From Actinomyces sp. 432 (GTDB lineage Bacteria; Actinomycetota; Actinomycetes; Actinomycetales; Actinomycetaceae), in assembly GCF_009930875.1 (NCBI RefSeq), contig NZ_CP025249.1, positions 2,728,001 through 2,792,000 on the forward strand: a DNA stretch of 64,000 bases, written 5' to 3'. The translations under genes and the position numbers were made by a program. Positions 1 to 64,000 of this stretch are shown in pieces. The notes under the pieces are model-generated. The model saw nothing but the letters and a program-made list of their open reading frames with translations, made no database searches and was not told the origin of the DNA. Positions within the stretch are counted from its first letter, which is position 1, and the number at the start of each line of letters is the position of its first letter.

Positions 1-1112
1 CCGGCGTCGTCGGCCGCCGCCCGGGCGATGATCTGGGCCAGTAGCCGTGCGGGCACCTGATTGCCCAGAGCCAGCCCGCAGGAGTCGAGCATGGTCACTC
101 CGGAGGTGTCAAAGCCATCTGCCTGCAGCTGCCCCAGCACGGCCCGGGTGGCGCCGGCGAAACTGGCCTCCTCACCGGCGGCAAGGGCGACCAGTCTGCC
201 CTCCACCTCGGTCATGGTGTTGTCGGAGGCCTTCAGGGAGACGGACAGGATGTCCGCCAGCGGCGCGGACTCCACGGCCGCCAGCTCGGTGGCCTCCGCA
301 CCCGCCGCCGACCGGCTGACTGCCCCCGTAACCTCGATGCCGGCGCCCCGCAGGTGATCGGCGAAGACCCCGGCGGCATCCAGGGCGGGGTCGGCCGGGT
401 ACCCTCCGGAGGGGTATGCGGTCACGTCCAGCATCAGCGGCTGGATCGGCGCCACCCAGGACTCGTTGCCCGAGGCCCAGGCGTCATTCCAGGTGGGCCC
501 GGTGAACAGCGTGTCATCCAGGGCCACGCTCACGCTGGTGACGCCCTGCTCCTTGAGCTGCGCGGCGGCCTGGCGGGCCAGGTCGCCCAGGCCAGCCCGC
601 CCGACGGCGGCGTCGGGATCGCCGGCGTCCTCGGCCAGCAGGACGTCCCCGCCACCCACGAGGGTGACGGTGCTGCCGTCCAGGACTGCGGTGGTTCGCA
701 GGGTGTGGTCGGCGCCCATCAGGGACAGGGCGGCCCAGGCCACCGGGACCTTGTTGGAGGATGCCGGCGTCAAAGGTGCGCCGGCACCGTGGTCCACCAG
801 CTCCCGGCCGCTGGCCACGTCCACGATTGACACCCCCGTGGTGGCCTTCCCGACGCGCTCGTCCCCGGCCAGCGCATTGGCCAGGGCGGCCAGCTCGCCG
901 GCGTCGGGAACGGGCGCGTCCGCGGCCAGGCCGGGGGCGGCGTCGGGCTCCCTGGCGGCGGCGGAGGCGGTGGGGAAGGGCTGGACCGCGTAGTCGGCGG
1001 GCGAGGCGGTCAGCACGCCGGGCACCAGGTCGAGGGCGTCGGCCAGGCCGTAGTAGGCGCCGACGACGACGAGCGTGGCGGCCGTCAGGGCTGCGATTTG
1101 GGCCTTATGCAC
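1..1112 (-). CDS. dacB: D-alanyl-D-alanine carboxypeptidase/endopeptidase, PBP4 (peptidase S13) family, 3' end outside window
   Basis: Reading leftward from a GTG at 1110-1112 gives an open frame of about 370 codons that runs off the left edge, so the C-terminus is missing. An N-terminal hydrophobic stretch (AALTAATLVVVGAYYGLAD) suggests a signal peptide or anchor. The penicillin-binding motifs are visible: SxxK as PASSNKV near residue 120, and SxN as ASDNTMTE near residue 295. The KTG box is expected beyond the edge. Enzymes of this family trim or cleave D-Ala peptide bonds in peptidoglycan outside the membrane. A GGAGG lies 4 bases before the GTG. The gene is divergent from ppa; in many actinobacteria dacB sits beside ppa and leads into tilS-hpt-ftsH, which would lie to the left. 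Confidence 0.9.
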   Translation of the reverse strand, partial: MHKAQIAALTAATLVVVGAYYGLADALDLVPGVLTASPADYAVQPFPTASAAAREPDAAPGLAADAPVPDAGELAALANALAGDERVGKATTGVSIVDVASGRELVDHGAGAPLTPASSNKVPVAWAALSLMGADHTLRTTAVLDGSTVTLVGGGDVLLAEDAGDPDAAVGRAGLGDLARQAAAQLKEQGVTSVSVALDDTLFTGPTWNDAWASGNESWVAPIQPLMLDVTAYPSGGYPADPALDAAGVFADHLRGAGIEVTGAVSRSAAGAEATELAAVESAPLADILSVSLKASDNTMTEVEGRLVALAAGEEASFAGATRAVLGQLQADGFDTSGVTMLDSCGLALGNQVPARLLAQIIARAAADDA

Positions 1113-1378
1113 GGCTCCTCCGATGATCTGGCGGGCGTATGGGTTGCTGTGGGCGGTGTTGTAGGCGGTGCCTGTGCGGCGCGCCGCGGACGCAAAGCGG
1201 GCCAGCTCCGGGGCCGGCCGCATGGCTTTGCCCTCCGGATGCGCCGTCGTAGTCCACACTAGTGCTATCGGACCGGCCCTTCCGGCGCGACGCCGTCCCC
1301 GTCGTGTCGCGGGCCGGCCGGCGGCCCGAGCGCTCGGGGCACCCAGACAAGCAGGCAACGCAAGATACGGAGACAGCC

Positions 1379-1879
1379 GTGGAATTCGACGTGACGATTG
1401 AGATCCCCAAGGGTAACCGCAACAAGTACGAGCTCGACCACACCACCGGGCGCATCAAGCTGGACCGGATGCTGTTCACCTCCACCCGCTACCCGGACGA
1501 CTACGGGTTCATCGACAACACCCTGGGCGAGGACGGGGACCCGCTTGACGCGCTGGTGCTGCTGGAGGAGCCCACCTTCCCCGGCTGCCTCATCCGCTGC
1601 CGCGCCCTGGGCATGTTCCGCATGCGCGACGAGAAGGGCGGGGATGACAAGGTCCTGTGCGTGCCCGCAAGCGACCAGCGGGCCTCCTGGCGCACCGACA
1701 TCGAGGATGTCTCCGAGTTCCACCGCCTGGAGATCCAGCACTTCTTCGAGGTGTACAAGGACCTCGAGCCCGGCAAGAGCGTGGAGGGCGCCCACTGGGT
1801 CGGCCGCGAGGAGGCGGAGGCGGAGATCCGCCTGTCCTACGAGCGCGAGGCCGCCCGCATCGCCCGCGAGGGGCACTGA
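1379..1879 (+). CDS. ppa: Inorganic pyrophosphatase (family I)
   Basis: A 166-residue soluble enzyme that hydrolyses pyrophosphate to phosphate, pulling biosynthetic reactions forward in the cytoplasm. The start [18 protein letters not shown] is typical of the family, and the metal-binding signature DGDPLDAL is present near residue 54. YPDDYGF and the later [12 protein letters not shown] stretch also fit. I chose the GTG at 1379 rather than an upstream ATG at 1262 because family alignment begins there and GGAG lies 6 bases upstream; the longer version would add about 39 Arg/Pro-rich residues. A strong hairpin follows the stop codon. Length matches actinobacterial Ppa. Confidence 0.96.
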
Positions 1880-1886
1880 GCGAACG

Positions 1887-1920
1887 CGAGCGGGCGCGGC
1901 ACCGGGGCCGCGCCCGCTCG
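1887..1920 (+). terminator. GC-rich hairpin after ppa
   Basis: Perfect 14-bp arms (CGAGCGGGCGCGGC and its complement) enclose a 6-base loop 7 bases after the ppa stop. There is no T-tract, as is common for actinobacterial terminators. It lies between the convergent ppa and NlpC/P60 genes, so it may serve both. Confidence 0.75.
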
Positions 1921-2004
1921 GCCTGCCCAGCCGGGTCGGCGCTCAGCTGCGCCGCCGCCCGCCGCATGGCCCGCGGCAGCTCGCGCGCGGCATGGTCGTC
2001 GGCC

Positions 2005-3546
2005 TCAGGGGCGCACGGCGTAGGGCATGGCGCCGGAGTAGCGCATGGAGGTCACGCGCACGGTGTAGCCGAAGGTAGGCGCCTCGATCATCTGCCCGTT
2101 GCCCAGGTACATGGCCACGTGGTAGATGCCGGACTGGGTGCCGTTGGAGGACCAGAAGACCAGGTCGCCGGGTTGCGCGCTGCCCAGCGGGATCAGTGTG
2201 CCCTGCCCGTACTGGGCCCTGGAGGAATGGGTCAGGTAGACGCCCGCCGCACGGTAGGACAGCATCGTCAGGCCCGAGCAGTCCACGCCGCCATAGGACT
2301 CGCCCGCCCAGACATAGGGCACCCCGATGTAGGTGTAGGCGGCGGCGATGGCCGTGCTGGCAGCGGCACCGCCCGACGCCGATGCGTTGGAGGCCGTCGC
2401 GGTCTGCCGCGTGCTCTGGGAGGCGCCCCCGGAGGAGCTCGCCCCCGAGGAGCCCCCGGAAGAGGAGGAGCCGGACGACGCACTCCCGGAGGAACCGGAG
2501 CCGGATGAGGAGCTACCGGAGGAGCCCCCGGAAGAGGAGGATCCTGACGAGGAGGATCCCGATGAAGTCCCCCCGCCGGAGGAGGACTGCGACTGCTGGC
2601 CCTGGGACGACGACGCCCCGGAGGAGCCGGAGGACTGCTCACCCGAACCCGAGTTCGCGGAGCCCTCGGAGGAGCCGGAGGGAGCCGGCGTGCTCTGCTC
2701 GGCGCTGCGGGCCGCCTCAGCCTGAGCTGCCTGCTCGCGAGCCGCCTGCTCGGCCGCCTCCTTGGCGGCGGCCTCCTCCCGCGCCTTGCGCTCCGCCTCC
2801 AGCTGCTCCTGGTAGGCGGTCTCCAGCTCAACCGTCGTATTGCGCTGCTCGGCGAGCTGGGCGATGAGGCCGGCGCGTTCGGTCTCGGCGGAGGCCTGGG
2901 CCGCCTGCGCCGCAGTGGCGGCGGCGTCGGCATCGGCCTTGGCGGTGGCGGCAGTGTCAGCGGCGGCCTGCTTCGCCTCGACCTTGGAGTCGGCGATGGA
3001 CTGCATCGTGTCCGCGACCGCCTGCAGCGCCTCCACGCTCTGCAGCTGGGAGTCCGTGTCCTCCCCGGCGCGTTCGAGCGCGACACTGACGTCGGTGACG
3101 TCGCCGAGGGTCTGACTGGACAGGTAGGGGGCCAGGGCGTCCAGGGTGCCTGCACTGCCCTGCTCGTAGGTCTCGGCGACGACGGCGCCCAGGTCCGTGC
3201 GGGCCTCCGCCGTCTCCGCGGCGGCGTCATCCGCCCGGGACTGCGCGTTCTCGGCGTCGGTGGTGGCCGCATCCAGCTCGTCAAGCGCGGTGAGGTAGTC
3301 CTCATTGGCCGCAGCGGCCTCGACCTCGGCGGCGGCGGTCTTGACACTCAGCTGCGCCAAGGACGCCTCCAGCGAGGCGATGGAGGCGGCGGTTGCCTGC
3401 TCCGCTGACTTGGCGCGGTCGATGTCATCCTGGGTCACTTCATCAGCAACAGCCGGGGTGAACGTGACGGCGAGTGCGAGGGCCGCGGCGGTGAGGCTCG
3501 CGCGCAGGGGTGCGCTGGGGCGGCGCGGGCGATGGGTCGTGCTCAC
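2005..3546 (-). CDS. Secreted NlpC/P60 peptidoglycan endopeptidase with coiled-coil N-terminus (RipA-like)
   Basis: About 513 residues. The start is taken as GTG at 3544-3546, with GGAG 5 bases upstream; a longer frame from 3648 would add 34 residues ahead of a signal peptide that already looks complete (ASLTAAALALAVTFTPAVAD). Residues about 40-290 are Ala/Glu/Asp-rich coiled coil, about 300-395 are a Ser/Gly/Gln linker, and the last 115 form the NlpC/P60 domain. Its catalytic Cys is in VDCSGLT and its His in YHVAMYLGNG. Such proteins cut the D-Glu to diaminoacid bond in stem peptides during cell separation. The coiled coil resembles the autoinhibitory part of RipA/CwlO-type hydrolases. It is monocistronic. 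Confidence 0.9.
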   Translation of the reverse strand: MSTTHRPRRPSAPLRASLTAAALALAVTFTPAVADEVTQDDIDRAKSAEQATAASIASLEASLAQLSVKTAAAEVEAAAANEDYLTALDELDAATTDAENAQSRADDAAAETAEARTDLGAVVAETYEQGSAGTLDALAPYLSSQTLGDVTDVSVALERAGEDTDSQLQSVEALQAVADTMQSIADSKVEAKQAAADTAATAKADADAAATAAQAAQASAETERAGLIAQLAEQRNTTVELETAYQEQLEAERKAREEAAAKEAAEQAAREQAAQAEAARSAEQSTPAPSGSSEGSANSGSGEQSSGSSGASSSQGQQSQSSSGGGTSSGSSSSGSSSSGGSSGSSSSGSGSSGSASSGSSSSGGSSGASSSGGASQSTRQTATASNASASGGAAASTAIAAAYTYIGVPYVWAGESYGGVDCSGLTMLSYRAAGVYLTHSSRAQYGQGTLIPLGSAQPGDLVFWSSNGTQSGIYHVAMYLGNGQMIEAPTFGYTVRVTSMRYSGAMPYAVRP

Positions 3547-3898
3547 AAGATCTCCGTACGTATTCCGGCGCGCCTCCTTGACCGACGCAGACCGGGTGTC
3601 CTCGCATACCGTACCCATCAACGCCCGCAAGAGAAACAAGAACATCATATTTCACAACCGTCACAGAGGCCCTCACACGTACCACCAGCCCCGGAATACA
3701 GCGGATCCGCGACACGCTCCGCAATTGCGTGACGTTCGTCATACCCAACTCTGAGGTAGCGTTTCTCCCACAGGTCCGGCCACCTCCGGCCCGCCCACGG
3801 TCCCGGTGGTTCCGCCTGCTGACACGTCCGCCGGCGATGCCGTCGCTGCGGGCGCCGTCGGTACCGCCCTCGATTCCGCCATTGATCAAGGAGTTCTC
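3547..3898. other. Intergenic region between divergent NlpC/P60 gene and metY
   Basis: 352 bp holding the leaders of both divergent genes. The part around 3640-3760 is lower in GC than the surroundings and probably carries the promoters. I looked for a SAM riboswitch before metY and found no convincing core. I see no ORF I would support here. Confidence 0.4.
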
Positions 3899-5260
3899 AT
3901 GGCAGAGGCCCCGTCCAGCACCCCGGGACACGTCCCCTCCCCCGCAGACCCGACCGGCTGGCGCTTCGAAACCATGCAGGTCCAGGCCGGCCACACACCC
4001 GACTCCGACACCGGTGCCAGGGCCATCCCGATCTACCAGTCGACCTCCTTCGTCTTCCCCGACGCCCAGGAAGCCGCCAACCGCTTCGAGCTGAAGTCCC
4101 TGGGCCCCATCTACACCCGCCTCGACAACCCCACCAACCAGATCGTGGCCCGCCGCATCGCCGCCCTGGAGGGCGGCATTGGCGCCCACCTGGTGGCCTC
4201 GGGCATGGCCGCCCAGGCCCTGACCTTCTTCACCCTGGGCGGGCAGGGAAGCAACATCGTCGCCTCGCCATCCCTGTACGGCGGCACCGTGAACCAGCTG
4301 AACCACACCCTGCCCAAGCTGGGCATCGAGACTCGCTTCGTCTCCGACCCCGGTGATCCGGCAGCCTGGGCCGCGCTCGCGGACGAGCGCACCATCTGCT
4401 TCTTCGGCGAGTCGATCCCCAACCCCAAGGGAGACATCCTCGATATTGAGCCGATTGCCGACGCCGCCCACGCACTGGGCATCCCACTGGTGGTGGACAA
4501 CACCGTCGCCTCCCCCTACCTGATCCGCCCCTTCGAGTGGGGGGCCGACATCGTGGTCCACGCGGCCACGAAGTTCCTCGGCGGCCACGGCTCCACCGTG
4601 ATGGGAGTGATCGTCGACTCCGGCAACTTCGACTTCGCCTCGCAGCCCGAGCGCTTCCCCGAGTTCAACACCCCCGACCCCTCTTACAACGGCCTCGTCT
4701 ACGCCCGCGACCTGGGCGTGGGCAGCCCCCTGGGCAATATGGCCTTCATCCTGCGGGCTCACACCGCCGGCCAGCGCGACCTCGGCTTCGCCGCGAGCCC
4801 CACCGACTCCTTCCTCATTGCGCAGGGCGTGGAGACCCTATCCCTGCGCATGGAGCGGCACGTGGACAACGCACTCGCCGTCGCCAAGTGGTTGGAGGGC
4901 CGGCCCGAGGTGGCTGAGGTGCGCTACTCGGGCCTGGAGTCCAGCCCCTACTACGCGCTGCACCGCAAGTACTGCCCGCGCGGTGCAGGCAGCGTCTTCG
5001 CCTTCGACCTGGCGGGCGGACGCGAGGCCGGGGCCGCCTTCATCGACGCCCTGTCCCTGTTCTCCAACCTGGCCAACATCGGCGACGTCCGCTCCCTGTG
5101 CGTCCACCCGGCCACCACCACGCACTCCCAGCTGTCCGACGCCGAGCTCGCCCGCGCCGGCATCAGTGCCGGCACCGTCCGCCTGAGCATCGGCATTGAG
5201 CACGTGGATGACATCATCGCCGACCTGGAGCGGGGCCTGGCCGCCGTCGCCGCGCTCTAG
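3899..5260 (+). CDS. metY: O-acetylhomoserine sulfhydrylase / Cys-Met metabolism PLP enzyme
   Basis: 453 residues. It joins O-acetylhomoserine with sulfide to give homocysteine, the direct sulfhydrylation route to methionine, using pyridoxal phosphate in the cytoplasm. The ATG at 3899 is preceded by AAGGAG at 6 bases. Family signatures are YTRLDNPTNQ in the N-terminal third, VVDNTVASPYL, and the PLP-lysine segment HAATKFLGGHGS near residue 225. The closing SLCVHPATTTHSQLS is typical of the C-terminal domain. MetX, which makes the substrate, is the next gene, so the pair forms the acetyl branch. An array of five 23-bp repeats separates them. Confidence 0.96.
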   Translation: MAEAPSSTPGHVPSPADPTGWRFETMQVQAGHTPDSDTGARAIPIYQSTSFVFPDAQEAANRFELKSLGPIYTRLDNPTNQIVARRIAALEGGIGAHLVASGMAAQALTFFTLGGQGSNIVASPSLYGGTVNQLNHTLPKLGIETRFVSDPGDPAAWAALADERTICFFGESIPNPKGDILDIEPIADAAHALGIPLVVDNTVASPYLIRPFEWGADIVVHAATKFLGGHGSTVMGVIVDSGNFDFASQPERFPEFNTPDPSYNGLVYARDLGVGSPLGNMAFILRAHTAGQRDLGFAASPTDSFLIAQGVETLSLRMERHVDNALAVAKWLEGRPEVAEVRYSGLESSPYYALHRKYCPRGAGSVFAFDLAGGREAGAAFIDALSLFSNLANIGDVRSLCVHPATTTHSQLSDAELARAGISAGTVRLSIGIEHVDDIIADLERGLAAVAAL

Positions 5261-5280
5261 CGTCGCGCCCCGCCCCCACA

Positions 5281-5384
5281 CCGAGACCGGTAGAAATAAC
5301 CGCCGAGACCGGTAGACGTTACGCACCGAGACCGGTAGACGTTACGCACCGAGACCGGTAGATGTTACGCACCGAGACCGGCGG
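5281..5384. repeat. Family A array: five direct units of about 23 bp
   Basis: CCGAGACCGG begins at 5281, 5303, 5326, 5349 and 5372. The middle units read CCGAGACCGGTAGACGTTAC and continue with GCA. It fills the space between metY and metX. Related units in reverse orientation occur near 40.66 kb and 54.1 kb. There are no spacers, so it is not a CRISPR array. Confidence 0.9.
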
Positions 5385-5494
5385 CACCGCACGTGGAGCG
5401 GCCGCACGGCAGCGGCACCGGGCCGACGCTCCACGGCCGCACACTCATGCCGCCCGCACTCGGGCCTCGCTCGCAGACAGCCTCCCCGGCTACC

Positions 5495-6694
5495 ATGACG
5501 GCCATGACCGCACCCATTTCGCAGGTGCCCGGGGTCGGCACGGCGACCCTCAAGCTCGTCGACCGCTCGGCGGGCTCTCCGACGGGCGCCTGGCGGCCAG
5601 GCGACGACCCCGGCCAGCGCCATTTCCTGGAGATCGGAGACCTCCCGCTGGACTCCGGCGAGATCCTGCCGGAAACGCACCTCGCATTCGAGACCTGGGG
5701 AGAGCTCACACCCGCCCGTGACAATGCCGTCCTGGTGCTGCACGCCCTGACCGGCGACTCCCACGTCACCGGCGCGGCCGGCCCCGGGCACCCCACCGCC
5801 GGCTGGTGGGACACGCTGGTCGGCCCCGGCCGCGCCATCGACACCGACCGCTACTACGTGGTGGCCGCGAACATTCTGGGCGGCTGCCAGGGCTCCACCG
5901 GCCCCTCCTCCACCGCGCCGGACGGGCGCCCCTGGGGCTCGCGCTTCCCCTGGCTGACCACTCGCGACGCCGTGCGGGCGGAGTCGCGCCTGGCGGACGC
6001 CCTCGGCATCGACGCCTTCCACCTGGTCATCGGCGCCTCACTCGGTGGCCACCGCGCCCTGGAGTGGGGCGTCACCCACCCCGAGCGCGTACGCAACCTG
6101 GCCCTGGTAGCCACCGGCGCCTCCACCACCGCCGACCAGCTCGCCTGGTGCCACCTGCAGGAGCTGGCCATCGTCGGCGACCCCTACTTCTTCGACGGCG
6201 ACTACTACAACCACCGCGTCGGCCCCGTCCGCGGCCTCGGCCTGGCCCGCGCCATAGCGCACACCACCTACCGCTCCGCCGGGGAGCTGGACACGCGCTT
6301 CGGCCGCGCCCACCAGGGCCAGGAGGATCCCGCCGTCGGCGGCCGCTACCAGATCGAGTCCTACCTGGACCACCACTCCGGCAAGTTGCTGGCACGCTTC
6401 GACGCCAACACTTACCTGATCGTCAACCACTCCATGATGGTGCACGACGTCGGTGCCGGGCGCGGCGGTATCCAGGCAGCCCTGAGCACGGTTACCGCCC
6501 GCACGCTGGTGGTCGACGTCGACTCCGACCGGCTCTTCCTGCCCGCGCAGGCCGAGGAGCTGGCCGCCGGCATCCCGGACGCGCGCCGCACCACCATCCA
6601 CTCCCTACACGGGCACGACGGCTTCCTAATTGAGGCCGAGCAGATGGACACCGCCCTGCGAGGCTTCCTGACCGAGGACGAAACGCCCCGGTGA
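5495..6694 (+). CDS. metX: Homoserine O-acetyltransferase
   Basis: 399 residues from the ATG at 5495 (a second ATG lies at 5504). It transfers acetyl from acetyl-CoA to homoserine. It is an alpha/beta-hydrolase-fold enzyme: the nucleophile Ser is in GASLGGH near residue 185, the Asp is in DVDSDRLF and the His is in GHDGF near the C-terminus. NILGGCQGSTGPSS and HALTGDSH are classic MetX segments. I rejected an upstream ATG at 5393 because it would start inside the repeat-flanking DNA and add 34 unlike residues. The stop codon overlaps the start of the next gene (GTGA), which indicates translational coupling. Confidence 0.96.
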   Translation: MTAMTAPISQVPGVGTATLKLVDRSAGSPTGAWRPGDDPGQRHFLEIGDLPLDSGEILPETHLAFETWGELTPARDNAVLVLHALTGDSHVTGAAGPGHPTAGWWDTLVGPGRAIDTDRYYVVAANILGGCQGSTGPSSTAPDGRPWGSRFPWLTTRDAVRAESRLADALGIDAFHLVIGASLGGHRALEWGVTHPERVRNLALVATGASTTADQLAWCHLQELAIVGDPYFFDGDYYNHRVGPVRGLGLARAIAHTTYRSAGELDTRFGRAHQGQEDPAVGGRYQIESYLDHHSGKLLARFDANTYLIVNHSMMVHDVGAGRGGIQAALSTVTARTLVVDVDSDRLFLPAQAEELAAGIPDARRTTIHSLHGHDGFLIEAEQMDTALRGFLTEDETPR

Positions 6695-7812
6695 GCACTC
6701 CCGCAGCCCCCGCAGGCCCCGAGCACACTGCTCCCACGGAGCCGACGCCGCCCCCACAGCCGGCCCCCGTCGACGCCTGGGGTCTCGACGTACTCGGGCC
6801 GGGATTCCGCGCCCGCACGCTGCAGCTGCTGCCGGACGCGGAGGACGACGACGCCGTCGCCACCCTGGTGCACCACGTGCCCGCACTGGACCCGGCTGCC
6901 CTGCCCGGGACGCCCACGGTGCCGCGCGTCGCGTTCCTGTACCTGCACGGTTGGAACGACTACTTCTTTCAGGCGCACTTCGCCCGCGAGGTATCGCGCA
7001 TGGGCGGCGCCTTCTATGCCCTGGACCTGCGCCGCTACGGGCGCTCCCTGCGCGCGGGGCAAATGCTCGGCTGGGTCAACTCCTTGACCGACTACGACGA
7101 GGAGATCGGACTGGCCCTGGCCGCCGTCCACGCCGCCGAGGGCTGGGACATGCCCACCGTCCTGTACGGTCACTCCACCGGCGGGCTGGTCGCCTCCCTG
7201 TGGGCGGACCGCCACCCGGGGGCGATTTCCGCACTGGTGCTGAACTCCGCCTGGTTGGAGATTCAGGGTTCCGAGCCGGTGCGGCTCGTGGGCGAACCGG
7301 TGGTGCGCACGCTCGCCCGTCGCGACCCGCGCATGGTGATACCCACCCGCTCTTATCCGCCCAAGGCGCTCTACTCGCTCGTTGACGGCTGGAGTCCCGA
7401 ACGAGACGGCCCCCTGCCCGATCCCGCCTGGGCGGATGACCCCTACATCACGGGCTGGAGCGTCGACAGGCGCTGGAAGATGGTCCCGGCCGCCCCCATC
7501 CGCCCCGGCTGGCTGCTGGCGATCCTGGCCGGTCAGCGCCGGGTTTCTGAGGGCCTGGACGTGCGCTGCCCGGTCCTGTCCATGGGATCCGCCCGCAGCC
7601 ACTTGAGCGTGACCTGGACGCCGCAGTCGCGCCAGACCGACACGGTGGTGGACGCGGACGCCACCGCCCACCGCGCAATCGGCCTGGGCAAGCTGGTGAC
7701 GGTAGCCCGCTTCGACGGCGGCGTCCACGACCTGGTGCTGTCGGCCCCGCCGGTGCGTGAGCAGGTCTACTCCGCGCTGCGCCGCTGGCTGCGCGGTTAC
7801 GTGCTCACCTGA
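6691..7812 (+). CDS. Alpha/beta hydrolase (serine aminopeptidase S33 / monoacylglycerol lipase-like)
   Basis: 373 residues, starting at a GTG that overlaps the metX stop by 4 bases. The fold is marked by LYLHGWNDYFFQ (oxyanion-hole region), the nucleophile elbow YGHSTGGL near residue 160 and a C-terminal His in GGVHDLVLS. The first 30 residues are Pro/Ala-rich. Family members hydrolyse esters of lipids or small molecules; the substrate here is unknown. Coupling to metX suggests co-expression, although a direct role in methionine synthesis is not implied by the sequence. Confidence 0.85.
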   Translation: MSTPAAPAGPEHTAPTEPTPPPQPAPVDAWGLDVLGPGFRARTLQLLPDAEDDDAVATLVHHVPALDPAALPGTPTVPRVAFLYLHGWNDYFFQAHFAREVSRMGGAFYALDLRRYGRSLRAGQMLGWVNSLTDYDEEIGLALAAVHAAEGWDMPTVLYGHSTGGLVASLWADRHPGAISALVLNSAWLEIQGSEPVRLVGEPVVRTLARRDPRMVIPTRSYPPKALYSLVDGWSPERDGPLPDPAWADDPYITGWSVDRRWKMVPAAPIRPGWLLAILAGQRRVSEGLDVRCPVLSMGSARSHLSVTWTPQSRQTDTVVDADATAHRAIGLGKLVTVARFDGGVHDLVLSAPPVREQVYSALRRWLRGYVLT

Positions 7813-8119
7813 GGCGCCGGAGCCGGGCGCGTTCCACGCCTACTCCGTGACCGGTGGGGGTAGGCCGGCGTCCGCACTCCCCAGTCGAAAGTAAAAGCAG
7901 GGGATGTCCCCGACTTGCGGTCGACATTCGTTCAGGGGCCACTCATCCGACGAACGGAGGCGACCTGGATCACCACTCACACACTATAGAGGCCTGTCAG
8001 CCACAGCCGTCTCACCGTCGTTTCCCAGCATTGCAGCGCGCCCCGTCCCCACGGCCCCCACGGTCGCGGATGCGGGCATGGGCGTGGGCATGCGCGTGGG
8101 CCAGGCCTTCCCCCTCTGG
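7813..8119. other. Intergenic region without gene
   Basis: Part of the 420-bp gap between the convergent hydrolase and RAMA genes. I see no supported ORF. The only clear structure is the family B palindrome that follows at 8120. Confidence 0.4.
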
Positions 8120-8180
8120 TGCGAGCTTTTGCACCCTGGTGTATGGCAAATAGCCGCACACCAGGGTGCAAAGGCTCGCA
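8120..8180. repeat. Family B palindrome, copy 1
   Basis: Left arm TGCGAGCTTTTGCACCCTGG continuing GTGT; the right arm at 8158-8180 is its near-perfect complement, with a loop of about 15 bases. It lies between two convergent stop codons. Three more copies are at 9411, 20937 and 39540. Confidence 0.92.
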
Positions 8181-8232
8181 GTAGACGACCGGTACGGCCG
8201 CTGCCGCTGCCGCCTGCCGCCCCGGTGCGGCC

Positions 8233-9258
8233 TCAGGCCAGTAGCTCGCGCAGGCTCGGGCCGCCGACGCCGACGCGCCACACCCGCCAGCCGTCGATAT
8301 CCTGCGTGTTCTGGGCAGCATTGGCCGCTGTGGACGGGTCACGGTAGGAGGTGCCGTCGGCGAGGGTGATGGTGCCGTCGGCCGCCAGGGTTGCCCGGTG
8401 GTCAATGCCGCGACGCCGGCGCAGCCACACCAGGGTCGCGGGCGTCTCGAGCGTCTGGGCGATGTCCGCCAGAGCCCGTTCCGAAGCCTCTCCGGAGGGG
8501 ACGGTGGGTTCGGCACCCAATACCGCCGCGTCCAGGCGGTGTCCACTGTTGGCGCCGGCGGGGGACGCGGCCACCGGGGCGTCGTCCTGCGGGCCGTCTT
8601 GAGGGGCGGGCGACTGCGCCACTACCGGTGTGGGCACGGTGGCGTCGTCGGGCAATGGGTCATCGGAGCCCTCTGCGGCTGCGGCGGTCTGCCCGTTCAG
8701 TTCCAACGCCTGCCCGGTCACATCGGTGCGCAGCAGCTCAACGGACACCAGGACACGGCCGTCCTCGGTGGACCGGACCCGCAGCTCGTGCAGTTCCACG
8801 CCGGAATCGGCGACCATGCCGAGGCAGGTGCGCACGTCGTCGGCGATCTCGGTGGCGATCAGGGTCAGCCGGGGCCCGGGCTCACTGCCCACGGGCATGC
8901 TGCCGCGGAAATCGGCCCAGTCCTGCTCGAAGGCGGGCTGGGCGCCCGGGTAGCGGGAGGCGAGCTGATCGCGGCCGGTGAGCGCGGTATTGGTGGCGCG
9001 CGCCATGGCCAGCAGCAGGGCGGTGGAGTCGAGCACCTCAATGACTTCGACGGTGACGACCTGGCCGGCGGCGTCGAGCGCGGTCAGGGCATCCCCACCG
9101 ACGACCTGATCCCAGCCGATCGCCAGCAGCGGGCGGCGCAGCACCTCGGTGATCTGCCGCCGTACCGCAGCCAGGGCGGCGCTGCGGTCGGCGTCGGTGG
9201 CGGGACGCCCCAAAACCGCGGGCTGAAGCCGTTTGTCCGTAAGGTCAAAGAGCGCCAT
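8233..9258 (-). CDS. Protein with C-terminal RAMA (modified-DNA reader) domain
   Basis: 341 residues. The last 60 or so (GIDHRATLAADGTITLADGT, then SYRDPSTAANAA and DGWRVWRV) match the pattern of the RAMA domain, found in proteins linked to DNA modification and restriction. Residues 1-160 form a conserved-looking alpha/beta region (TDKRLQPAVLGRPATDADR...VTVEVIEVLDSTALLLAMARA) whose fold I cannot name. The middle is an Ala/Asp/Pro-rich linker. AGGAAGG lies about 10 bases before the ATG. It stands alone between two family B palindromes. A role in recognising modified or damaged DNA is inference from the domain. Confidence 0.7.
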   Translation of the reverse strand: MALFDLTDKRLQPAVLGRPATDADRSAALAAVRRQITEVLRRPLLAIGWDQVVGGDALTALDAAGQVVTVEVIEVLDSTALLLAMARATNTALTGRDQLASRYPGAQPAFEQDWADFRGSMPVGSEPGPRLTLIATEIADDVRTCLGMVADSGVELHELRVRSTEDGRVLVSVELLRTDVTGQALELNGQTAAAAEGSDDPLPDDATVPTPVVAQSPAPQDGPQDDAPVAASPAGANSGHRLDAAVLGAEPTVPSGEASERALADIAQTLETPATLVWLRRRRGIDHRATLAADGTITLADGTSYRDPSTAANAAQNTQDIDGWRVWRVGVGGPSLRELLA

Positions 9259-9410
9259 CGTGGTGTGCCTTCCTGTCCGGCGCTCACCGCCCCAACGGTG
9301 CGCGCTGTGCTAGGTCATCCTCTCATGCGTAGCGCGGCACATCGCACCGGTGTGGGCTCCTGCACATCCCGTCAGCCGGCAACACATCTAAAGGCGCCCG
9401 GGGAGTTCTG

Positions 9411-9496
9411 CTGCGACGCTTTGCACCCTGGTGTGCGGGAATTCGCCGCACACCAGGGCGCAAAAGCTCGAACCAAGCGGCAAAGGCTCGTAGCAG
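9411..9496. repeat. Family B palindrome, copy 2 with an extra half-copy
   Basis: Arms at 9411-9438 (CTGCGACGCTTTGCACCCTG...) and 9446-9470, followed by a second partial right arm (GCAAAGGCTCGTAGCAG) to 9496. It sits in the 299-bp gap between the RAMA gene and the end of the DUF58-transglutaminase gene, where no ORF is supported. Confidence 0.9.
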
Positions 9497-9557
9497 GGCG
9501 GCGTGGCGTGGGACGACCTGCGAGTCCCCTGCCTGCTGGGCGCGGATGACGGCCCGG

Positions 9558-12500
9558 TCAGCGTCGCCGCCACAGGCTCGCGGGCAGCAGTCGGGCGCGC
9601 AGGCGTCGACGCAGGGACGTGGCGCGGGCCAGGCTCGCCGTCACGGTGCGCAGTCCACTGGCCAAGCGCTCCCGGTCGCCGACCGTACCGTCGGCCCGGC
9701 CCCCCGGAGCGGGTGCCAGCGCCCCCTCCCCGAAGGCCTCGGCGACGGCGGCTCCCGCCAACTCCTCCAGGTCTCGCCCGGCGGCCTCCAGGCCGGGTAG
9801 GGCGGCCAGATACTCAGCCAGCGCCTCGTGCGTGCGCGCCCGCGGCCCCCGGCCGGCACCACCGGGCCGCCGCCCGGCTCCCCCGGCCGCGCCAACGCGT
9901 CCAGGTGGCGTCCACAGCCCCAGATCGGTGGCGGTGTCGCGCAGCTCCTGCCAGGCTGCGGCGGCGGGTCTGGATCCGTTCCGGATGCGGCCCAGTCGGC
10001 GTCGACGCCGCCCGGAGCGCACCAGCGCCGGACCGGCGAGCAGCAGCGCTACGAGCACGGCCGCAGCCAGCTGCGGCGCGCGGACTCCCGGCCGGGTGGC
10101 GTCCCCCGCGCCGGCTGCACCACTGGAACCACTGGGGTCGGGCGCATTGCTGGTCGCGACCACCGTGGGCGCGGGCGCGGCCGACGCCGACGCGGTCGGT
10201 GTCTCGGTCCCCGCCGCGGTGGGTGAGGGCTGCGGGTCCGCCCCGGTGTCGGCCCGCCGCCCGGCCCCGCCCGGCGTGGGCTCGAAGGCCACCCAGCCGA
10301 CGTCGTCGAACCACACCTCGGGCCAGGCATGCAGTTCCTGACCGGACACGGGGGTCGCCGCCCCGTCGGCGCGGGAGGCGTAGCCGATGGCGATGCGGGT
10401 GGGCAGGCCCAGGCTGCGGGCCATGAGCGTGAAGGCGGCGGCGTAGTGGACGCAGTAGCCGTGGCGGTCGGTGAGGAAGTCATTGACGGTGTCCACGGGC
10501 ATGGTCCCGCCGCTCCCGGAGAAGCCACCGGGAGCGGACTCGTCGTACACGAAGTCACCGCTGTGGAACCAGGCGGCCAGCGCGGCGGCCTGGGCGGTCG
10601 GGGGCGCGTCGGTGCCGTCGAGCCCCACGGCCCCTACCACTTCCCGGGCAGTCAGGGCGATGCCCGCCGAGCCGCGGGGCGTGACCGTGTAGGCGGCCAG
10701 TTCCTGGGGATCCGCGGCGGCGGCCTCGTAGGGCGGGAGGACCTGCGGGGTGCCGTCCGGGCCGGCGACGGCGTTCCACCCCCGTACCGTGTAACGGTTC
10801 CCCCTGGTGGCACCGGCGCCCCGGGCGACGACGGTGGAGGTGCCGGGCACCCACGCCCAGTTCGAGACCGCGAGCGCGTCATCGTTCGCATCCGTCGTTA
10901 TCAGGGCGGTCGACTGGGCCAGCGGCAGGCGTGCAGAGGCTAGGTTCTGGATGCCTATGTGAGTCTCCGGCAGGTCGGCGCCGCCGGAGCGCACCTCGGC
11001 GGCGCTGACTCCGGCGGCCACGAGCGCCCCTCCGGCCGTGAGCGCACCGCCGCCGACGGGCGCTACCAGGCTGCCTGCGCTCGCGGGTCCCGGATCTTCC
11101 AGGGGCTCCCAGGCATCGCCGTCGAGATCTCGGATGACGGCGAGGGGGAAGCGCAGGGAGGTGCCGGTCGGCACGTCGGAGGTGTACTCAAATACGGTTG
11201 CGGCAGAGCCGCGCACCAGGTCCTGGTCCAGGGTGAGCGTGGTATCCGGAACGGAGAGGCCGGCCACGCCCGCGCCGCTCACGTTCCAGCTCCATGCACG
11301 CACCGGCACGGCCGGAGCGAGGGACACCGCGACGCCGGCCGTGCCGACCGCCAGGGCGGTCACGACCGCCACGCCGGCCAGTTTCCCGAGCGCGCGCATC
11401 AGGGCGCCGTATGCGACCAGCGGCGCGGCGCGTACTGCTGCGTGGGGCGGCTTCGCCTCCCAACCGTGCTGGTTGCGCGTGCCCGCGGCGGGCACGGGCC
11501 CCGCTGTGAGGATGAGCGCGAGCACGCCCGCCCCGGCAGCCAGTACGACGTCGTCGGCGGGCCGCTGCCCCAGGACGATGCCGGGGGCCAGCAGCGCGGC
11601 GGCCGGGATCAGCCCGGTGGCGCCGCAGCCATCGCCGCCGCCCGCGCTCGAAAGCGCGCACACCCAGGCCAGCAGCCAAGTGAACAGGCACAGGGCGAAG
11701 CCGAGCGCGCCGCCGGTGTCCAACGGGGCGATGCCGTCGCACAGCATGCTGCTGACCTCGCGCAGCTGGGTCGAGGGGGAGGCGAGCCAGGACTCCACCT
11801 GGCCGGTGCCGCGCCAGCCCCACCACAGCACCCCGGATCCGGCGAGCAGGCCCAGGGCACAGGCGAGTCCCGCCCGCTGGGGCCGGGCTGTGCGCACCAG
11901 GGCGGGGAGCAGCAGGGCGACGGCGGCAACGGCCAGGCCGCGGTCGGCCCAGGGCGCCGGGGTCAGCAGCGGTGCCAGCACAGTGGCGGCCAGGTGCCAC
12001 AAGCCGACGGTGATGAGCCCGGCTGCCAGCGGCTGCCAGCGGGCGGTGCGCAGGCGCGGCCGACTAGTGGGCGCGTCCTGCGGCGCCCTCAGGCCGGCGC
12101 GTGCAGGGGGCGAGGCGGCCGCCGCATCCGTGGCCGCACTGGCGCCGGCCTGCGCGTCCGCCACCAGCACCAGGGTCCCGGGCGGGGGCTGCGGCTCGGC
12201 CGGGGCACCAGTGATGAAGACATCGGCCTCGGCACCGGGCCCGGCGTCGGCCGCACGGGTGCCGGGGCGTGGGCCGCCGGGAGGGAGGTCGGCGGCGTCG
12301 TCCTCCGGCAGGCTGCTCATCTCAACCGTGGCGAGGCGTCGCAGCAGGGCGGTGGAGTGCGCCGCGGTGGCGCGGTGGCGCTCGGTGCCCAGGTGCAGCT
12401 CGACGTCGTGCCCGGCGCGCGCCCACGCCTCGATCAGCCCGGTGGCCGTGCTGACGGCGCCCTCGAAGGCGGCTGCGGCGCCACCCGGTGCCTCAGCATG

Positions 12501-13370
12501 CGCCGTGTAGGCGCAGGCGCGCAGGTCTAGCCGCAGGCGGCGCAGGCCTCGGCCCTCGTGCTCGCGGTCAATGACGATGAGCCGTCCGGTGCGCGCGGAC
12601 TGGCGCCAGTGGACGGATCCGAGCCAGTCGCCTGGCCGGTATTCGCGCAGGTTGCCGAGTTGCCGGCCGGAGGTACCGGGGTGCGAACGGGACGGGGCAG
12701 CCGCGTCCACGCCGCCTGCCGTGTCAGCTGTGCCGGTGGCGGCGGCCTCAGCCGGCGGTGGCAGTGGTCGGGGCAGGACCAGCAGGCTGCCGTCCAGGCG
12801 CATGGGAATGCGGGCGCGTGCGAGCCCGAGTGGGTCGTAGCAGGTGAGCGCGGGCGCGCTTACGGTGAGCGGTCCGCGCCGGTGCGGACGGTAGGAGATC
12901 GCGCAGCCACCCTGCGCCACCGGGACCGTGAGCCGAGCACCGGCGACGTGCCAGGTCACCCACAGGGGTACCCACCGGGGCAGCCGGGTGGCGACGGCCA
13001 GCTGCCAGACCGCATCCTGGCCGACGTGGACCTCACCTACCTCACCGGGTCCGCTCAGCCGCGCTCGCGGCCTTGCGGCGAGAGCCATCAGCCAGCCTGC
13101 CACAAGGGCGGCTCCGGCCGTTGCCGTGAGAAGGAGACCCAGGTCGCGCATCAGGCTCAGGCCGGTGAGGCAGCCACCGAGTACCAGGGCCGCCCCGAGC
13201 ACGAGTACCTGCCAGCCGGTCGTTGACGGAGCCGCCCAGGGGACGAGCCGGCGCGTGGGCTGTCCGTCGGCGGCTGCGGCTCGGGTCACGCGCAGGCGCC
13301 CACTGGGGCGGTGGCACCCGGAGGGTTGCGGTGTGGCGCCGCCCGCGTCTAGTGGCATCGGCTCAGTCAC
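9558..13370 (-). CDS. DUF58 protein fused to TgpA-like transglutaminase membrane protein
   Basis: 1270 residues in one open frame. Part 1 (1 to about 440): two membrane spans near 50-95, then a DUF58 domain with its signature REYRPGDWLGSVHW at about 240. Part 2 (about 450-1270): a block of some eight membrane spans, an extracytoplasmic region, and a transglutaminase core with Cys in HGYCVHYAAAF (about 971), His in ELHAWPEVWF (about 1013) and a following Asp in DDVGW. It ends with another span and a basic Arg-rich tail. In most actinobacteria these are two neighbouring genes after moxR. The GTG start overlaps the moxR stop by 8 bases. Its role is unknown; a part in envelope protein processing or crosslinking is inferred. 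Confidence 0.88.
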   Translation of the reverse strand: MTEPMPLDAGGATPQPSGCHRPSGRLRVTRAAAADGQPTRRLVPWAAPSTTGWQVLVLGAALVLGGCLTGLSLMRDLGLLLTATAGAALVAGWLMALAARPRARLSGPGEVGEVHVGQDAVWQLAVATRLPRWVPLWVTWHVAGARLTVPVAQGGCAISYRPHRRGPLTVSAPALTCYDPLGLARARIPMRLDGSLLVLPRPLPPPAEAAATGTADTAGGVDAAAPSRSHPGTSGRQLGNLREYRPGDWLGSVHWRQSARTGRLIVIDREHEGRGLRRLRLDLRACAYTAHAEAPGGAAAAFEGAVSTATGLIEAWARAGHDVELHLGTERHRATAAHSTALLRRLATVEMSSLPEDDAADLPPGGPRPGTRAADAGPGAEADVFITGAPAEPQPPPGTLVLVADAQAGASAATDAAAASPPARAGLRAPQDAPTSRPRLRTARWQPLAAGLITVGLWHLAATVLAPLLTPAPWADRGLAVAAVALLLPALVRTARPQRAGLACALGLLAGSGVLWWGWRGTGQVESWLASPSTQLREVSSMLCDGIAPLDTGGALGFALCLFTWLLAWVCALSSAGGGDGCGATGLIPAAALLAPGIVLGQRPADDVVLAAGAGVLALILTAGPVPAAGTRNQHGWEAKPPHAAVRAAPLVAYGALMRALGKLAGVAVVTALAVGTAGVAVSLAPAVPVRAWSWNVSGAGVAGLSVPDTTLTLDQDLVRGSAATVFEYTSDVPTGTSLRFPLAVIRDLDGDAWEPLEDPGPASAGSLVAPVGGGALTAGGALVAAGVSAAEVRSGGADLPETHIGIQNLASARLPLAQSTALITTDANDDALAVSNWAWVPGTSTVVARGAGATRGNRYTVRGWNAVAGPDGTPQVLPPYEAAAADPQELAAYTVTPRGSAGIALTAREVVGAVGLDGTDAPPTAQAAALAAWFHSGDFVYDESAPGGFSGSGGTMPVDTVNDFLTDRHGYCVHYAAAFTLMARSLGLPTRIAIGYASRADGAATPVSGQELHAWPEVWFDDVGWVAFEPTPGGAGRRADTGADPQPSPTAAGTETPTASASAAPAPTVVATSNAPDPSGSSGAAGAGDATRPGVRAPQLAAAVLVALLLAGPALVRSGRRRRRLGRIRNGSRPAAAAWQELRDTATDLGLWTPPGRVGAAGGAGRRPGGAGRGPRARTHEALAEYLAALPGLEAAGRDLEELAGAAVAEAFGEGALAPAPGGRADGTVGDRERLASGLRTVTASLARATSLRRRLRARLLPASLWRRR

Positions 13371-14364
13371 CCGCCGGTACGGGCGTGCTCGCGAGGATGC
13401 GCCACAGGGCTTGGGTGGAGGCGGCGAGCGCGTCGGCAGCCGAGGCGGGGCATCCGGCCGGGATGAGCCGGTGGGCGAGCACGTGGACGGCGGTGCGGGC
13501 GACGTCGTCGGGCGAGACGAAGTTGCGTCCGGCCATGGCGGCGCGGGCGCGGGCGACGGCGGCCAGGTGCAGGCCGGCGCGGGGGCTCGCGCCCAGGGCG
13601 ATGGCCTCGTCGCTGCGGGTGGCGGATACCAGGGCGACGATGTAGCGGGCGACGGCGGGGGCCAGGTGCAGGGAGGCGACGGTGGTGCGCGCCGCGCGGG
13701 CGTCGTGCTCGGAGGCGATGGGGGCGAGGTCGGCGAGCGGGTCGGCGCCGCCGCGGGCGAGCAGCATGGCGGCCTCGGCGCCGGCGTCGGGGTAGCCCAT
13801 GGTCAGGCGGGTCATGAAGCGGTCGCGCTGGGCCTCCGGCAGGGCGAAGGTGCCCTCCATCTCCAGGGGATTCTGGGTGGCGACGACGATGAACGGGTCG
13901 GGCAGGGGCAGGGTCCGCCCCTCGACGCTGACCTGCCCCTCCCCCATGGCCTCCAGCAGGGCGGACTGGGTGCGCGGGGTGGCCCGGTTGATCTCGTCGG
14001 CGACGACGACGCCGGCGAACACCGGGCCGGGGTGGAAGCGGAACTCGCGGGTGGACTGGTCGTAGACACTGACCCCGGTGACGTCTGCGGGCAGGAGGTC
14101 GGCGGTGAACTGGATGCGGGCCGAGCTCAGGTCCAGGCAGCGCGCGAGTGCCAGGGCCAGGGTGGTCTTGGCGACGCCGGGCACGTCCTCGATCAAGAGG
14201 TGGCCGCCGGCCAGGAAGGTGGCCAGGAGGGTGTCGATCGCCTCGGTCTTGCCGACGACGACGCGCTGCATTCGGTCTCGCAGTGCGCCGGCGAGTTCGC
14301 GCAGGGCGGCGGGGGCCATCGGTGCGTGCGCGTTTGCGGCGCCGCGGCTATCAGCGCTGGTCAT
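13363..14364 (-). CDS. MoxR-family AAA+ ATPase
   Basis: 333 residues. Walker A is EDVPGVAKTTLA near residue 60, Walker B is VVADEINRA near residue 123, and sensor 1 is VVATQNPLEMEGTFALPEAQ, all characteristic of MoxR. MoxR ATPases act as chaperone-like partners for VWA- or DUF58-containing proteins; here the partner is the fused protein encoded immediately downstream, with overlapping reading frames. The start at 14364 has a weak ribosome-binding site, and an internal ATG (residue 16) is an alternative. Confidence 0.9.
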   Translation of the reverse strand: MTSADSRGAANAHAPMAPAALRELAGALRDRMQRVVVGKTEAIDTLLATFLAGGHLLIEDVPGVAKTTLALALARCLDLSSARIQFTADLLPADVTGVSVYDQSTREFRFHPGPVFAGVVVADEINRATPRTQSALLEAMGEGQVSVEGRTLPLPDPFIVVATQNPLEMEGTFALPEAQRDRFMTRLTMGYPDAGAEAAMLLARGGADPLADLAPIASEHDARAARTTVASLHLAPAVARYIVALVSATRSDEAIALGASPRAGLHLAAVARARAAMAGRNFVSPDDVARTAVHVLAHRLIPAGCPASAADALAASTQALWRILASTPVPAGD

Positions 14365-14483
14365 GCGTCGATTCTGGCAGAGCCCATCAGCCGTTGACAG
14401 GGGATGGCGGTACCTGGCAGCGCGTACGGGGCGCGCATAGCCCGGTCAGGAGCCAGCCGTGCCGTAGCCGTGCAGCGCGGTAT

Positions 14484-16973
14484 TCATGCTCCGCCCGCAT
14501 CGTGGCCCGCTTCAAACGCCTTTACTGCCGGCACACCGTCGCGGAGGTTAACCCCGGCAAGATCAGGGTCATCTGTAAGCCAACCGACGAACTGTCCCAT
14601 ATGGTCCGGGTCGGACAGCAGCGCCGCGGCGTAGAGGTAGGAGTTTCCGGCGGCATCCCGTTTCATCCACGCATCGAAGCCGGTGTAGGCCTTGTCCTCA
14701 ACGCCCTCATAGACGCCGGCCGGCAGAAGTCCGCGCTCATCGAGCTTGACATATGCCTCCACCAGGAAATGCCGCCTCACCGCCTCCGACATGCCGTAGT
14801 CCTGAACGTCACTCCAGCCGGACGCGCCGGCAACGGGTTTCTGCAGCGCAGCCACCAGATAGGACTGCGCAATGTTTCGCGCCGTACCGCCCCAGGCGGG
14901 CCCGGCGGCGCCGGCAACGGTAGCGGCGGTGGAGTACACCCCGTCGTCGAAAGCATCGAGGAGCATCTGGTTCGTCGCATCCAACTGCTCGCCATCATCG
15001 TCGCGCCCCTTCTCCGCAGCTCCCTGAATGTAACCGAGTAGACGGCCATCGGGCTCAAGTTTCTGAACAATCAGGGCACTCGCAGCCTTCAGACTCGAGT
15101 ATCCCGAGTCCTCCGAGTCATCAGAGTCTGCAGGCAGCGTATCCAGCGCATCGTCGAGGCGCAGTGAGGTGTATCGGCCCGCCGCGGCGGAGACGGTCTG
15201 CAGCGCGACATCATCCTTTAGTGTCTCCTGCAGCAACTTCTTCACTTCGTCCGGATGGTAGCCCTCCCAACCGGCGGGCAGGCTGCCGTTGAATGCCGAG
15301 TCCTTTCTCGAATTCTCAGTTTCATTAGCGGACTCGTCTACCTCCTGCATGGAATTGGCCAGTACCACGGCCGCGTTCTGCCGCGAAGTGTCCGTCCACA
15401 GGCCATCCTTGCGCCCGGCCATGTCAACCACCGCCTGCTCCGTGATCCACGCGGCACGCTCGTCCTTCGTACCCGTCGTCAACTGACGATGCTCCGAAGC
15501 GCCCGCAATGGCCGCCGTAAGCGCCTCAAAACTGGTCGAATCCCAGTCACGTCCCTTAAGCCATTCCCAGGTAGTACCATCAACCTCCACGGTCTGCTCG
15601 GTGGCGCGATCATCAACCGGCGGCGCCAGGAAGTCCAAAGCCGCATCAGGCTGCCGCCCCATCGCAGTCAGAATCCCGGCCATCGGATCCCAATCACCCA
15701 CGGCGCCTTCCGGAGATGGCGTCTTCATCCTCTGCGACTGCCACGCCGGCAGGCCATCGCCAGTCTGCTCGTGCGCCGTCGCTGCAGACACCAGGTCCTG
15801 GAGGAAGTACTTGTTGAATACTCCGCCCGCGCTCGCCATCGGCTCACCGTGGGACAATATGTTCGTTGCCGAGCGGTTGGCTCCCCGCAGCAGCAGATTG
15901 AAGCCTAGCGGCATGTAGTAGGACTGGCTCTCGTCCGCGAGCAGCTCACTGAGTATCTTCGCGTAGTCCGTGCGGTGCTGGGGAGTCCAGGCCGAGGAGT
16001 TCGTCGCAGTGCCGAGGCAGATCGATAGCGTCGCCTGGGCCGACAGCCACGCGTCTTCGGTCTGCTGCCAACGGGTCACGTATTCGGCGTCGGGGTCATT
16101 CGGATCGTAAGCAGGCAGGTTTTCGGTCTGCTGCTGCCTCTGCTGGTTGATCGTGTAGGCCAGTTCCATCATCCCCTCTGGGCCCATGGCGTCGGCAAAG
16201 GCCGCGGCATAGACCCCATCGTCCTTGTGGTCGGCCAACAATCCGTTAATCAGTTCCAGCAGCTCATCGGGCTTGGCGTTCTTCGCCTTCTCCGCATCGC
16301 TTCGAGCCCGGTCCGATCCCTCCGTCCCTGCCGTGACAGAGGCAGTCGTCGCGGCGGTGGCAGAGGCAGACGGCTCGGGACTGGGAGTGCCGGTGGCAGG
16401 ATCGTCCCGGTTGCGACCGGGGTCCGCTGTACGCGATGCCACCCCATCCAGCACCTGTGGCGCGTACTTGATCACCAACTCCTCCAACGCCGCAACCGTC
16501 GACTCATCAGCATCCTCCGCAACTACCGTGTACATGGCAAACCCGGCACGACCTTCCAACCAATACGCATAAGCATTCGGGTGCTTTGGGTACCGCCCAA
16601 GATAGGAGAATACACGCGCATCCGCACCCGGGACCTCACGCCCCTCACCCCCAGCAATCGCCTCCAACGTGGTAAACGCATTATTACCACCACGCCCGAA
16701 CGCCACCCATGAATCCGCCGTACCGTGCGCGGCCAATACGGCACGCTCACCCTCAATGCTACAATAGAACACTCCGTCACTACCCTCCTCGACCTCCGTC
16801 ACACGACCCACAATAGGGTGTACATCCTCCTCGGCAATCAGCCCACAGTATGGGCCCGCGATCGAATCATCAGCGCAGCCACTCACGCAACCTAACGGCG
16901 CAACCACTAGCAGCGCCACCACAACAACACGGAGTGACGGCACGCGGCTGAACTTGAGTCCCATCATTGTCAC
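14484..16973 (-). CDS. Lipoprotein-DUF6571-like fusion protein, unknown function
   Basis: 829 residues. The N-terminus is a lipoprotein signal (VVVVALLVVAPLGC, lipobox VSGC before ADDS). Residues 30-190 are nearly the same as the whole preceding lipoprotein gene. A Ser/Thr/Pro/Ala-rich linker (about 190-225) leads at DAEKAKNAKPDELLELINGL into a domain of about 600 residues. That domain matches the 701-residue gene two upstream and looks like DUF6571 from memory (DPMAGILTAMGRQPDAALDF). The domain is mostly helical, without catalytic motifs I recognise. The GTG start overlaps the preceding stop (GTGA). It is the last gene of a four-gene unit, and its base composition is visibly lower in GC than the flanks. 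Confidence 0.75.
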   Translation of the reverse strand: MTMMGLKFSRVPSLRVVVVALLVVAPLGCVSGCADDSIAGPYCGLIAEEDVHPIVGRVTEVEEGSDGVFYCSIEGERAVLAAHGTADSWVAFGRGGNNAFTTLEAIAGGEGREVPGADARVFSYLGRYPKHPNAYAYWLEGRAGFAMYTVVAEDADESTVAALEELVIKYAPQVLDGVASRTADPGRNRDDPATGTPSPEPSASATAATTASVTAGTEGSDRARSDAEKAKNAKPDELLELINGLLADHKDDGVYAAAFADAMGPEGMMELAYTINQQRQQQTENLPAYDPNDPDAEYVTRWQQTEDAWLSAQATLSICLGTATNSSAWTPQHRTDYAKILSELLADESQSYYMPLGFNLLLRGANRSATNILSHGEPMASAGGVFNKYFLQDLVSAATAHEQTGDGLPAWQSQRMKTPSPEGAVGDWDPMAGILTAMGRQPDAALDFLAPPVDDRATEQTVEVDGTTWEWLKGRDWDSTSFEALTAAIAGASEHRQLTTGTKDERAAWITEQAVVDMAGRKDGLWTDTSRQNAAVVLANSMQEVDESANETENSRKDSAFNGSLPAGWEGYHPDEVKKLLQETLKDDVALQTVSAAAGRYTSLRLDDALDTLPADSDDSEDSGYSSLKAASALIVQKLEPDGRLLGYIQGAAEKGRDDDGEQLDATNQMLLDAFDDGVYSTAATVAGAAGPAWGGTARNIAQSYLVAALQKPVAGASGWSDVQDYGMSEAVRRHFLVEAYVKLDERGLLPAGVYEGVEDKAYTGFDAWMKRDAAGNSYLYAAALLSDPDHMGQFVGWLTDDPDLAGVNLRDGVPAVKAFEAGHDAGGA

Positions 16974-17638
16974 TGACCTGGCGATCCGGTGGACGTTGAG
17001 TCAGCATCGCTGGACATGTCTGCAGCCTGGGAAGCAGACGACTCGGCACCAGGCGCACCAGTCGCCGGATCATTCCAGTTAGGGCCTGGGTCCTCCGAAC
17101 GCGAAGCCACGCCATCCAAGACCTGTGGTGCGTACTTGATCACCAACTCCTCCAACGCCGCAACCGTCGACTCATCAGCATCCTCGGCAACCACCGTGTA
17201 CATGGCAAACCCGGCACGCCCCTCCAACCAATAAGCATAAGCATTCGGGTGCACAGGATTTCCCGTAGACAGGTAAGAGAATACGCGCGCTTCCGTACCC
17301 GGGATCTCACGCCCCTCACCCCCAGTAATCGCCTCCAACGTCGTAAACGCGTTGTCACCATCCTGCCCAAACACAACCCACGAGTCGCTAGTGCCGTGCA
17401 CCGCCAACACAGCACGCTCACCCTCGATAGTACAATATGACAGCCTGCCACCCCCCTCCTCAACCTCCGTCACACGACCCACTATCGGAGTCACGTCCTC
17501 CTCGGCAATCAGCCCACAGTAAGGGCCCGTGATCGAATCATCGGCACAACCCCCGAAGCACCCCGTACACGCCAGAATTAGCAAAACCCAAACTACACGC
17601 GCCTTGACACCCACCTCACGTTGTATTTGCCCCATCAT
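16970..17638 (-). CDS. Small lipoprotein, paralogue of the fusion protein's N-terminal domain
   Basis: 222 residues: signal VVWVLLILACTGCFGGC, then ADDSITGPYCGLIAEEDVTP, IVGRVTEVEEGG, GYAYWLEGRAGFAMYTVV-like core (here NAYAYWLEGRAGFAMYTVVA) and ALEELVIKYAPQVLDGV, ending in a low-complexity Ser/Ala/Asp tail. Apart from the tail it matches residues 1-195 of the next gene. I do not recognise the family; it looks like an extracytoplasmic lipid-anchored domain of about 150 residues with conserved cysteines (GPYCGLI, YC-I-EGERAVLA). The start ATG overlaps the upstream stop (ATGA) and its own stop overlaps the next start, so the genes are translationally coupled. Confidence 0.75.
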   Translation of the reverse strand: MMGQIQREVGVKARVVWVLLILACTGCFGGCADDSITGPYCGLIAEEDVTPIVGRVTEVEEGGGRLSYCTIEGERAVLAVHGTSDSWVVFGQDGDNAFTTLEAITGGEGREIPGTEARVFSYLSTGNPVHPNAYAYWLEGRAGFAMYTVVAEDADESTVAALEELVIKYAPQVLDGVASRSEDPGPNWNDPATGAPGAESSASQAADMSSDADSTSTGSPGQ

Positions 17639-19740
17639 CGCCTCCCACTCTTAGCGCCTGCTTCGAAACCATTCGACCCCATCAATGCCTCACCCAGAAC
17701 AGAGTCAAGCTCCCAATCATCTTCAATCCACCCCATGAACTGCTCGATGCTTTCCGGATTGGACAGCAACGCCTCACCGTCAATATGCAAGTCTCCCTGA
17801 TCGTCGCGCTTCATCCAGGAATCCTCGTAATAGTTGTTCTCGTAGTCCAAGTATGCCTCGGGCGGCAAATACCCGCGCTCATCAAGCTTGACATACGATT
17901 CCGCTAATATTCTCCTCATGGCTTGCTCCTGCATACTCACCGCCTCGTCCTGCGCCTGCTGCGCATTTGATGGCAAGCAGTCCCCCACCATATCGAGCGC
18001 ATACGACTCCGCGATACTTAGCGCCTTTCCTGCCACAGCGGACTGTGGTCCCGGTATGAAGCTCAGCCCTTTACCAAAGGCGTTTAGGATCATCTGATTG
18101 GTCGCGTCTTTCTCGGCTGCGGCGTCGCCGCGCCCCTTCTCCGCGGCACCCTGAATATATCCGATAAGGCGGCCATTACTGTACCCCGTTTGAGACGCCC
18201 GCTTATACGCCTCCTCCCCACTCGCGTCTTCCGGCAGAGCATCCAATGCGCTATCCATGCGCGCAGACGCGTACCTGCCTGCAGCGTCGGAGACGGTCTG
18301 CAAGGCGACGTCATCCTTGAGCGTCTCCTGCAACAATGCGCGCACCTCCTCGTCGTGCTTCTCATCCCAGCCAGCGGGCATCGCAGCATTGAATTGCGAT
18401 CTCCGTGAATTTCTTTGAACGTCGCCTGCGGCCTCATCCACCTCCTGCATGGAGTTGGCCAGTACCACGGCCGCGTTCTGCCGCGAAGTGTCCGTCCACA
18501 GGCCATCCTTACGCCCGGCCATGTCAACCACCGCCTGCTCCGTGATCCACGCAGCACGCTCGTCCTTCGTACCCGTCGTCAACTGACGATGCTCCGAAGC
18601 ACCGGCCACGGCCGCCGTAAGCGCCTCAAAACTGGTCGAATCCCAGTCACGCCCCTTAAGCCACTCCCAGGTAGTACCATCAACCTCCACGGTCTGCTCG
18701 GTGGCACGGTCATCAACCGGCGGCGCCAGGAAGTCCAAAGCCGCATCAGGCTGCCGCCCCATCGCAGTCAGAATCCCGGCCATCGGATCCCAATCACCCA
18801 TGCTCCCCTCAGGCGAAGAGGTCTTCAGCATCATCTCCCACCACGCCGGGTAACCTTCGCTGGTCTTCTCATGCGCCTGTATGGCATTCCCCAGATCCTG
18901 CAGGAAGTACTTGTTGAACACTCCGCCGGCCTGCACCGCCTCGCCGTCAACCTCGGCCGTATTCGCTGCGGTTCGGTTCGCGCCTTCCAGCAGCAGGTTG
19001 AAGCCTAGCGGCATGTAGTAGGGCTGATCTTCGTCCGTGACGAGTTCCGCCAGCTCCTCCGCATACTCCTTGCGGTGCTGGGGCGTCCAGGCAGAGGAGT
19101 TCGTCGCCGTGCCGAAGCAGATCGACAGCGTCGCCTGAGCGGACAACCATGCTTCGTTGGCCCTATCCCAGCGAGTGCCGTAGTCAGTGTCGGGATCCTT
19201 CGGATCGTAGTCCGGAAAGTTCTCAAGCTGGTACTGCCGGTGCTTGTCAATCGTGTAGGCCAGATCGGCCATGCCCTCAGGTCCCATGGCGTCGGCGAAG
19301 GCCGCAGCATAGACCTCATCATCCTGATGGTCTGCTACCGATCCATTCATCAGGTCCAGCAGCTCATCGGGATCTGCGTTCTTCGCCTTCTCCGCGTCGA
19401 TCTCCGCCTGGACTACCGAACTGAGATCGTCCGAAGAGTTGATCGTCACGGTGTCCGGCAAATTGTAGGTGATGACGCCGTTAGCGTCCATGCCCGCAAT
19501 TCCCGACTCATTCAACCGCACGATCTCGTCCTTGCAGGACTCAATCTCATCTGCTCTGGCCCTCAGGTTATCAATGGCGGTCAACGCGTCCGTGCTGAAG
19601 TCAGTGTCAGGCACGGTGACATCGGCGTTGTTAAGCTCGAGATTGATTGAGCTCCGAGCGCCTTCCGCGTCGGTGGCAACCTTACGGATTTGAGCGATGG
19701 CGGTTTCCAGCTTCTCTGCGTTGAGGGATACCTTTGTCAT
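17635..19740 (-). CDS. DUF6571-like large protein with WXG/LXG-type helical N-terminus, unknown function
   Basis: 701 residues, starting at the ATG at 19740, which has GGGGAGGAAC 4 bases upstream; a 16-residue longer frame from 19788 has no such site. Residues 1-110 are helical (SLNAEKLETAIAQIRKVATD...DNLRARADEIESCKDEIVRL), resembling the N-termini of type VII secretion substrates. From residue about 115 (DAEKAKNADPDELLDLMNGS) it is collinear with the fusion protein. A 360-bp stretch at 18441-18800 is about 97% identical to 15341-15700 while flanking parts diverge much more. No signal peptide or membrane span is evident. The call to DUF6571 is from memory of the family pattern. It lacks recognised catalytic motifs. 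Confidence 0.72.
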   Translation of the reverse strand: MTKVSLNAEKLETAIAQIRKVATDAEGARSSINLELNNADVTVPDTDFSTDALTAIDNLRARADEIESCKDEIVRLNESGIAGMDANGVITYNLPDTVTINSSDDLSSVVQAEIDAEKAKNADPDELLDLMNGSVADHQDDEVYAAAFADAMGPEGMADLAYTIDKHRQYQLENFPDYDPKDPDTDYGTRWDRANEAWLSAQATLSICFGTATNSSAWTPQHRKEYAEELAELVTDEDQPYYMPLGFNLLLEGANRTAANTAEVDGEAVQAGGVFNKYFLQDLGNAIQAHEKTSEGYPAWWEMMLKTSSPEGSMGDWDPMAGILTAMGRQPDAALDFLAPPVDDRATEQTVEVDGTTWEWLKGRDWDSTSFEALTAAVAGASEHRQLTTGTKDERAAWITEQAVVDMAGRKDGLWTDTSRQNAAVVLANSMQEVDEAAGDVQRNSRRSQFNAAMPAGWDEKHDEEVRALLQETLKDDVALQTVSDAAGRYASARMDSALDALPEDASGEEAYKRASQTGYSNGRLIGYIQGAAEKGRGDAAAEKDATNQMILNAFGKGLSFIPGPQSAVAGKALSIAESYALDMVGDCLPSNAQQAQDEAVSMQEQAMRRILAESYVKLDERGYLPPEAYLDYENNYYEDSWMKRDDQGDLHIDGEALLSNPESIEQFMGWIEDDWELDSVLGEALMGSNGFEAGAKSGRR

Positions 19741-19799
19741 TATTGTTCCTCCCCTTCCTATGCAGCAACCAGGCGGAATTCCCGACACCCCTATGGGCG

Positions 19800-20069
19800 T
19801 CAGCTATCCTCCTCGCCGCTTTCTGCGTTGGCTATTGCCGTCGCAAGATCCTCACTGAGCGCCGCAAACACACCAATCAGCGCGTCAATCTCGGCCTTCG
19901 TCTCCTCGGACTCTTCATCCGCCAGCGGCCCCTCCCAGGTGTCGGACGCATTCACCCAGCCATGCAGCCCCTCCACAACGGTGCAGGCGTACGGATTCAC
20001 CAGGTCCGTCTCGCGGTTCTTGCGATCGACATATTCCTTCAGCTCGGTGAGCTTTTCCTTCTCGGACAT
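19800..20069 (-). CDS. Small WXG-like protein heading the DUF6571 cassette
   Basis: 89 residues with a strong GGAGGAAGAG site before its ATG. It is acidic and predicted helical on both sides of a WEG at residues 45-47, close to the place where WXG100 proteins carry their WxG turn (here SDTWEGPLADEE). It contains one Cys, which is uncommon for WXG100. It precedes the 701-residue gene by 59 bp in the same direction. A role as a secretion partner or chaperone of the larger protein is inference; it could equally be an unrelated small helical protein. Confidence 0.55.
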   Translation of the reverse strand: MSEKEKLTELKEYVDRKNRETDLVNPYACTVVEGLHGWVNASDTWEGPLADEESEETKAEIDALIGVFAALSEDLATAIANAESGEEDS

Positions 20070-20336
20070 CTCTTCCTCCAGGGTTACTAGGCGACTCGGG
20101 CGGCCATCGACTCACCATCACTGTACCGCAACTAACAGGCTGCGTTACGCCCATCGCTTGACTCTACTTTGCCAGCACGCCGCGCAACTGCTTGCGCGCA
20201 GCATGCAGAGGCCGCGTGGGAGGATGCCGCCTGGGCGCTCCTTACTGTTGACATGCGCCCGGGAGCGGCGCACGATGGAGATGCCGTCCTCCAGCACCCC
20301 ATCGTGCAGTAATGCACTCCTGGACGCGGAAGGAGC
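20070..20336. other. Divergent upstream region of DUF6571 cassette and MauE-like gene
   Basis: 267 bp between divergent starts, expected to hold both promoters. I see no supported ORF and no clear operator palindrome. Confidence 0.35.
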
Positions 20337-20876
20337 GTGAGTACCTTGCTCTCGACTGTCGCCATGATGCTCGCAGCGGGTCGGACCCTGACCGGTCTGC
20401 TGCTGGCTCTGAGCGCCTACGCAAAGCTCTCCACGTCGCGCGATCAGCAGGTAGCGGACGTTGTCGGCTACCGCATAGTGTCCGGGCGCTCAGCCCGTCA
20501 TGTGGCACTGGCTCTACCTGTGATCGAGCTGTTCTTGGCAGGCTGCCTGATACTGGGCGGCCGCCTGCCCATCACCGAGACCATCGCAGCGGTCCTGCTA
20601 CTGGCCCTGGCCGGCGCATCTGCCAGCGTAGTCGCACGCGGCATACATGCGGACTGCGGCTACTTCGGCACGAGGCTGCGCTGGAGAGTGGGCCCCGGCA
20701 TAGTCGTCGTGGACGCGGCACTGGCCGCCGTGCTCATTGCCGACCTACTCATCACCCCGCAGCGCCTCGTCCTGTCCAGCCCCGGCAGCAACCTGGTGGT
20801 AATCGTGCTAGGCATAGCCGCAGGCTTCAACCTCCTGACAAACTGGGACAAGTTCCGTCGGCCGCAGCCAGCCTGA
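20337..20876 (+). CDS. MauE/DoxX-like four-helix membrane protein
   Basis: 179 residues with about four hydrophobic segments (AGRTLTGLLLALSAYAKL, VALALPVIELFLAGCLILGG, IAAVLLLALAGASASVVA, VVVDAALAAVLIADLLI). The motif HADCGYFGTRLRWR between spans 3 and 4 resembles the Cys-Gly motif of MauE-type proteins, which help thiol redox handling in the envelope. The GTG at 20337 is only one base from GGAAGGAG, so a TTG at 20346 may be the true start. It is monocistronic and followed by a family B palindrome. Confidence 0.7.
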   Translation: MSTLLSTVAMMLAAGRTLTGLLLALSAYAKLSTSRDQQVADVVGYRIVSGRSARHVALALPVIELFLAGCLILGGRLPITETIAAVLLLALAGASASVVARGIHADCGYFGTRLRWRVGPGIVVVDAALAAVLIADLLITPQRLVLSSPGSNLVVIVLGIAAGFNLLTNWDKFRRPQPA

Positions 20877-20936
20877 GAGATACCCTCCCCAGCCAACACC
20901 CAGCCGCTGCCCTCAACGGCGACCAAATGCCCCTAC

Positions 20937-20997
20937 TGCGAACTTTTGCACCCTGGTGTGCGGAAAACTGCCGTACACCAGGGTGCAAAAGTTCGTA
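20937..20997. repeat. Family B palindrome, copy 3
   Basis: Arms 20937-20963 (TGCGAACTTTTGCACCCTGG...) and 20971-20997, complementary except for one G-T pair, with a 7-base loop. It sits between two convergent genes, 60 bp past the MauE-like stop and 65 bp from the ppdK stop. Confidence 0.93.
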
Positions 20998-21062
20998 TCG
21001 GAGCCCCGCCGGCGTGCCGTCAGCGCTTCACATCGACGGCACGCCGACGCTTCACCAATGCG

Positions 21063-23768
21063 TCACTCGGCCGGCTCCAGCACCGCCGCCCGACCCGCTT
21101 CCAGACGCGCCACCGGCACGCGGAACGGCGAGCATGACACATAGTCCAAACCGACCCGGTGGAAGAAGGCGATCGAGTCGGGGTCACCACCGTGCTCACC
21201 GCACACGCCCATCTTCATGCCCGGCTTGGTAGACCGGCCGCCGTCGACGCCCATCCGCACCATGCCGCCCACGCCGTCGACGTCAATGGACTCGAACGGG
21301 GAAGTGCCGAAGATGCCCGCCTCGATGTAGCGGCCCACGAAGGACGCCTCCACGTCGTCGCGGGAGAAGCCCCAGGTGGTCTGGGTCAGGTCATTAGTGC
21401 CGAAGGAGAAGAAGTCCGCCTCCTCGGCGATGTGCGCCGCGGTGACGGCCGCGCGCGGCAGCTCAATCATGCAGCCGACCGGGAAGTCGAGGTCGAAGCC
21501 GGACTCCGCGGACACCTCCGCCAGCACCGCCTCCGCGCGCTCCCGCGCCAACTGCAGCTCCCGCACCGATCCGATCAGCGGGATCATCACCTCCGGGCGG
21601 GGATCGCCGCCCGCCTTGAGCCGCTCGACGGCGGCCTCCGCGATGGCCCGCACCTGCAGCTCGATCAGGCCCGGCATGGTCAGCAGCAGACGCACGCCGC
21701 GCAGACCGAGCATCGGGTTGGCCTCGTGGTTGCGGCGCACCACGGCGAGCAGCTGCTCGTCGGCCGGGTCCAGGGTGCCGCGCTCCCGGTCAACCGCAAC
21801 CTTGACGCTCAGCTCGGTCAGGTCGGGGAGGAACTCGTGCAGCGGCGGGTCGATCAGGCGCACCGTCATGGGCTTGCCGTCCATCGTCTCAAGCATCTGC
21901 ACGAAGTCGCCCTTCTGCAGCAGCAGCAAGGCGGCCAGGGCGGCCTCCCGCTCGGCGTCGTCGGCGGCGAGGATCAGGTTCTGCACGTACTGCTTGCGCT
22001 CACCGAGGAACATGTGCTCGGTGCGGCACAGGCCCACGCCCTGAGCGCCGCGGTGGATGGCGTGGCGCGCGTCGTCGGGGGTGTCGGCGTTGGCACGCAC
22101 CTGCAGGCGGCGTACCTCATCGGCCCGCCGCATGATGCGGTCCACGCTGGTGACCAGCTCGCGGGAGTCGTCGTCGGCGGCGGAGGCCAGCGCCGTGTCC
22201 AGGCCACGGCGCAGGTAGGTCATCACCGGGGAGTCGACCACGGCGACCTCCCCCAGGAACACCTCACCGGTGGTGCCGTCGATCGCGATCACATCGTCAC
22301 TGGTCAGGGGCGCCTCCCGCCCGGCCACACGCACGGTGCGGGCGGAGGCGTCCACCTCCAGCGCCTCGGCGCCGCACACGCAGGTCTTGCCCATGCCGCG
22401 GGCGACGACGGCGGCGTGCGAGGTCTTCCCGCCGCGGGCGGTAAGCACGCCGACGGCGGCGACCATGCCCGGCAGGTCGTCGGGGTTGGTCTCGCGACGC
22501 ACCAGGATGACGGACTCCCCGGCCTCGGCACGGGCGATGGCCTCGGCGTTGTCGAAGGCGATGTGGCCGACGGCGGCGCCCGGGGATGCGGGCATGGCGC
22601 GGGTGATCAGGTCGCGTCCGGCGTCGTCGCCGAACTGCGGGAACATCAGCTGGGTGAGCTGATCACCGGTGACGCGGGTGAGGGCCTCGTCCATGGTGAT
22701 CAGCTTCTCGTCCACCAGCTGGGTGGCCACGCGGAAGGCCGCCGCTGCGGTGCGCTTGCCCACGCGGGTCTGCAGCAGCCAGAGCTTGCCGCGCTCAATG
22801 GTGAACTCGATGTCGCACAGGTCGCGGTAGTGGGTCTCCAGGCGGCGCATGGCGGCGCGCAGCTCGTCGTAGCTGGTCTTGTCCAGGCGCTCCAAGTCCG
22901 CCAGGGACAGGGTGTTGCGGATGCCGGCGACGACGTCCTCACCCTGGGCGTTGACCAGGTAGTCGCCGTACACGCCGGAGCGGCCGGTCGAGGGGTCGCG
23001 GGTGAAGCACACGCCGGTGCCGGAGGTCTCCCCCATGTTGCCGAACACCATGGTGCACACGTTGACGGCGGTGCCCAGGTCGTGCGGGATCTTCTCGCGG
23101 CGCCGGTAGATGTGGGCGCGCTCGGTGTTCCAGGAGCGGAAGACGGCCTCCGTGGCCATGTCCAGCTGGGCGCGCGGGTCCTGGGGGAAGTCGATGCCTG
23201 CGTGCTCGGCGACGATCGCCTTGTACTGCTCCACGAGCTCCTTGAGGGCATCCACGTCTAGCTCGTAGTCGAGGCTGACGCCGCGCTCGACCTTCTTGGC
23301 GTCCAGGGCGTCGGAGAAGTGATCGCCGTCGACGTCGAGCACGGTCTTGCCGAACATCTGGATCAGGCGGCGGTAGGAGTCCCAGGCGAAGCGCTCATCG
23401 CCTGAAGCGGCGGCCAGGCCCTTGACCGAGGCGTCGTTCAGACCGATGTTCAGGACCGTTTCCATCATGCCGGGCATGGAGAACTTGGCGCCGGAGCGCA
23501 CGGACACGAGCAGCGGGTCCTCGGCGTCACCCAGCTGGCGGCCGAGCTCCTCCTCGACCTGCCGGAGCGCTGTGGTGACCTGGACGGCTAGCTCATCGGG
23601 GACGACGCCGTCGCGCAGATAGGCCCGGCAGGCGTCGGTGGTGATGGTGAAGCCGGGCGGCACCGGCAGGCCGAGTCGGGTCATCTCGGCGAGGTTGGCC
23701 CCTTTACCGCCCAGGAGGTCCTTCTGGTCCTTGTCTCCCTCACTGAAGCGGTATACGTACTTGGGCAT
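21063..23768 (-). CDS. ppdK: Pyruvate, phosphate dikinase
   Basis: 901 residues, full length. It interconverts pyruvate + ATP + Pi with PEP + AMP + PPi and supports PPi-linked glycolysis or gluconeogenesis. The N-terminal ATP-grasp part begins YVYRFSEGDKDQKDLLGGKG; the swivelling His domain has GGKTSHAAVVARGMGKTCVC near residue 455; the PEP/pyruvate barrel has GLCRTEHMF, a Cys-containing MKMGVCGEHGGDP and SFGTNDLTQ. The start ATG has AGAAAGAG upstream. A pyrophosphatase gene lies in the same window, but there is no operon link. The long frames on the opposite strand are shadows. Confidence 0.97.
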   Translation of the reverse strand: MPKYVYRFSEGDKDQKDLLGGKGANLAEMTRLGLPVPPGFTITTDACRAYLRDGVVPDELAVQVTTALRQVEEELGRQLGDAEDPLLVSVRSGAKFSMPGMMETVLNIGLNDASVKGLAAASGDERFAWDSYRRLIQMFGKTVLDVDGDHFSDALDAKKVERGVSLDYELDVDALKELVEQYKAIVAEHAGIDFPQDPRAQLDMATEAVFRSWNTERAHIYRRREKIPHDLGTAVNVCTMVFGNMGETSGTGVCFTRDPSTGRSGVYGDYLVNAQGEDVVAGIRNTLSLADLERLDKTSYDELRAAMRRLETHYRDLCDIEFTIERGKLWLLQTRVGKRTAAAAFRVATQLVDEKLITMDEALTRVTGDQLTQLMFPQFGDDAGRDLITRAMPASPGAAVGHIAFDNAEAIARAEAGESVILVRRETNPDDLPGMVAAVGVLTARGGKTSHAAVVARGMGKTCVCGAEALEVDASARTVRVAGREAPLTSDDVIAIDGTTGEVFLGEVAVVDSPVMTYLRRGLDTALASAADDDSRELVTSVDRIMRRADEVRRLQVRANADTPDDARHAIHRGAQGVGLCRTEHMFLGERKQYVQNLILAADDAEREAALAALLLLQKGDFVQMLETMDGKPMTVRLIDPPLHEFLPDLTELSVKVAVDRERGTLDPADEQLLAVVRRNHEANPMLGLRGVRLLLTMPGLIELQVRAIAEAAVERLKAGGDPRPEVMIPLIGSVRELQLARERAEAVLAEVSAESGFDLDFPVGCMIELPRAAVTAAHIAEEADFFSFGTNDLTQTTWGFSRDDVEASFVGRYIEAGIFGTSPFESIDVDGVGGMVRMGVDGGRSTKPGMKMGVCGEHGGDPDSIAFFHRVGLDYVSCSPFRVPVARLEAGRAAVLEPAE

Positions 23769-24150
23769 CGTCGCCTCTTTCTAGTTCTGGTTGGCTATGC
23801 GCCCGCGCGCGTTGACAGCGCACACTCTAATGTGACTTCAGTCCTAACGCCACTTTCCGGCGCCATGTCGCCATATCGTCGCTATTTGTACGGACAAAAT
23901 ACGCACCGGCTCACCGCACGTGGTGCGCGGACGGCGCGCCTTGCTGCAGGTGGCAAGCAGCACCAGCCCGCGGAAAGCGGAGTGCAGCGACTCATGCGCT
24001 CCGTTCTACTTTTTGGAGGCTTCCGGTTTGCGGAGTGGGGTTGCTCGTGGGGTCGGAGGGGGTTCGCAGGAGCGAGCAGGTTAGCGGGGTGCGTGGGCGT
24101 CTCGGGGCGCCTGACTCGCCCGGGGCCAGGCTGGCCCGAACCTGGCTGGC

Positions 24151-24240
24151 CCGCACACGGCTGGCCGAGGCCTAGCGGGACCGCGCCTGGCTCTCCCGCA
24201 CACGGTTGACCGAGGCCTGGCGGGACCGCGCCTGGCTCTT
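24151..24240. repeat. 45-bp tandem pair
   Basis: CCGCACACGG starts at 24151 and 24196; each unit continues through a GACCGAGGCCT-like middle to GGGACCGCGCCTGGCTCT. The flanks carry decayed further units (GGCCCGAACCTGGCT before the first). Confidence 0.85.
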
Positions 24241-24496
24241 TCACGCCGGGCCCCGCGGCGCTTTGGCCCCACATTCAAGGGCCGCACGCGACCTGCCCCC
24301 GACCAGCCTCAACACCACGAACTAAAAGAGCGGGAGGTCTCCGTCAACGCGCTGCTCTCGGCCGACGTGCAGAGGGGTGTTCGTGAGTTCACTACTCGGC
24401 ACCCACGGATTCGCTTTCTGCCGCGATGGTTCGCGGATATGGCGTTCGGGTTGGAGGAACGCTGCGTTGCGGTCGTGGTCGGGCCGTCGAGGTCGT

Positions 24497-24816
24497 TCCC
24501 GCCCACCCAAGGTCGCATTCGGGCCACTACATGGGGTCGTTTTCGGGCTCGCGAGGTCGTACTCGGGCGTATGAGGTCGTGCTCGACCACCCCACGCAGG
24601 CCGAATACGACCTCACACTCCCCAAACCCTCCACATCGTGGAGGGTTTGGGGCTGATGATGACGTTTTCGCCGGGCGGGGGACGTTCTCGGGCTGACGAG
24701 GACGTATTCGCCACGCGGAGGTCGTACTCGCCCACCCAAGGTCGTATTCGGACAACTACATGGGGTCGTTTTGGGGCCGGCGAGGTCGTACTCGGCGTAC
24801 GAGGACGTATTCGGGA
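24497..24816. repeat. Family D: GAGGTCGTACTCG-type repeats with an 83-bp duplication
   Basis: CCCACCCAAGGTCG, ACTACATGGGGTCGTTTT and CGAGGTCGTACTCGG recur in the same order at 24497-24583 and 24731-24816. Single units (AGGTCGTACTCG, AGGACGTATTCG, ACGACCTC in reverse) fill the space between. A perfect hairpin lies in the centre. Confidence 0.85.
24620..24652. repeat. Perfect 15-bp stem hairpin
   Basis: CCCCAAACCCTCCAC (24620-24634), a 3-base loop ATC, and the exact complement at 24638-24652. It is in the middle of the family D repeats, far from any stop codon, so a terminator role is not obvious. Confidence 0.85.
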
Positions 24817-24920
24817 AGGTGGTGGCATTCGCGGACGGGGCCCCGGAGTATTCAAAGTCGTGCGGGCACCGGATCGGGGACCGTGTTCCTCCGGCTGGTC
24901 CGTCCGAGAGCGCCTCTGGG

Positions 24921-24977
24921 CAGTCCAAGTAGAGCTACACAGTCCCCGTAGAGCCAGACAGTCCAAGTAGAGCCAAC
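24921..24977. repeat. 19-bp direct repeat, three units
   Basis: CAGTCCAAGTAGAGCTACA-type units start at 24921, 24940 and 24959; the middle one reads CAGTCCCCGTAGAGCCAGA. Confidence 0.85.
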
Positions 24978-25146
24978 CGCTCCGAAGTCCAATGCACCAG
25001 CCGCCGACCTGAGCACCCCCGAGAGCACACCAGCCGCCGACCCGAACGCCCCTACCGCAATGCCGCCAGCCCGCCACGCCGCAAACCTGCCACGCCGCCA
25101 GCCCACCACGCCGCAAACGCGAACAACCAGGAAAGGCAGGAACGGC

Positions 25147-26270
25147 TCAGGGCACCAGAGCGATCACGCCCTCGTGGGGGCGCAGTCGGAGACGTCGGGG
25201 CAGGGGTGCGCCGTCGGGCCGCCCCAGCGGTCCCGGTTGTACCGCGCCATGCGGAAGAGTAACGGTTCCCCCGCTCTCCCCGTCGGGTATGGCGGCCGCG
25301 ACCCCGCCTTCAAAGCGCCGTCGCCAGACTCGGCCGGACTTGCGCACAGGCCCGCACGGTCGGCCAAGATCGGCGTCCATGGCGGGGAACCAGGGCGTAC
25401 GCGAGTAGTCATCGTGCCCGGTGGCCGCATAGGACAGGCGCGGGGACCCGGCCCCGATGATCCAGAACATCGCCAACCCGTACAGGCCCTGCCGGGACCC
25501 GTCATACTCCGGACCAGACCCACCTGAGGGCGTGCGCAGCAGCCCCAGGCCCGGGCCGTCGAGCTGGCCCGCCTGCGCAGCCACCGTCGCCGCATCGAAC
25601 AGGATGTCCTCCCCCAGCCCAACCAGCACTCGTCGAAGCCCCCGCCCCAGGCGGCGTGGCGCTTCCACCGGCCGGGTTCGCGCCGTGCCTCGGCGATGTT
25701 GGGAACCAGCAGGCGGCCAGTAGCGGACAGGGCCCGCCCCGCCACGTCAACCAGTTCGCTCAGCGCCAGGCGCAGCCCCGCGACATCGGCCGGGGCGTGC
25801 GGGTCGGCGGCGGCAATGGCGGGCAGGTCCAGACCGTAATAGTCCTCGAAGACATCGTTGTCCGCCATCACCCCGTCGAAAGCGGTTCCCTCCAGCGATC
25901 CGGCGACGTGCTCCGCCCAGGCGGCGCGGTAGTCGGGGTCCCACACGCGGGCCTGGAAGTGTCCCGGATAGGAGGACCACTCCACCGGCTCGCCGGAGCG
26001 GTGCGCGATCCAGCCCCGCGCGTCAGCCTCCCGCCAGCCGATCCCCGAGGCGCAGCGTTCGGGCGGTTCGAAGTCCCGCGCCGAGGACAGGCAGCGGTAG
26101 GCCAGCACCGTCATGTCGGGGCGGGCGTCCTTGAGCCTGGCCGCAACCTCCCGCTCCCAGGGCTGGAGGACCGCGGTCCGGTAGTGGGCGACGGCGAAGT
26201 CCACCTCTGCGGGTGCAATCGGCCCGCCGTAGCGCAGCCAGGCGCCGACTCCCGTGCCGGTGCCGGTCAT
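25147..26270 (-). pseudogene. GHL15-like putative glycoside hydrolase, frameshifted
   Basis: The protein reads MTGTGTGVGAWLRYGGPIAP through RVWDPDYRAAWAEHVAGSL, DGVMADNDVFEDYYGLDLP and FDECWLG in one frame, then continues in a second frame as GEDILFDAATVAAQAGQLDG to a stop at 25147. The break falls at a GGG run (plus-strand CCC at 25618-25620), where one added G restores one frame of about 374 residues. The pattern resembles the GHL15 group of TIM-barrel hydrolases (from memory). The start ATG overlaps the pelF stop (ATGA), so it is the last gene of the Pel-like unit. It may cleave or trim the exported polymer, in the way the hydrolase domain of PelA does; that is inference. A sequencing error is likely. 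Confidence 0.75.
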
Positions 26271-28035
26271 TTCGCGGCCGACCGCCCTTTGGGCTTCCGG
26301 CTCCAGTTCCACTTAACAGGCCGCCGCGGCGCCCGGTGACGTCCCCGCGACGACGGTGGTACGCCATGTGGCCGCCGCGCCCCCGCGTTATGAGCCGCGT
26401 CCGCCCTGGGACGGCCCACTCCTCCCTCCACGTACAGCTCATGGTATGCGGCGTTGACCCGCAGCAGGTTGAAGGCGGTCTCCGCCCTTGCCCGAGCGGA
26501 GCGGCTCATCCGCTCAAACAGGTCGACGTCGCTCGTGACCTGCTGGATCCGGTCCGCCATGAGTACCGGGTCCCGGGGGAGATGATGAAACCGCTGGGGT
26601 CCAGGACCGTCCCGTCCTGGGCGGTGATGGCGTCAAGGACAACCGGCCGCAGCGCGCCCACGTCGGTAGACACGGTGGGAATACCTGCGCCCATCGTTTC
26701 CAGCGACACCACCGGCAGGCCCTCGTTGTAGGACGGAAGGAGGAAGAGGTCCCAGTCGCTCAGGTGCTCACGGACGTTGATCGTGCCGCGCACCGTGATG
26801 ACGTCTTCCAGGCCGAGTTCCGCGATCCTGGCGACGCAGCGCTCGTAGTAGTCGGGAGCGTGCTCGGTAGGACCGCATACATCAAGGTGGAACCGCAGGC
26901 CGCGCTCGCGCAGAATCCGCATGGACTCAATCAGGTCCAGCAGCCCCTTGATCGGTACGACCCTGGCTATGTACACCAGCCGCCACCGGTGGGCCTCAAC
27001 TCCCTCCTGCCGCAGCAGCCGGGTGGCGTCACGCCGCTCGGCGTAGGCCCCATCGAACTCGTCGATGACGATGCCGTTGGGGATGACGTGCACCGCGGTC
27101 GAGTCCAGTCCCAGTTCCCTGGCCTCTGCGACGGCGTCGGGATACAAGTAGGTGGTGGCATAGGTCTCCGGGTAGCACAGCCTCCCCATCTCGATCCACC
27201 AGGTCATCCACATCCGGTCCCGCCCGCCGACGTCGAAGGTCCGGTAGTCCTGCCGGGTGACGGGCTTGTCCATGCGCCTGCCCAGCAGCGTATTGATCGT
27301 GTCGCGTACGTAGAGGTTGTGCTCGGTCAGCAGGAAGGACCCCTGATTCTCCCGCGCGGCGTTGGCGGCCAGCAGGGAGGCGTAACCGGTTGTGTGGGCG
27401 TGATAGACGCGCGCCCGGGGCATGGTCTGCCCCAGCACCGCGTACGCCAGGGAGAAGAACTCGCGCAGGCACCAGAACAGCTCGCTCAGCGACATCCCGA
27501 GTGTAGGCATCCGGTCGCGGTAGGTCTCCATGAACTCGGCGGACCCCAGTAGCGCCCACAGCGGGTAGCGGCGCGTCGAGGCGGCCATGCCCTCCGCGAT
27601 CAGGTCCCAGACCGGCTTGCCCTCACCTGCCGCCAGCGCCTGTAGGGCGTCGATGAGCCGGTGAGACAGCACCAGCCGCTCGCGGTGGTTCATGTGCAGG
27701 TCGGCGGGACGGCTGGAGGTGAACTCCGGGTGGTCCGCCATTGACAGGTACACAACCTTTACCCAGCGCACGTTCCCCGGCATGCCGTACAGGTCGGTGC
27801 GCGGGGAGTCATGGTCCCAGGTGATGTGGATGATCCCGAACGTGAGGTCCGGGTTGCCGGTGATGATGTCGTGGACGACTGCGGAGACCCCGCCCTTGAG
27901 ATACGGATAGGTGGACTCCATGACGATAGCGACATCCACCTCCGCGTAACGCCCGTCAGCGGGAACGCCGTCGGGCAGGACGGCGCCTGCGGGCTCGGTC
28001 CCGTCCATCGCCGGGTCGTGTTCGCTGCTCACCAT
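26267..28035 (-). pseudogene. pelF: PelF-type GT4 glycosyltransferase, frameshifted near the 3' end
   Basis: Residues 1 to about 488 read in one frame: VDVAIVMESTYPYLKGGVSA at the N-terminus, TEHNLYVRDTINTLLGRR, MGRLCYPETYATTYLYPDA, VIPNGIVIDEF and LLPSYNEGLPVVSLETMGAG, all typical of PelF. After GFIISPG the correct ending (DPVLMADRIQQVTSDVDLFE, then RMSRSARARAETAFNLLRVN) lies in another frame. One G lost from a GGG run (plus-strand CCC at 26572-26574) explains it. PelF is a cytoplasmic UDP-sugar-dependent transferase that polymerises the Pel exopolysaccharide. Its start overlaps the pelG stop, and its frame-corrected stop at 26267 overlaps the next start. Confidence 0.88.
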
Positions 28036-29339
28036 GACAGGGCCTTTCGCCAGAAGAAGGAGTACTCGGGCGAGGACCAGCGCGCCCGGTAGACGATCAC
28101 CGAGACGGCGATCAGCGCTACGTCAACCAGCGCCGTCGCCGCGAATGAGGCGGCCAGGCCGCCAACCAGGGTGAAGCTCGCCAGCGCCGCCAGCAGGTGC
28201 GCGGCGGACAGCCACAGCGCCAGGGCGGGGTCCCCGGCATGGTCGATCTCGTAAGCGAGCAGGGTGAGCGCTGCCAGCAGCGCCGACCCCAGCGACACGG
28301 CGAACGCCTCAAGCAATGACGCGGGGGCCAGTACTGCAATCGCCGCCAGCACCACGGCCACGCCCAGGGCCTCTACCAGCACGGCGCGCACGAGCGCACG
28401 GTCCATGAGCCTGGTGAGATAGCGGCTGCGATCCCGCAGCGAGTCGATGCTCACCGACTCGAGACCCTGGTGGAAGTCCGACAGCGCCCCGGTAACCCTG
28501 GGTGTGGCGATTGCGAAGTAGAAGGTGTAGCCGAGTACGGCTGGCTGCAGGCACAGGTAGGCCAGGGCAATGTGCCACTGAGTGCCGACAGTGAGGAAGA
28601 GGAGGAGCTTGTCCGCCCAGAGCACGCCGCCAAGAACCAGGCCTCGCCCCATGTCCGCCACGTAGTCCCTGACAGGTACGGGCTGCGGGCGCAGCAGGCC
28701 GGGCATTAACGGCACCAGCGGCACGACCTGCGTGGCGGTGGCCAGCAGCGGCGGCAGGTACCAGGCCGTTGGCAGTAGCAGCACCGAAGCGGCGTAGGCC
28801 ACCCAGCCCAGGGCCCAGTGGCGCCTGCGCCGCAACAGGTCCGCCACCATGAGCGACTGGGCGAAGACCATGTTCTCCATCAGCAGCAGGAAATGCGCGG
28901 CGAGCGCCGGCGCGGGCCAGTGCGTGGTCAGGGCCACGAGTGCTGTGACCACCAGCGCCGGCGGAACCGAGAATGCCAGGACAGCCGGCCACAGTCGGAT
29001 GAACTGCCCGGCGCACTCGCCCGGTCGCGCATCCACGACGGGCCCCATGAGCCGGTAGACGGGGCCGCAAACCACTTGGCTCAGCCAGGGCACGCCCACG
29101 GCAACGCTGATGATCAGCGAGGCAATCGGCTGGCCGCCGACGACGTGCCCCGCCATCCGGCTCATGGCCAGCGGGTAGGACAGGCCCAGGAGTATCGCGG
29201 GCGACATGGCTAGCAGGAGCGTCTCGACAGCCCAAGTGGCTTTCCGCCCCAAAGAGGGCTCATCCGGGCCGGTCAATGGTCTGATCCACCCCGGCAGCGG
29301 AGGCGCTTGCCGGGCGGAAACAGGCACGGTCGCAGTCAT
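28029..29339 (-). CDS. pelG: PelG-like polysaccharide exporter (multi-span membrane protein)
   Basis: 436 residues from the ATG at 29339; a GTG at 29396 would add 19 residues. About 12 hydrophobic segments and few charged stretches. PelG is a MATE/Wzx-like flippase of the inner membrane that works with PelF and is needed to export the Pel polymer. Recognition rests on position next to pelF, topology and local patterns (PVYRLMGPVVDARPGECAGQ, YTFYFAIATPRVTGALSDFH). Its stop overlaps the pelF start by 7 bases. No homologues of pelD, pelE or the deacetylase part of PelA are visible nearby, so the unit is minimal. Confidence 0.82.
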   Translation of the reverse strand: MTATVPVSARQAPPLPGWIRPLTGPDEPSLGRKATWAVETLLLAMSPAILLGLSYPLAMSRMAGHVVGGQPIASLIISVAVGVPWLSQVVCGPVYRLMGPVVDARPGECAGQFIRLWPAVLAFSVPPALVVTALVALTTHWPAPALAAHFLLLMENMVFAQSLMVADLLRRRRHWALGWVAYAASVLLLPTAWYLPPLLATATQVVPLVPLMPGLLRPQPVPVRDYVADMGRGLVLGGVLWADKLLLFLTVGTQWHIALAYLCLQPAVLGYTFYFAIATPRVTGALSDFHQGLESVSIDSLRDRSRYLTRLMDRALVRAVLVEALGVAVVLAAIAVLAPASLLEAFAVSLGSALLAALTLLAYEIDHAGDPALALWLSAAHLLAALASFTLVGGLAASFAATALVDVALIAVSVIVYRARWSSPEYSFFWRKALSW

Positions 29340-29642
29340 GATGGGTGTTTTCCTTGAAGGGTCCAGAAGTATCTGTAGATAACGACTTGCAAGCACATGA
29401 CCCCAGATGCGCCAAGCACTTGCGTACTACTAACGCCGCACACACTAACCGAGAACGCGCCGAGGACCAGTGAAAACGGGGCAGTAGCGCGAAGGTCACA
29501 TCAAACTCACAGCCCAGTTATGGCAAGCGCCACTTGATCCTCTTCGTTACCGGGACCCGCAAACCCGTCCCGCAGCCGCCTCCCGGCCCCGATCAATCCT
29601 GCCCGCGCTTGCCCCCAGCAACCGGCGCACGCCCATAGGCGA
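29340..29642. other. pelG leader and gene-free DNA
   Basis: About 300 bp upstream of pelG. The part 29340-29500 is comparatively AT-rich and probably holds the pel promoter. No ORF is supported. Confidence 0.4.
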
Positions 29643-29680
29643 AGGCGGGGCCACTCCCCTGGTGGGAAGCGGCCCCGCCT
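29643..29680 (-). terminator. Hairpin after clpC
   Basis: AGGCGGGGCC (29643-29652) pairs with GGCCCCGCCT (29671-29680) around an 18-base loop, about 105 bp beyond the clpC stop and upstream of pelG. It is a good candidate for the clpC terminator. Confidence 0.6.
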
Positions 29681-29785
29681 CCATACACTGCGGAGCTCCA
29701 TGCACCACGGAGCAACCGGCACCTAGCCGACCGCCCTGGCGGCTCGCACGCCTACTGGCGGGTCAGTGCCATGCTCATGCGACGC

Positions 29786-32307
29786 TCACTGCTGCGCCGG
29801 CTCGGCCGCGGCCGAGGCGATCTCCTCCGCCTCGCGTACGGCCTCCTCCGCGTCCTGCCGGGGCACGCCGCGGAAGGTGAACTCACCCAGGATGCCCTCG
29901 CCCTCGGCGTCGACCAGGACCTTCTGGCCCCGCTCGATCTCCCCGAAGAGGATCTTCTCGCTCAGGGCGTCCTCAATGTCACGCTGGATGGCGCGGCGCA
30001 GCGGACGAGCACCGAGCACCGGGTCGAAGCCGCGCTCGGCCAGCAGCTCCTTGGCGCCGTCGGTCAGCTCGATGTCCATCTCCTGCTCGGCCAGGCGCGC
30101 AGCCAGGCGGCCGATCATCAGGTCGACGATCTGGCGGACCTCCGCCTTGGTCAGCTGCGGGAAGACGATCAGGTCATCCACGCGGTTGAGGAACTCGGGC
30201 CGGAACTGCTGCTTGAGCTCACGGTTGACGTGCGCCTTCATCTCCTCGTAGTCCATGGTGCCGCCCTCGGTGGACTGGAAGCCCGTGGCTACGGCCTTGC
30301 CGATGTCCTTGGAGCCGAGGTTGGTGGTCATGATGATGACGGTGTTCTTGAAGTCCACCACTCGGCCCTGGGCGTCGGTGAGGTGACCGTCCTCCAGGAT
30401 CTGCAGCAGCGAGTTGAAGATGTCCGGGTGGGCCTTCTCCACCTCGTCGAACAGCACCACGCTGAAGGGACGCCGCCGCACCTTCTCGGTGAGCTGGCCG
30501 CCCTCGTCGTAGCCGACGTAGCCGGGGGCGCACCGAATAGCCGGGAGACGGTGTGCTTCTCGGCGAACTCGGACATGTCGAGCTGAATCAGCGCGTCCTC
30601 GTCGTCGAAGAGGAACTCCGCCAGGGCCTTGGCCAGCTCGGTCTTACCCACGCCGGTGGGGCCGGCGAAGATGAACGAGCCGCCGGGGCGCTTGGGGTCC
30701 TTCAGGCCCGCGCGCGTGCGCCGGATGGTCTTGGACAGGGCCTGAATGGCCTTGTCCTGGCCGACGATCCGCTTGTGCAGCTCATCCTCCATGCCCAGCA
30801 GCTTGGCGGACTCGGTCTCGGTGAGCTTGACCACCGGGATGCCAGTGGACATGGCGAGCACCTCGGCCACGAGGTTCTCATCCACCTCCGCCACCTGGTC
30901 AAGGTCCCCGGACTTCCAGGCCTTCTCCTTAGCGGCACGCTCCTCGCCCAGACGGCGCTCGTCGTCGCGCAACGAGGCCGCGCGCTCGAAGTCCTGGTCG
31001 TCTATAGCCGACTCCTTCTCCTTCTTCACGGCGGCGATCTTCTCGTCGATCTCGCGCAGCTCGGGCGGAGCGGTCATGCGGCGGATGCGCAGCCGCGCGC
31101 CCGCCTCATCGATCAGGTCAATGGCCTTGTCCGGCAGGAAGCGGTCGTTGATGTACCGGTCGGCCAGCTTGGCGGCCGCCTCAATGGCGTCGTCGGTGAT
31201 GACCACGCGGTGGAAGGCCTCGTAGCGGTCGCGCAGGCCCCCGAGGATCTCGATGGTCTCCTCGATGGAGGGCTGCTCGACAGTAACCGGCTGGAAGCGC
31301 CGCTCCAGGGCGGCGTCCTTCTCGATCTTGCGGTACTCCTCCAAAGTGGTGGCACCGATGGTCTGCAGCTCCCCGCGGGCCAGCATCGGCTTGAGGATGC
31401 TGGCGGCGTCGACGGCGCCCTCAGCGGCCCCCGCCCCGACGAGGGTGTGAATCTCGTCGATGAACAGGATGATGTCGCCGCGGGTGCGCACCTCCTTCAG
31501 GACCTTCTTCAGGCGCTCCTCGAAGTCACCGCGGTAGCGCGAGCCTGCCACGAGCGAGCCCATGTCCAGTGAGTACAGCTGCTTGTCCCGCAGGGTCTCG
31601 GGCACGTCGCCGTGGACGATCGCCTGACTGAGGCCCTCCACCACAGCGGTCTTGCCGACGCCGGGCTCACCGATCAGCACCGGGTTGTTCTTGGTGCGCC
31701 GGGAGAGGATCTGCATGACGCGCTCCCTCTCCTTGTGGCGGCCAATGACCGGGTCCAGCTTGCCCTCGCGCGCGGCGGCGGTGAGATTGCGGCCGAACTG
31801 GTCCAGGATGGCCGAGCCCGACGGCGCGCCCTCCTTGTTGGAGCCGCCGGCGGTAACCGTCTCCTTGCCCTCATAGCCGGAGAGCATCTGCATGACAGTC
31901 TGGCGGACGGTGGACAGGTCGGCGCCGAGCTTGGTCAGCACCTGCGCGGCCACGCCCTCGCCCTCGCGCAGCAGGCCGAGCAGGATGTGCTCGGTACCGA
32001 TGTAGTTGTGGCCCAGCTGCAGCGCCTCGCGCAGGGACAGCTCAAGCACCTTCTTGGCGCGCGGCGTGAAGGGGATGTGGCCGGAGGGGGCCGACTGACC
32101 CTCGCCGATGATCTCCACGACCTGGGCGCGCACGGCGTCCAGGGAGATGTCCATCGACTCCAGCGCCTTGGCGGCAACCCCCTCGCCTTCGTGGATCAGG
32201 CCCAGAAGGAGGTGCTCGGTACCGATGTAGTTGTGGTTGAGCGCGCGGGCCTCGTCCTGGGCCAGGACGACGACGCGGCGGGCGCGGTCGGTAAAGCGTT
32301 CGAACAT
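29786..32307 (-). pseudogene. clpC: ClpC ATPase, one frameshift (probably a sequence error)
   Basis: The ATG at 32307 (GAGGAG 9 bases upstream) begins [20 protein letters not shown], the Clp N-domain repeat region. AAA-1 carries [14 protein letters not shown] and [19 protein letters not shown] motifs; a UVR-type middle region follows; AAA-2 carries [14 protein letters not shown]. After VSRLFGAPP the reading frame is lost at a C5 run (plus-strand GGGGG at 30524-30528); one extra base restores [20 protein letters not shown], and the rest ([20 protein letters not shown]) is intact to 29786. ClpC unfolds substrates for ClpP and is usually essential in actinobacteria, so real loss is unlikely. Corrected length is about 840 residues, normal for ClpC. 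Confidence 0.93.
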
Positions 32308-32640
32308 CGCTGATTGCTCCTCGGCACGTGCGGTTGGTGGTCGCGTTGCCCGGGTTCGGGCACTGCCCGGATTGGGGGAACGCGGGGCACGCGCTGACAA
32401 GGCTAACGGCGTGGGGCCGGCAACCATGCCCCTGTTCGCAGTGGGCGTGAGCAGGGTTGAGCCGACCCGACTCAGGAATAAAGGAGGGCGGGCGCATGCA
32501 GGCCCTCGTACCAGTGACCGAGTGGGAGTCCAAGCATGGCGACCTACCCCCACGCTGACGCCGGGCTCCTGCACAAGGACCTAGCAGGAAGAGCGAGGGA
32601 CGTGGCTACCGCTATCCCCGTGTCTGAAAGTGAGGTCATC
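32308..32640. other. clpC upstream region
   Basis: The clpC leader and promoter should lie here. I found no clean ClgR- or HAIR-type operator by eye, and no ORF that looks real on either strand. Confidence 0.4.
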
Positions 32641-32760
32641 TGCAACGCCACCTCACCGTCTACGACGCCACCTCACCGCCTGCAACGCCACCTCACCGCC
32701 TGCAACGCCACCTCACCGCCTGCAACGCCACCTCACCGTCTGCAACGCCACTTCGGGGTT
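32641..32760. repeat. Family E array: six tandem 20-bp units
   Basis: Units begin at 32641, 32661, 32681, 32701, 32721 and 32741, each TGCAACGCCACCTCACCGCC or a 1-3 base variant; the last is degenerate (CTTCGGGG). It lies upstream of clpC and past the 3' end of the macrodomain gene. Confidence 0.93.
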
Positions 32761-32830
32761 AACAACGCCTGTTAACGGCCTGCTGAAGGGCTGCGAGGTA
32801 TACAGCAGGCCGTTAAGTAGCGTTGTTAAC
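32758..32830. repeat. Family F stem-loop, complete copy
   Basis: Outer arms GTTAACAACGC / GCGTTGTTAAC, a 3x3 internal loop, then inner arms TTAACGGCCTGCTG / CAGCAGGCCGTTAA around a 17-base loop: about 25 perfect pairs. A reverse-oriented, partly deleted copy is at 33641-33720, so two copies flank the macrodomain gene. Confidence 0.88.
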
Positions 32831-32939
32831 ACCCAACCGGCGTAGCTGACGCCCCGCCCACCACACGCCCGACCAGCCCGACCGGCCTCGTGCGCGCCAA
32901 CGCGCGATAGTTCCAAAGACGAGCGCCGGTCACCGGGAC

Positions 32940-33524
32940 TCAGGCGCCCAGGGCGGCCTGGAATGCCCGCAGCAGCCGGTCGGAGAAGAGCACGAAGCGC
33001 ACCACTTGCAGTCCACCCGCTTGCTCCGCGGCGGCGTCGACGACGTCGGTTCCGCACACTTCCACGCCACTGGCGGTATCGGCTCGGGCTGCGAGCGCGC
33101 GGGCCTCGGCCACGGCGGCGCGGGCGACGGCGTCGGCATCCCAGCCGTATACGCCCGCGGAGATCGCCGGTACCGCCACGCTGCGGCAGCCGAGTTCCTG
33201 GGCCAGCTCCAGGCTGGAGCGGAAGGCGGCGCGCAGCAGCGCGGGGTCGGTCTGGCCGGCGTGCCGGTTGGGGCCGACGGTGTGGATGACCCAGCGGGCG
33301 GGCAGGTCGAAGCCGGGAGTGGCCACGGCCTGACCCACCGGCAGCCCATCGGGCAGGCTGGTGGCGCGCAGCTCGCGGCAGGCCTGGAGCAGACGCGGCC
33401 CGGCAGCGCGGTGGATGGCGCCGTCGACCCCGCCGCCTCCCAGCAGCCCGGAGTTGGCCGCGTTGACGACGGCGTCGACCTCCTGGGTGGTGATGTCCCC
33501 GCGTTCCGCTTCTATCCGCATCAT
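32940..33524 (-). CDS. Macrodomain protein (O-acetyl-ADP-ribose deacetylase-like)
   Basis: 194 residues. The ADP-ribose-binding signature is clear: [20 protein letters not shown] then AIHRAAGP at residues 17-45, WVIHTVGPN near 80 and [18 protein letters not shown] near 115. Proteins of this type remove acetyl from O-acetyl-ADP-ribose or ADP-ribose from proteins in the cytoplasm. It is a single gene bracketed by family F stem-loops and by repeat arrays (family E past its 3' end, family C before its start). The C-terminal 40 residues ([20 protein letters not shown]) end as usual for the family. Confidence 0.93.
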
Positions 33525-33540
33525 GGCCCCTATCGGTTAC

Positions 33541-33612
33541 GTTGCACGACCCCGGTGTACATTGCACGACCCTCCGGGGGTCGTGCAACACGCACGAGGG
33601 TCGTGCATCCCG
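33541..33612. repeat. Family C array, copy 1: inverted GTCGTGCAAC units
   Basis: Two units TTGCACGACCC in one orientation, then two as GGGTCGTGCAA and GGGTCGTGCAT in the other, about 20 bp apart, meeting at CTCCGGGG. It lies directly upstream of the macrodomain gene. The same type occurs at 48.87 and 53.85 kb. Confidence 0.88.
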
Positions 33613-33640
33613 TCCGGAGGTGTCGTCTACTACGCCGACT

Positions 33641-33720
33641 GGACCTTAACAACGCCGCTTACCCTACTGCTGTACACCCCGGACCCCTTCAGCAGACCCC
33701 GAAGTGGCGTAGTAGAGCGC
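33641..33720. repeat. Family F stem-loop, deleted copy in reverse orientation
   Basis: CTTAACAACGCCGCTTA, CTGCTGTACACC, CCCTTCAGCAG and CCCCGAAGTGGCGT match the reverse complement of 32745-32832 in order, but the segment for the inner right arm and outer arm is missing. Confidence 0.78.
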
Positions 33721-34432
33721 TAACCGGCGTAGCAGACGACCGCGCTCGCCAACAGCCCACCACTCGTGGCCCAGCGGCCAGTCAGGTCAGCGCCATCTGC
33801 ATCGAAGTGGGCGCCCGCGGCGAGCCGAGCCGTAAAGGTACCGTCCGGCCGCACGGTCACCGCGGCGTCGGCGAAGCGCAGGGGCAGTGCGTCAGGGGGA
33901 ACCACGCCTTGTAGACGGACTCCTTAACGCTGAACAGGAGCCGGTCCCAGGCCACATCCGGGACCGCCTCGACCAGCTCGCAGACGTTCTCGCGCTCCAC
34001 CGGTGCGGCGATCCGCTCAAGCACGCCGCGCGCGAGCGGCCGGTTCGGCTCGGCGTCGATGCCCACCGCCGCCACCCCACTCGCGCGGGCCACCGCCGCC
34101 GCCCGGAATCCCGTGCAATGAGTCAGGGAACCAACGACGCCGTCGGGCCAGGTGGGCTCCCCCGCCGGCCCGGGCACCATAACCGGTCGGGCCAGCCCCA
34201 GTTCGGCCAGCGCCCGCCCGGCCAGGAACCGCACGGTGGTGAACTCGGCGCGACGCCGTGCCGAGGCCCGAGAGACATGGGCGGCCTCGGGCGGCAGCAG
34301 CGGGGCGTCTACATCATGGCGCGCCTCGGCGACGATCACCGACTCCGGAACGAGCCCCAACAACAGGGGAGCCTCCGCGTGCGCAGGCCGAGTCGACGCG
34401 GGCGTCAGTGCACCGACAACTGGTCCGAGCAT
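33720..34432 (-). pseudogene. 4'-phosphopantetheinyl transferase (Sfp/EntD type), frameshifted
   Basis: The first frame carries THCTGFRAAAVARASGVAAV, GIDAEPNRPL (Mg-binding Asp) and LFSVKESVYKAWFP (the WxxKEA-like motif), then is lost; the ending RFADAAVTVRPDGTFTARLA to a stop at 33720 lies in another frame. One missing base at 33880-33899, most simply in the GGGGG run at 33895-33899, joins them into about 237 residues. The enzyme moves phosphopantetheine from CoA to carrier proteins of secondary metabolism or siderophore synthesis. The ATG at 34432 overlaps the dtd stop (TGATG). Sequence error is as likely as true inactivation. Confidence 0.85.
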
Positions 34433-34887
34433 CACGCCTCGACGAGGATCGTGACCGGGCCGTCCAGCTCGGCCTCGATGTCCATGTGGGCGCCGAAGCT
34501 GCCGGTAGCCACCTCCAGGCCGCGAGCGCGCAGCTCGGCAACCACCGCCTCCACCAAGGGTTCGGCCACATCGCCCGGCGCCGCACCGTTCCAGGACGGG
34601 CGCCTCCCCTTGCGCACGTCGGCGTACAGGGTGAACTGGGATACCACCAGCACCGGCGCCCCCAGGTCGGCCACCGACACCTCCCGGCCCGGAGCACCGC
34701 CGTCGTCGCCGGGGCCGTCGAAGAGCCGCAGCTCGGCGATCTTGCGGGCCACGGTGGCCACCTGCGCGGGGCCATCATCATGAGTGACACCGACCAGGGC
34801 CAGCAGCCCGGTACGGTCAATGGCGCCGACGACGTCTCCGTCGGCCCGCACCGCAGCCCGGTGCACGCGTTGCAGGACTGCGCGCAT
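34432..34887 (-). CDS. dtd: D-aminoacyl-tRNA deacylase
   Basis: 151 residues beginning [20 protein letters not shown]. It frees tRNAs from D-amino acids in the cytoplasm. The [20 protein letters not shown] motif near residue 80 and the C-terminal Gly-Pro motif ([10 protein letters not shown]) are those of DTD; FGAHM replaces the usual FGADM. It overlaps its neighbours on both sides by single bases (TGATG), so DUF2516, dtd and the PPTase gene are one transcription unit. A longer frame upstream to 35112 is the shadow of the preceding gene. Confidence 0.94.
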
Positions 34888-35276
34888 CAGCGGCCAGGCG
34901 TCCAGTCGCGCGGACCCCGGCCGCCCTGATAGCCGCCGCGGCCATTGGGGAAGCGGATAGAGGAGCGCACCCGCACCGGTGAGTAGTACTGCAGCGCGGG
35001 ACGGACGTCGGCCAGGTAGACGGCGTTCGCGACCACGCCCAGCAGGCCCAGCATCGAGGTGGCCCCCATCAGCAGAACCACAGCCACGCCGGCGGCATTG
35101 ACGCCGAGCCAAAAGCCCTTCGTGCGCTTGTCAGCCGCGATGAAATGCGACGGATCGTGGGTGAGGGTGTCGATGAGCGCCCAGACGCCCAGGCCCACGG
35201 CGGTGAGCTGCGCGATCCGCCAGATCACACTGACGGCCAGCGACACGTAGTAGGCAATGAGAACCAGAATCTCCAC
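34887..35276 (-). CDS. DUF2516 family membrane protein
   Basis: 129 residues with three or four hydrophobic segments ([72 protein letters not shown]) and a basic Gly/Arg tail after [28 protein letters not shown] and the VYLADVRP ending are typical of DUF2516, a short actinobacterial membrane family of unknown role. It is the first gene of the unit with dtd. Confidence 0.85.
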
Positions 35277-35463
35277 GTTTCCACTCTAGCCGCCGCCCTG
35301 CCGCGCCGCGAGGTCCATCCCTCCGGGCATGACCCGCCGCCACACATACGTGATATGGTTCAGCTCACATTCGAGGCGGTCGTCCCCTGCGTCCGCCGCC
35401 CCGCCAACCATCTCAACACCTCGCCCCGACGCACACCGCATCACCGCCGATCCGGGAGCTCCC

Positions 35464-36858
35464 ATGACGGCCCTGGCCGAAACAAACAAGTCCGACCTCT
35501 CCGCGCCCCCCGCACCTCAGACGCCCACCAGAATCCTGTATCCGGGCGCCGCGACGCTGCTGATCGCAGTCATCGGCTGCTTCACTGCCTGGGGCGTCGC
35601 CGCAGACCTGACCACCCCCATGGTCTCCGGGTTCAAGCGCATCTTCGACATGTCCTCCTTCCAGGCCTCGCTGGTGCAGATGGCCTACTACGGCGCCTAC
35701 TTCCTGCTGGCGATCCCCGCCGCCCTGATCAACTCCCGGTGGGGCTACAAGGCGGGCATGGTCTCCGGCCTGGCGCTGGCGTCCCTGGGGGCCTTCGGCT
35801 TCTGGCCCGCCTCCCAGGTGATGACCTACGGCGCCTTCCTGGCCGCCCTGTTCGCCATCGCCGCAGGCTGCTCGCTACTGGAGACCTCCGCCAGCCCCTA
35901 CGTCATCTCCCTCGGGCCGGAGGAGACCTCCACCCGGCGCCTTAACCTCGCCCAGGCCTTCAATCCGCTGGGCACCAACATCGGCGTGCTGATCGCCTCC
36001 ACCCTCATCCTCCCCAAGCTCGACACCCCGGTGAACCTGGCCGACGTCAGCGCGGAGACCGAGCGGGCCATCCGCGCCGAGCAGCTGCGCGCCGTGACGG
36101 GGCCCTACATCGGCCTCGGGGTCCTGCTGGCCGTCATCCTGGTAATCATCTTCGTCCAGAAGGCGCCACCCACCGCCCAGGTCGCCGAGGACGACGCCCC
36201 GCGACCGACCAGCCCGCTGGCCACCCTGTGGCGTTCCAAGCGCTACCGCTACGGGGTAATCGCCCAGTTCTTCGACGTGGGCGCCCAGGTGTGCTGCTGG
36301 ACCTACATCATCCAGTACACCCAGCAGGCGTTGAACGGCTCCCTGCAGCTGGGCTCGCAGATGCTGCAGATCAGCTTGATCGTCTTCCTGATCGCCCGTT
36401 TCCTCATGACCGCCGTCATCGCCCGCATCCGGGCCACCAAGGTGATGGCCGTCCTGGGCACGATCGCCGTTGGCCTGTGCATCTACGCCTCGCTGCGCCC
36501 CGACATCACCGGCGTGATCGCCATCATCTCGGCCTCATTCTGCCTGTCGCTGATGTTCCCCACGATCTACGGCGTGGCCCTGTCCGGGCTCGGGGACACC
36601 ACCAAGTTCGGTGCCGCCGGCCTGGTTATGGCGATCGTTGGCGGGGCCATCATGCCGATGGTGCAGGGGCGGATGATGGACGCCACCAGCGCGGCCCGCT
36701 CGTTCATCGTTCCGGCGGTGTGCTTCGCCATGGTGACCGCCTACGCGATCTACGACTTGCGCGCTCCCGTCCAAACAGTCACCACTGCCGCGGCACCGGA
36801 GCCGGCCTCCGATGCGGCCCCGGCCGGAACAGCTTCTAAGAGGAGGGCCCAGTCATGA
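35464..36858 (+). CDS. FucP-type sugar/proton symporter (MFS)
   Basis: 464 residues from the ATG at 35464, with GGGAG upstream; a longer frame from 35329 adds non-conserved residues. Twelve membrane segments; the segment SSFQASLVQMAYYGAYFLLA followed by IPAALINSRWGYKAGM is the FucP family hallmark. Members import L-fucose or related sugars with protons. The C-terminal tail is Ala/Pro-rich. The next gene, a sugar-binding lipoprotein, overlaps it by 4 bases (ATGA), which is unusual because MFS carriers do not need binding proteins. Confidence 0.88.
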   Translation: MTALAETNKSDLSAPPAPQTPTRILYPGAATLLIAVIGCFTAWGVAADLTTPMVSGFKRIFDMSSFQASLVQMAYYGAYFLLAIPAALINSRWGYKAGMVSGLALASLGAFGFWPASQVMTYGAFLAALFAIAAGCSLLETSASPYVISLGPEETSTRRLNLAQAFNPLGTNIGVLIASTLILPKLDTPVNLADVSAETERAIRAEQLRAVTGPYIGLGVLLAVILVIIFVQKAPPTAQVAEDDAPRPTSPLATLWRSKRYRYGVIAQFFDVGAQVCCWTYIIQYTQQALNGSLQLGSQMLQISLIVFLIARFLMTAVIARIRATKVMAVLGTIAVGLCIYASLRPDITGVIAIISASFCLSLMFPTIYGVALSGLGDTTKFGAAGLVMAIVGGAIMPMVQGRMMDATSAARSFIVPAVCFAMVTAYAIYDLRAPVQTVTTAAAPEPASDAAPAGTASKRRAQS

Positions 36859-38147
36859 CTTCCCTGAGAAAACGCGCCGCCGCCCTGATCGCGGCGGCCA
36901 GCACCGCCCTCGCCCTGACCGCCTGCGGGAGTCCCTCCGCCCCGTCCGGCTCCGTCGAGGTGCTGTCCTGGTGGACCTCCGCCTCGGAGTCCGTCGCGCT
37001 GGACACGCTCGTCGACGCCTACAAGGAGCGCAACCCCGACGTGTCCGTGGACCAACTGGCCGTCGTCGGCGGTGCCGGCTCCCAGGCCCACGTGACCCTG
37101 GCCTCCCGCATCGCCCGCGGCGACGCCCCCGACGTGTGGCAGTCACTGACCGCCGGGAACGTCACGGCGTGGCGGGACGCCGGCGTCGTCGGCGACGTGT
37201 CCCCCCTCTTCACCGACGAGGTCACTGCCCAGCTCCCCGAGGAAATCCTCGCCTCGGTCACGGTGGGCTCCAGTCAGTACGCGGCGCCGCTGTCCGTGCA
37301 CCGGGCGAACATCCTCATGTTCAACCGCGACGTGCTGCAACAGGCGGGCATCAACGAGCCGGGGACGGGCTACTCCCTCGACGATCTGCTCGCCGACCTG
37401 GACACCCTGCAGGAGCAGGGGACTACGCCGCTGTGCATCGGCGGCGCCGACTCCATCACCACGGCCGGGCTGTTCGAGTCCGTACTGCTGGCCACCGTGG
37501 GTGAAGAGGGCTGGGCCCAGATCGAGGCCGACCGCTTCGACTGGTCCGGCCAGCAGGTGAGCGACGCCCTGGAGATCTTCGGGCGGCTCATGGATCACAC
37601 CGATCCCGACGACGCCGACCGCACCTGGGACGAGGCGGCCGGTCGGCTGGCGGAGGGCGAGTGCGGCTTCTACCAGATGAACGACGGCGCCCTGACCGAG
37701 TCCGAGGCGCTGGCCGGGTCCACCACCGGGGAGTCCCCGGTAGCCTCAGTGGTCTTCCCGGGAACCGAGGGGACCTTCCTAATCGTGGTGGACGCATTCG
37801 TCCGCTCCTCGACTTCGGCGGACGGCGAGGACGCCGACGCCTTCCTGAGTACCGTGCTCGACCCGCAGGTCCAGACGGCCGTGTGCGAGGTGAAGGGCTG
37901 CGTGCCGGTGCGCAATGACGCCGACGTCTCCACGCTCACCCCCTACCAGCAGCAGGCCGCCGAGGACCTGCGCAGTCAGAAGGTGCTCAACTCGATCTCC
38001 TACGGCGAAGTGATATCCCCCGCGATGCAGGACGGATTCTTCAAGGCCGTGAAGAACTACCTGTCTACCCGCGACGCCTCAGCCGCGGCCTTCGCCCGCA
38101 TCCTCACCGAGCGGATCAACGAGGGCGCGGCCGGCCCTAACGTCTGA
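36855..38147 (+). CDS. ABC-type extracellular solute-binding lipoprotein
   Basis: 430 residues. Lipoprotein signal LIAAASTALALTACGS with lipobox LTAC. The mature part begins VEVLSWWTSASESVALDTLV, a typical family 1 sugar-binding start, and contains GDAPDVWQSLTAGN. The ATG overlaps the permease stop, with AGAGGAGGG 8 bases before it. No ABC permease or ATPase genes follow: the next gene is on the other strand. It must therefore either work with a transporter encoded elsewhere or act as a sensor or scavenger. A perfect hairpin ends the unit. Confidence 0.9.
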   Translation: MTSLRKRAAALIAAASTALALTACGSPSAPSGSVEVLSWWTSASESVALDTLVDAYKERNPDVSVDQLAVVGGAGSQAHVTLASRIARGDAPDVWQSLTAGNVTAWRDAGVVGDVSPLFTDEVTAQLPEEILASVTVGSSQYAAPLSVHRANILMFNRDVLQQAGINEPGTGYSLDDLLADLDTLQEQGTTPLCIGGADSITTAGLFESVLLATVGEEGWAQIEADRFDWSGQQVSDALEIFGRLMDHTDPDDADRTWDEAAGRLAEGECGFYQMNDGALTESEALAGSTTGESPVASVVFPGTEGTFLIVVDAFVRSSTSADGEDADAFLSTVLDPQVQTAVCEVKGCVPVRNDADVSTLTPYQQQAAEDLRSQKVLNSISYGEVISPAMQDGFFKAVKNYLSTRDASAAAFARILTERINEGAAGPNV

Positions 38148-38263
38148 GCGGTCGGCCGGCTCGCGCAGGCGGTCTGGCGCCGCCACATCCGAGCGGGGCG
38201 GCCCGCGCGGTGAGTCGACTCCTGACCCAATACCGGATCGCCGCGGGCCCATCAAGATTGCGG

Positions 38264-38296
38264 GGCCGTCAACCACCGGCGGTGGTTGACGGCCCG
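38264..38296. terminator. Strong hairpin between convergent genes
   Basis: GGGCCGTCAACCACC and its exact complement around a 3-base loop, about 115 bp past the solute-binding-protein stop and 28 bp from the stop of the convergent ABM gene. It is well placed to end transcription from both sides. Confidence 0.82.
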
Positions 38297-38323
38297 CTCG
38301 GGCGGCTGGGTGCGTGGCGGCCC

Positions 38324-38614
38324 TCAGCCGATCTGGTCGAGGAAGGTCAGCACCGAGTGCGGCTCCTCGATGCGCTCCTCAAGGCGCGCATTGAAGGGGC
38401 CGCCGTAGGGCATACCCAAGTGAGTCTGGAAGGCGTCCTCGTCGACGTAGGCCTCCATGACGAAGAACTTCGCGGGGTCGTCGCTGTGGCGGTAGACGTC
38501 GAAGACGCGGTTGCCGGGCTCGCTGCGGACCTTCTCGGCGAAGTCGCAGATCATCTGGGCGACCTCGTCCTCGTAACCGGGTTTGGCGGTGAACTGTGAG
38601 TGCAGAATCTTCAT
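38324..38614 (-). CDS. Antibiotic biosynthesis monooxygenase (ABM/YgiN-like) domain protein
   Basis: 96 residues forming one ABM dimeric alpha-beta barrel: MKILHSQFTAKPGYEDEVAQ, RVFDVYRHSDDPAKFFVMEA and YVDEDAFQTHLGMPYGGPF are classic. Such small proteins act as quinol monooxygenases or detoxifying enzymes; the substrate is unknown. GAGGAGGAG directly precedes the ATG. It is monocistronic, convergent with the sugar uptake genes. Confidence 0.88.
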   Translation of the reverse strand: MKILHSQFTAKPGYEDEVAQMICDFAEKVRSEPGNRVFDVYRHSDDPAKFFVMEAYVDEDAFQTHLGMPYGGPFNARLEERIEEPHSVLTFLDQIG

Positions 38615-38775
38615 GGCTCCTCCTCAGGGCGCATGGGATGCGTTGCGCCGATTCTATGGTGCGCATCACGTTCACGGTAGGGCCGACGGAGATGCGCAGG
38701 CATGCAAACGCGTATTGCGCACCGGGGTGCGTCATACTGCCATCTGAGTCGCGCACCGGAGATCGTCGTCCGCCC

Positions 38776-39387
38776 TCAGCCTCGGGTACGACGCCGCAAA
38801 CCGTGCAGCATGCCGTGCGACATGAGCCGGGCCACCGGGCGGACAGCCCACACCATCCGACGCGCGGCCGGCGTTTGGGGCACGTACCGCTCGCGCACCG
38901 TCAGGCGGCAAGAATGCAGTCCCGTCGAGGTGAGGACGAACGCCCACGTGAAGTCGAAATCCATACCGGCCGCAGCGGGCGCGCGCCCTCCCTTGGATGA
39001 CAGGACCAGGAAGCGATCCGACTCCAGGCGGGCGACGACGAGGGTGGTGTTCTCCGCCAGGTCCACCGGGTCGCCCTCTGTCAGGTTCTGCCACGCCGGG
39101 TGGATCGCATCCGCATTGGAAATGCTCACTCCGGCCAACCGCTCAAGCGCATCGAAGGAGTAGAAACCGCCGCGTCCATAGCCCATCTGGACCAGCCAGG
39201 GCCATACGTCAGCCACGGGCGCCTGCAGCACCGTCTCATGCGTCTCAACGATCTCTGCGTCGGGCAGGAGCTCGTCCCCGGGCAGGGGCTCGGCGGCATC
39301 GCCGCGCGGGCGCAGGCGTCCATTCACATAGGCGACACCAGCTGCCCCTAGGGCGATGGGCACAATCCAGCGGCTGCGGTCACTCAC
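38776..39387 (-). CDS. SRPBCC (START-like) family protein
   Basis: About 203 residues from the GTG at 39387 (GGAGG 8 bases upstream). An N-terminal hydrophobic segment (WIVPIALGAAGVAYVNGRL) precedes a START-like domain: VETHETVLQAPVADVWPWLV, QMGYGRGGFYSFDALERLAG, and FTWAFVLTSTGLHSCRLTVR. These helix-grip domains bind hydrophobic ligands; no ligand can be named. It ends with basic residues (HGLRRRTRG). An alternative start lies at 39429. Confidence 0.75.
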   Translation of the reverse strand: MSDRSRWIVPIALGAAGVAYVNGRLRPRGDAAEPLPGDELLPDAEIVETHETVLQAPVADVWPWLVQMGYGRGGFYSFDALERLAGVSISNADAIHPAWQNLTEGDPVDLAENTTLVVARLESDRFLVLSSKGGRAPAAAGMDFDFTWAFVLTSTGLHSCRLTVRERYVPQTPAARRMVWAVRPVARLMSHGMLHGLRRRTRG

Positions 39388-39539
39388 GAGTTCACCCTCC
39401 CACAGGGACAACATTCCAACAAGGACCACAACGCCAAGTCATGGCGGGCACCGCACACTCAGGCTCCGCGGCCATGCTCGTCTGGCGGCTGCAGGCCCGA
39501 TGCCCCTTCGCACCCTGGTGCAAGCTTTTGCCCTCTGGT

Positions 39540-39600
39540 ACGAGCTTTTGCGCCCTGGTGTGCAGCAAATTGGCGTACACCAGGGTACAAAAGCTCGCAG
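39540..39600. repeat. Family B palindrome, copy 4, with a decayed copy before it
   Basis: Arms 39540-39566 (ACGAGCTTTTGCGCCCTGGT...) and 39573-39597. Just upstream (39507-39540) are fragments GCACCCTGGTGCAAGCTTTT and GCCCTCTGGT, i.e. a partial second copy. It lies in the 299-bp gap between two same-strand genes, past the stop of neither but near the 3' end of the broken lipoprotein gene (39687). Confidence 0.9.
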
Positions 39601-39686
39601 TAGGCGGGGCGCCAGGCGCCACGCAAACCGCTCTAAACAGCTCCGTCGGCTCGGACGGCCGATTCTCAGCTCTCAGGCGGCGATCC

Positions 39687-40176
39687 TCAGTTGGTGGCCT
39701 GGGCCATCGCGGTAGCAAACTCGCCGGATCCCGACGAGCTGACGGGCTCATTGTCGTCAATGGTGATGGACTCGGTGATGTCCGTTCCGTCCTTGGCCTG
39801 AGCCAGCACATTGGCGTTTGAGGTGCCAAAGACGCTGGCACCGTCAATCTCGGCCGTCTTGCTGAACGGGAGTGCCTCATCACCAAGTTGCTCCTGGCTG
39901 ATGTTGCCGTTGGCGTCCAGAGCGGTCAGCGTGATGCCTGCGAGGGTTGCTGTGTCGCTGGTGACCTCAAAACGATCATGTGCCTACCCGCGTCGTATCC
40001 AGCGGCAACATCGGACTCCTCAGTGGCCTCCTCGGAGGTAACCGACGCTTCCGTCACACTCGTTGAGCCTCCACCGGCAGTGCTTGAGGAGTCCGCGGAG
40101 CCTGAGGAGCCGCATGCGGAAAGCGCAAGGGCAGCGACAGCCCCATGATTCCCGGTGCGAAAACCCGGCGCGGCAT
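39687..40176 (-). pseudogene. Small lipoprotein gene with two frameshifts
   Basis: Three frames carry one protein: PRRVFAPGIMG (signal start), then AVAALALSACGSSGSADSSS with lipobox LSAC, then after a second break HDRFEVTSDTATLAGITLTA through ALPFSKTAEIDGASVFGTSN to a stop at 39687. The breaks are at a GGGG run (plus-strand CCCC at 40141-40144) and around 39978-39986; one added base at each restores a lipoprotein of about 165 residues. I do not recognise the family. The exact start is uncertain: the ATG at 40174-40176 is the best candidate. Two losses in one short gene could be real decay, or the same sequencing problem seen elsewhere in the window. Confidence 0.7.
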
Positions 40177-40684
40177 GGCAGTCAGGGCAGCGAGTCTCCT
40201 ATGAATCAGGACTGCGAGGACGAGCCGAAATACGCCACCCCCGCTTGCAAAACGGGCTGAGCGCGCAGTCGCCAGGTTGAGCACCGGCCCGCGTCGTACG
40301 GCAGTCGCACGTCATCGGACCCGGCGCACGCTTAACAAATCTACCGCCGACCACAAACCGCATGATTCTGCGGATTCACACACTAGTCGCAGGCCACCCG
40401 GAGAGCTCCTGCGTGCGGCGAGACCTCCGGCGCACGCAGGAGCAATTCGAGCGGAGCCTGGCGCGCCCAGATGAATCCCGTAATTCCGCATCATCTCAAC
40501 GAAAATCCCTGATCGGCGGAATTCCCGCCACCAGCGTAAGCGTGCGGCACCTATCGCGCGGGTTCCGCCTCGAAGGACGACGAGCGTGCCCACTCGCGCC
40601 CCTGTTACTCGACCGCGGCCACAAGCACGAGACAGTCGGCGCAGCAAGCCCCACCGCCATTTCTACCGACCTCGGCGGTTATAG
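40177..40684. other. Gene-free region with an inverted repeat and repeat units
   Basis: About 500 bp upstream of the broken lipoprotein gene and past the ygfZ stop. I support no ORF. It holds the hairpin at 40405-40443 inside a longer imperfect inverted repeat (about 40358-40500: TGATTCTGCGGATTCA against TGAATCCCGTAATTCCGCAT) and the family A units at its right end. Confidence 0.5.
40405..40443. repeat. 13-bp perfect hairpin within a larger inverted repeat
   Basis: GCTCCTGCGTGCG (40405-40417) and its complement (40431-40443) around a 13-base loop. Confidence 0.85.
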
Positions 40685-40700
40685 CTACCGAACTCGGCGA
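40656..40700. repeat. Family A units, reverse orientation
   Basis: On the minus strand: CCGAGTTCGGTAGCTATAAC then CG and CCGAGGTCGGTAGAAATGGC, a period of 22. It overlaps the 3' end of ygfZ (stop at 40685). Confidence 0.75.
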
Positions 40701-42082
40701 GGGGAGAGGGAGGCGCCGCGCAGGCCGGCGCCGGGGCGCTCAGCGGGGCTCGCCTGGGCCCGCCCCTCGGGGGAGACCAGGGGCTCCTGAGCGGCGTCCA
40801 CCCGCGCGACAACCACGGGTTCAGCCCTCCCCGCAGAAACCCCGGAGTGTGTCGCCGCCGGAGCATCCGCCAGTTCCCCCGCGCCGGGGCCGCCGGACAC
40901 TGCTGCCACACCTGCGGCTCCCGCGGCCCCGGCCGCCGCAGTCGCGACCTCCTCCGCATTCGCGTCGGGGTCATCTGCGTCGGTGACCTCCACGGTCAGT
41001 GCCGCATCCGCGGGCACGCCCCGGCGCAGCAGCGCCAGCGCCATGGGGCCGTAGTCGACGTGCCGGACCACGGAGGTCACGGCACCAACAGCCCGCTCCC
41101 CCAGGCGCACAACCGCCCCCGGCACCGGCAGCTGACCGGTGAAGCCGTCCAGTTGCAGGATCGTCAGGCGCCGCGGCGGACGCCCCAGGTTGAGGGTGCG
41201 GGCCACGGTCTCCTGCCCCGGGTAGCAGCCCTTGTTCAAGTGCACGGCGGTACGCAGCCAGTCCAGCTCGTGTGGGATCGTGCGCGCATCCACCTCGCGT
41301 CCCCAGCGCGGCCGCCCGGCCTCCACGCGCAGGGCCTCCCAGGCGAGCGACCCGGCCAGACGCCGCCCGGCCGAACCCGGCCCGCGGCCACTCCCGTCGA
41401 GGTCACCAGCAGTGTTGGCGCCACCAGTGGCAGCGGCAGCCGCGCCACTAACGAACGCATCCGCAACGGCTCCGACCGCGTCGGCCTGCACCAGCACCCA
41501 GGTGGCCCGGTAGCCCGCGCCGGGGTGCGTGCCCTCCACGCCGACGTCATAGCTGGTGCCGCCCTCGACCACGCCCGGCCAGGGATCGCGCCAGGTCGCC
41601 ACGTGTGCACCCGCGGCCCGGGCGGCCTCCTCCAGGGCCGCGCCGCCCGTGCCGAGCGCAGCCAGCACGGCCACATCCTCCCGCAAGGCCACCTCAACGC
41701 GCAGCATGAAACGCATGGACTCCAGGAAATCCACCAGCGCCCGCCCACGGCCGGCCTCGGTGACCAGCAGCAGCCTGCCGTCGTCTACACAGGCCAGGGC
41801 ATGAGTGATATGCCCCTGGGCGTCCAGCAGCAGCGCCTCCGCCCCACCATCTCCGGGCGTCAGTCGGCTCAGCTCCTGGCTGGACAAAGTGCTCAACCAG
41901 CTCAGGCGGTCGGGACCGGACACGGCAACGACGTCCCGGGCCAGGGCGGTGGCGGCGCGGCCGGCAAGCAGCGCGTTCTGCTCCCGCAGGGGGTCTTCGT
42001 ACCGGGCCGGTACCGCAGCATCCAGGTCGGTCGCGGGGCTGGCGACGGCGTCGGTGCGGGACAGCAGAGGACTGCGGCGCAT
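40685..42082 (-). CDS. ygfZ: YgfZ/GcvT-type folate-binding Fe-S cluster assembly protein
   Basis: 465 residues. The YgfZ signature NKGCYPGQETVART is near residue 285, with IPHELDWLRTAVHL before it. YgfZ proteins use tetrahydrofolate and help repair or assemble certain iron-sulfur enzymes. The N-terminal domain (DRLSWLSTLSSQELSRLTPG, HALACVDDGRLLLV) fits. A Gly/Ala insert near 215-245 and an Ala/Pro-rich tail of about 80 residues make it longer than usual. The ATG overlaps the stop of the preceding gene by one base (TGATG). Confidence 0.92.
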   Translation of the reverse strand: MRRSPLLSRTDAVASPATDLDAAVPARYEDPLREQNALLAGRAATALARDVVAVSGPDRLSWLSTLSSQELSRLTPGDGGAEALLLDAQGHITHALACVDDGRLLLVTEAGRGRALVDFLESMRFMLRVEVALREDVAVLAALGTGGAALEEAARAAGAHVATWRDPWPGVVEGGTSYDVGVEGTHPGAGYRATWVLVQADAVGAVADAFVSGAAAAATGGANTAGDLDGSGRGPGSAGRRLAGSLAWEALRVEAGRPRWGREVDARTIPHELDWLRTAVHLNKGCYPGQETVARTLNLGRPPRRLTILQLDGFTGQLPVPGAVVRLGERAVGAVTSVVRHVDYGPMALALLRRGVPADAALTVEVTDADDPDANAEEVATAAAGAAGAAGVAAVSGGPGAGELADAPAATHSGVSAGRAEPVVVARVDAAQEPLVSPEGRAQASPAERPGAGLRGASLSPRRVR

Positions 42083-42906
42083 CAGACGGAGGCCCCCGTG
42101 GTCGGCGACTGAGTGTCGGTCGGCGGTGGTGCGTCCTGCACCGCGGAAGAGCCCCCGGCTGCGACCGCCCCGGCTGCGACCGCCTCGGCGGCGCGCGTAG
42201 CCTCGTCGGCGGCGATGGCCGCGCGCAGGGCAGCACCGGGGTCAGCCTCCCCCGCCTCCTCCACCCGGCCCAGGCGACCGGAGGCGTAGGACTGCGCCTC
42301 CTCCTGGCCAAATGCAGCCATGTCCTGGGTCCACAGGAGCTCCCCGCCCACCAGGCCGAACATGCGACTCATTTCCGTCACGGAGGCAGCGGTGCGAGTG
42401 CGGCCCACCGCCTGGGTGCCTACCTGGGCGCGCGGCCCCTGAATCCAGCCCTCCCACACGCCGACGTGTCCGGCCGGATCGGCGGAGACCAGCTCCAGGG
42501 AGGTGATCGGGGTCTTCGAGGCGGGGCTGGACGCCCCACCGCCACTGCCGGCCTCTCCGCCGCCGGCCTCTCCGCCGTCATCGGCCGCCTCCGGCATCTC
42601 CTGGCCGACCGGCCGCCAGAACGTGGTCTCGGTGGACCAGACCTGCGCGGGGGTCAGGCGTGAGGCTCCCTCCAGCCCGGGCATCTCGAAGTCGAGGTCC
42701 TGGCTACGGGTGGCGTCCACGGTCCAGATGGTGGTGGTCTGCCGCAGGTAGGGGCCACCGTCGTGGTCGAAGGTCATCTCCTGGTAGACGGCCTGCTCGG
42801 GGACGGTCTCCCCGTAGGTGAGGATGCCGTAGCCACGCCAGGTACCCACCAGCCACGCCAGCGGGTACAGCTCGGGAGAAAGGTCGTCGGGAATCGTGAA
42901 CGCCAT
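42082..42906 (-). CDS. Nitrobindin-like (FABP family, DUF1794) heme-binding beta-barrel protein
   Basis: 274 residues from the ATG at 42906: LSPELYPLAWLVGTWRGYGI carries the GxWxGxG motif, followed by QEMTFDHDGGPYLRQTTTIW. The core is interrupted by a Gly/Ser-rich insert around 115-140 and continues to EMSRMFGLVGGELLWTQDMA, then an Ala-rich tail of about 55 residues that normal family members lack. Nitrobindins bind heme and react with peroxynitrite; this is a family-level call. A longer upstream frame to 43398 runs antisense over the next gene's duplicated 3' region and is rejected. ygfZ follows with a one-base overlap, a pairing seen in other actinobacteria. Confidence 0.87.
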   Translation of the reverse strand: MAFTIPDDLSPELYPLAWLVGTWRGYGILTYGETVPEQAVYQEMTFDHDGGPYLRQTTTIWTVDATRSQDLDFEMPGLEGASRLTPAQVWSTETTFWRPVGQEMPEAADDGGEAGGGEAGSGGGASSPASKTPITSLELVSADPAGHVGVWEGWIQGPRAQVGTQAVGRTRTAASVTEMSRMFGLVGGELLWTQDMAAFGQEEAQSYASGRLGRVEEAGEADPGAALRAAIAADEATRAAEAVAAGAVAAGGSSAVQDAPPPTDTQSPTTGASV

Positions 42907-42918
42907 GGGTGCAGGGTA

Positions 42919-43172
42919 CGGCCCGGGCGCCGGGGCCGCTACGGCGCCGCGGTCAGCCCGCGATGAAACCGCCCATGATCCGCGCGATGGCGTACACGGG
43001 AGCCCCCAGGGACAGGATCGGAACAATCGCGCTAGCCACTGCGGCCCGGGCGCCGGGGCCGCTACGGCGCCGCGGTCAGCCCGCGATGAAACCACCCATG
43101 ATCCGCGCGATGGCGTACACGGGAGCCCCCAGGGACAGGATCGGAACAATCGCGCTAGCCACTGCGGCCCGC
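42919..43172. repeat. 123-bp tandem duplication, two copies
   Basis: The block beginning CGGCCCGGGCGCCGGGGCCG at 42919 recurs at 43042; I see one difference (GAAACCGCCCATG versus GAAACCACCCATG). The duplicated block contains the last 40 or so codons and stop of the membrane-protein gene, so an extra truncated 3' end of that gene lies between its stop and the nitrobindin start. Confidence 0.93.
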
Positions 43173-43948
43173 CCGCCGGGAACCCAGCGGTGAGTCCACA
43201 GCACCCGGTTGGAGACCGCCATGAGTACGCCGGCGACGAATCCCGCCACCAGGCAGGCTGCGGCCGACTGCAGCGCCGGCTCCGCCCCCACGTGACTGGC
43301 ACCGAAGAAGCCGACCATGGCCAGTGCTCCGCCGGAGGCACCCGCAACCAGGGCGGGCAGGGTGAAGGTGAGTACCTCCAGCACGGTGGCGCGGACATTC
43401 AGGGTGGTCAGCAGGGCGCCGGTGAACAGGGCGAGCGTGCAGGGCACGATGACGGCGGGGTCGGCGATCCCACTGCGCAGGGCGCACCAGCCGGCACCGG
43501 AGATCATGACCAGGTTGCCAGTGACCGTGGAGGAGAGGTCCTCCACCAGGTGCGGACGGCCGTCCCTGCGCGCCATCTGCGCAAGAAAGGCCGCCGGCAC
43601 GCTGAAGGCCATAACCACTCCGGCCATGCCGAAATCGTTGGTGATGGCCACCAGCACCGCCGCACACAGGCCGGTCAGCGTGATCACGGCGGTGGCATCC
43701 TGATCGTGCCGGGTACGCACCAGCGCCGGCCACCCCTGGCCGGTCAGTGGCACCAGCAGGACTACCACGATCAGCCTCACCCACGCGGGCAGGGCCGCGG
43801 AGATGGCCAGGAGCACGGGGACCACGGAGGCCACCGCCAGCCGCGTCCAGGCCGGGTCCACCAGCCCCACCTCGATGGGGCGGTTGCCGCCGCGACGGGT
43901 CCCGAAGCTGCCGGGGTCCACCATGCCGGGCACATCCTGCGTGTTCAC
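43076..43948 (-). CDS. Multi-span integral membrane protein, unknown function
   Basis: 290 residues from a GTG at 43948; ATG at 43924 is an alternative. Seven or eight hydrophobic segments (LAVASVVPVLLAISAALPAW, VRLIVVVLLVPLTGQGWPAL, AVITLTGLCAAVLVAI, and more) and a closing VASAIVPILSLGAPVYAIAR. HDQDATAVITLTGLCA and FFGASHVGAEPALQSAAACL look conserved, but I cannot assign a family. It diverges from glnR across about 130 bp, which makes joint regulation by GlnR possible. Its 3' end is part of the 123-bp duplication. Confidence 0.7.
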   Translation of the reverse strand: MNTQDVPGMVDPGSFGTRRGGNRPIEVGLVDPAWTRLAVASVVPVLLAISAALPAWVRLIVVVLLVPLTGQGWPALVRTRHDQDATAVITLTGLCAAVLVAITNDFGMAGVVMAFSVPAAFLAQMARRDGRPHLVEDLSSTVTGNLVMISGAGWCALRSGIADPAVIVPCTLALFTGALLTTLNVRATVLEVLTFTLPALVAGASGGALAMVGFFGASHVGAEPALQSAAACLVAGFVAGVLMAVSNRVLWTHRWVPGGRAAVASAIVPILSLGAPVYAIARIMGGFIAG

Positions 43949-44079
43949 GGTCGCATCGTCCCACACCTGTGACCGGCACACGTAGTCGGGCGACATAAGC
44001 CGCTCGTGTAATCCGTTCGCAAATGCGAGTGTGGTTGACTCGGCCCCAGGGTCCACCGGACCGGAAGGAGGCGGCAGCC

Positions 44080-44748
44080 GTGCGCATCATCATGTTCACC
44101 CGTGAGGACGATGCCACCGCCGTCCTCCCCGCAGTCTCCTTCTTGGAGCACCAGGTCGAGTGCTTGGAGCCGGTGCCGTCCTCCTACGCCGCCGTGGGCG
44201 CGGCCGACGTGGTCATGGTCGACGCGCGTGAGGACCTGATGCGGGCCCGTGCCCTGTGCCAGCTGCTGTCCGGCCCGATGGACTGCGGACCGATCATTCT
44301 GGTGCTGGAGGAGGGCGGCGCCGCCGCCGTCCAGCCGGACTGGGGGGCCTCCGACTTCGTCATGGCGCAGGCCTCACCCGCCGAGCTGGGCGCCAGGCTG
44401 CGGCTGGTGCGCGTGCGCGAGTCCGGGCCCGAGCTGATCGCCGATGACCGGATCGAGGCCGGCGACCTGGTCATCGACACCACCGCCTACACCGCCCGCA
44501 TCCGCGGCACGCTGCTGGACCTGACCTACAAGGAGTTCGAGCTGCTCAAGGCGCTCGCCCTCAATCAGGGGCGGGTGCTGACCCGCCAGGCGCTGCTGGA
44601 CGAGGTGTGGGGCGAGGACTACATCGGCGGCTCACGCACCGTGGACGTGCACGTGCGTCGGTTACGGGCCAAGCTCGGCACCGAGTACGACCACCTGATC
44701 GGCACGGTCCGCAACGTCGGCTACCGCCTGGACACCTCCGAGGAGTAG
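44080..44748 (+). CDS. glnR: GlnR-type OmpR-family nitrogen regulator
   Basis: 222 residues from a GTG with GGAAGGAGG 8 bases upstream. The N-terminal receiver is atypical: AVLPAVSFLEHQVECLEPVP, VVMVDAREDLMRARALCQLL and AAAVQPDWGASDFVMAQASP match GlnR of streptomycetes and mycobacteria closely. The C-terminal winged helix (LDLTYKEFELLKALALNQGR, SRTVDVHVRRLRAKLG, IGTVRNVGYRLD) binds DNA. GlnR is an orphan regulator, with no partner kinase, of ammonium assimilation genes. No kinase gene is adjacent here, which fits. The gap to the convergent exporter gene is only 36 bp. Confidence 0.92.
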   Translation: MRIIMFTREDDATAVLPAVSFLEHQVECLEPVPSSYAAVGAADVVMVDAREDLMRARALCQLLSGPMDCGPIILVLEEGGAAAVQPDWGASDFVMAQASPAELGARLRLVRVRESGPELIADDRIEAGDLVIDTTAYTARIRGTLLDLTYKEFELLKALALNQGRVLTRQALLDEVWGEDYIGGSRTVDVHVRRLRAKLGTEYDHLIGTVRNVGYRLDTSEE

Positions 44749-44784
44749 CAGGGACGACGCCGACGTGCGCGCGCCGGAAGGCCG

Positions 44785-46215
44785 TCAGGCCTCAGCCGCC
44801 CGCGTGGCGGGCTCGGCGACGGCGCCCGCGGAGGCGGGCACGGCGTCGTCGGCGTCCCGGTCGGCCTGCGGAAGCTGGTCGCGGCCGAGCCTGGCGGCCC
44901 GCCTAGCCGCGGCCTCTGCGCGCAGGCGCTCCTTCTCGCCGCGGTCACGCACCCCGAAGGCGCCGAGCACGTTTGCCGCCAGGGCCACGGCCACGATCGT
45001 CACCCCGAAGGCGACCCCGGAGGCCTGGCCGGTCAGCCCCACCAGTGGGCTGGCGATGCCGCCGACCACGAACTGCACGAAGCCCAGCAGCGCCGAGCCG
45101 GTGCCGGCCCAGCGGCCGGTGCGTCCAAGCGCCACCGCCGGCAGGTTGCCCATGCAGGTGCCCAGCGCCATCACGTGGATGATGAACAGGGCGACGGTGG
45201 CGACCGTGAGCGCCGTGGAGGACACGGGCCCGGTCAGGCGCGTCAGGCAAACAGCGGCGAAGACGAGGTCCACCACGAGGATGCCGATCAGCCCCAGGCG
45301 GATCTGCCGCTCCGGCGAGACCCGCCTGGCGAGCGAGCCGCAGGCGGCCACGGTGAGCGTCACCGTCAGGCCGCAGGCGGCAAAGACGGCGGTGTATGCG
45401 GCCGTACTCATGCCGAGCACGCCCTGCAGCATGAATGGGGCGGCGGACAGGTAGGAGGTCAGCAGCGCGTAGACGAGCGCGTTGATACCGATCAGGCGGA
45501 TGAACACGTGATCCTTGGCGAGCGCACGGGTGCCGTCCACGAGCACACCGAAGCCGCCGTCGTGGCGCTGCTGCGCGGGCAGGGTCTCGGGCACCCAGGT
45601 GGCCACCAGCAGCACCAGGATGCCCTGGAAGGCGGCCACCACGCCGAGGATGCCGCGCCAGCCGACCGGACCGACCAGGGCGCCGCCCAGGATCGGGGCG
45701 ATGACGGGCGCGACGCCCTGGATCGACATCACCAGGCCCAGCGCCTGCGCGGCGGTGATGCCGCGGGAGCGGTCGGAGATGACGGCGCGGCCCAGCACCA
45801 TGCCGGCGGCACCGCCGAGCCCCTGCAGGAAGCGCGCGATCAGCAGGAAGGCGGCGCTGGGCGCGAGCGCGGTGCCGACGCCGGCGACGAAGGCCAGCAC
45901 GCTGCCCCACAGCAGCAGGGGGCGGCGCCCGAAACGGTCGGAGAGCACACCGATGCTCAGCTGGCCCAGCGCCACCCCAACCAGGAAGGCGGTCAGCGTC
46001 AGCTGCGTGGTGGAGGCGGACACGCCCAGGTCGGCAGCCATCTGGTTGAAGGCCGGCAGGTAGGCGTCCATGGCCAGCGGGGCGACGGCCGCGAGCGCCG
46101 CCAGCGCCACCAGCAGGCTGGGGGCGAAGGAGGTGCGCAGGCCGGCTTCGGGTTCTGGAGTGACCCCCTTCCCCTGCAAGGCAGAGGCGGGTCCGGTCGA
46201 AGGGGAGGTGGTCAT
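44785..46215 (-). CDS. Bcr/CflA family multidrug efflux MFS transporter
   Basis: 476 residues, 12 membrane spans. LAALAAVAPLAMDAYLPAFN is the family's first span with its acidic DxYLPA motif; GVLSDRFGRRPLLLWGS is the MFS loop 2-3 motif; RFLQGLGGAAGMVLGRAVIS is typical. Members use the proton gradient to export drugs or small peptides across the membrane. The start ATG at 46215 is followed by a 30-residue hydrophilic tail. The C-terminus is Arg/Ala-rich. It is convergent with glnR and divergent from the glycosidase gene. Confidence 0.92.
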   Translation of the reverse strand: MTTSPSTGPASALQGKGVTPEPEAGLRTSFAPSLLVALAALAAVAPLAMDAYLPAFNQMAADLGVSASTTQLTLTAFLVGVALGQLSIGVLSDRFGRRPLLLWGSVLAFVAGVGTALAPSAAFLLIARFLQGLGGAAGMVLGRAVISDRSRGITAAQALGLVMSIQGVAPVIAPILGGALVGPVGWRGILGVVAAFQGILVLLVATWVPETLPAQQRHDGGFGVLVDGTRALAKDHVFIRLIGINALVYALLTSYLSAAPFMLQGVLGMSTAAYTAVFAACGLTVTLTVAACGSLARRVSPERQIRLGLIGILVVDLVFAAVCLTRLTGPVSSTALTVATVALFIIHVMALGTCMGNLPAVALGRTGRWAGTGSALLGFVQFVVGGIASPLVGLTGQASGVAFGVTIVAVALAANVLGAFGVRDRGEKERLRAEAAARRAARLGRDQLPQADRDADDAVPASAGAVAEPATRAAEA

Positions 46216-46457
46216 GGACCGAGATTATGAAACCGCGAGTCGTGAAGTCACGCATGCCGGGTGCGTGAGATCTTGCACCCGCTGCACCTGTGGGGCTCAG
46301 CGCGGGGCTCAGTGGAGAAGCGGCCGGGGGCACCCGCGTGCGCATCCGGTCTCCGCTCAGCCAACCAGGGACTCCGACGCGCGCGGCCACCGGATTCACA
46401 GGGGCCCCATACCCGGGTTCCGGGCGGCGCACACCCAGGCCCGCGAGGGTTGTGGGC

Positions 46458-47576
46458 ATGTCCAATGCTTCGCTCCCTGAATCCGGTACCGCACAAGACG
46501 ACACCCGGGCGCCGGGCGGCAGTCTGGGCGTCGCGTCACCAGATCGGCTGCCCGCACCCCGGGCTTCGCGTCCCGGGACGCCGGCCTGTGGACCCACGGC
46601 ACAACCCGCCTTCGAGCCCGCGGCGCCCCGCCGTCACTCCCGACGGCGCGTCCTCCTGGGCAGTGGCACCCTGCTGGGCGCCGGGGTGGCCAGCACGGCG
46701 CTCTGGGCGCTGAACCGGTTCGTCATCGACCACGTGGAGGTCGGCGATGTGGCCGCCTATGAGGCCGCCAACTCCTCCATGTCCGCTACGACTTCCGCCA
46801 CAGCGGCGGCCACCGACGTCGCCGTCACCGACAACTCCTACACCTCCTCGCTGACCTCGATCGGCATTGAGCAGGTCACCACCGGCTCCGGAGACGACAC
46901 GGTCACCTACTACGTCGCCGACGTCAGGGTGTCCGACGCCACCGCCCTGCGCAGCGCCTTCGCCAACAACGCCTACGGCACCAATATCACCGCCCTGCCC
47001 TCCACCATGGCCACCGAGCACGGCGCCGTGCTGGCGATCAACGGCGACTACTACGGCTTCCGCTCCGACGGCATCTTGATCCGCAACGGCGTCGTCTACC
47101 GGGACGAGGGTGTGCGCGACGGCATGGCCTTCTACACCGACGGCCGCGTCGAGGTCTACGACGAGACCAGCACCGACGCCGGTGCGCTCCTGGCGGCGGG
47201 CGTGTGGAACACCCTGTCCTTCGGGCCGGCCCTGGTGCAGGGCGGCGCCGTGCTGGCCGGCATCGACGACGTCGAGGTGGACACCAACGTCGGCAACCAC
47301 TCCATCCAGGGCACCCAGCCGCGTACGGCGCTGGGCGCCGTCGCGGACGGGCACTACGTGGTCGTCGTCGTCGACGGGCGCGACCAGGGCTACTCGCGCG
47401 GGGTCACGATGACCGAGCTGGCGCAGATCATGGCGGGCCTGGGCTGCGATTGCGCGTACAACCTCGACGGCGGCGGCTCCTCGACGCTGTGGTTCAACGG
47501 CGAGGTGGTCAACCGGCCGTCCAACGGCGGGGAGCGGGAGACCTCCGACATCCTCTACATCGCACAGGGGGCTTGA
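46458..47576 (+). CDS. Phosphodiester glycosidase (NAGPA) family protein, membrane-anchored or secreted
   Basis: 372 residues from the ATG at 46458; an upstream ATG at 46290 would add a Pro/Arg-rich run unlike the family. Residues about 55-85 hold RRRVLLGSGTLLGAGVASTA, with an RR start, so a signal or signal anchor. The NAGPA domain follows: LAINGDYYGFRSDGILIRNG, FGPALVQGG, QPRTALGAVADGHYVVVVVD and the hallmark YNLDGGGSSTLWFNGEVVN. Family members cleave sugar-phosphodiester links or act on exopolysaccharides. The next gene begins 1 base after the stop; the two probably act on the same surface glycan, which is inference. Confidence 0.88.
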   Translation: MSNASLPESGTAQDDTRAPGGSLGVASPDRLPAPRASRPGTPACGPTAQPAFEPAAPRRHSRRRVLLGSGTLLGAGVASTALWALNRFVIDHVEVGDVAAYEAANSSMSATTSATAAATDVAVTDNSYTSSLTSIGIEQVTTGSGDDTVTYYVADVRVSDATALRSAFANNAYGTNITALPSTMATEHGAVLAINGDYYGFRSDGILIRNGVVYRDEGVRDGMAFYTDGRVEVYDETSTDAGALLAAGVWNTLSFGPALVQGGAVLAGIDDVEVDTNVGNHSIQGTQPRTALGAVADGHYVVVVVDGRDQGYSRGVTMTELAQIMAGLGCDCAYNLDGGGSSTLWFNGEVVNRPSNGGERETSDILYIAQGA

Positions 47577-47577
47577 G

Positions 47578-48786
47578 ATGAGCACGCAGACACGACCCAG
47601 CACTGGTTCCTTCCCGCAGCGCCGACTGCGGCCCGAGGCCGCGGCCCAGCCAGTGACTACCCGCGCGCCGGACCGCACGGCAGGATCGGCCGGGGCGGAT
47701 GAGGCCGGCCGCCGCAGCGGGCCTGCGTCCGGCCCGGGGGTGCGGTGGGCGTCGACGTCGGGCCGCCCCGCCCGCGTGGGGCTGGTCGTCCTCATGCCCG
47801 CCTACCAGCCCGACGGTCGGCTGGTGGAGTTGGTGAGCGAGCTGGTGCGGGAGCTGCCCGGGTGCCGGGTGCTCGTCGTCGACGACGGCTCTGGGCCTCA
47901 GTACGCGCAGGTGTTCCGGGAGGCGAGTGCGCGCGGGGCCGAGGTCGTCGGGTATGAGTCCAACCGGGGCAAGGGTGCGGCGCTGCGCACGGGGCTGGCT
48001 CAGCTGGCCGAACTGTGGCCGGGGGCGGACGTGGTGTGCGCGGACGCCGACGGGCAGCACCGGCCCGCCGACATCGCGGCAGTGGCACGCCGGGTGCGCG
48101 CCACCGGGCATATGACGCTGGGGGTGCGGCGCCTGACCGGGCCGGTGCCCCTGCGCAGCCGGATCGGCAATGCCGTAACCTCGCTGGCCTTTCGGCTGAG
48201 CACGGGCTGGCGCCTGGGCGACACCCAGACGGGCCTGCGCGGCTACCCGGCCGGGCAGACCGCCTGGCTGGCGGAGGTGCCCGGGGACCGGTACGAGTAC
48301 GAGCTCAGCGTGCTACTGCGGGCCCACGAGCTCGGGCTGGAGGTGGAGGAGGTGGAGATCGCGACGGTGTACGAGCCGGGCAACGCGTCCAGCCACTTCC
48401 GGCCGCTACGGGACTCGGCGCGTGTCTATGCGCCAATGCTGGGTTTCCTCGGGGCGAGCCTGGTGTGCTTCGGCATCGACTGGGTCGGGGTGGTGGCGCT
48501 GCACGCAATGACCGGCAACCTGCTGGCGAGCGTGGTAGGGGCGCGGCTGGTGTCCGGGACCGTGAACTTCGTGATGAATCGGCGGGTATTCCACGCGGCG
48601 CCCGGCACCGTTTGCCGTACGGCGGTGCGGTACGTGGCGCTCGCGCTGGTGCTACTCGCCGCCAGCTACATGCTGCTGCGGGTGCTGACCGGGATCGGGG
48701 TGCCGCTGGGTCTGGCCAAGCTGCTCGGCGACGGGGCGCTGTACGCCGCAAGCTACGTGATCCAGCGGCGGGCAGTGTTCCGGTAG
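47578..48786 (+). CDS. Glycosyltransferase family 2 fused to GtrA-like membrane domain
   Basis: 402 residues. After a 60-residue Pro/Arg-rich lead, the GT2 domain runs from VGLVVLMPAYQPDGRLVELV with VLVVDDGSG, NRGKGAALRTGLAQL and the metal site DADGQH. TQTGLRGYP and GDRYEYELSVLLRAHELGLE are typical of polyprenyl-phosphate sugar transferases. The last 130 residues hold four membrane spans with VGARLVSGTVNFVMNRRVFH, the GtrA signature. Fusion of the two suggests one protein that loads a lipid-linked sugar and flips it for outer glycan decoration. It follows the NAGPA gene directly. Confidence 0.9.
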   Translation: MSTQTRPSTGSFPQRRLRPEAAAQPVTTRAPDRTAGSAGADEAGRRSGPASGPGVRWASTSGRPARVGLVVLMPAYQPDGRLVELVSELVRELPGCRVLVVDDGSGPQYAQVFREASARGAEVVGYESNRGKGAALRTGLAQLAELWPGADVVCADADGQHRPADIAAVARRVRATGHMTLGVRRLTGPVPLRSRIGNAVTSLAFRLSTGWRLGDTQTGLRGYPAGQTAWLAEVPGDRYEYELSVLLRAHELGLEVEEVEIATVYEPGNASSHFRPLRDSARVYAPMLGFLGASLVCFGIDWVGVVALHAMTGNLLASVVGARLVSGTVNFVMNRRVFHAAPGTVCRTAVRYVALALVLLAASYMLLRVLTGIGVPLGLAKLLGDGALYAASYVIQRRAVFR

Positions 48787-48864
48787 AAGCGGTGTGGCGG
48801 TCGCCGCGATGCGCACGCGCGCCCAGACGCACCGACGCCAGCCCCCAGATGGTCGCCACGCCAC

Positions 48865-48985
48865 GACGTTGCACGACCCCGGGCCACGTTCCACGACCCT
48901 GGTGCACGTTCCACGACCCCCGGGTGGTCGTGGAACACACCCCAAGGTCGTGCAATGTCCCCAAGGTCGTGGAACGAGACGAGCT
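48865..48985. repeat. Family C array, copy 2
   Basis: Three units CGTTGCACGACCCC / CGTTCCACGACCC at 20-bp spacing, then three in reverse as GTCGTGGAAC, GTCGTGCAAT and GTCGTGGAAC. It lies between the convergent GT2-GtrA and ABC permease genes and overlaps the permease stop at its right end. Confidence 0.9.
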
Positions 48986-51899
48986 ATTCGTCGCGGGAGC
49001 GCTCCAAGCGACGGGGCGGGCGGCCCATTAGCCAGGCGACACCCACACCCACCGCGACGAACCCGGCCAGGCCCGCCAGCTGCCAGCCCCATACGCCCTC
49101 CAGGTGCAGCCAGGGCCCATCGATGGCCACGTGCCGGTTCCAGACCACCAGGTACGCGGCCCCTACCCAGCCGCACACCGCCCCGGCGGGCACGCCGAGC
49201 GCCAGTACGACGGCGGCATGCGCTGCGGTGAGCCGCCGCAGGAACCGCGGCGAGGCCCCCACCGCGTGCATGGTGACCAGGTCACCGCGCAGCTGGGTGC
49301 GGGTGAGCAGCAGACTCACCACCAGTGAGAACAGGGCCAACGCCACCAGTACGGCCAGGACGGCGAAGTCTGCCATGCCGCCCCAAGGCGGCAGATCCGG
49401 GTCGGTCCCTACGGTCACCAGGTCGGTGTGTTCTTCAACTACCCGCCTGGCAGTGGCGGCCTCCGCCGCGGTCAGCGGCCGCGACAGCTGCACCATCTCG
49501 CCCACGTATATCGGCGCATCGGTGCCGCTCAGCCCCAGTTCGGCGGCGGTTGCGGGCGAGACCGTGATGGAGGAGGTCATCCGTGGCAGGAAGTAGGCGT
49601 CCCGGGTCTGCGTGTGCTTGATAGTGATAGAGCCTGCGCTGTAGTCCATGAGGCCTACACGCACCGTACCGTCGTCATCAATCCAGGTGGCGTTGTTGAC
49701 CACCACCCCGCCCGCCTCCAGGACCTGCGCGGCATCCCGCGCCCCGTCCAGACCAGTGGCGCGCAGCGCCTGCCCTTCCATTACGAAGACATCGTCTCCT
49801 ATCATCCAGGGGGCCGTGATACCCGGGTTGTAGCCCTGGCCCTCAGGCACACAAGTCACCGTATCCGCCAGTCCCAGGGATGCGGCCACATCCGGCTCGG
49901 TGAACTCGGGGCAGCGGGCGCCGGCTGGCGGTTCGACTCTGAGGGTGTGCGACACGACCTCCGTACGAAAGTCCATCGCGCGAACCGGCACGGATCCGGT
50001 GACGGGCAGGCCTGCGTCCTGCAGCACGCTTACGGCGTCGGCCAGGACGGCGGCGTCGAAGTCCTCCGAGACCGGCACGCGCGGCCCCAGTGCCAGGCGC
50101 CCGGGCGCAACCAGAACCGCGGAGGTGTCGTTGTAGTTGGCGGCGGACGAGGCGACATACACCGTCTGTCCGCAGGCCAGCGCGACGACGGCGCCGATCG
50201 CCCCTACCACCGGCAGGGCACGCCCCCGGTGAGCGGCGGCGTCTCGGGCGGCCAGGCGCAGCGCCAGCGGCCCCTTGGCCAGCACCGCGATTGCGGCGTC
50301 GAGCGCAACCGGGGCCAACACGATCAGCCCCACCGCCCCCAGTAGCAGGGCCGCCACCAGCAGGGGTACGGCCGCACCTCCCGGCAACATGCCGGTTGCC
50401 GGCGGCACCTCCTCGGGAACGGCAACAGGCAGGGGCGCTCGCAGCGAGGCGAGGCCGCAGCCGATCGCCGCCGCCAGCAACATCGCACCGCCAAGCAGAC
50501 GCCACCTGCGGCTGCGACGCGGCCGGTGCGTTTCCGCATCCGCGGGCGGGCGGGAGTGCTTGAGCGCCTCGACCGGTTCCATGCGCGCCACCCGTCGGGC
50601 GGGGGCAAGCGTGGCCAGCCAGCCGGCCAAGGCGGCGCCCCCGACGGCAAGCACCGGCAACCACCCCGGCAGCCCCGCGAGCGCCTGCACCTCGGGTTCG
50701 AAGATGCGGTAGGCCGCCCAGGCGGCGACGAGTCCGCCACCGGCGCCGAGCACTCCGCCCAGGAAGCCGATGGCGGCCCCCTGCAGCGTGATCGTGCGGG
50801 CCAGCTGTCGCGGTGCAGCGCCGGTGGCCGAGGCGAGGGCCAGGGTGCGGCGCTGCTGCTCGGCGGCGACCACGAAGGCGGGGGTGACCAGCCCCAGTAG
50901 CAGGCCCGCGGCGGCGGTGCAGGCGATCACGGTCATCACCAGGGCGGTGGCCAGGTAGTCGTCGCTGAGTGCGACCGGATACAGCTCGGAGGCGTCCGGG
51001 TAGTTGGTGAGCACGTGGCGGGATACGGCGAACGCCATCTCGCCGTTGAGCTGCTTGGTGGTCTCCCAGGTGACCGGGTCCGGGCCGATGACCAGGAAGT
51101 GGGTGTCGACGCCGGCCGGGTCGCCCTGCACCGCCGGCGCCAGCCAGGCCGGAAGCGCCCAGGCGCGGGCGGCATCGTCATCGACCAGGCCGCTGACCCG
51201 GTAGGTGCGCAGGGAGTCCTGCTGGACCTCGGCAATGCGTCCGTTGGTGGAGTACCAGCCGTCGAAGGGCGGGGCGATCAGGGCGATCGTCTCGCCGACC
51301 TGCACACCGGTGCGGTCGGCCAGGGCGGTGGTGATGACGACGTCGGCGGTGTCAGTCGGGGCGGTGCCGGCGGTCAGCGGAGGCAGCAGGACATCCAGGC
51401 CCTCGGCGTCGGCCTCGCGCAGGGTGAAGGTGCCGATTGCGCCGAAGTCCGCGCCCTTCAGGTCCCCCGCCGTGGCCGGCGTGGTCGAGCCCGGCTCAGC
51501 GTCGGGGTCGGCCAGGGCGAGCAGGTCCTCCGAGTCCCAGAACTGCAGGACCCGGTCGCGCTCGGGTAGGTAGGCGGCCAGTTCGTCCGCGGTCAGGGGC
51601 ACGGTCTCCGGCGAGTCCATCCACGGTCCGGGGGCGCCCTCGGGCACCTGCCGGAATGGGGCCTCGGCCGGGTCGACGGCGGTGCCGGTGACGACGGCCT
51701 GGGCGCCGTCGGGGATGGAGGCCAGGGCGGCCTGCTGGGTGGGCGGCGTGGACAGCCGCGTCCCCAGAAAACCGACAATCAGTACCAGCGGCGCGGCCAC
51801 CAGCAGAATCGCCAGCAGGCTGCGGGCCTTGTGGGACAACGCATCGCGCACGGCCAGGCGGACCACGGGGCGCAGAGCCCATAGTCGGGCCGCGTTCAC
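48984..51899 (-). CDS. FtsX-like ABC transporter permease
   Basis: 971 residues. One N-terminal span (ARSLLAILLVAAPLVLIVGF), a large outer domain (about 50-310), three spans (TALVMTVIACTAAAGLLLGL onward), two central spans, a second outer domain and three final spans. The FtsX repeat appears twice (LALASATGAAPRQLARTITL; LVTMHAVGASPRFLRRLTAA). Such MacB/FtsX-type permeases export lipids, peptides or drugs, or transmit signals. The GTG start overlaps the ATPase stop (GTGA). With the PadR gene it forms a three-gene unit. Confidence 0.9.
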   Translation of the reverse strand: MNAARLWALRPVVRLAVRDALSHKARSLLAILLVAAPLVLIVGFLGTRLSTPPTQQAALASIPDGAQAVVTGTAVDPAEAPFRQVPEGAPGPWMDSPETVPLTADELAAYLPERDRVLQFWDSEDLLALADPDAEPGSTTPATAGDLKGADFGAIGTFTLREADAEGLDVLLPPLTAGTAPTDTADVVITTALADRTGVQVGETIALIAPPFDGWYSTNGRIAEVQQDSLRTYRVSGLVDDDAARAWALPAWLAPAVQGDPAGVDTHFLVIGPDPVTWETTKQLNGEMAFAVSRHVLTNYPDASELYPVALSDDYLATALVMTVIACTAAAGLLLGLVTPAFVVAAEQQRRTLALASATGAAPRQLARTITLQGAAIGFLGGVLGAGGGLVAAWAAYRIFEPEVQALAGLPGWLPVLAVGGAALAGWLATLAPARRVARMEPVEALKHSRPPADAETHRPRRSRRWRLLGGAMLLAAAIGCGLASLRAPLPVAVPEEVPPATGMLPGGAAVPLLVAALLLGAVGLIVLAPVALDAAIAVLAKGPLALRLAARDAAAHRGRALPVVGAIGAVVALACGQTVYVASSAANYNDTSAVLVAPGRLALGPRVPVSEDFDAAVLADAVSVLQDAGLPVTGSVPVRAMDFRTEVVSHTLRVEPPAGARCPEFTEPDVAASLGLADTVTCVPEGQGYNPGITAPWMIGDDVFVMEGQALRATGLDGARDAAQVLEAGGVVVNNATWIDDDGTVRVGLMDYSAGSITIKHTQTRDAYFLPRMTSSITVSPATAAELGLSGTDAPIYVGEMVQLSRPLTAAEAATARRVVEEHTDLVTVGTDPDLPPWGGMADFAVLAVLVALALFSLVVSLLLTRTQLRGDLVTMHAVGASPRFLRRLTAAHAAVVLALGVPAGAVCGWVGAAYLVVWNRHVAIDGPWLHLEGVWGWQLAGLAGFVAVGVGVAWLMGRPPRRLERSRDE

Positions 51900-52636
51900 C
51901 GCTCCTCCCCCGGTGCGGACAGAAACTCGTCGACGTCGGCGGGGTCGGAGGCGCCCACCAGGCGGCCGTCGCGCAGGAAGACCGTGCGGTCGGCCCAGGC
52001 GGCGAAGCGGGGCTCGTGAGTGACCATGAGGACGGCGGCGCCGTCGTCGGCGCGTTCCCGCAGCACACCGATGACGGCAGTGCCGGTAGCGGAGTCGAGT
52101 GCGCCCGTGGGTTCGTCGGCGAGCAGCAGGCGCCGCGGTCCGACGATGGCGCGGGCAATGGCGGCGCGCTGGGCCTGGCCGCCGGACATGTCGTCGGGCA
52201 GGCGGTCGGCCAGGTCGGACAGGCCGACCTGTTCCAGCGCGGTCAGTGCGGCCGTCCGGGCGCGGCGGGCGGGCCAGCCGTCGAGCTCAAGAGGGAAGGC
52301 GACGTTCTCGGCGGCCGTCAGGGAGGGCAGGAGGTTGAAGTCCTGGAAGACAAAGCCAATGGCGCGGCGGCGCACCTCGGCCAGGGCGGCGCGGTCCAGG
52401 CCCGCCAGGTCCCGGCCCGCGACGATCACCCGCCCACTGGTGGGGCCGTCCAGGGCGCCGGCAAGATTCAGGAGGGTCGACTTGCCGGAACCGGATGGCC
52501 CCATGACGGCGACGAATTCGCCGGGCGCGACCGTGAGGTCAACGGCCTCGAGGGCGGTGACGGCACGGGCGCCGGTGCCGTGGATCCGGCCGACACCGCG
52601 GAGCTCAAGTACGGGCGACAGGGCGTCTTCGCGCAT
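51896..52636 (-). CDS. ABC transporter ATP-binding protein (MacB/LolD type)
   Basis: 246 residues from the ATG at 52636, which overlaps the PadR stop (TGATG). Walker A GPSGSGKSTLLNLAGALDGP, Q-loop FVFQDFNLLPSLTAAENV, signature MSGGQAQRAAIARAIVGPRR, Walker B LLLADEPTGALDSATG and the H-loop VTHEPRFAAW are all present. It energises the FtsX-like permease encoded next. A much longer frame upstream to 53368 is a shadow of the regulator gene. Confidence 0.95.
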   Translation of the reverse strand: MREDALSPVLELRGVGRIHGTGARAVTALEAVDLTVAPGEFVAVMGPSGSGKSTLLNLAGALDGPTSGRVIVAGRDLAGLDRAALAEVRRRAIGFVFQDFNLLPSLTAAENVAFPLELDGWPARRARTAALTALEQVGLSDLADRLPDDMSGGQAQRAAIARAIVGPRRLLLADEPTGALDSATGTAVIGVLRERADDGAAVLMVTHEPRFAAWADRTVFLRDGRLVGASDPADVDEFLSAPGEER

Positions 52637-53337
52637 CACGACCGCCGCCCCTCGGCGGCGGCGTGGGCGAGCCGACCCTCGGCGTCGTCGAGCCAGCGCA
52701 GCTCTGCCTCGACGGTGAACACGTGATGGTCCAGGACCAGGGCGGTGGCCAGGTCCTCGTCCCCGGCGGCGCGGCGGGCGCGGTTGATCTCGTGGAGGAC
52801 GGTTTGCGTGGCCTGGCGCTGCTGCTGGATCAGTGCGGCCACGTCGACGTCCGGGGAGGCGGTGGCGAGCGCGAGCTTGATGACGAGCTCGTCGCGTTCG
52901 GGGGCGCGGCGGGCCACCGGGCTGGTCCACCAGCGGGCGAGTTCCTCTCGGCCGGCGTCTGTCAGGGTCCAGGCGGCCACGTCCCGGTTGGCGGTGGGCA
53001 GCGTCTGTGTTTTGGATGAGGCGGTTGCGGGAGCCGCGTCCGCGGCGACGGGCTCGGCGTTGGGGTTGTGTGACGTGGAGTGCGCCGTTGCCGTCGGGGC
53101 GGAGGTGGATGCGGCGGAAGCGGTTGCGGAGCCCGGCGCGCCGGAGCCACTCGCGGGCCGACCTGGGTCGAGGCGGGTCACCAGGCCGTCGCGCTCGAGG
53201 CGCGCCAACGTGGTGGCGACCTGGCCAATGTTGAGGGGCCAGGTAGTGCCTGTAGCGGACTCGAAGTCCTTGCGCAGCTGGTAGGTGCCTGCAGGGCCGC
53301 GGGCGAGTAGGGCGAGCAGGGCGTGTTTTACGGCCAT
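52636..53337 (-). CDS. PadR-family transcriptional regulator
   Basis: 233 residues. The winged helix MAVKHALLALLARGPAGTYQ with NIGQVATTLARLERDGLV is PadR; the C-terminal Vir-type helices (ARRAPERDELVIKLALATAS ... VFTVEAELRWLDDAEGRLAH) are for dimerisation. Between them is an unusual Ala/Ser/Thr/Pro insert of about 45 residues (70-115). PadR regulators usually repress nearby exporter genes until a compound binds; this one heads the ABC operon. AGGAG lies 7 bases before the ATG, and paired palindromes lie 41 bp upstream. Confidence 0.9.
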   Translation of the reverse strand: MAVKHALLALLARGPAGTYQLRKDFESATGTTWPLNIGQVATTLARLERDGLVTRLDPGRPASGSGAPGSATASAASTSAPTATAHSTSHNPNAEPVAADAAPATASSKTQTLPTANRDVAAWTLTDAGREELARWWTSPVARRAPERDELVIKLALATASPDVDVAALIQQQRQATQTVLHEINRARRAAGDEDLATALVLDHHVFTVEAELRWLDDAEGRLAHAAAEGRRS

Positions 53338-53377
53338 TCCGGTCTCCTGAGCCGTGGGGGGACGGCAACCAGCGGTA

Positions 53378-53404
53378 GTTACCGAGTAACGCTTACTCAG
53401 TAAG
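53378..53404. promoter_or_regulatory. Paired palindromes, probable PadR operator
   Basis: Two perfect 13-bp palindromes, GTTACCGAGTAAC (53378-53390) and CTTACTCAGTAAG (53392-53404), centres 14 bp apart, 41 bp upstream of the padR start. GTAA half-sites are shared. This is the arrangement expected for two regulator dimers controlling the padR-ABC unit. Confidence 0.75.
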
Positions 53405-53508
53405 CCTATCTGCTCGACGCGTCGCGCTCAAGCACACGGTGAGGCGACGCCCGAGTGGCCAGTGGACGACCGCTCGTAGAGGAAGACAGAGGGGCAGACG
53501 GAGGGACT

Positions 53509-53633
53509 CTGTCACTGGATGCACCACTTTCCCTGCTCCGCCGACCCGCCTCAGACGCACCAGGCGCAAGATCATGCTGTTCGGCGCTTCGCCGAGTGCG
53601 GCCGACGCGAGAAAGTGGTGCAATTAGTGACAG
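53509..53633. repeat. Long inverted repeat, 23-bp arms
   Basis: CTGTCACTGGATGCACCACT (continuing TTC) at 53509-53531 and GAAAGTGGTGCAATTAGTGA (continuing CAG) at 53611-53633; 21 of 23 positions pair, with a loop of about 79 bases. It resembles in build the element at 57.96 kb. No ORF between the arms is supported. Confidence 0.85.
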
Positions 53634-53847
53634 CTACGGACAGCTACGCCCCCACGCCCCTGCCGTGCGGGCCTCACCAGCCCGGCCTCGTAGGCGGCGA
53701 TCACCAGTTGTGCCGAGACCGGACGCCCCTCCGTCAATGCCAGCTTTTGCGCGAGAACGCGGGTTGTTGCGCGTCCGAGGCACGCATTGCCGCTCCGGGT
53801 CGGACACGCCCTCGCCAAACAGGCTCACCCTGGTACTCCGCCGGACG
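53634..53847. other. Gene-free stretch
   Basis: Part of the 824-bp gap between the padR and nrdG genes. Short frames exist on both strands but have no recognisable protein pattern. The gap otherwise consists of the operator, an inverted repeat, and family C and family A arrays. Confidence 0.4.
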
Positions 53848-53980
53848 ACTTCCACGACCTCGGGCCGCACTCCACGACCCCGTGCGCGTTGCACGACCCC
53901 AGGAAGGTCGTGCAACACACCCCAAGGTCGTGCAACACACCCCAAGGTCGTGCAATACCCCCAGGGTCGTGGAACGTGGA
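53848..53980. repeat. Family C array, copy 3
   Basis: Three forward units (TTCCACGACCTCGG, CTCCACGACCCCG, GTTGCACGACCCC) then four reverse units ending in GGTCGTGCAAC, GGTCGTGCAAT and GGTCGTGGAACG; ACACACCCCAAGGTCGTGCA recurs exactly. The inversion point is CAGGAA near 53903. Confidence 0.9.
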
Positions 53981-54032
53981 TCGGGGACCGGCCCGCCAGC
54001 ACAGCTCGCGCCGCCCAGTACTGGCACGTCAC

Positions 54033-54143
54033 CCGTGCCGATCTCGGCGGGAGCCGACTGTAGGCCACCAGGCTGACCGACCTCGGCACGTAATTGCTAC
54101 CGGTCTCGGCGTGTTACAAATGCCGGTCTCGGCGGGAGAGGAA
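54033..54143. repeat. Family A units, reverse orientation
   Basis: On the minus strand: CCGAGACCGGCATTTGTAAC+ACG, CCGAGACCGGTAGCAATTAC+GTG and CCGAGGTCGG, a 23-bp period as at 5.3 kb, plus a separate CCGAGATCGGCACG near 54035. It ends just past the nrdG stop. Confidence 0.85.
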
Positions 54144-54161
54144 GCGAGGGGCGGCTGGGCG

Positions 54162-54923
54162 TCAGGCGGGGCGGTAGGTGAAGCGGTCCCAGCCGAGGGC
54201 CTCGATCTGGGCGGCCATGCGCTCGCACTCGGCGTCCCAGCCGGGCGCAGACACGGCGAAGTCGCCGGTCGTGCCCTCACCGCGGGCCTGCTGGAGGGCG
54301 TAGACGCGGGCGCCGGCGTCATGCACGCGGCGAGCAACCTCAACAGCGTCGGCGGCGGTGACATCCCCGGGGACAACGGTGGTGCGCACCTCGAAGTCGA
54401 CCCCCTTGCCGCCGGCGGCCGCATCCACCAGCACCTGCAGGCTCTCCCAGGCCTTGGCGGCGGAGTTGGGGCGGCCGACCACGGCGTCGTAGTGCCCTGG
54501 CAGCGCCTTGATGTCGAGGCCCACCCAGTCGGCCAGCCCGCGCCGCACCATGTCGCGCAGGCGGCCCGGATAGGGGCCGGCGGTGTGCAGGCCCACCTGG
54601 AAGCCCATGTCCTTCACCTCAGCGGCGGCGTCGGCGAGGGCGTCCTGGCGCAGCGCCTCCCCACCGGTGAGGACGACGCCGTCGAGCAGGCCGCGCCGGC
54701 GGGCGAGCAGGGATCGGACCGCGTCCCAGGCGACCACGCCGGGAGTGCGCGTGGGTATGAGGTCCTGGTTATGGCAGTAGAAGCAGTTCCAGGGGCACCC
54801 CTGCATGAAGACGGTCGCGACCAGATGGTCGGGCCAGTCGACGGTGGACATGGGCACGAGTCCGGCGATCTGCAGGTCGTCGGCGGGGCGGTGCGCGACG
54901 CCCTTCTTGAGAGTCTCAGTCAT
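54162..54923 (-). CDS. nrdG: Anaerobic ribonucleotide reductase activating protein (radical SAM)
   Basis: 253 residues from the ATG at 54923. The radical-SAM cluster motif is CPWNCFYCHN near residue 43 (CxxxCxxC), with VVLTGGEALRQ following. NrdG uses SAM to form the glycyl radical on NrdD. The N-terminus DLQIAGLVPMSTVDWPDHLV is typical of the long NrdG form. The start lies 8 bp inside the end of the relB-like gene, so its translation may be coupled to that gene. nrdD is 2.4 kb upstream on the same strand, separated from it by the toxin-antitoxin genes. Confidence 0.93.
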   Translation of the reverse strand: MTETLKKGVAHRPADDLQIAGLVPMSTVDWPDHLVATVFMQGCPWNCFYCHNQDLIPTRTPGVVAWDAVRSLLARRRGLLDGVVLTGGEALRQDALADAAAEVKDMGFQVGLHTAGPYPGRLRDMVRRGLADWVGLDIKALPGHYDAVVGRPNSAAKAWESLQVLVDAAAGGKGVDFEVRTTVVPGDVTAADAVEVARRVHDAGARVYALQQARGEGTTGDFAVSAPGWDAECERMAAQIEALGWDRFTYRPA

Positions 54924-55152
54924 CGAGTCCGAGGCTCGCTGCGATCTCATCGAGGCGGCGCGTCCTGATCTCACCGCGCCTGGCCGCCTCCGCCTCGGCC
55001 TTCAGCGTGTACGCGTACTCCAAGTCATCGATGTAGGACTCAACGGCCTCACGCACATAGAACGTTGCCGGGCGTCCGGTCCGACTCCCCAGGTCATCGA
55101 GCCGACGCTTGAGATCCTCCGGCAGCCGCACGCTCAGAACTGCTGTAGACAT
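54916..55152 (-). CDS. Ribbon-helix-helix (RelB/DUF6290-like) antitoxin
   Basis: 78 residues from the ATG at 55152. MSTAVLSVRLPEDLKRRLDD then GSRTGRPATFYVREAVESYI is a ribbon-helix-helix DNA-binding motif; the C-terminal half is a charged helix that in this group wraps the toxin. Antitoxins of this kind neutralise RelE-type toxins and repress their own promoter. It lies downstream of the relE-like gene with a 205-bp gap, the reverse of the usual relB-relE order, and its stop overlaps the nrdG start. A longer frame from 55251 is unlikely. Confidence 0.85.
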   Translation of the reverse strand: MSTAVLSVRLPEDLKRRLDDLGSRTGRPATFYVREAVESYIDDLEYAYTLKAEAEAARRGEIRTRRLDEIAASLGLDD

Positions 55153-55357
55153 GTTTACAGCATAGGAGCCGACCTTCGCTTCCGACAAGCCCAGCCCATA
55201 TGGCGAGGAGCGACCGTCTTCACATGACGAACCGGCCGTCTCCCAGCCCACATGGCGAGGAACTCAGGGCTCCCTAGACCGAGCGCCGGGGCCCCACCGC
55301 TGAAACGGCGGACGCCCCGGCGCCTCTGCGGCCAAGTCGCGAACGGTCCCGGCGATC
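55153..55357. repeat. Toxin-antitoxin gap with a 20-bp direct repeat
   Basis: CCCAGCCCATATGGCGAGGA (near 55191) and CCCAGCCCACATGGCGAGGA (near 55242) differ by one base and lie about 51 bp apart; GACCGTCTTC and GGCCGTCTCC also recur. The gap may hold a separate promoter for relB-nrdG. Confidence 0.65.
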
Positions 55358-55624
55358 TCACCGATAGACCGTGGAGCGATGACCGATATCGATCGCGAGG
55401 ATCACGCAACGCTCATCCTGAACGTCGATGATCACCCGGTAATCCCCGACCCGGAGCCGGAATTGTCCCTTAAGCGGGCCGGTCATCGGCTTCAGGAAGC
55501 TCCTCGGCTCGTCAGCCTCCTGGACCTCTCGCAGCTTGCCGACCACACGCGCCTGAACGCTGCGATCGAGTCGGCGCAGCGAATTCTCGGCGCGAGGAGT
55601 CAACTCAACGATCCAGTCCGCCAC
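55358..55624 (-). CDS. RelE/ParE-family toxin
   Basis: 88 residues from a GTG with AGGAGGGG 4 bases upstream. The whole sequence fits RelE: ADWIVELTPRAENSLRRLDR, FLKPMTGPLKGQFRLRVGDY and RVIIDVQDERCVILAIDIGH. RelE toxins cut mRNA in the ribosome. It starts 33 bp after the nrdD stop on the same strand and may be carried on its transcript. The active-site pattern (Arg in FRLRVGDYRV, Tyr in the C-terminal VYR) looks intact. Confidence 0.9.
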   Translation of the reverse strand: MADWIVELTPRAENSLRRLDRSVQARVVGKLREVQEADEPRSFLKPMTGPLKGQFRLRVGDYRVIIDVQDERCVILAIDIGHRSTVYR

Positions 55625-55656
55625 CTACCCCTCCTGCTCCGTTGGAGACCCGGCCC

Positions 55657-57606
55657 TCAGGCGCTGATGGAGGTCAGGCGTGAGGTGGTGGTGCCGTGGG
55701 CGCCAGCGGCAGCCTCGGTGAACATCTGCCGCTCCATGTACTCGCCCTTCTTGCCGATGTTGAAGGACTTCACGGGGCGGAAGTAACCCATGACGCGGGT
55801 CCACACCTCGCACTCGACCGGCTCGGCGTCGGGGTGCAGCTCGGCGCACTTGGGGCAGGTGAAGTGCTCACCGGCCAGGTAGCCGTGGGTCGGGCAGATC
55901 GAGAAGGTCGGGGTGATGGTGATGTAGGGCGTGCGGAAGGCCGTCAGCGAGCGGCGCACCAGCTCCTTGCAGGCCTGCGCGGAGGAGATGTGCTCATTCA
56001 TGTACAGGTGCAGCACCGTGCCGCCGGTGTACTTGGTCTGCAGCTCCTCCTGCATCTCCTGCGCCTCGAAGGGGTCGTCGGTGTAGCCGACGGGCAGCTG
56101 GGAGGAGTTGGTGTAGTACGGGTTGGAGTCGGTGCCGGCCTGGAGGATGTCGGGGTAGCGCTTGCGGTCCTCCTTGGCGAAGCGGTAGGTGGTGCCCTCG
56201 GCGGGAGTGGCCTCCAGGTTGTACAGGTGGCCGGTGGCCTCCTGGATCTCGACCATGCGTCCGCGGACGTGATCGAGGATGCGCACGCACATGGCGTGAC
56301 CGCGGGGGTCGGTCAGGTCGTAGGCGTCGTGCGTGAAGTTACGGACCATCTCATTCATGCCGTTGACGCCGATGGTGGAGAAGTGGTTGTCCAGCGTGCC
56401 GAGCCAGCGCTTGGTGAAGGGGAACAGGCCGGTGTCGATGTGGTGCTGGATCACGGTGCGCTTGAGCTCCAGGGTCTGCGAGGCGATGTCGATGAGGCGG
56501 TCCAGGGCCGCCACCAGGGCCTCCTCGTCGCCGGTGTGCAGGTAGCCCAGGCGGGCCATGTTCACGGTGACCACGCCGACGGAGCCGGTCTGCTCGGCCG
56601 AGCCGAACAGGCCGTTGCCGCGCTTGAGCAGCTCGCGCAGGTCGAGCTGGAGGCGGCAGCACATGGAGCGGATCATGCCGGGGTCGAGCTCGGAGTTGAT
56701 GAAGTTCTGGAAGTAGGGCAGGCCGTACTTCGCGGTCATGGTGAACAGCCGGTCGGCGTTGGGGCTGTCCCAGTCGAAGTCCTTGGTGATGTTGTAGGTG
56801 GGGATCGGGAAGGTGAAGACGCGGCCGTCGGCGTCGCCGGTGGTCATGACCTCCATGAAGGCGCGGTTGATCATGCCCATCTCCTCGGCGAGGTCGCCGT
56901 AGGTGAAGTCGCACAGCTCGTCGCCGATCAGCGGGTGCTCGTCGGCCAGGTCCGCCGGGCAGGTCCAGTCGAAGGTGAGGTTGGTGAAGGGCGTCTGGGT
57001 GCCCCAGCGGGAGGGGACATTGAGGTTGAAGATGAGCTCCTGCATGCACTGGAGGACCTCGTCGTAGCTCATGTTGTCCAGGCGGACGAAGGGAGCCATG
57101 TAGGTGTCGAAGGAGGAGAAGGCCTGCGCGCCGGCCCACTCGTTCTGCAGGGTGCCCAGGAAGTTGACGATCTGGCCTACGGCGGAGGAGAAGTGCTTGG
57201 CGGGGCCGGAGGCGATCTTGCCGGGCACGCCGTTGAAGCCCTGCTGGAGGAGGTTCTTCAGCGACCAGCCGGCGCAGTAGCCGGCGAACATGTCCAGGTC
57301 GTGGATGTGGATGTCGCCGCTCCGGTGGGCGTCGCCGGCGACCTGCGGGTAGATCTGGCTGAGCCAGTAGTTGGCGATGACCTTGCCGGAGGTGTTCAGG
57401 ATCATCCCACCCAGGGAGTAGCCCTGGTTGGCGTTGGCGTTCACGCGCCAGTCGGAGCGGTCCAGGTACTCGGTGATGGTGGAGACGGCGTCTACCTGAG
57501 GGCGTGAGCCGTGGGCGACAGCGGAGTCGGCAGAGCCCCGGGCCACGAGCTCGGGGTGCGCGGCGGCCAGGTGAGCGGCGGACGGGGTCTGAGTGCTGTC
57601 GGACAC
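55657..57606 (-). CDS. nrdD: Anaerobic (class III) ribonucleoside-triphosphate reductase
   Basis: 649 residues from the GTG at 57606 (GGAGG 5 bases upstream); upstream in-frame residues to 57753 do not look conserved. It makes deoxynucleotides without oxygen. The core (NANANQGYSLGGMILNTSGK; HDLDMFAGYCAGWSLKNLLQ; GSVGVVTVNMARLGYLHTGD) is typical. The C-terminus carries the zinc cysteines (CPTHGYLAGEHFTCPKCAEL) and the glycyl radical site RVMGYF in place of the common RVCGY. NrdG is encoded downstream beyond two toxin-antitoxin genes. A perfect 18-bp palindrome lies about 170 bp upstream. Confidence 0.95.
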   Translation of the reverse strand: MSDSTQTPSAAHLAAAHPELVARGSADSAVAHGSRPQVDAVSTITEYLDRSDWRVNANANQGYSLGGMILNTSGKVIANYWLSQIYPQVAGDAHRSGDIHIHDLDMFAGYCAGWSLKNLLQQGFNGVPGKIASGPAKHFSSAVGQIVNFLGTLQNEWAGAQAFSSFDTYMAPFVRLDNMSYDEVLQCMQELIFNLNVPSRWGTQTPFTNLTFDWTCPADLADEHPLIGDELCDFTYGDLAEEMGMINRAFMEVMTTGDADGRVFTFPIPTYNITKDFDWDSPNADRLFTMTAKYGLPYFQNFINSELDPGMIRSMCCRLQLDLRELLKRGNGLFGSAEQTGSVGVVTVNMARLGYLHTGDEEALVAALDRLIDIASQTLELKRTVIQHHIDTGLFPFTKRWLGTLDNHFSTIGVNGMNEMVRNFTHDAYDLTDPRGHAMCVRILDHVRGRMVEIQEATGHLYNLEATPAEGTTYRFAKEDRKRYPDILQAGTDSNPYYTNSSQLPVGYTDDPFEAQEMQEELQTKYTGGTVLHLYMNEHISSAQACKELVRRSLTAFRTPYITITPTFSICPTHGYLAGEHFTCPKCAELHPDAEPVECEVWTRVMGYFRPVKSFNIGKKGEYMERQMFTEAAAGAHGTTTSRLTSISA

Positions 57607-57775
57607 GGGGGCCTCCAGTGCGGTGTAGATCTTCTTTGAAACCAGCAGGCCGGGCCGGGTCTCAAGGACCCGTCTCGGCGCCGCCAACAGCTTCGACACT
57701 ACTCCAAGACACCCCTGGATGCGAGCAGGAACGACACCGATGTAACACATCATCTGGGAGAGTTACCCCCTGGCA

Positions 57776-57793
57776 ACCACAACATGTTGTGGT
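57776..57793. promoter_or_regulatory. 18-bp palindrome upstream of nrdD, possible NrdR box
   Basis: ACCACAACATGTTGTGGT is a perfect palindrome. NrdR boxes are AT-centred palindromes of about 16 bp ending in TGTG-type arms in front of nrd genes, so position and shape fit; I see no clean second box at the usual spacing. Confidence 0.55.
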
Positions 57794-57957
57794 CACAACC
57801 CGCACCACATCCGCACCGGCGGCACCATCAGGCGCGACTGCCGCGCCGCACACCTCCACTTCTTGTGGGTGGCACAGCTCACACTTTTACGGGCGCGCAC
57901 ACGCGTGTCGCCCCATCGGGCGAGCCACACCAGCCCGCGCGGCCGCAGGTCGGGCCG
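57794..57957. other. Gene-free stretch
   Basis: Upstream of nrdD, and of the acetyltransferase gene in the other direction. The whole gap 57607-58231 is 625 bp and holds the palindrome and the inverted repeat listed; no ORF is supported. Confidence 0.4.
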
Positions 57958-58098
57958 AAAAGTGTCCATCTCTCGCCACTTTCACCCCGAACGAGCCAGG
58001 TCACCACCCAGCCCGTCGCTATTTACCCAGGTCAGGGGCTATTTGCCCGCGGCCCTGCAGGCTGCCATCCACCAAAGTGGCGAGAGATGGACACTTTT
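57958..58098. repeat. Long inverted repeat with perfect 25-bp arms
   Basis: AAAAGTGTCCATCTCTCGCC+ACTTT at 57958-57982 and its exact complement at 58074-58098; GGCC follows each arm on the outside. The 91-base loop contains CGCTATTTACCC and GGCTATTTGCCC. It could be a MITE-like element or a large hairpin. Confidence 0.9.
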
Positions 58099-58231
58099 GG
58101 CCGATGCCTCGCAGCCTCGTGCCTTCGACGCGCACCGGCGAACGCCGCCGCCACCCGCGACATGCGCGAGGCCGCGCAAGCGGATGCCGGTAGTCTTTGC
58201 GGTACCTGAACCATCCCTGAGGAGTTCCCGC

Positions 58232-58792
58232 ATGACCGCTACGGCGCAACAGCTCTTCCGCTCAGACCTTTTTCGCTACTTCGGCCGCACCGACGCGCCG
58301 CTGACTGCGCGCCTCGGTGAGCGCAAGGTGCTGAGCTACCTGTGGGCCTTCCGGCACGCGCAGAGCACCAGCTCACCACCGCTGCAGAAGGCCTACCGGG
58401 CGGCATTAAGCCATCTGTCGGCGACGACCTTCATCCAGATTCCCTGGTCAACCAAGATTGGGCCCGGCTTCTATATTGGGCACCGCGGGCGCATCATCAT
58501 CAACCCCGCCACGGTAATCGGCAGCAACTGCAACATCGCCACGGGTGTCACGATCGGAGCTATCCCCTCCGGCCGCCGCGCGGGCACACCCACCATCGGA
58601 GACCGGGTGTGGATCGGCACGAATGCGGTTATCGTCGGCGGGATCACCATCGGCGACGATGTACTGATCGCGCCCGGAGCGCTGGTCAACATCGATGTCC
58701 CCTCCGGTGCAACGGTTATCGGCAATCCCGGCGTCATCAAAGAGGGACGCCCCTGTCCGCCGGAGTACATGCAGAACCTGTGGCTGGGATGA
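58232..58792 (+). CDS. Hexapeptide-repeat acetyltransferase (serine acetyltransferase-like)
   Basis: 186 residues from the ATG at 58232 with GAGGAG 6 bases upstream. The left-handed beta-helix hexapeptides are clear from residue 75: IPWSTKIGPGFYIGHRGRII, INPATVIGSNCNIATGVTIG, GDRVWIGTNAVIVGGITIGD. The catalytic His of CysE-type enzymes matches GHRG. It ends with PCPPEYMQNLWLG rather than a CysE tail, so it may acetylate a polysaccharide or other acceptor rather than serine. The N-terminal 60 residues are helical, as in serine acetyltransferases. A hairpin follows the stop. Confidence 0.82.
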   Translation: MTATAQQLFRSDLFRYFGRTDAPLTARLGERKVLSYLWAFRHAQSTSSPPLQKAYRAALSHLSATTFIQIPWSTKIGPGFYIGHRGRIIINPATVIGSNCNIATGVTIGAIPSGRRAGTPTIGDRVWIGTNAVIVGGITIGDDVLIAPGALVNIDVPSGATVIGNPGVIKEGRPCPPEYMQNLWLG

Positions 58793-58828
58793 CGCAGGGC
58801 ATGCGCCCACCTAGCGGAGGCAGACGCC

Positions 58829-58854
58829 GCCCCCGCAGTGACTGCGGGAGGGGC
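58829..58854 (+). terminator. Hairpin after acetyltransferase gene
   Basis: GCCCCCGCAGT and ACTGCGGGAGGGGC pair with one bulge around a 1-3 base turn, about 37 bp after the stop codon. Confidence 0.7.
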
Positions 58855-58878
58855 TTCCAGCCATCGGGCCCCGCGGCC

Positions 58879-58940
58879 TCAGGCCTCTGAGCTGAGCAGC
58901 CGGGCCCGCAGATCATCCAGGGTGGGGCCGTCGAGGCTCC
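58879..58940 (-). pseudogene. Possible 3' remnant of a minus-strand gene cut off by the IS
   Basis: Reading leftward out of the IS end, the minus strand encodes GSLDGPTLDDLRARLLSSEA and a stop at 58879, which looks like a natural protein C-terminus. No matching upstream part is visible on the other side of the IS (60648-60913). It is too short to name. Confidence 0.35.
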
Positions 58941-60647
58941 CCAGGCCTGACTCCTGACGGTGGGTGGCGGTAGATGGGCTTTTTCGTTGGTGTGGCGTGG
59001 TTGGGTTGGTGGTTGTGGGGCACTAATCCGGTTGGCGGTAGGGTGCGGGGGTGTGAGTCCGTATGTTCGTAAGGTGCGTACCGCTTCTGGTGCTACGGCG
59101 GTGCAGATCGTGGCTAAGGAGCGCGGGGTGCGACGGATTGTGGAGCACCTGGGCTCAGCGCACGGGTGAGGCGGAGCTGGCGGCCCTGATTCAGGCCGGC
59201 AGGGAGAAGATCCGGGGCGGCCAGGGTGTGCTGGACCTGGCCGGCCTGACACCTCAAGCTGCCCGCCAGGCCGCGCCGGCGGTGGTGGAAGCTAAGCGTT
59301 CGGCTCTGCTGTGGGACGTGCTGGCCGGCGCGTATGAGGCGCTGGGGCTGGGTGAGGCCACTGGCGGGGATGAGGCTTTCAGGCAGATGGTGCTGGCCCG
59401 ACTCGTGGAGCCCACCAGTCAAGGAGCAGGTCCCCGCCGTGCTGGGCGAGCTCGGAATTGACGCCGTAACCCCACGCTCCCTGTTCCGGTCCCTGGCACG
59501 CTGCATTACCGGTGACTACCGCTCCCGCATTCAGGCGGCCTGCCTGCGGCACGTCACCGGCCGCGGGGACCTGTCCCTGTGCCTATATGACGTAACGACC
59601 CTGTACTTCGAGGTGGAGAAGGAAGACGACCTACGGCGGGTCGGCTACTCCAAGGAGCGCAGGGTGGACCCGCAGGTGATCGTGGGGCTGCTGGTGGATA
59701 GGGCCGGCTTCCCCCTACAGATAGGCTGCTGGGAGGGCAGCAAGGCCGAGACCAGCACGCTGATCCCCATGATCGAGGGGTTCCGGGAGGCGTCCGGGAT
59801 TGAGCACCTGGTCGTGGTCGCCGACGCCGGCATGCTCTCCGCGGCCAACCTCGAAGCACTCGATCAGGCCGGCTTGGGATTCATCGTGGGCTCGCGCATG
59901 ACCAAGGCGCCGGCTCACCTGGCCGCCCACTTCGCCTGGCACGGCGATGCCTTCACCGATGGGCAGGTGATCGACACGATCACCCCACGCCGCGGCACGC
60001 GCTCGACCGAGAGGAACGACAAGACGCGTGATGAGCCCGTCTGGAGTGCTCAGGCGTATCCGGGCTCGTGGCGCGCGGTCTGGGCGTATTCCGCCAGGCG
60101 GTTCGCCAGGGACAACAAGACGCTGACCGCGCAGGAGAACCGGGCTCGGGCGGTCGTTGCTGGGGACCGGCGCCCCAAGGCCACCAGATTCGTCACCGTC
60201 AGTATGGGTGACCAGGTCCTGGACGAGAAGGCTCTGGCCCGAGCACGCCGCTTGGCGGGGCTCAAGGGCTACGTGAGCAACATCCCCGCCACCGTGATGC
60301 CCGCCAGTGAGGTGATCGCCTCCTACCACGAGTTGTGGCACGTGGAGCAGTCCTTCCGCATGAGCAAGCATGACCTGCGGGCCAGGCCCGTCTTCCACCG
60401 CACCCACGACGCCATCCAGGCCCACCTGACCGTGGTGATGGCATCCCTGGCGGTAGCCCGCCACCTACAAGCCGCCACCGGCATCAGCATCAAACGGCTC
60501 GTACACGAGCTGGGGCCGCTCCAGGAAGTCACCATCACCATCAACGGGCACCACGTCATCGCCCAACCCCAGCTCACCGAGACCGCGCAGCAAATCCTCA
60601 ACAGCCTGAACACCGCAGGGCACTAAACCGTCAGGACTCAGGCCAGG
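58941..60647 (+). mobile_element. IS1634-type insertion sequence
   Basis: Terminal inverted repeats of 21 bp: CCAGGCCTGACTCCTGACGG+T at 58941-58961 and, at 60627-60647, the complement of CCTGGCCTGAGTCCTGACGG+T; 19 of 21 match. The length, 1707 bp, suits the IS1634 group. I could not define a clear target-site duplication (flanks TCGAGGCTCC and GATCCAGCCC). It carries one transposase gene, disrupted in two places. Confidence 0.88.
59052..60626 (+). pseudogene. IS1634-family DDE transposase with two frameshifts
   Basis: Three frames in order: VSPYVRKVRTASGATAVQIV to a stop at 59169; then from about 59155 GEAELAALIQAGREKIRGGQ through VLARLVEP; then from about 59418 KEQVPAVLGELGIDAVTPRS to a TAA at 60626. 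Each junction looks like one extra base. The core LSLCLYDVTTLYFEVEKEDD, LVVVADAGMLSAANLEALDQ and YHELWHVEQSFRMSKHDLRA holds the DDE residues, so the fold is otherwise intact. The joined protein would be about 525 residues. The family does not use programmed frameshifting, so the copy is probably inactive unless these are read errors. The start is uncertain. Confidence 0.85.
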
Positions 60648-60913
60648 GATCCAGCCCCTCCACGACAATGCCCCATCTCCTCCGGCGTCTCGGCCTACTG
60701 AATCGATGACCCCTCGCGCAGTACAAGCTTCGGAATTCCCCGCACCATCACACCCGCTCCGGAGCCCCGCGAGTCGGCTGGCAAGCGGGCCGCAGCGGGA
60801 TGTTACCGTCACGCCCGTCAGGGCCTCGACGCCCCTCACCTCGCTACCACCGAGCTGCCACCGACCTGCCAGCCACCCGATCCCGCCCAGACCTTCAAAC
60901 CGGAACGCCCCGT
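60648..60913. other. Gene-free DNA between IS and hsdR
   Basis: 266 bp with no supported ORF and no clear repeat or terminator. Confidence 0.4.
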
Positions 60914-63900
60914 TTACGCTTTCTCATTTGTGAGGTCCCCGAACCTCTCCACGTACGCCGTCAGTGCCTCGACGACGCGCGCCTTGCGCTCGCCGCGGCT
61001 CTGGCCGGCTGCGGCCTTGCGGAATCGGGAGACGCGCGGGAGTAGACGGGTGATCGCGGTGCCCTCGGTAGGAACGACTCCGCTACGCAGGGCAGCGCCG
61101 ACGAACTCCTCGGTCTCTGCTTCGCGCAGGCCCTCGGCAGTGACGATGGCAGCGAGCTCTGCCGCCATCCTCGCAGCGATGTATTCCTTCCACTGTTCGT
61201 CCACCGTCCCATTGCTGGAGACAGACCGGACGAAGTCCTCGATGAGGTCTCGCTTGGAGTGGAGCGTGGGGCTGGAGGCGATGGCCCGCTTGATCTCCAC
61301 GGGGATCTCCCGGTCATCACCGTCGCCGCGCTGGGTGCGCTTGTCCTCCACTAGCCGCAGTATGTAGTCGACGCCTACCTCTACCTGCTTGATGAGCTCG
61401 ATCTCGAACACGAGGTCCTCGTTGACGACTTCCTTCTCCGCCTCGGCCGCCGCGCGCATCTGGGTATGGATCTCCAGGTACATGCTGGTGTAGTCGGCGA
61501 GGTCGGCATCGTTGAGTCCGCCCATGTTGTCCTCGGCGAACTCGTCGAAGGAGATCAGGATGTTCCGCAGCCGGAGTATCTGGCCGAACAGCGTAACGAA
61601 CTCCTTCTGGGCCTCCTCGGAGGTGATCACCTCGCCGGGCCGCCACTTGTCGCGCAGCTGGGCGACCTTGGCGATGAACTCTTCCAGGTACTCGCGGTAG
61701 GACCGCAGGAGGATGGTGCCGCTGGCGTTCTTGTTGCCGAACAGGGCGATGGCGGCGTCGGTCTCGGCCTGAAGGTTGCGGAAGCAGACGATGTTCCCGT
61801 AGCTCTTGACGGCGTTGAGGATGCGGTTGGTGCGGGAGAACGCCTGGATGAGGCCGTGGGTGCGCAGTTGCTTGTCGACCCACAGGGTATTGAGGGTCTT
61901 GGAGTCGAAGCCGGTGAGGAACATGTTGACGACGATGACGAGGTCGATCTGCCGCTTGGTGAGGCGGGCGGATATGTCTTCGTAGTAGCCTTCAAAGCCT
62001 GAGGCGCTGGTGTCGTAATTGGTTCCGAACTGCTGGTTGTAGTCTGCAATGGCGGCGTCGAGGAAGGCCCGGTCGTCAGCGGACAGCGCGGTGGGGTCGG
62101 TGGACTCCTCTGCGAGTGAGTCCCCGGGCGCTTCGGCGTTGGCGGCGTAGGAGTAGATGATGCCGATGGTGAGCCGCTGGTCGCTCGGCAGTCCCTGCTG
62201 CTGCCGGGCGAACTCCTGGTAGTAGGCGCGCGCGGCAGGGATGGAGGCGGTGGCGAGCAGCGAGTTAAAGCCGGCCAAACGCTGCTGCCCGAGCGTGTAG
62301 GTCCGGTTGCGCCGGGTCTTCTGGTTGAAGTGTTCGCGAATGTAGGTGACTACCTGCGCTATCCGGCCCGGCGCGAGGAGCGCCCGCTCGGTGTCGATGG
62401 CGCTGATTTCGGCGTCGACGACGTCGTCGCGGCTGTGCACGGTGTCTATGTAGTCGATGCGGAAGGGTAGGACGTTCTTGTCCCCGATGGCGTCGACGAT
62501 CGTGTAGGAGTGGAGCTGGTCACCGAAGGCCTGGGCGGTGGTGCGCAGTTGCACGTTGCCGCTGGAGCCGGCGTTCTCGGCAAAGATGGGGGTGCCGGTG
62601 AAGCCGAAGAGGTGGTAGTTACGGAAGGCCTTGGTGATGGCGGTGTGCATGTCGCCAAACTGGCTGCGGTGGCACTCGTCGAAGATGAGGACGACGTGCC
62701 CGGTGTAGACGGCGTGCTTACGGTTGCGTCCGACGAAGGTGGACAGCTTTTGGATTGTGGTGACGATGATCTTGACCGTGGGGTCGTTGATCTGGGCTGT
62801 CAGCTGGTTGGTGGACTGGTTGGCTGATACGGTGCCCTCGGCGAAGCGGTTGTATTCCTTGATGGTCTGGTGGTCGAGGTCTTTGCGGTCGACGACGAAG
62901 ATGACCTTGTCGATCTCCTCCATTCCGGCGGCGAGCTTGGCAGTCTTGAAGGAGGTGAGGGTCTTGCCGCTGCCGGTGGTGTGCCAGATGTATCCGCCGG
63001 CGGCGAGGGTACCGGTCTGACGGGCGTTGGTGGAGGTGTTGACGCGCTGGAGGATCGCCTCGGTAGCGGCGATCTGGTAAGGCCGCATGACCAGTAGCTT
63101 GCGGTCAGCGAGGGTGTCGGCGACGGTGAAGACGCAGTAGCGCGTCAGGATGGCGAGCAGCGTGTGCTTGGACAGGAACGTGCGGGTGAAGTCAACGAGG
63201 TCGGTGATGCGCTGGTTGGCGGCGTCGGTCCACCAGGAGGTGAACTCGTATGCGTCCGACGTCGCGGCCTTGACCTGCCGCTGCATTCCCTGGTTCCCGG
63301 TGATGTGATCCTGCCGGGTGGTGTTGGCGTAGTACTTGGTGTAGGTGCCGTTGGAGATGACGAAGATCTGGACGTAGCCGAATAGGCCCGCTCCGGACCA
63401 GAAGGAGTCGCGCTGGTAGCGTCTTATCTGGTTGAAGGCCTCGCGGATGTCGACGCCCCGTCGTTTGAGCTCGACGTGAACCAGCGGCAGCCCGTTGACG
63501 AGGATGGTGACGTCGTAGCGGTTGGAGCGCACAGCGTTGGTGGCGACGTACTGGTTAGTGACTTGCAGCCGGTTGTTGTGGATGTACTGCTTGTCGATGA
63601 GGCGGATGTTTTTGGACTCGCCATTGTCCCGGGTGAGGACCTGGACGTGGTCCTCCTGGATGCGCTGGGTCTTCTCGACGACGTCGAGCGCGCCTCCGGT
63701 CGTGAGGATGGAGTGCTCGAAGAAGCGTTTCCACTCGGTGTCGGTGAAGCGGTAGTCGTTGAGTGCCTCTAGTTGGGTGCGGAGGTTGGATATGAGTTCG
63801 GCTTCGGCGTTGTCGGGGCTGAACTGGATGTACTCGTATGCCTGGTCCTGGAGCTGGCGAATGAAGGCGCGTTCGAGGTCCGCTTCGGACTGGTACGCCT

Positions 63901-64000
63901 TGCTGGTGCGTTCGCTCGGCTCGTAGGCGCCGACGACGGTGGACTCGTCGGTCAGGATGACGGGTTCAATGCGTACGGCGTGGGCCTCGCGGATGGTCAT
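60914..64000 (-). CDS. hsdR: Type I restriction endonuclease subunit R
   Basis: 1028 residues; the ATG is formed by the last three bases of the window (63998-64000), so the start context cannot be seen, but the length is normal for HsdR. The N-terminal nuclease shows YDVTILVNGLPLVHVELKRR (PD-(D/E)xK, about 165-185). The SF2 translocase motor has Walker A WHTTGSGKTLTSFK (about 342), motif II LIFDECHRSQFG (about 442) and motif III FGFTGTPIF; DLVIVVNMFLTGFDSKTLNT and AFSRTNRIL are motifs V-VI. The complex cuts DNA at a distance after meeting unmodified sites. hsdM and hsdS are expected beyond the right edge. The IS sits just past its 3' end. Confidence 0.96.
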   Translation of the reverse strand: MTIREAHAVRIEPVILTDESTVVGAYEPSERTSKAYQSEADLERAFIRQLQDQAYEYIQFSPDNAEAELISNLRTQLEALNDYRFTDTEWKRFFEHSILTTGGALDVVEKTQRIQEDHVQVLTRDNGESKNIRLIDKQYIHNNRLQVTNQYVATNAVRSNRYDVTILVNGLPLVHVELKRRGVDIREAFNQIRRYQRDSFWSGAGLFGYVQIFVISNGTYTKYYANTTRQDHITGNQGMQRQVKAATSDAYEFTSWWTDAANQRITDLVDFTRTFLSKHTLLAILTRYCVFTVADTLADRKLLVMRPYQIAATEAILQRVNTSTNARQTGTLAAGGYIWHTTGSGKTLTSFKTAKLAAGMEEIDKVIFVVDRKDLDHQTIKEYNRFAEGTVSANQSTNQLTAQINDPTVKIIVTTIQKLSTFVGRNRKHAVYTGHVVLIFDECHRSQFGDMHTAITKAFRNYHLFGFTGTPIFAENAGSSGNVQLRTTAQAFGDQLHSYTIVDAIGDKNVLPFRIDYIDTVHSRDDVVDAEISAIDTERALLAPGRIAQVVTYIREHFNQKTRRNRTYTLGQQRLAGFNSLLATASIPAARAYYQEFARQQQGLPSDQRLTIGIIYSYAANAEAPGDSLAEESTDPTALSADDRAFLDAAIADYNQQFGTNYDTSASGFEGYYEDISARLTKRQIDLVIVVNMFLTGFDSKTLNTLWVDKQLRTHGLIQAFSRTNRILNAVKSYGNIVCFRNLQAETDAAIALFGNKNASGTILLRSYREYLEEFIAKVAQLRDKWRPGEVITSEEAQKEFVTLFGQILRLRNILISFDEFAEDNMGGLNDADLADYTSMYLEIHTQMRAAAEAEKEVVNEDLVFEIELIKQVEVGVDYILRLVEDKRTQRGDGDDREIPVEIKRAIASSPTLHSKRDLIEDFVRSVSSNGTVDEQWKEYIAARMAAELAAIVTAEGLREAETEEFVGAALRSGVVPTEGTAITRLLPRVSRFRKAAAGQSRGERKARVVEALTAYVERFGDLTNEKA

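What the first reader, a model, noticed from the sequence alone, without database searches (positions are those of the whole stretch)
14484..20069. Uncharacterised four-gene cassette: WXG-like protein, large DUF6571-like protein, lipoprotein, and a lipoprotein-DUF6571 fusion
Sequence: genes overlap (ATGA, GTGA) and are read in the order 89 aa, 701 aa, 222 aa, 829 aa. The fourth protein equals the lipoprotein joined to the body of the 701-residue protein, with the join at the shared DAEKAKNAxPDELL. So the cassette encodes the same large domain twice, once without export signal but with a T7SS-substrate-like helical N-terminus, and once lipid-anchored outside the cell, plus the free lipoprotein. 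GC is lower than in the flanks. Inference: a secreted effector with anchored decoy or receptor, or an envelope system in which a T7SS-type substrate meets an anchored twin. This is the best candidate here for an undescribed system.
Basis: partly seen in the sequence, partly recalled or inferred. Interest (0 to 1): 0.85.

Follow-up and report, generated by a model that had tools for sequence, protein, structure and literature searches.

The report
Secreted protein with lipid-anchored defanged twins
Actinomyces bacteria carry gene cassettes that encode a large protein apparently built for export by a type VII-like secretion route next to membrane-anchored copies of the same protein that lack its export end and often its greasiest stretch, an arrangement that seems to have evolved repeatedly and may be a self-made form of immunity.

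Summary
The four-gene cassette is real and lies in the same ppdK-MoxR interval in two further Actinomyces species. The 701- and 829-residue proteins are DUF6571; no paper in the library names that family. It is not a one-off: in the sampled loci 56 of 63 N-complete DUF6571 genes follow a small gene, 53 of these with W-x-[GS], and in 11 of 29 genomes a DUF6571 match lies within 3 kb of an EssC-like ATPase match. Some distant relatives (9 of 24 genes) carry WxG in their own N-terminus. So the free protein is most likely a type VII-type substrate. N-truncated copies with a lipobox or membrane anchor recur: the label needs 10 changes on the tree and one clade is rejected. 9 of 11 lipid-anchored copies lost the hydrophobic stretch, 0 of 52 free ones; membrane-segment-anchored ones kept it. 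Free and anchored copies share a homogenised segment. Best reading: an exported effector whose envelope-anchored defanged twins act as immunity decoys. Toxicity, export and binding are untested, and the window pair shows the hydrophobic contrast only weakly.

The parts
19800..20069 (-). 89-aa WxG-motif partner protein (W45-E46-G47)
   Evidence: ORF; W invariant in 43 of 43 aligned cassette partners; AlphaFold helices 3-20, 33-39, 50-85; EsxA/EsxB among its structural matches; no Pfam hit at E<=1
17635..19740 (-). 701-aa free DUF6571 protein, no lipobox or N-terminal hydrophobic signal seen, N-terminal helical hairpin; proposed type VII-type substrate
   Evidence: PF20211 270 bits; AlphaFold pLDDT 79.8, pTM 0.79
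19507..19719 (-). N-terminal helical hairpin of the 701-aa protein (residues 8-78), absent from the anchored copy
   Evidence: AlphaFold H8-38 and H48-78
18433..18792 (-). segment (residues 317-436) near-identical to the anchored copy: homogenised
   Evidence: 94-98% DNA identity to the anchored copy in 40-codon windows, against 84-93% to its own orthologue
18010..18066 (-). most hydrophobic 19-mer of the C-terminal region (residues 559-577); weak here, mean Kyte-Doolittle 0.89
   Evidence: partly low-confidence region of the model
16970..17638 (-). 222-aa lipoprotein (lipobox CFGG|C)
   Evidence: remote match to DUF3558-like lipoproteins of other DUF6571 cassettes, hhalign E 3.6e-4, probability 37%
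14484..16973 (-). 829-aa lipoprotein-DUF6571 fusion: anchored twin (lipobox Cys33, join at residue 226). GTG start without a clear ribosome site; an in-frame ATG lies two codons on
   Evidence: PF20211 132 bits over 231-762; lipobox; positions; start region
15333..15692 (-). counterpart of the homogenised segment in the anchored copy
   Evidence: coordinates read from the sequence

Best explanation
The cassette encodes an effector with self-derived immunity. The 89-aa WxG protein pairs with the helical hairpin of the 701-aa DUF6571 protein and together they form the signal for a type VII-type (EssC-like) exporter (inferred from motif, model and linkage). Outside, the free protein acts on membranes of other cells through its C-terminal hydrophobic stretch, possibly as an oligomer (inferred). 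The lipoprotein and the 829-aa fusion carry lipobox signals and would be held on the producer's own membrane. The twin keeps the matching body or C-terminal domain but lacks the export hairpin and has a deleted or altered hydrophobic stretch, so it captures incoming free protein, or occupies its binding site, and stops insertion. Shown: gene order, homology, recurrence, anchor signals, loss of the stretch in most lipid-anchored copies, purifying selection on the window pair, and sequence homogenisation. Inferred: export, toxicity, binding and immunity.
For: Small gene upstream of 56 of 63 N-complete DUF6571 genes, 51 of 56 with W.[GS].{0,3}A against 52 of 364 other small genes and 8.3 expected from shuffles. 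EssC-like match within 3 kb in 11 and within 20 kb in 17 of 29 genomes. In distant relatives 19 of 24 genes have a small gene upstream and 9 of 24 have WxG in their own N-terminus; 8 N-termini chosen for that motif match Pfam PPE (5 of 8, best E 1.3e-5) and WXG100 (4 of 8, best E 1.6e-4). Of 42 N-truncated copies 16 were flagged as broken; of the other 26, 13 have a lipobox and 7 a membrane or signal segment. The anchored label needs 10 changes, 9-10 in bootstraps, and a single clade is rejected (p-AU 0.0002). Hydrophobic stretch lost in 9 of 11 lipid-anchored copies and 0 of 52 free copies, with no difference in a control region. dN/dS about 0.21 for free and 0.23 for anchored orthologues. 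A homogenised segment in each of the four cassette types examined. Same layout in another genus: one free copy plus four lipoprotein twins.
Against: No toxicity, export or binding data exist. The window's free protein is only weakly hydrophobic there (0.89 against 0.70 in its twin). The 7 copies anchored by a membrane or signal segment keep the stretch (0 of 7 deleted, medians 1.25 and 1.41, p 0.49). Glycine-zipper motifs, the hallmark of known membrane-depolarising type VII toxins, are barely above shuffles (20 of 52 against 14.1). The deletions among lipid-anchored copies probably reflect only about three independent events, and the copies are related, so p-values overstate. 15 of 24 distant genes have no WxG in their N-terminus. 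The body looks like a helical repeat, which suits a binding scaffold as well as a toxin. 33 of 63 cassettes show no lipoprotein among the next three genes by my rule. The EssC-like gene of this genome lies about 1.5 Mb from the window cassette.
Confidence: 0.43

Rival explanations
1. Surface assembly: the exported DUF6571 protein is not a toxin but a surface or matrix subunit, and the anchored twins are docking bases or caps that hold it on the cell.
For: Body modelled as a helical-repeat scaffold; twins share a homogenised segment with the free protein; twins anchored by a membrane segment keep the hydrophobic stretch; several twins in tandem.
Against: Does not explain why 9 of 11 lipid-anchored twins lost precisely the hydrophobic stretch, nor why other cassettes carry unrelated lipoproteins in the same place.
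Confidence: 0.28
2. Ordinary effector with a conventional immunity lipoprotein: the DUF3558-like lipoprotein is the immunity protein, and the DUF6571 twins are secondary products of duplication.
For: In distant relatives 10 of 24 DUF6571 genes have both a small gene before and a lipoprotein after them, with no anchored twin noticed in these short loci; in the closer set a lipoprotein is among the next three genes in 30 of 63 against 34 of 332 control genes; the window lipoprotein matches those of other cassettes remotely.
Against: Twins recur across the tree and the window twin is under purifying selection.
Confidence: 0.16
3. Variation store: tandem anchored copies are donors for gene conversion that vary the exported protein or are themselves variable surface antigens.
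For: Homogenised segments and tandem arrays of about four or five twins.
Against: Most unbroken copies keep an anchor signal (20 of 26) and the window one has dN/dS near 0.23; homogenisation lowers rather than raises the difference between the copies.
Confidence: 0.08
4. Decaying duplicates without function.
For: 16 of 42 N-truncated copies were flagged as broken; some others are short fragments.
Against: 20 of the other 26 begin with a lipobox or membrane segment; low dN/dS in the window pair; recurrence on the tree; cassette kept in three species, although interrupted in the A. ruminis assembly.
Confidence: 0.05

Closest known systems
TslA-TlaA1/TlaA2-TilA (S. aureus type VII lipase toxin with immunity lipoprotein; PMC10730906, abstract and section 9 read)
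   Same: Small helical partner(s), a large type VII substrate and a lipoprotein in one gene cluster; immunity lipoprotein families present in variable copy number.
   Different: TilA is a DUF576 lipoprotein, and the parts I read do not describe it as a copy of the toxin; here the anchored protein is a truncated copy of the exported protein itself. TslA has its export domain at the C-terminus and a lipase domain; DUF6571 gave no enzyme match.
EsxX / TelE / TspA membrane-depolarising type VII toxins (PMC12744356, abstract and passages read)
   Same: Helical export domain at the N-terminus and hydrophobic stretch near the C-terminus (EsxX), envelope immunity proteins (ExiCD) against secreted toxin.
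   Different: No clear glycine-zipper enrichment in DUF6571; no LXG match; ExiCD are polytopic membrane proteins and ExiAB soluble DUF5085 proteins, not truncated toxin copies.
WXG100 / PPE substrates of type VII systems (Pfam PF06013, PF00823)
   Same: WxG near the turn of a helical hairpin; small partner plus large substrate; EssC/EccC-type ATPase nearby in many genomes.
   Different: The small proteins do not match the Pfam WXG100 model, and the 701-aa hairpin itself has no WxG.

Membership tests
DUF6571 (PF20211) | Pfam gathering score 27 bits | tested here: met
   701 aa: 270.2 bits; 829 aa: 131.9 bits
WXG100 (PF06013), 89-aa protein | about 100 residues with W-x-G between two helices | tested here: met
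   89 aa, W45-E46-G47 in the loop before helix 50-85 (model of modest confidence, pLDDT 72.7, pTM 0.56)
WXG100 (PF06013), 89-aa protein | match to the Pfam model | tested here: not met
   No match at E<=1 for the window protein; PF06013 not among the 24 families listed for the 43 partners, though the related WXG100_2 matched 1 of 43 at E 0.041; profile comparison with 8 WXG100 proteins E 0.008, probability 4.8%
WXG100 (PF06013), 89-aa protein | WXG100 fold | tested here: inconclusive
PPE/WXG100-type N-terminal domain of the DUF6571 superfamily | WxG and match to PPE or WXG100 | tested here: inconclusive
   Distant relatives: WxG in 9 of 24 genes; of 8 N-termini chosen for it, 5 match PPE and 4 WXG100. 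The window N-terminus has the hairpin but no WxG, and profile comparisons of Actinomyces N-termini are insignificant
LXG toxins | match to an LXG domain model | tested here: not met
   No LXG family at E<=1 for the four window proteins
Glycine-zipper type VII toxins (EsxX, TelE) | (G/A/S)xxxGxxxG or GxxxGxxx(G/S/T) in the C-terminal stretch | tested here: not met
   20 of 52 free proteins against 14.1 from shuffles; the window protein is not among the 20
Type VIIb secretion locus (EssC) | EssC above NCBIfam TIGR03928 cut-off | tested here: not met
   Own-genome gene 535.9 bits, cut-off 778.4, so EssC-like only
Type VII substrate | export dependent on EssC/EccC | not testable with these tools
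   needs a secretion assay
Lipoproteins (222 aa and 829 aa) | lipobox after a hydrophobic signal | tested here: met
   CFGG|C and CVSG|C by a home-made rule; lipidation itself not tested
TilA-type (DUF576) immunity lipoprotein | DUF576 match | tested here: not met
   222-aa protein: 0 Pfam families at E<=1
DUF3558 lipoproteins | Pfam match | tested here: inconclusive
   Window protein none; profile match to cassette lipoproteins E 3.6e-4, probability 37%, over 34 columns, of which 1 of 11 matches DUF3558 at E 0.0025

The most novel reading that the evidence does not exclude
A secretion effector family that makes its own immunity from itself: again and again (9-10 changes of state on the tree) a copy of the exported protein lost its export domain and gained a lipid or membrane anchor, most lipid-anchored copies also lost the hydrophobic stretch, and copies stay matched to the live effector through a homogenised domain. 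It would be a general dominant-negative 'defanged twin' immunity for type VII-type effectors.
Probability: 0.38. Interest if true: 0.9.

Novelty: new variant of a known kind. Interest (0 to 1): 0.77.

Why it matters
It gives DUF6571 (no paper naming it in the library) a likely place: the large substrate of a type VII-like export module found in several families of its class. If the anchored twins are immunity proteins, immunity was obtained by anchoring and defanging the effector's own gene, repeatedly, instead of by an unrelated inhibitor. That is simple to test with two constructs and would say how new effector-immunity pairs can start.

Tried and rejected

Caveats of method. Genes were called with a home-made caller and anchors with a home-made lipobox and hydrophobicity rule; no signal-peptide program was used. 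The set of 25 N-truncated copies was picked by hand (24, one cut by a contig end dropped); classifies all 42 by rule. Its 'broken' flag can be wrong: L089_1026, which has a lipobox and keeps the hydrophobic stretch, was flagged and so is missing. One search uses 18 of the 20 rule-based copies (L090_3, cut by a contig end, and L061_15158, a short piece, were left out); one of its lipid-anchored rows, L072_9989, is a 203-aa piece with a weak lipobox. L106_1738 and L106_4117 are in the hand set but start below the rule's cut-off. One search dropped one row and six (two long branches, four fragments). The line 'with listed EssC-like 29' is a script artefact and is not used; that call used 29 of the 30 genomes (G021 left out) and 30 EssC-like matches that I chose by hand's capped list, leaving out canonical EccC frames. 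The control is other genes of 300 aa or more.
Full report
What is there. On the minus strand the window encodes an 89-aa protein (19800-20069), a 701-aa protein (17635-19740), a 222-aa lipoprotein (16970-17638) and an 829-aa lipoprotein fusion (14484-16973). The last two junctions overlap by ATGA and GTGA; the first is a 59-nt gap. GC is 0.605 against 0.734 and 0.682 in the 10-kb flanks. Both large proteins are DUF6571 (PF20211; 270 and 132 bits, cut-off 27); the two small ones match nothing in Pfam at E<=1. The 829-aa protein has its lipobox cysteine at residue 33 and joins the DUF6571 body at residue 226, opposite residue 115 of the 701-aa protein. It therefore lacks the N-terminal hairpin.

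Conservation. Loci from named genomes show the same cassette in the same interval, between ppdK and a MoxR gene, in Actinomyces glycerinitolerans and A. ruminis; a 176-179-aa gene of that interval lies between cassette and ppdK in the window and between cassette and MoxR in the other two. The A. ruminis free and fused genes are interrupted in that assembly. A. glycerinitolerans has two copies of the free lipoprotein. The genome in which the window lies has at least four more DUF6571 loci. In the taxonomic family, 30 of 213 genomes have DUF6571, 27 of them in the window's genus. In an even sample of the class, 52 of 394 genomes have it, mostly as weak matches.

The module around DUF6571. I fetched 73 stretches, nearly all around the matches, and called genes in 76 loci. 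Of 63 DUF6571 genes with a complete N-terminus, 56 have a small gene just upstream; 53 of the 56 hold W-x-[GS] and 51 hold W.[GS].{0,3}A, against 52 of 364 other small genes and 8.3 expected from shuffled partners. The tryptophan is invariant in 43 of 43 aligned partners. A lipoprotein lies among the next three genes in 30 of 63 cases, against 34 of 332 control genes. In 11 of 29 genomes a DUF6571 match lies within 3 kb of an EssC-like match and in 17 of 29 within 20 kb; in 2 it is 21-22 kb away, in 6 it is 130 kb or more away, and in 4 none is listed on the same contig. The ATPase of the window's genome matches EssC (TIGR03928) at 535.9 bits, below its cut-off of 778.4, so it is EssC-like.

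The anchored twins. Of 42 DUF6571 hits lacking the N-terminus, 16 were flagged as broken genes whose missing part lies in another frame; of the other 26, 13 begin with a lipobox and 7 with a membrane or signal segment, and 6 show neither. On a tree of the shared body that leaves out the hydrophobic stretch, the label 'anchored' needs 10 changes (9-10 in bootstraps; 21 anchored and 50 free rows), and one clade is rejected (p-AU 0.0002). Changes of state are not all separate gains, and gene conversion could mimic part of this. Anchored copies often group with the free copy of their own cassette, as the window pair does. In a different genus (G062) one free 896-aa protein with an F-x-G motif in its N-terminus is followed by four tandem lipoproteins carrying the DUF6571 body.

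What the twins lack. In 44 of 52 free proteins the most hydrophobic 19 residues lie in one C-terminal region. By hand-picked sets, the median there is 1.41 for 52 free and 0.77 for 24 N-truncated copies, while a control region does not differ (0.77 and 0.76), and none of the 52 free but 11 of the 24 N-truncated copies have it deleted. By rule-based sets, it is deleted in 9 of 11 lipid-anchored copies (median 0.49) and in 0 of 7 copies anchored by a membrane or signal segment (median 1.25, not different from free). By the tree the deletions stem from about three independent events (inference). The window pair is the weak case: 0.89 free, 0.70 anchored, altered rather than deleted. Glycine zippers are barely above shuffles (20 of 52 against 14.1).

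Selection and homogenisation. Between this genome and A. glycerinitolerans, dN/dS is about 0.21 for the free and 0.23 for the anchored gene, so both are maintained. Within the genome, free and anchored copies are 94-98% identical in DNA over residues 317-436, more than either is to its orthologue there (84-93% and 85-88%), yet only 43-46% identical around the hydrophobic stretch, where anchored orthologues are 82% identical. In two other cassette types the homogenised part is the C-terminal tail (82-98%, against 44-73% in the other windows, one short N-terminal window being 30%), and in G062 parts of the C-terminal tail are nearly identical between the free protein and its twins.

Mechanism. 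A maintained, recurrent, envelope-anchored copy that stays matched to the exported one in one domain, while losing the export hairpin and often the hydrophobic stretch, fits a dominant-negative or decoy immunity protein best (confidence 0.43). The helical-repeat body and the membrane-segment-anchored copies that keep the stretch leave room for a surface-assembly role (0.28). The DUF3558-like lipoprotein may be a conventional immunity protein (0.16).

Known systems. The nearest in print that I found are TslA with its immunity lipoprotein TilA (PMC10730906, abstract and section 9 read) and the membrane-depolarising EsxX with envelope immunity ExiCD (PMC12744356, abstract and passages read). What I read of them describes no immunity protein that is a truncated copy of the toxin. 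Searches for DUF6571 and PF20211 found no paper naming the family (none; ten papers hold the string pf20211, none DUF6571; by title they are in unrelated fields and I did not open them). Searches on Actinomyces and type VII secretion (12 of 49 papers listed, 3 of 3), on DUF3558 with type VII (none) and on truncated-toxin lipoprotein immunity (10 of 14 listed) showed no such system by title and start of abstract; the library lacks most subscription journals and bioRxiv.

Noticed in passing
L042-L043 (G000:C1:1168000-1206000): An EssC-like ATPase gene (1546 aa) follows what look like Tad/Flp pilus genes (recalled reading, no family search), with a WXG100-like gene, a DUF6571 cassette and lipoproteins on the other side; similar layouts recur in relatives (L045-L047, L052-L054, L061). 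A pilus-plus-EssC hybrid locus may be worth its own study.
   Followed up: partly
L114 (G000:C1:168000-187900): A second type VII-like locus with an EccC gene (1333 aa), a 435-aa gene with an EccD-like N-terminus (by eye), small genes and an 808-aa protein.
   Followed up: no
L010:4736-6591, L042:12674-14218, L044:2295-3824, L061:10984-12552: A protein ending in or near IPVAEIQTLNT and a DUF6318-like lipoprotein (one of them tested, E 0.0006, below cut-off) recur as neighbours beside DUF6571 cassettes.
   Followed up: no
L110:5991-16559 (G062, another genus): One free DUF6571 protein (896 aa, F-x-G in its N-terminus) followed by four tandem lipoprotein twins with partly homogenised C-terminus.
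   Followed up: yes
cassette partners, e.g. L042:12193-12546: Many small partners end in an acidic stretch followed by a tryptophan (D-x-x-x-A-x-W), possibly an export tail; the window's 89-aa protein lacks it.
   Followed up: no
window 9558-14364: A MoxR ATPase gene and a large transglutaminase-like membrane protein (by eye) lie directly downstream of the cassette and are found there in A. glycerinitolerans too.
   Followed up: no
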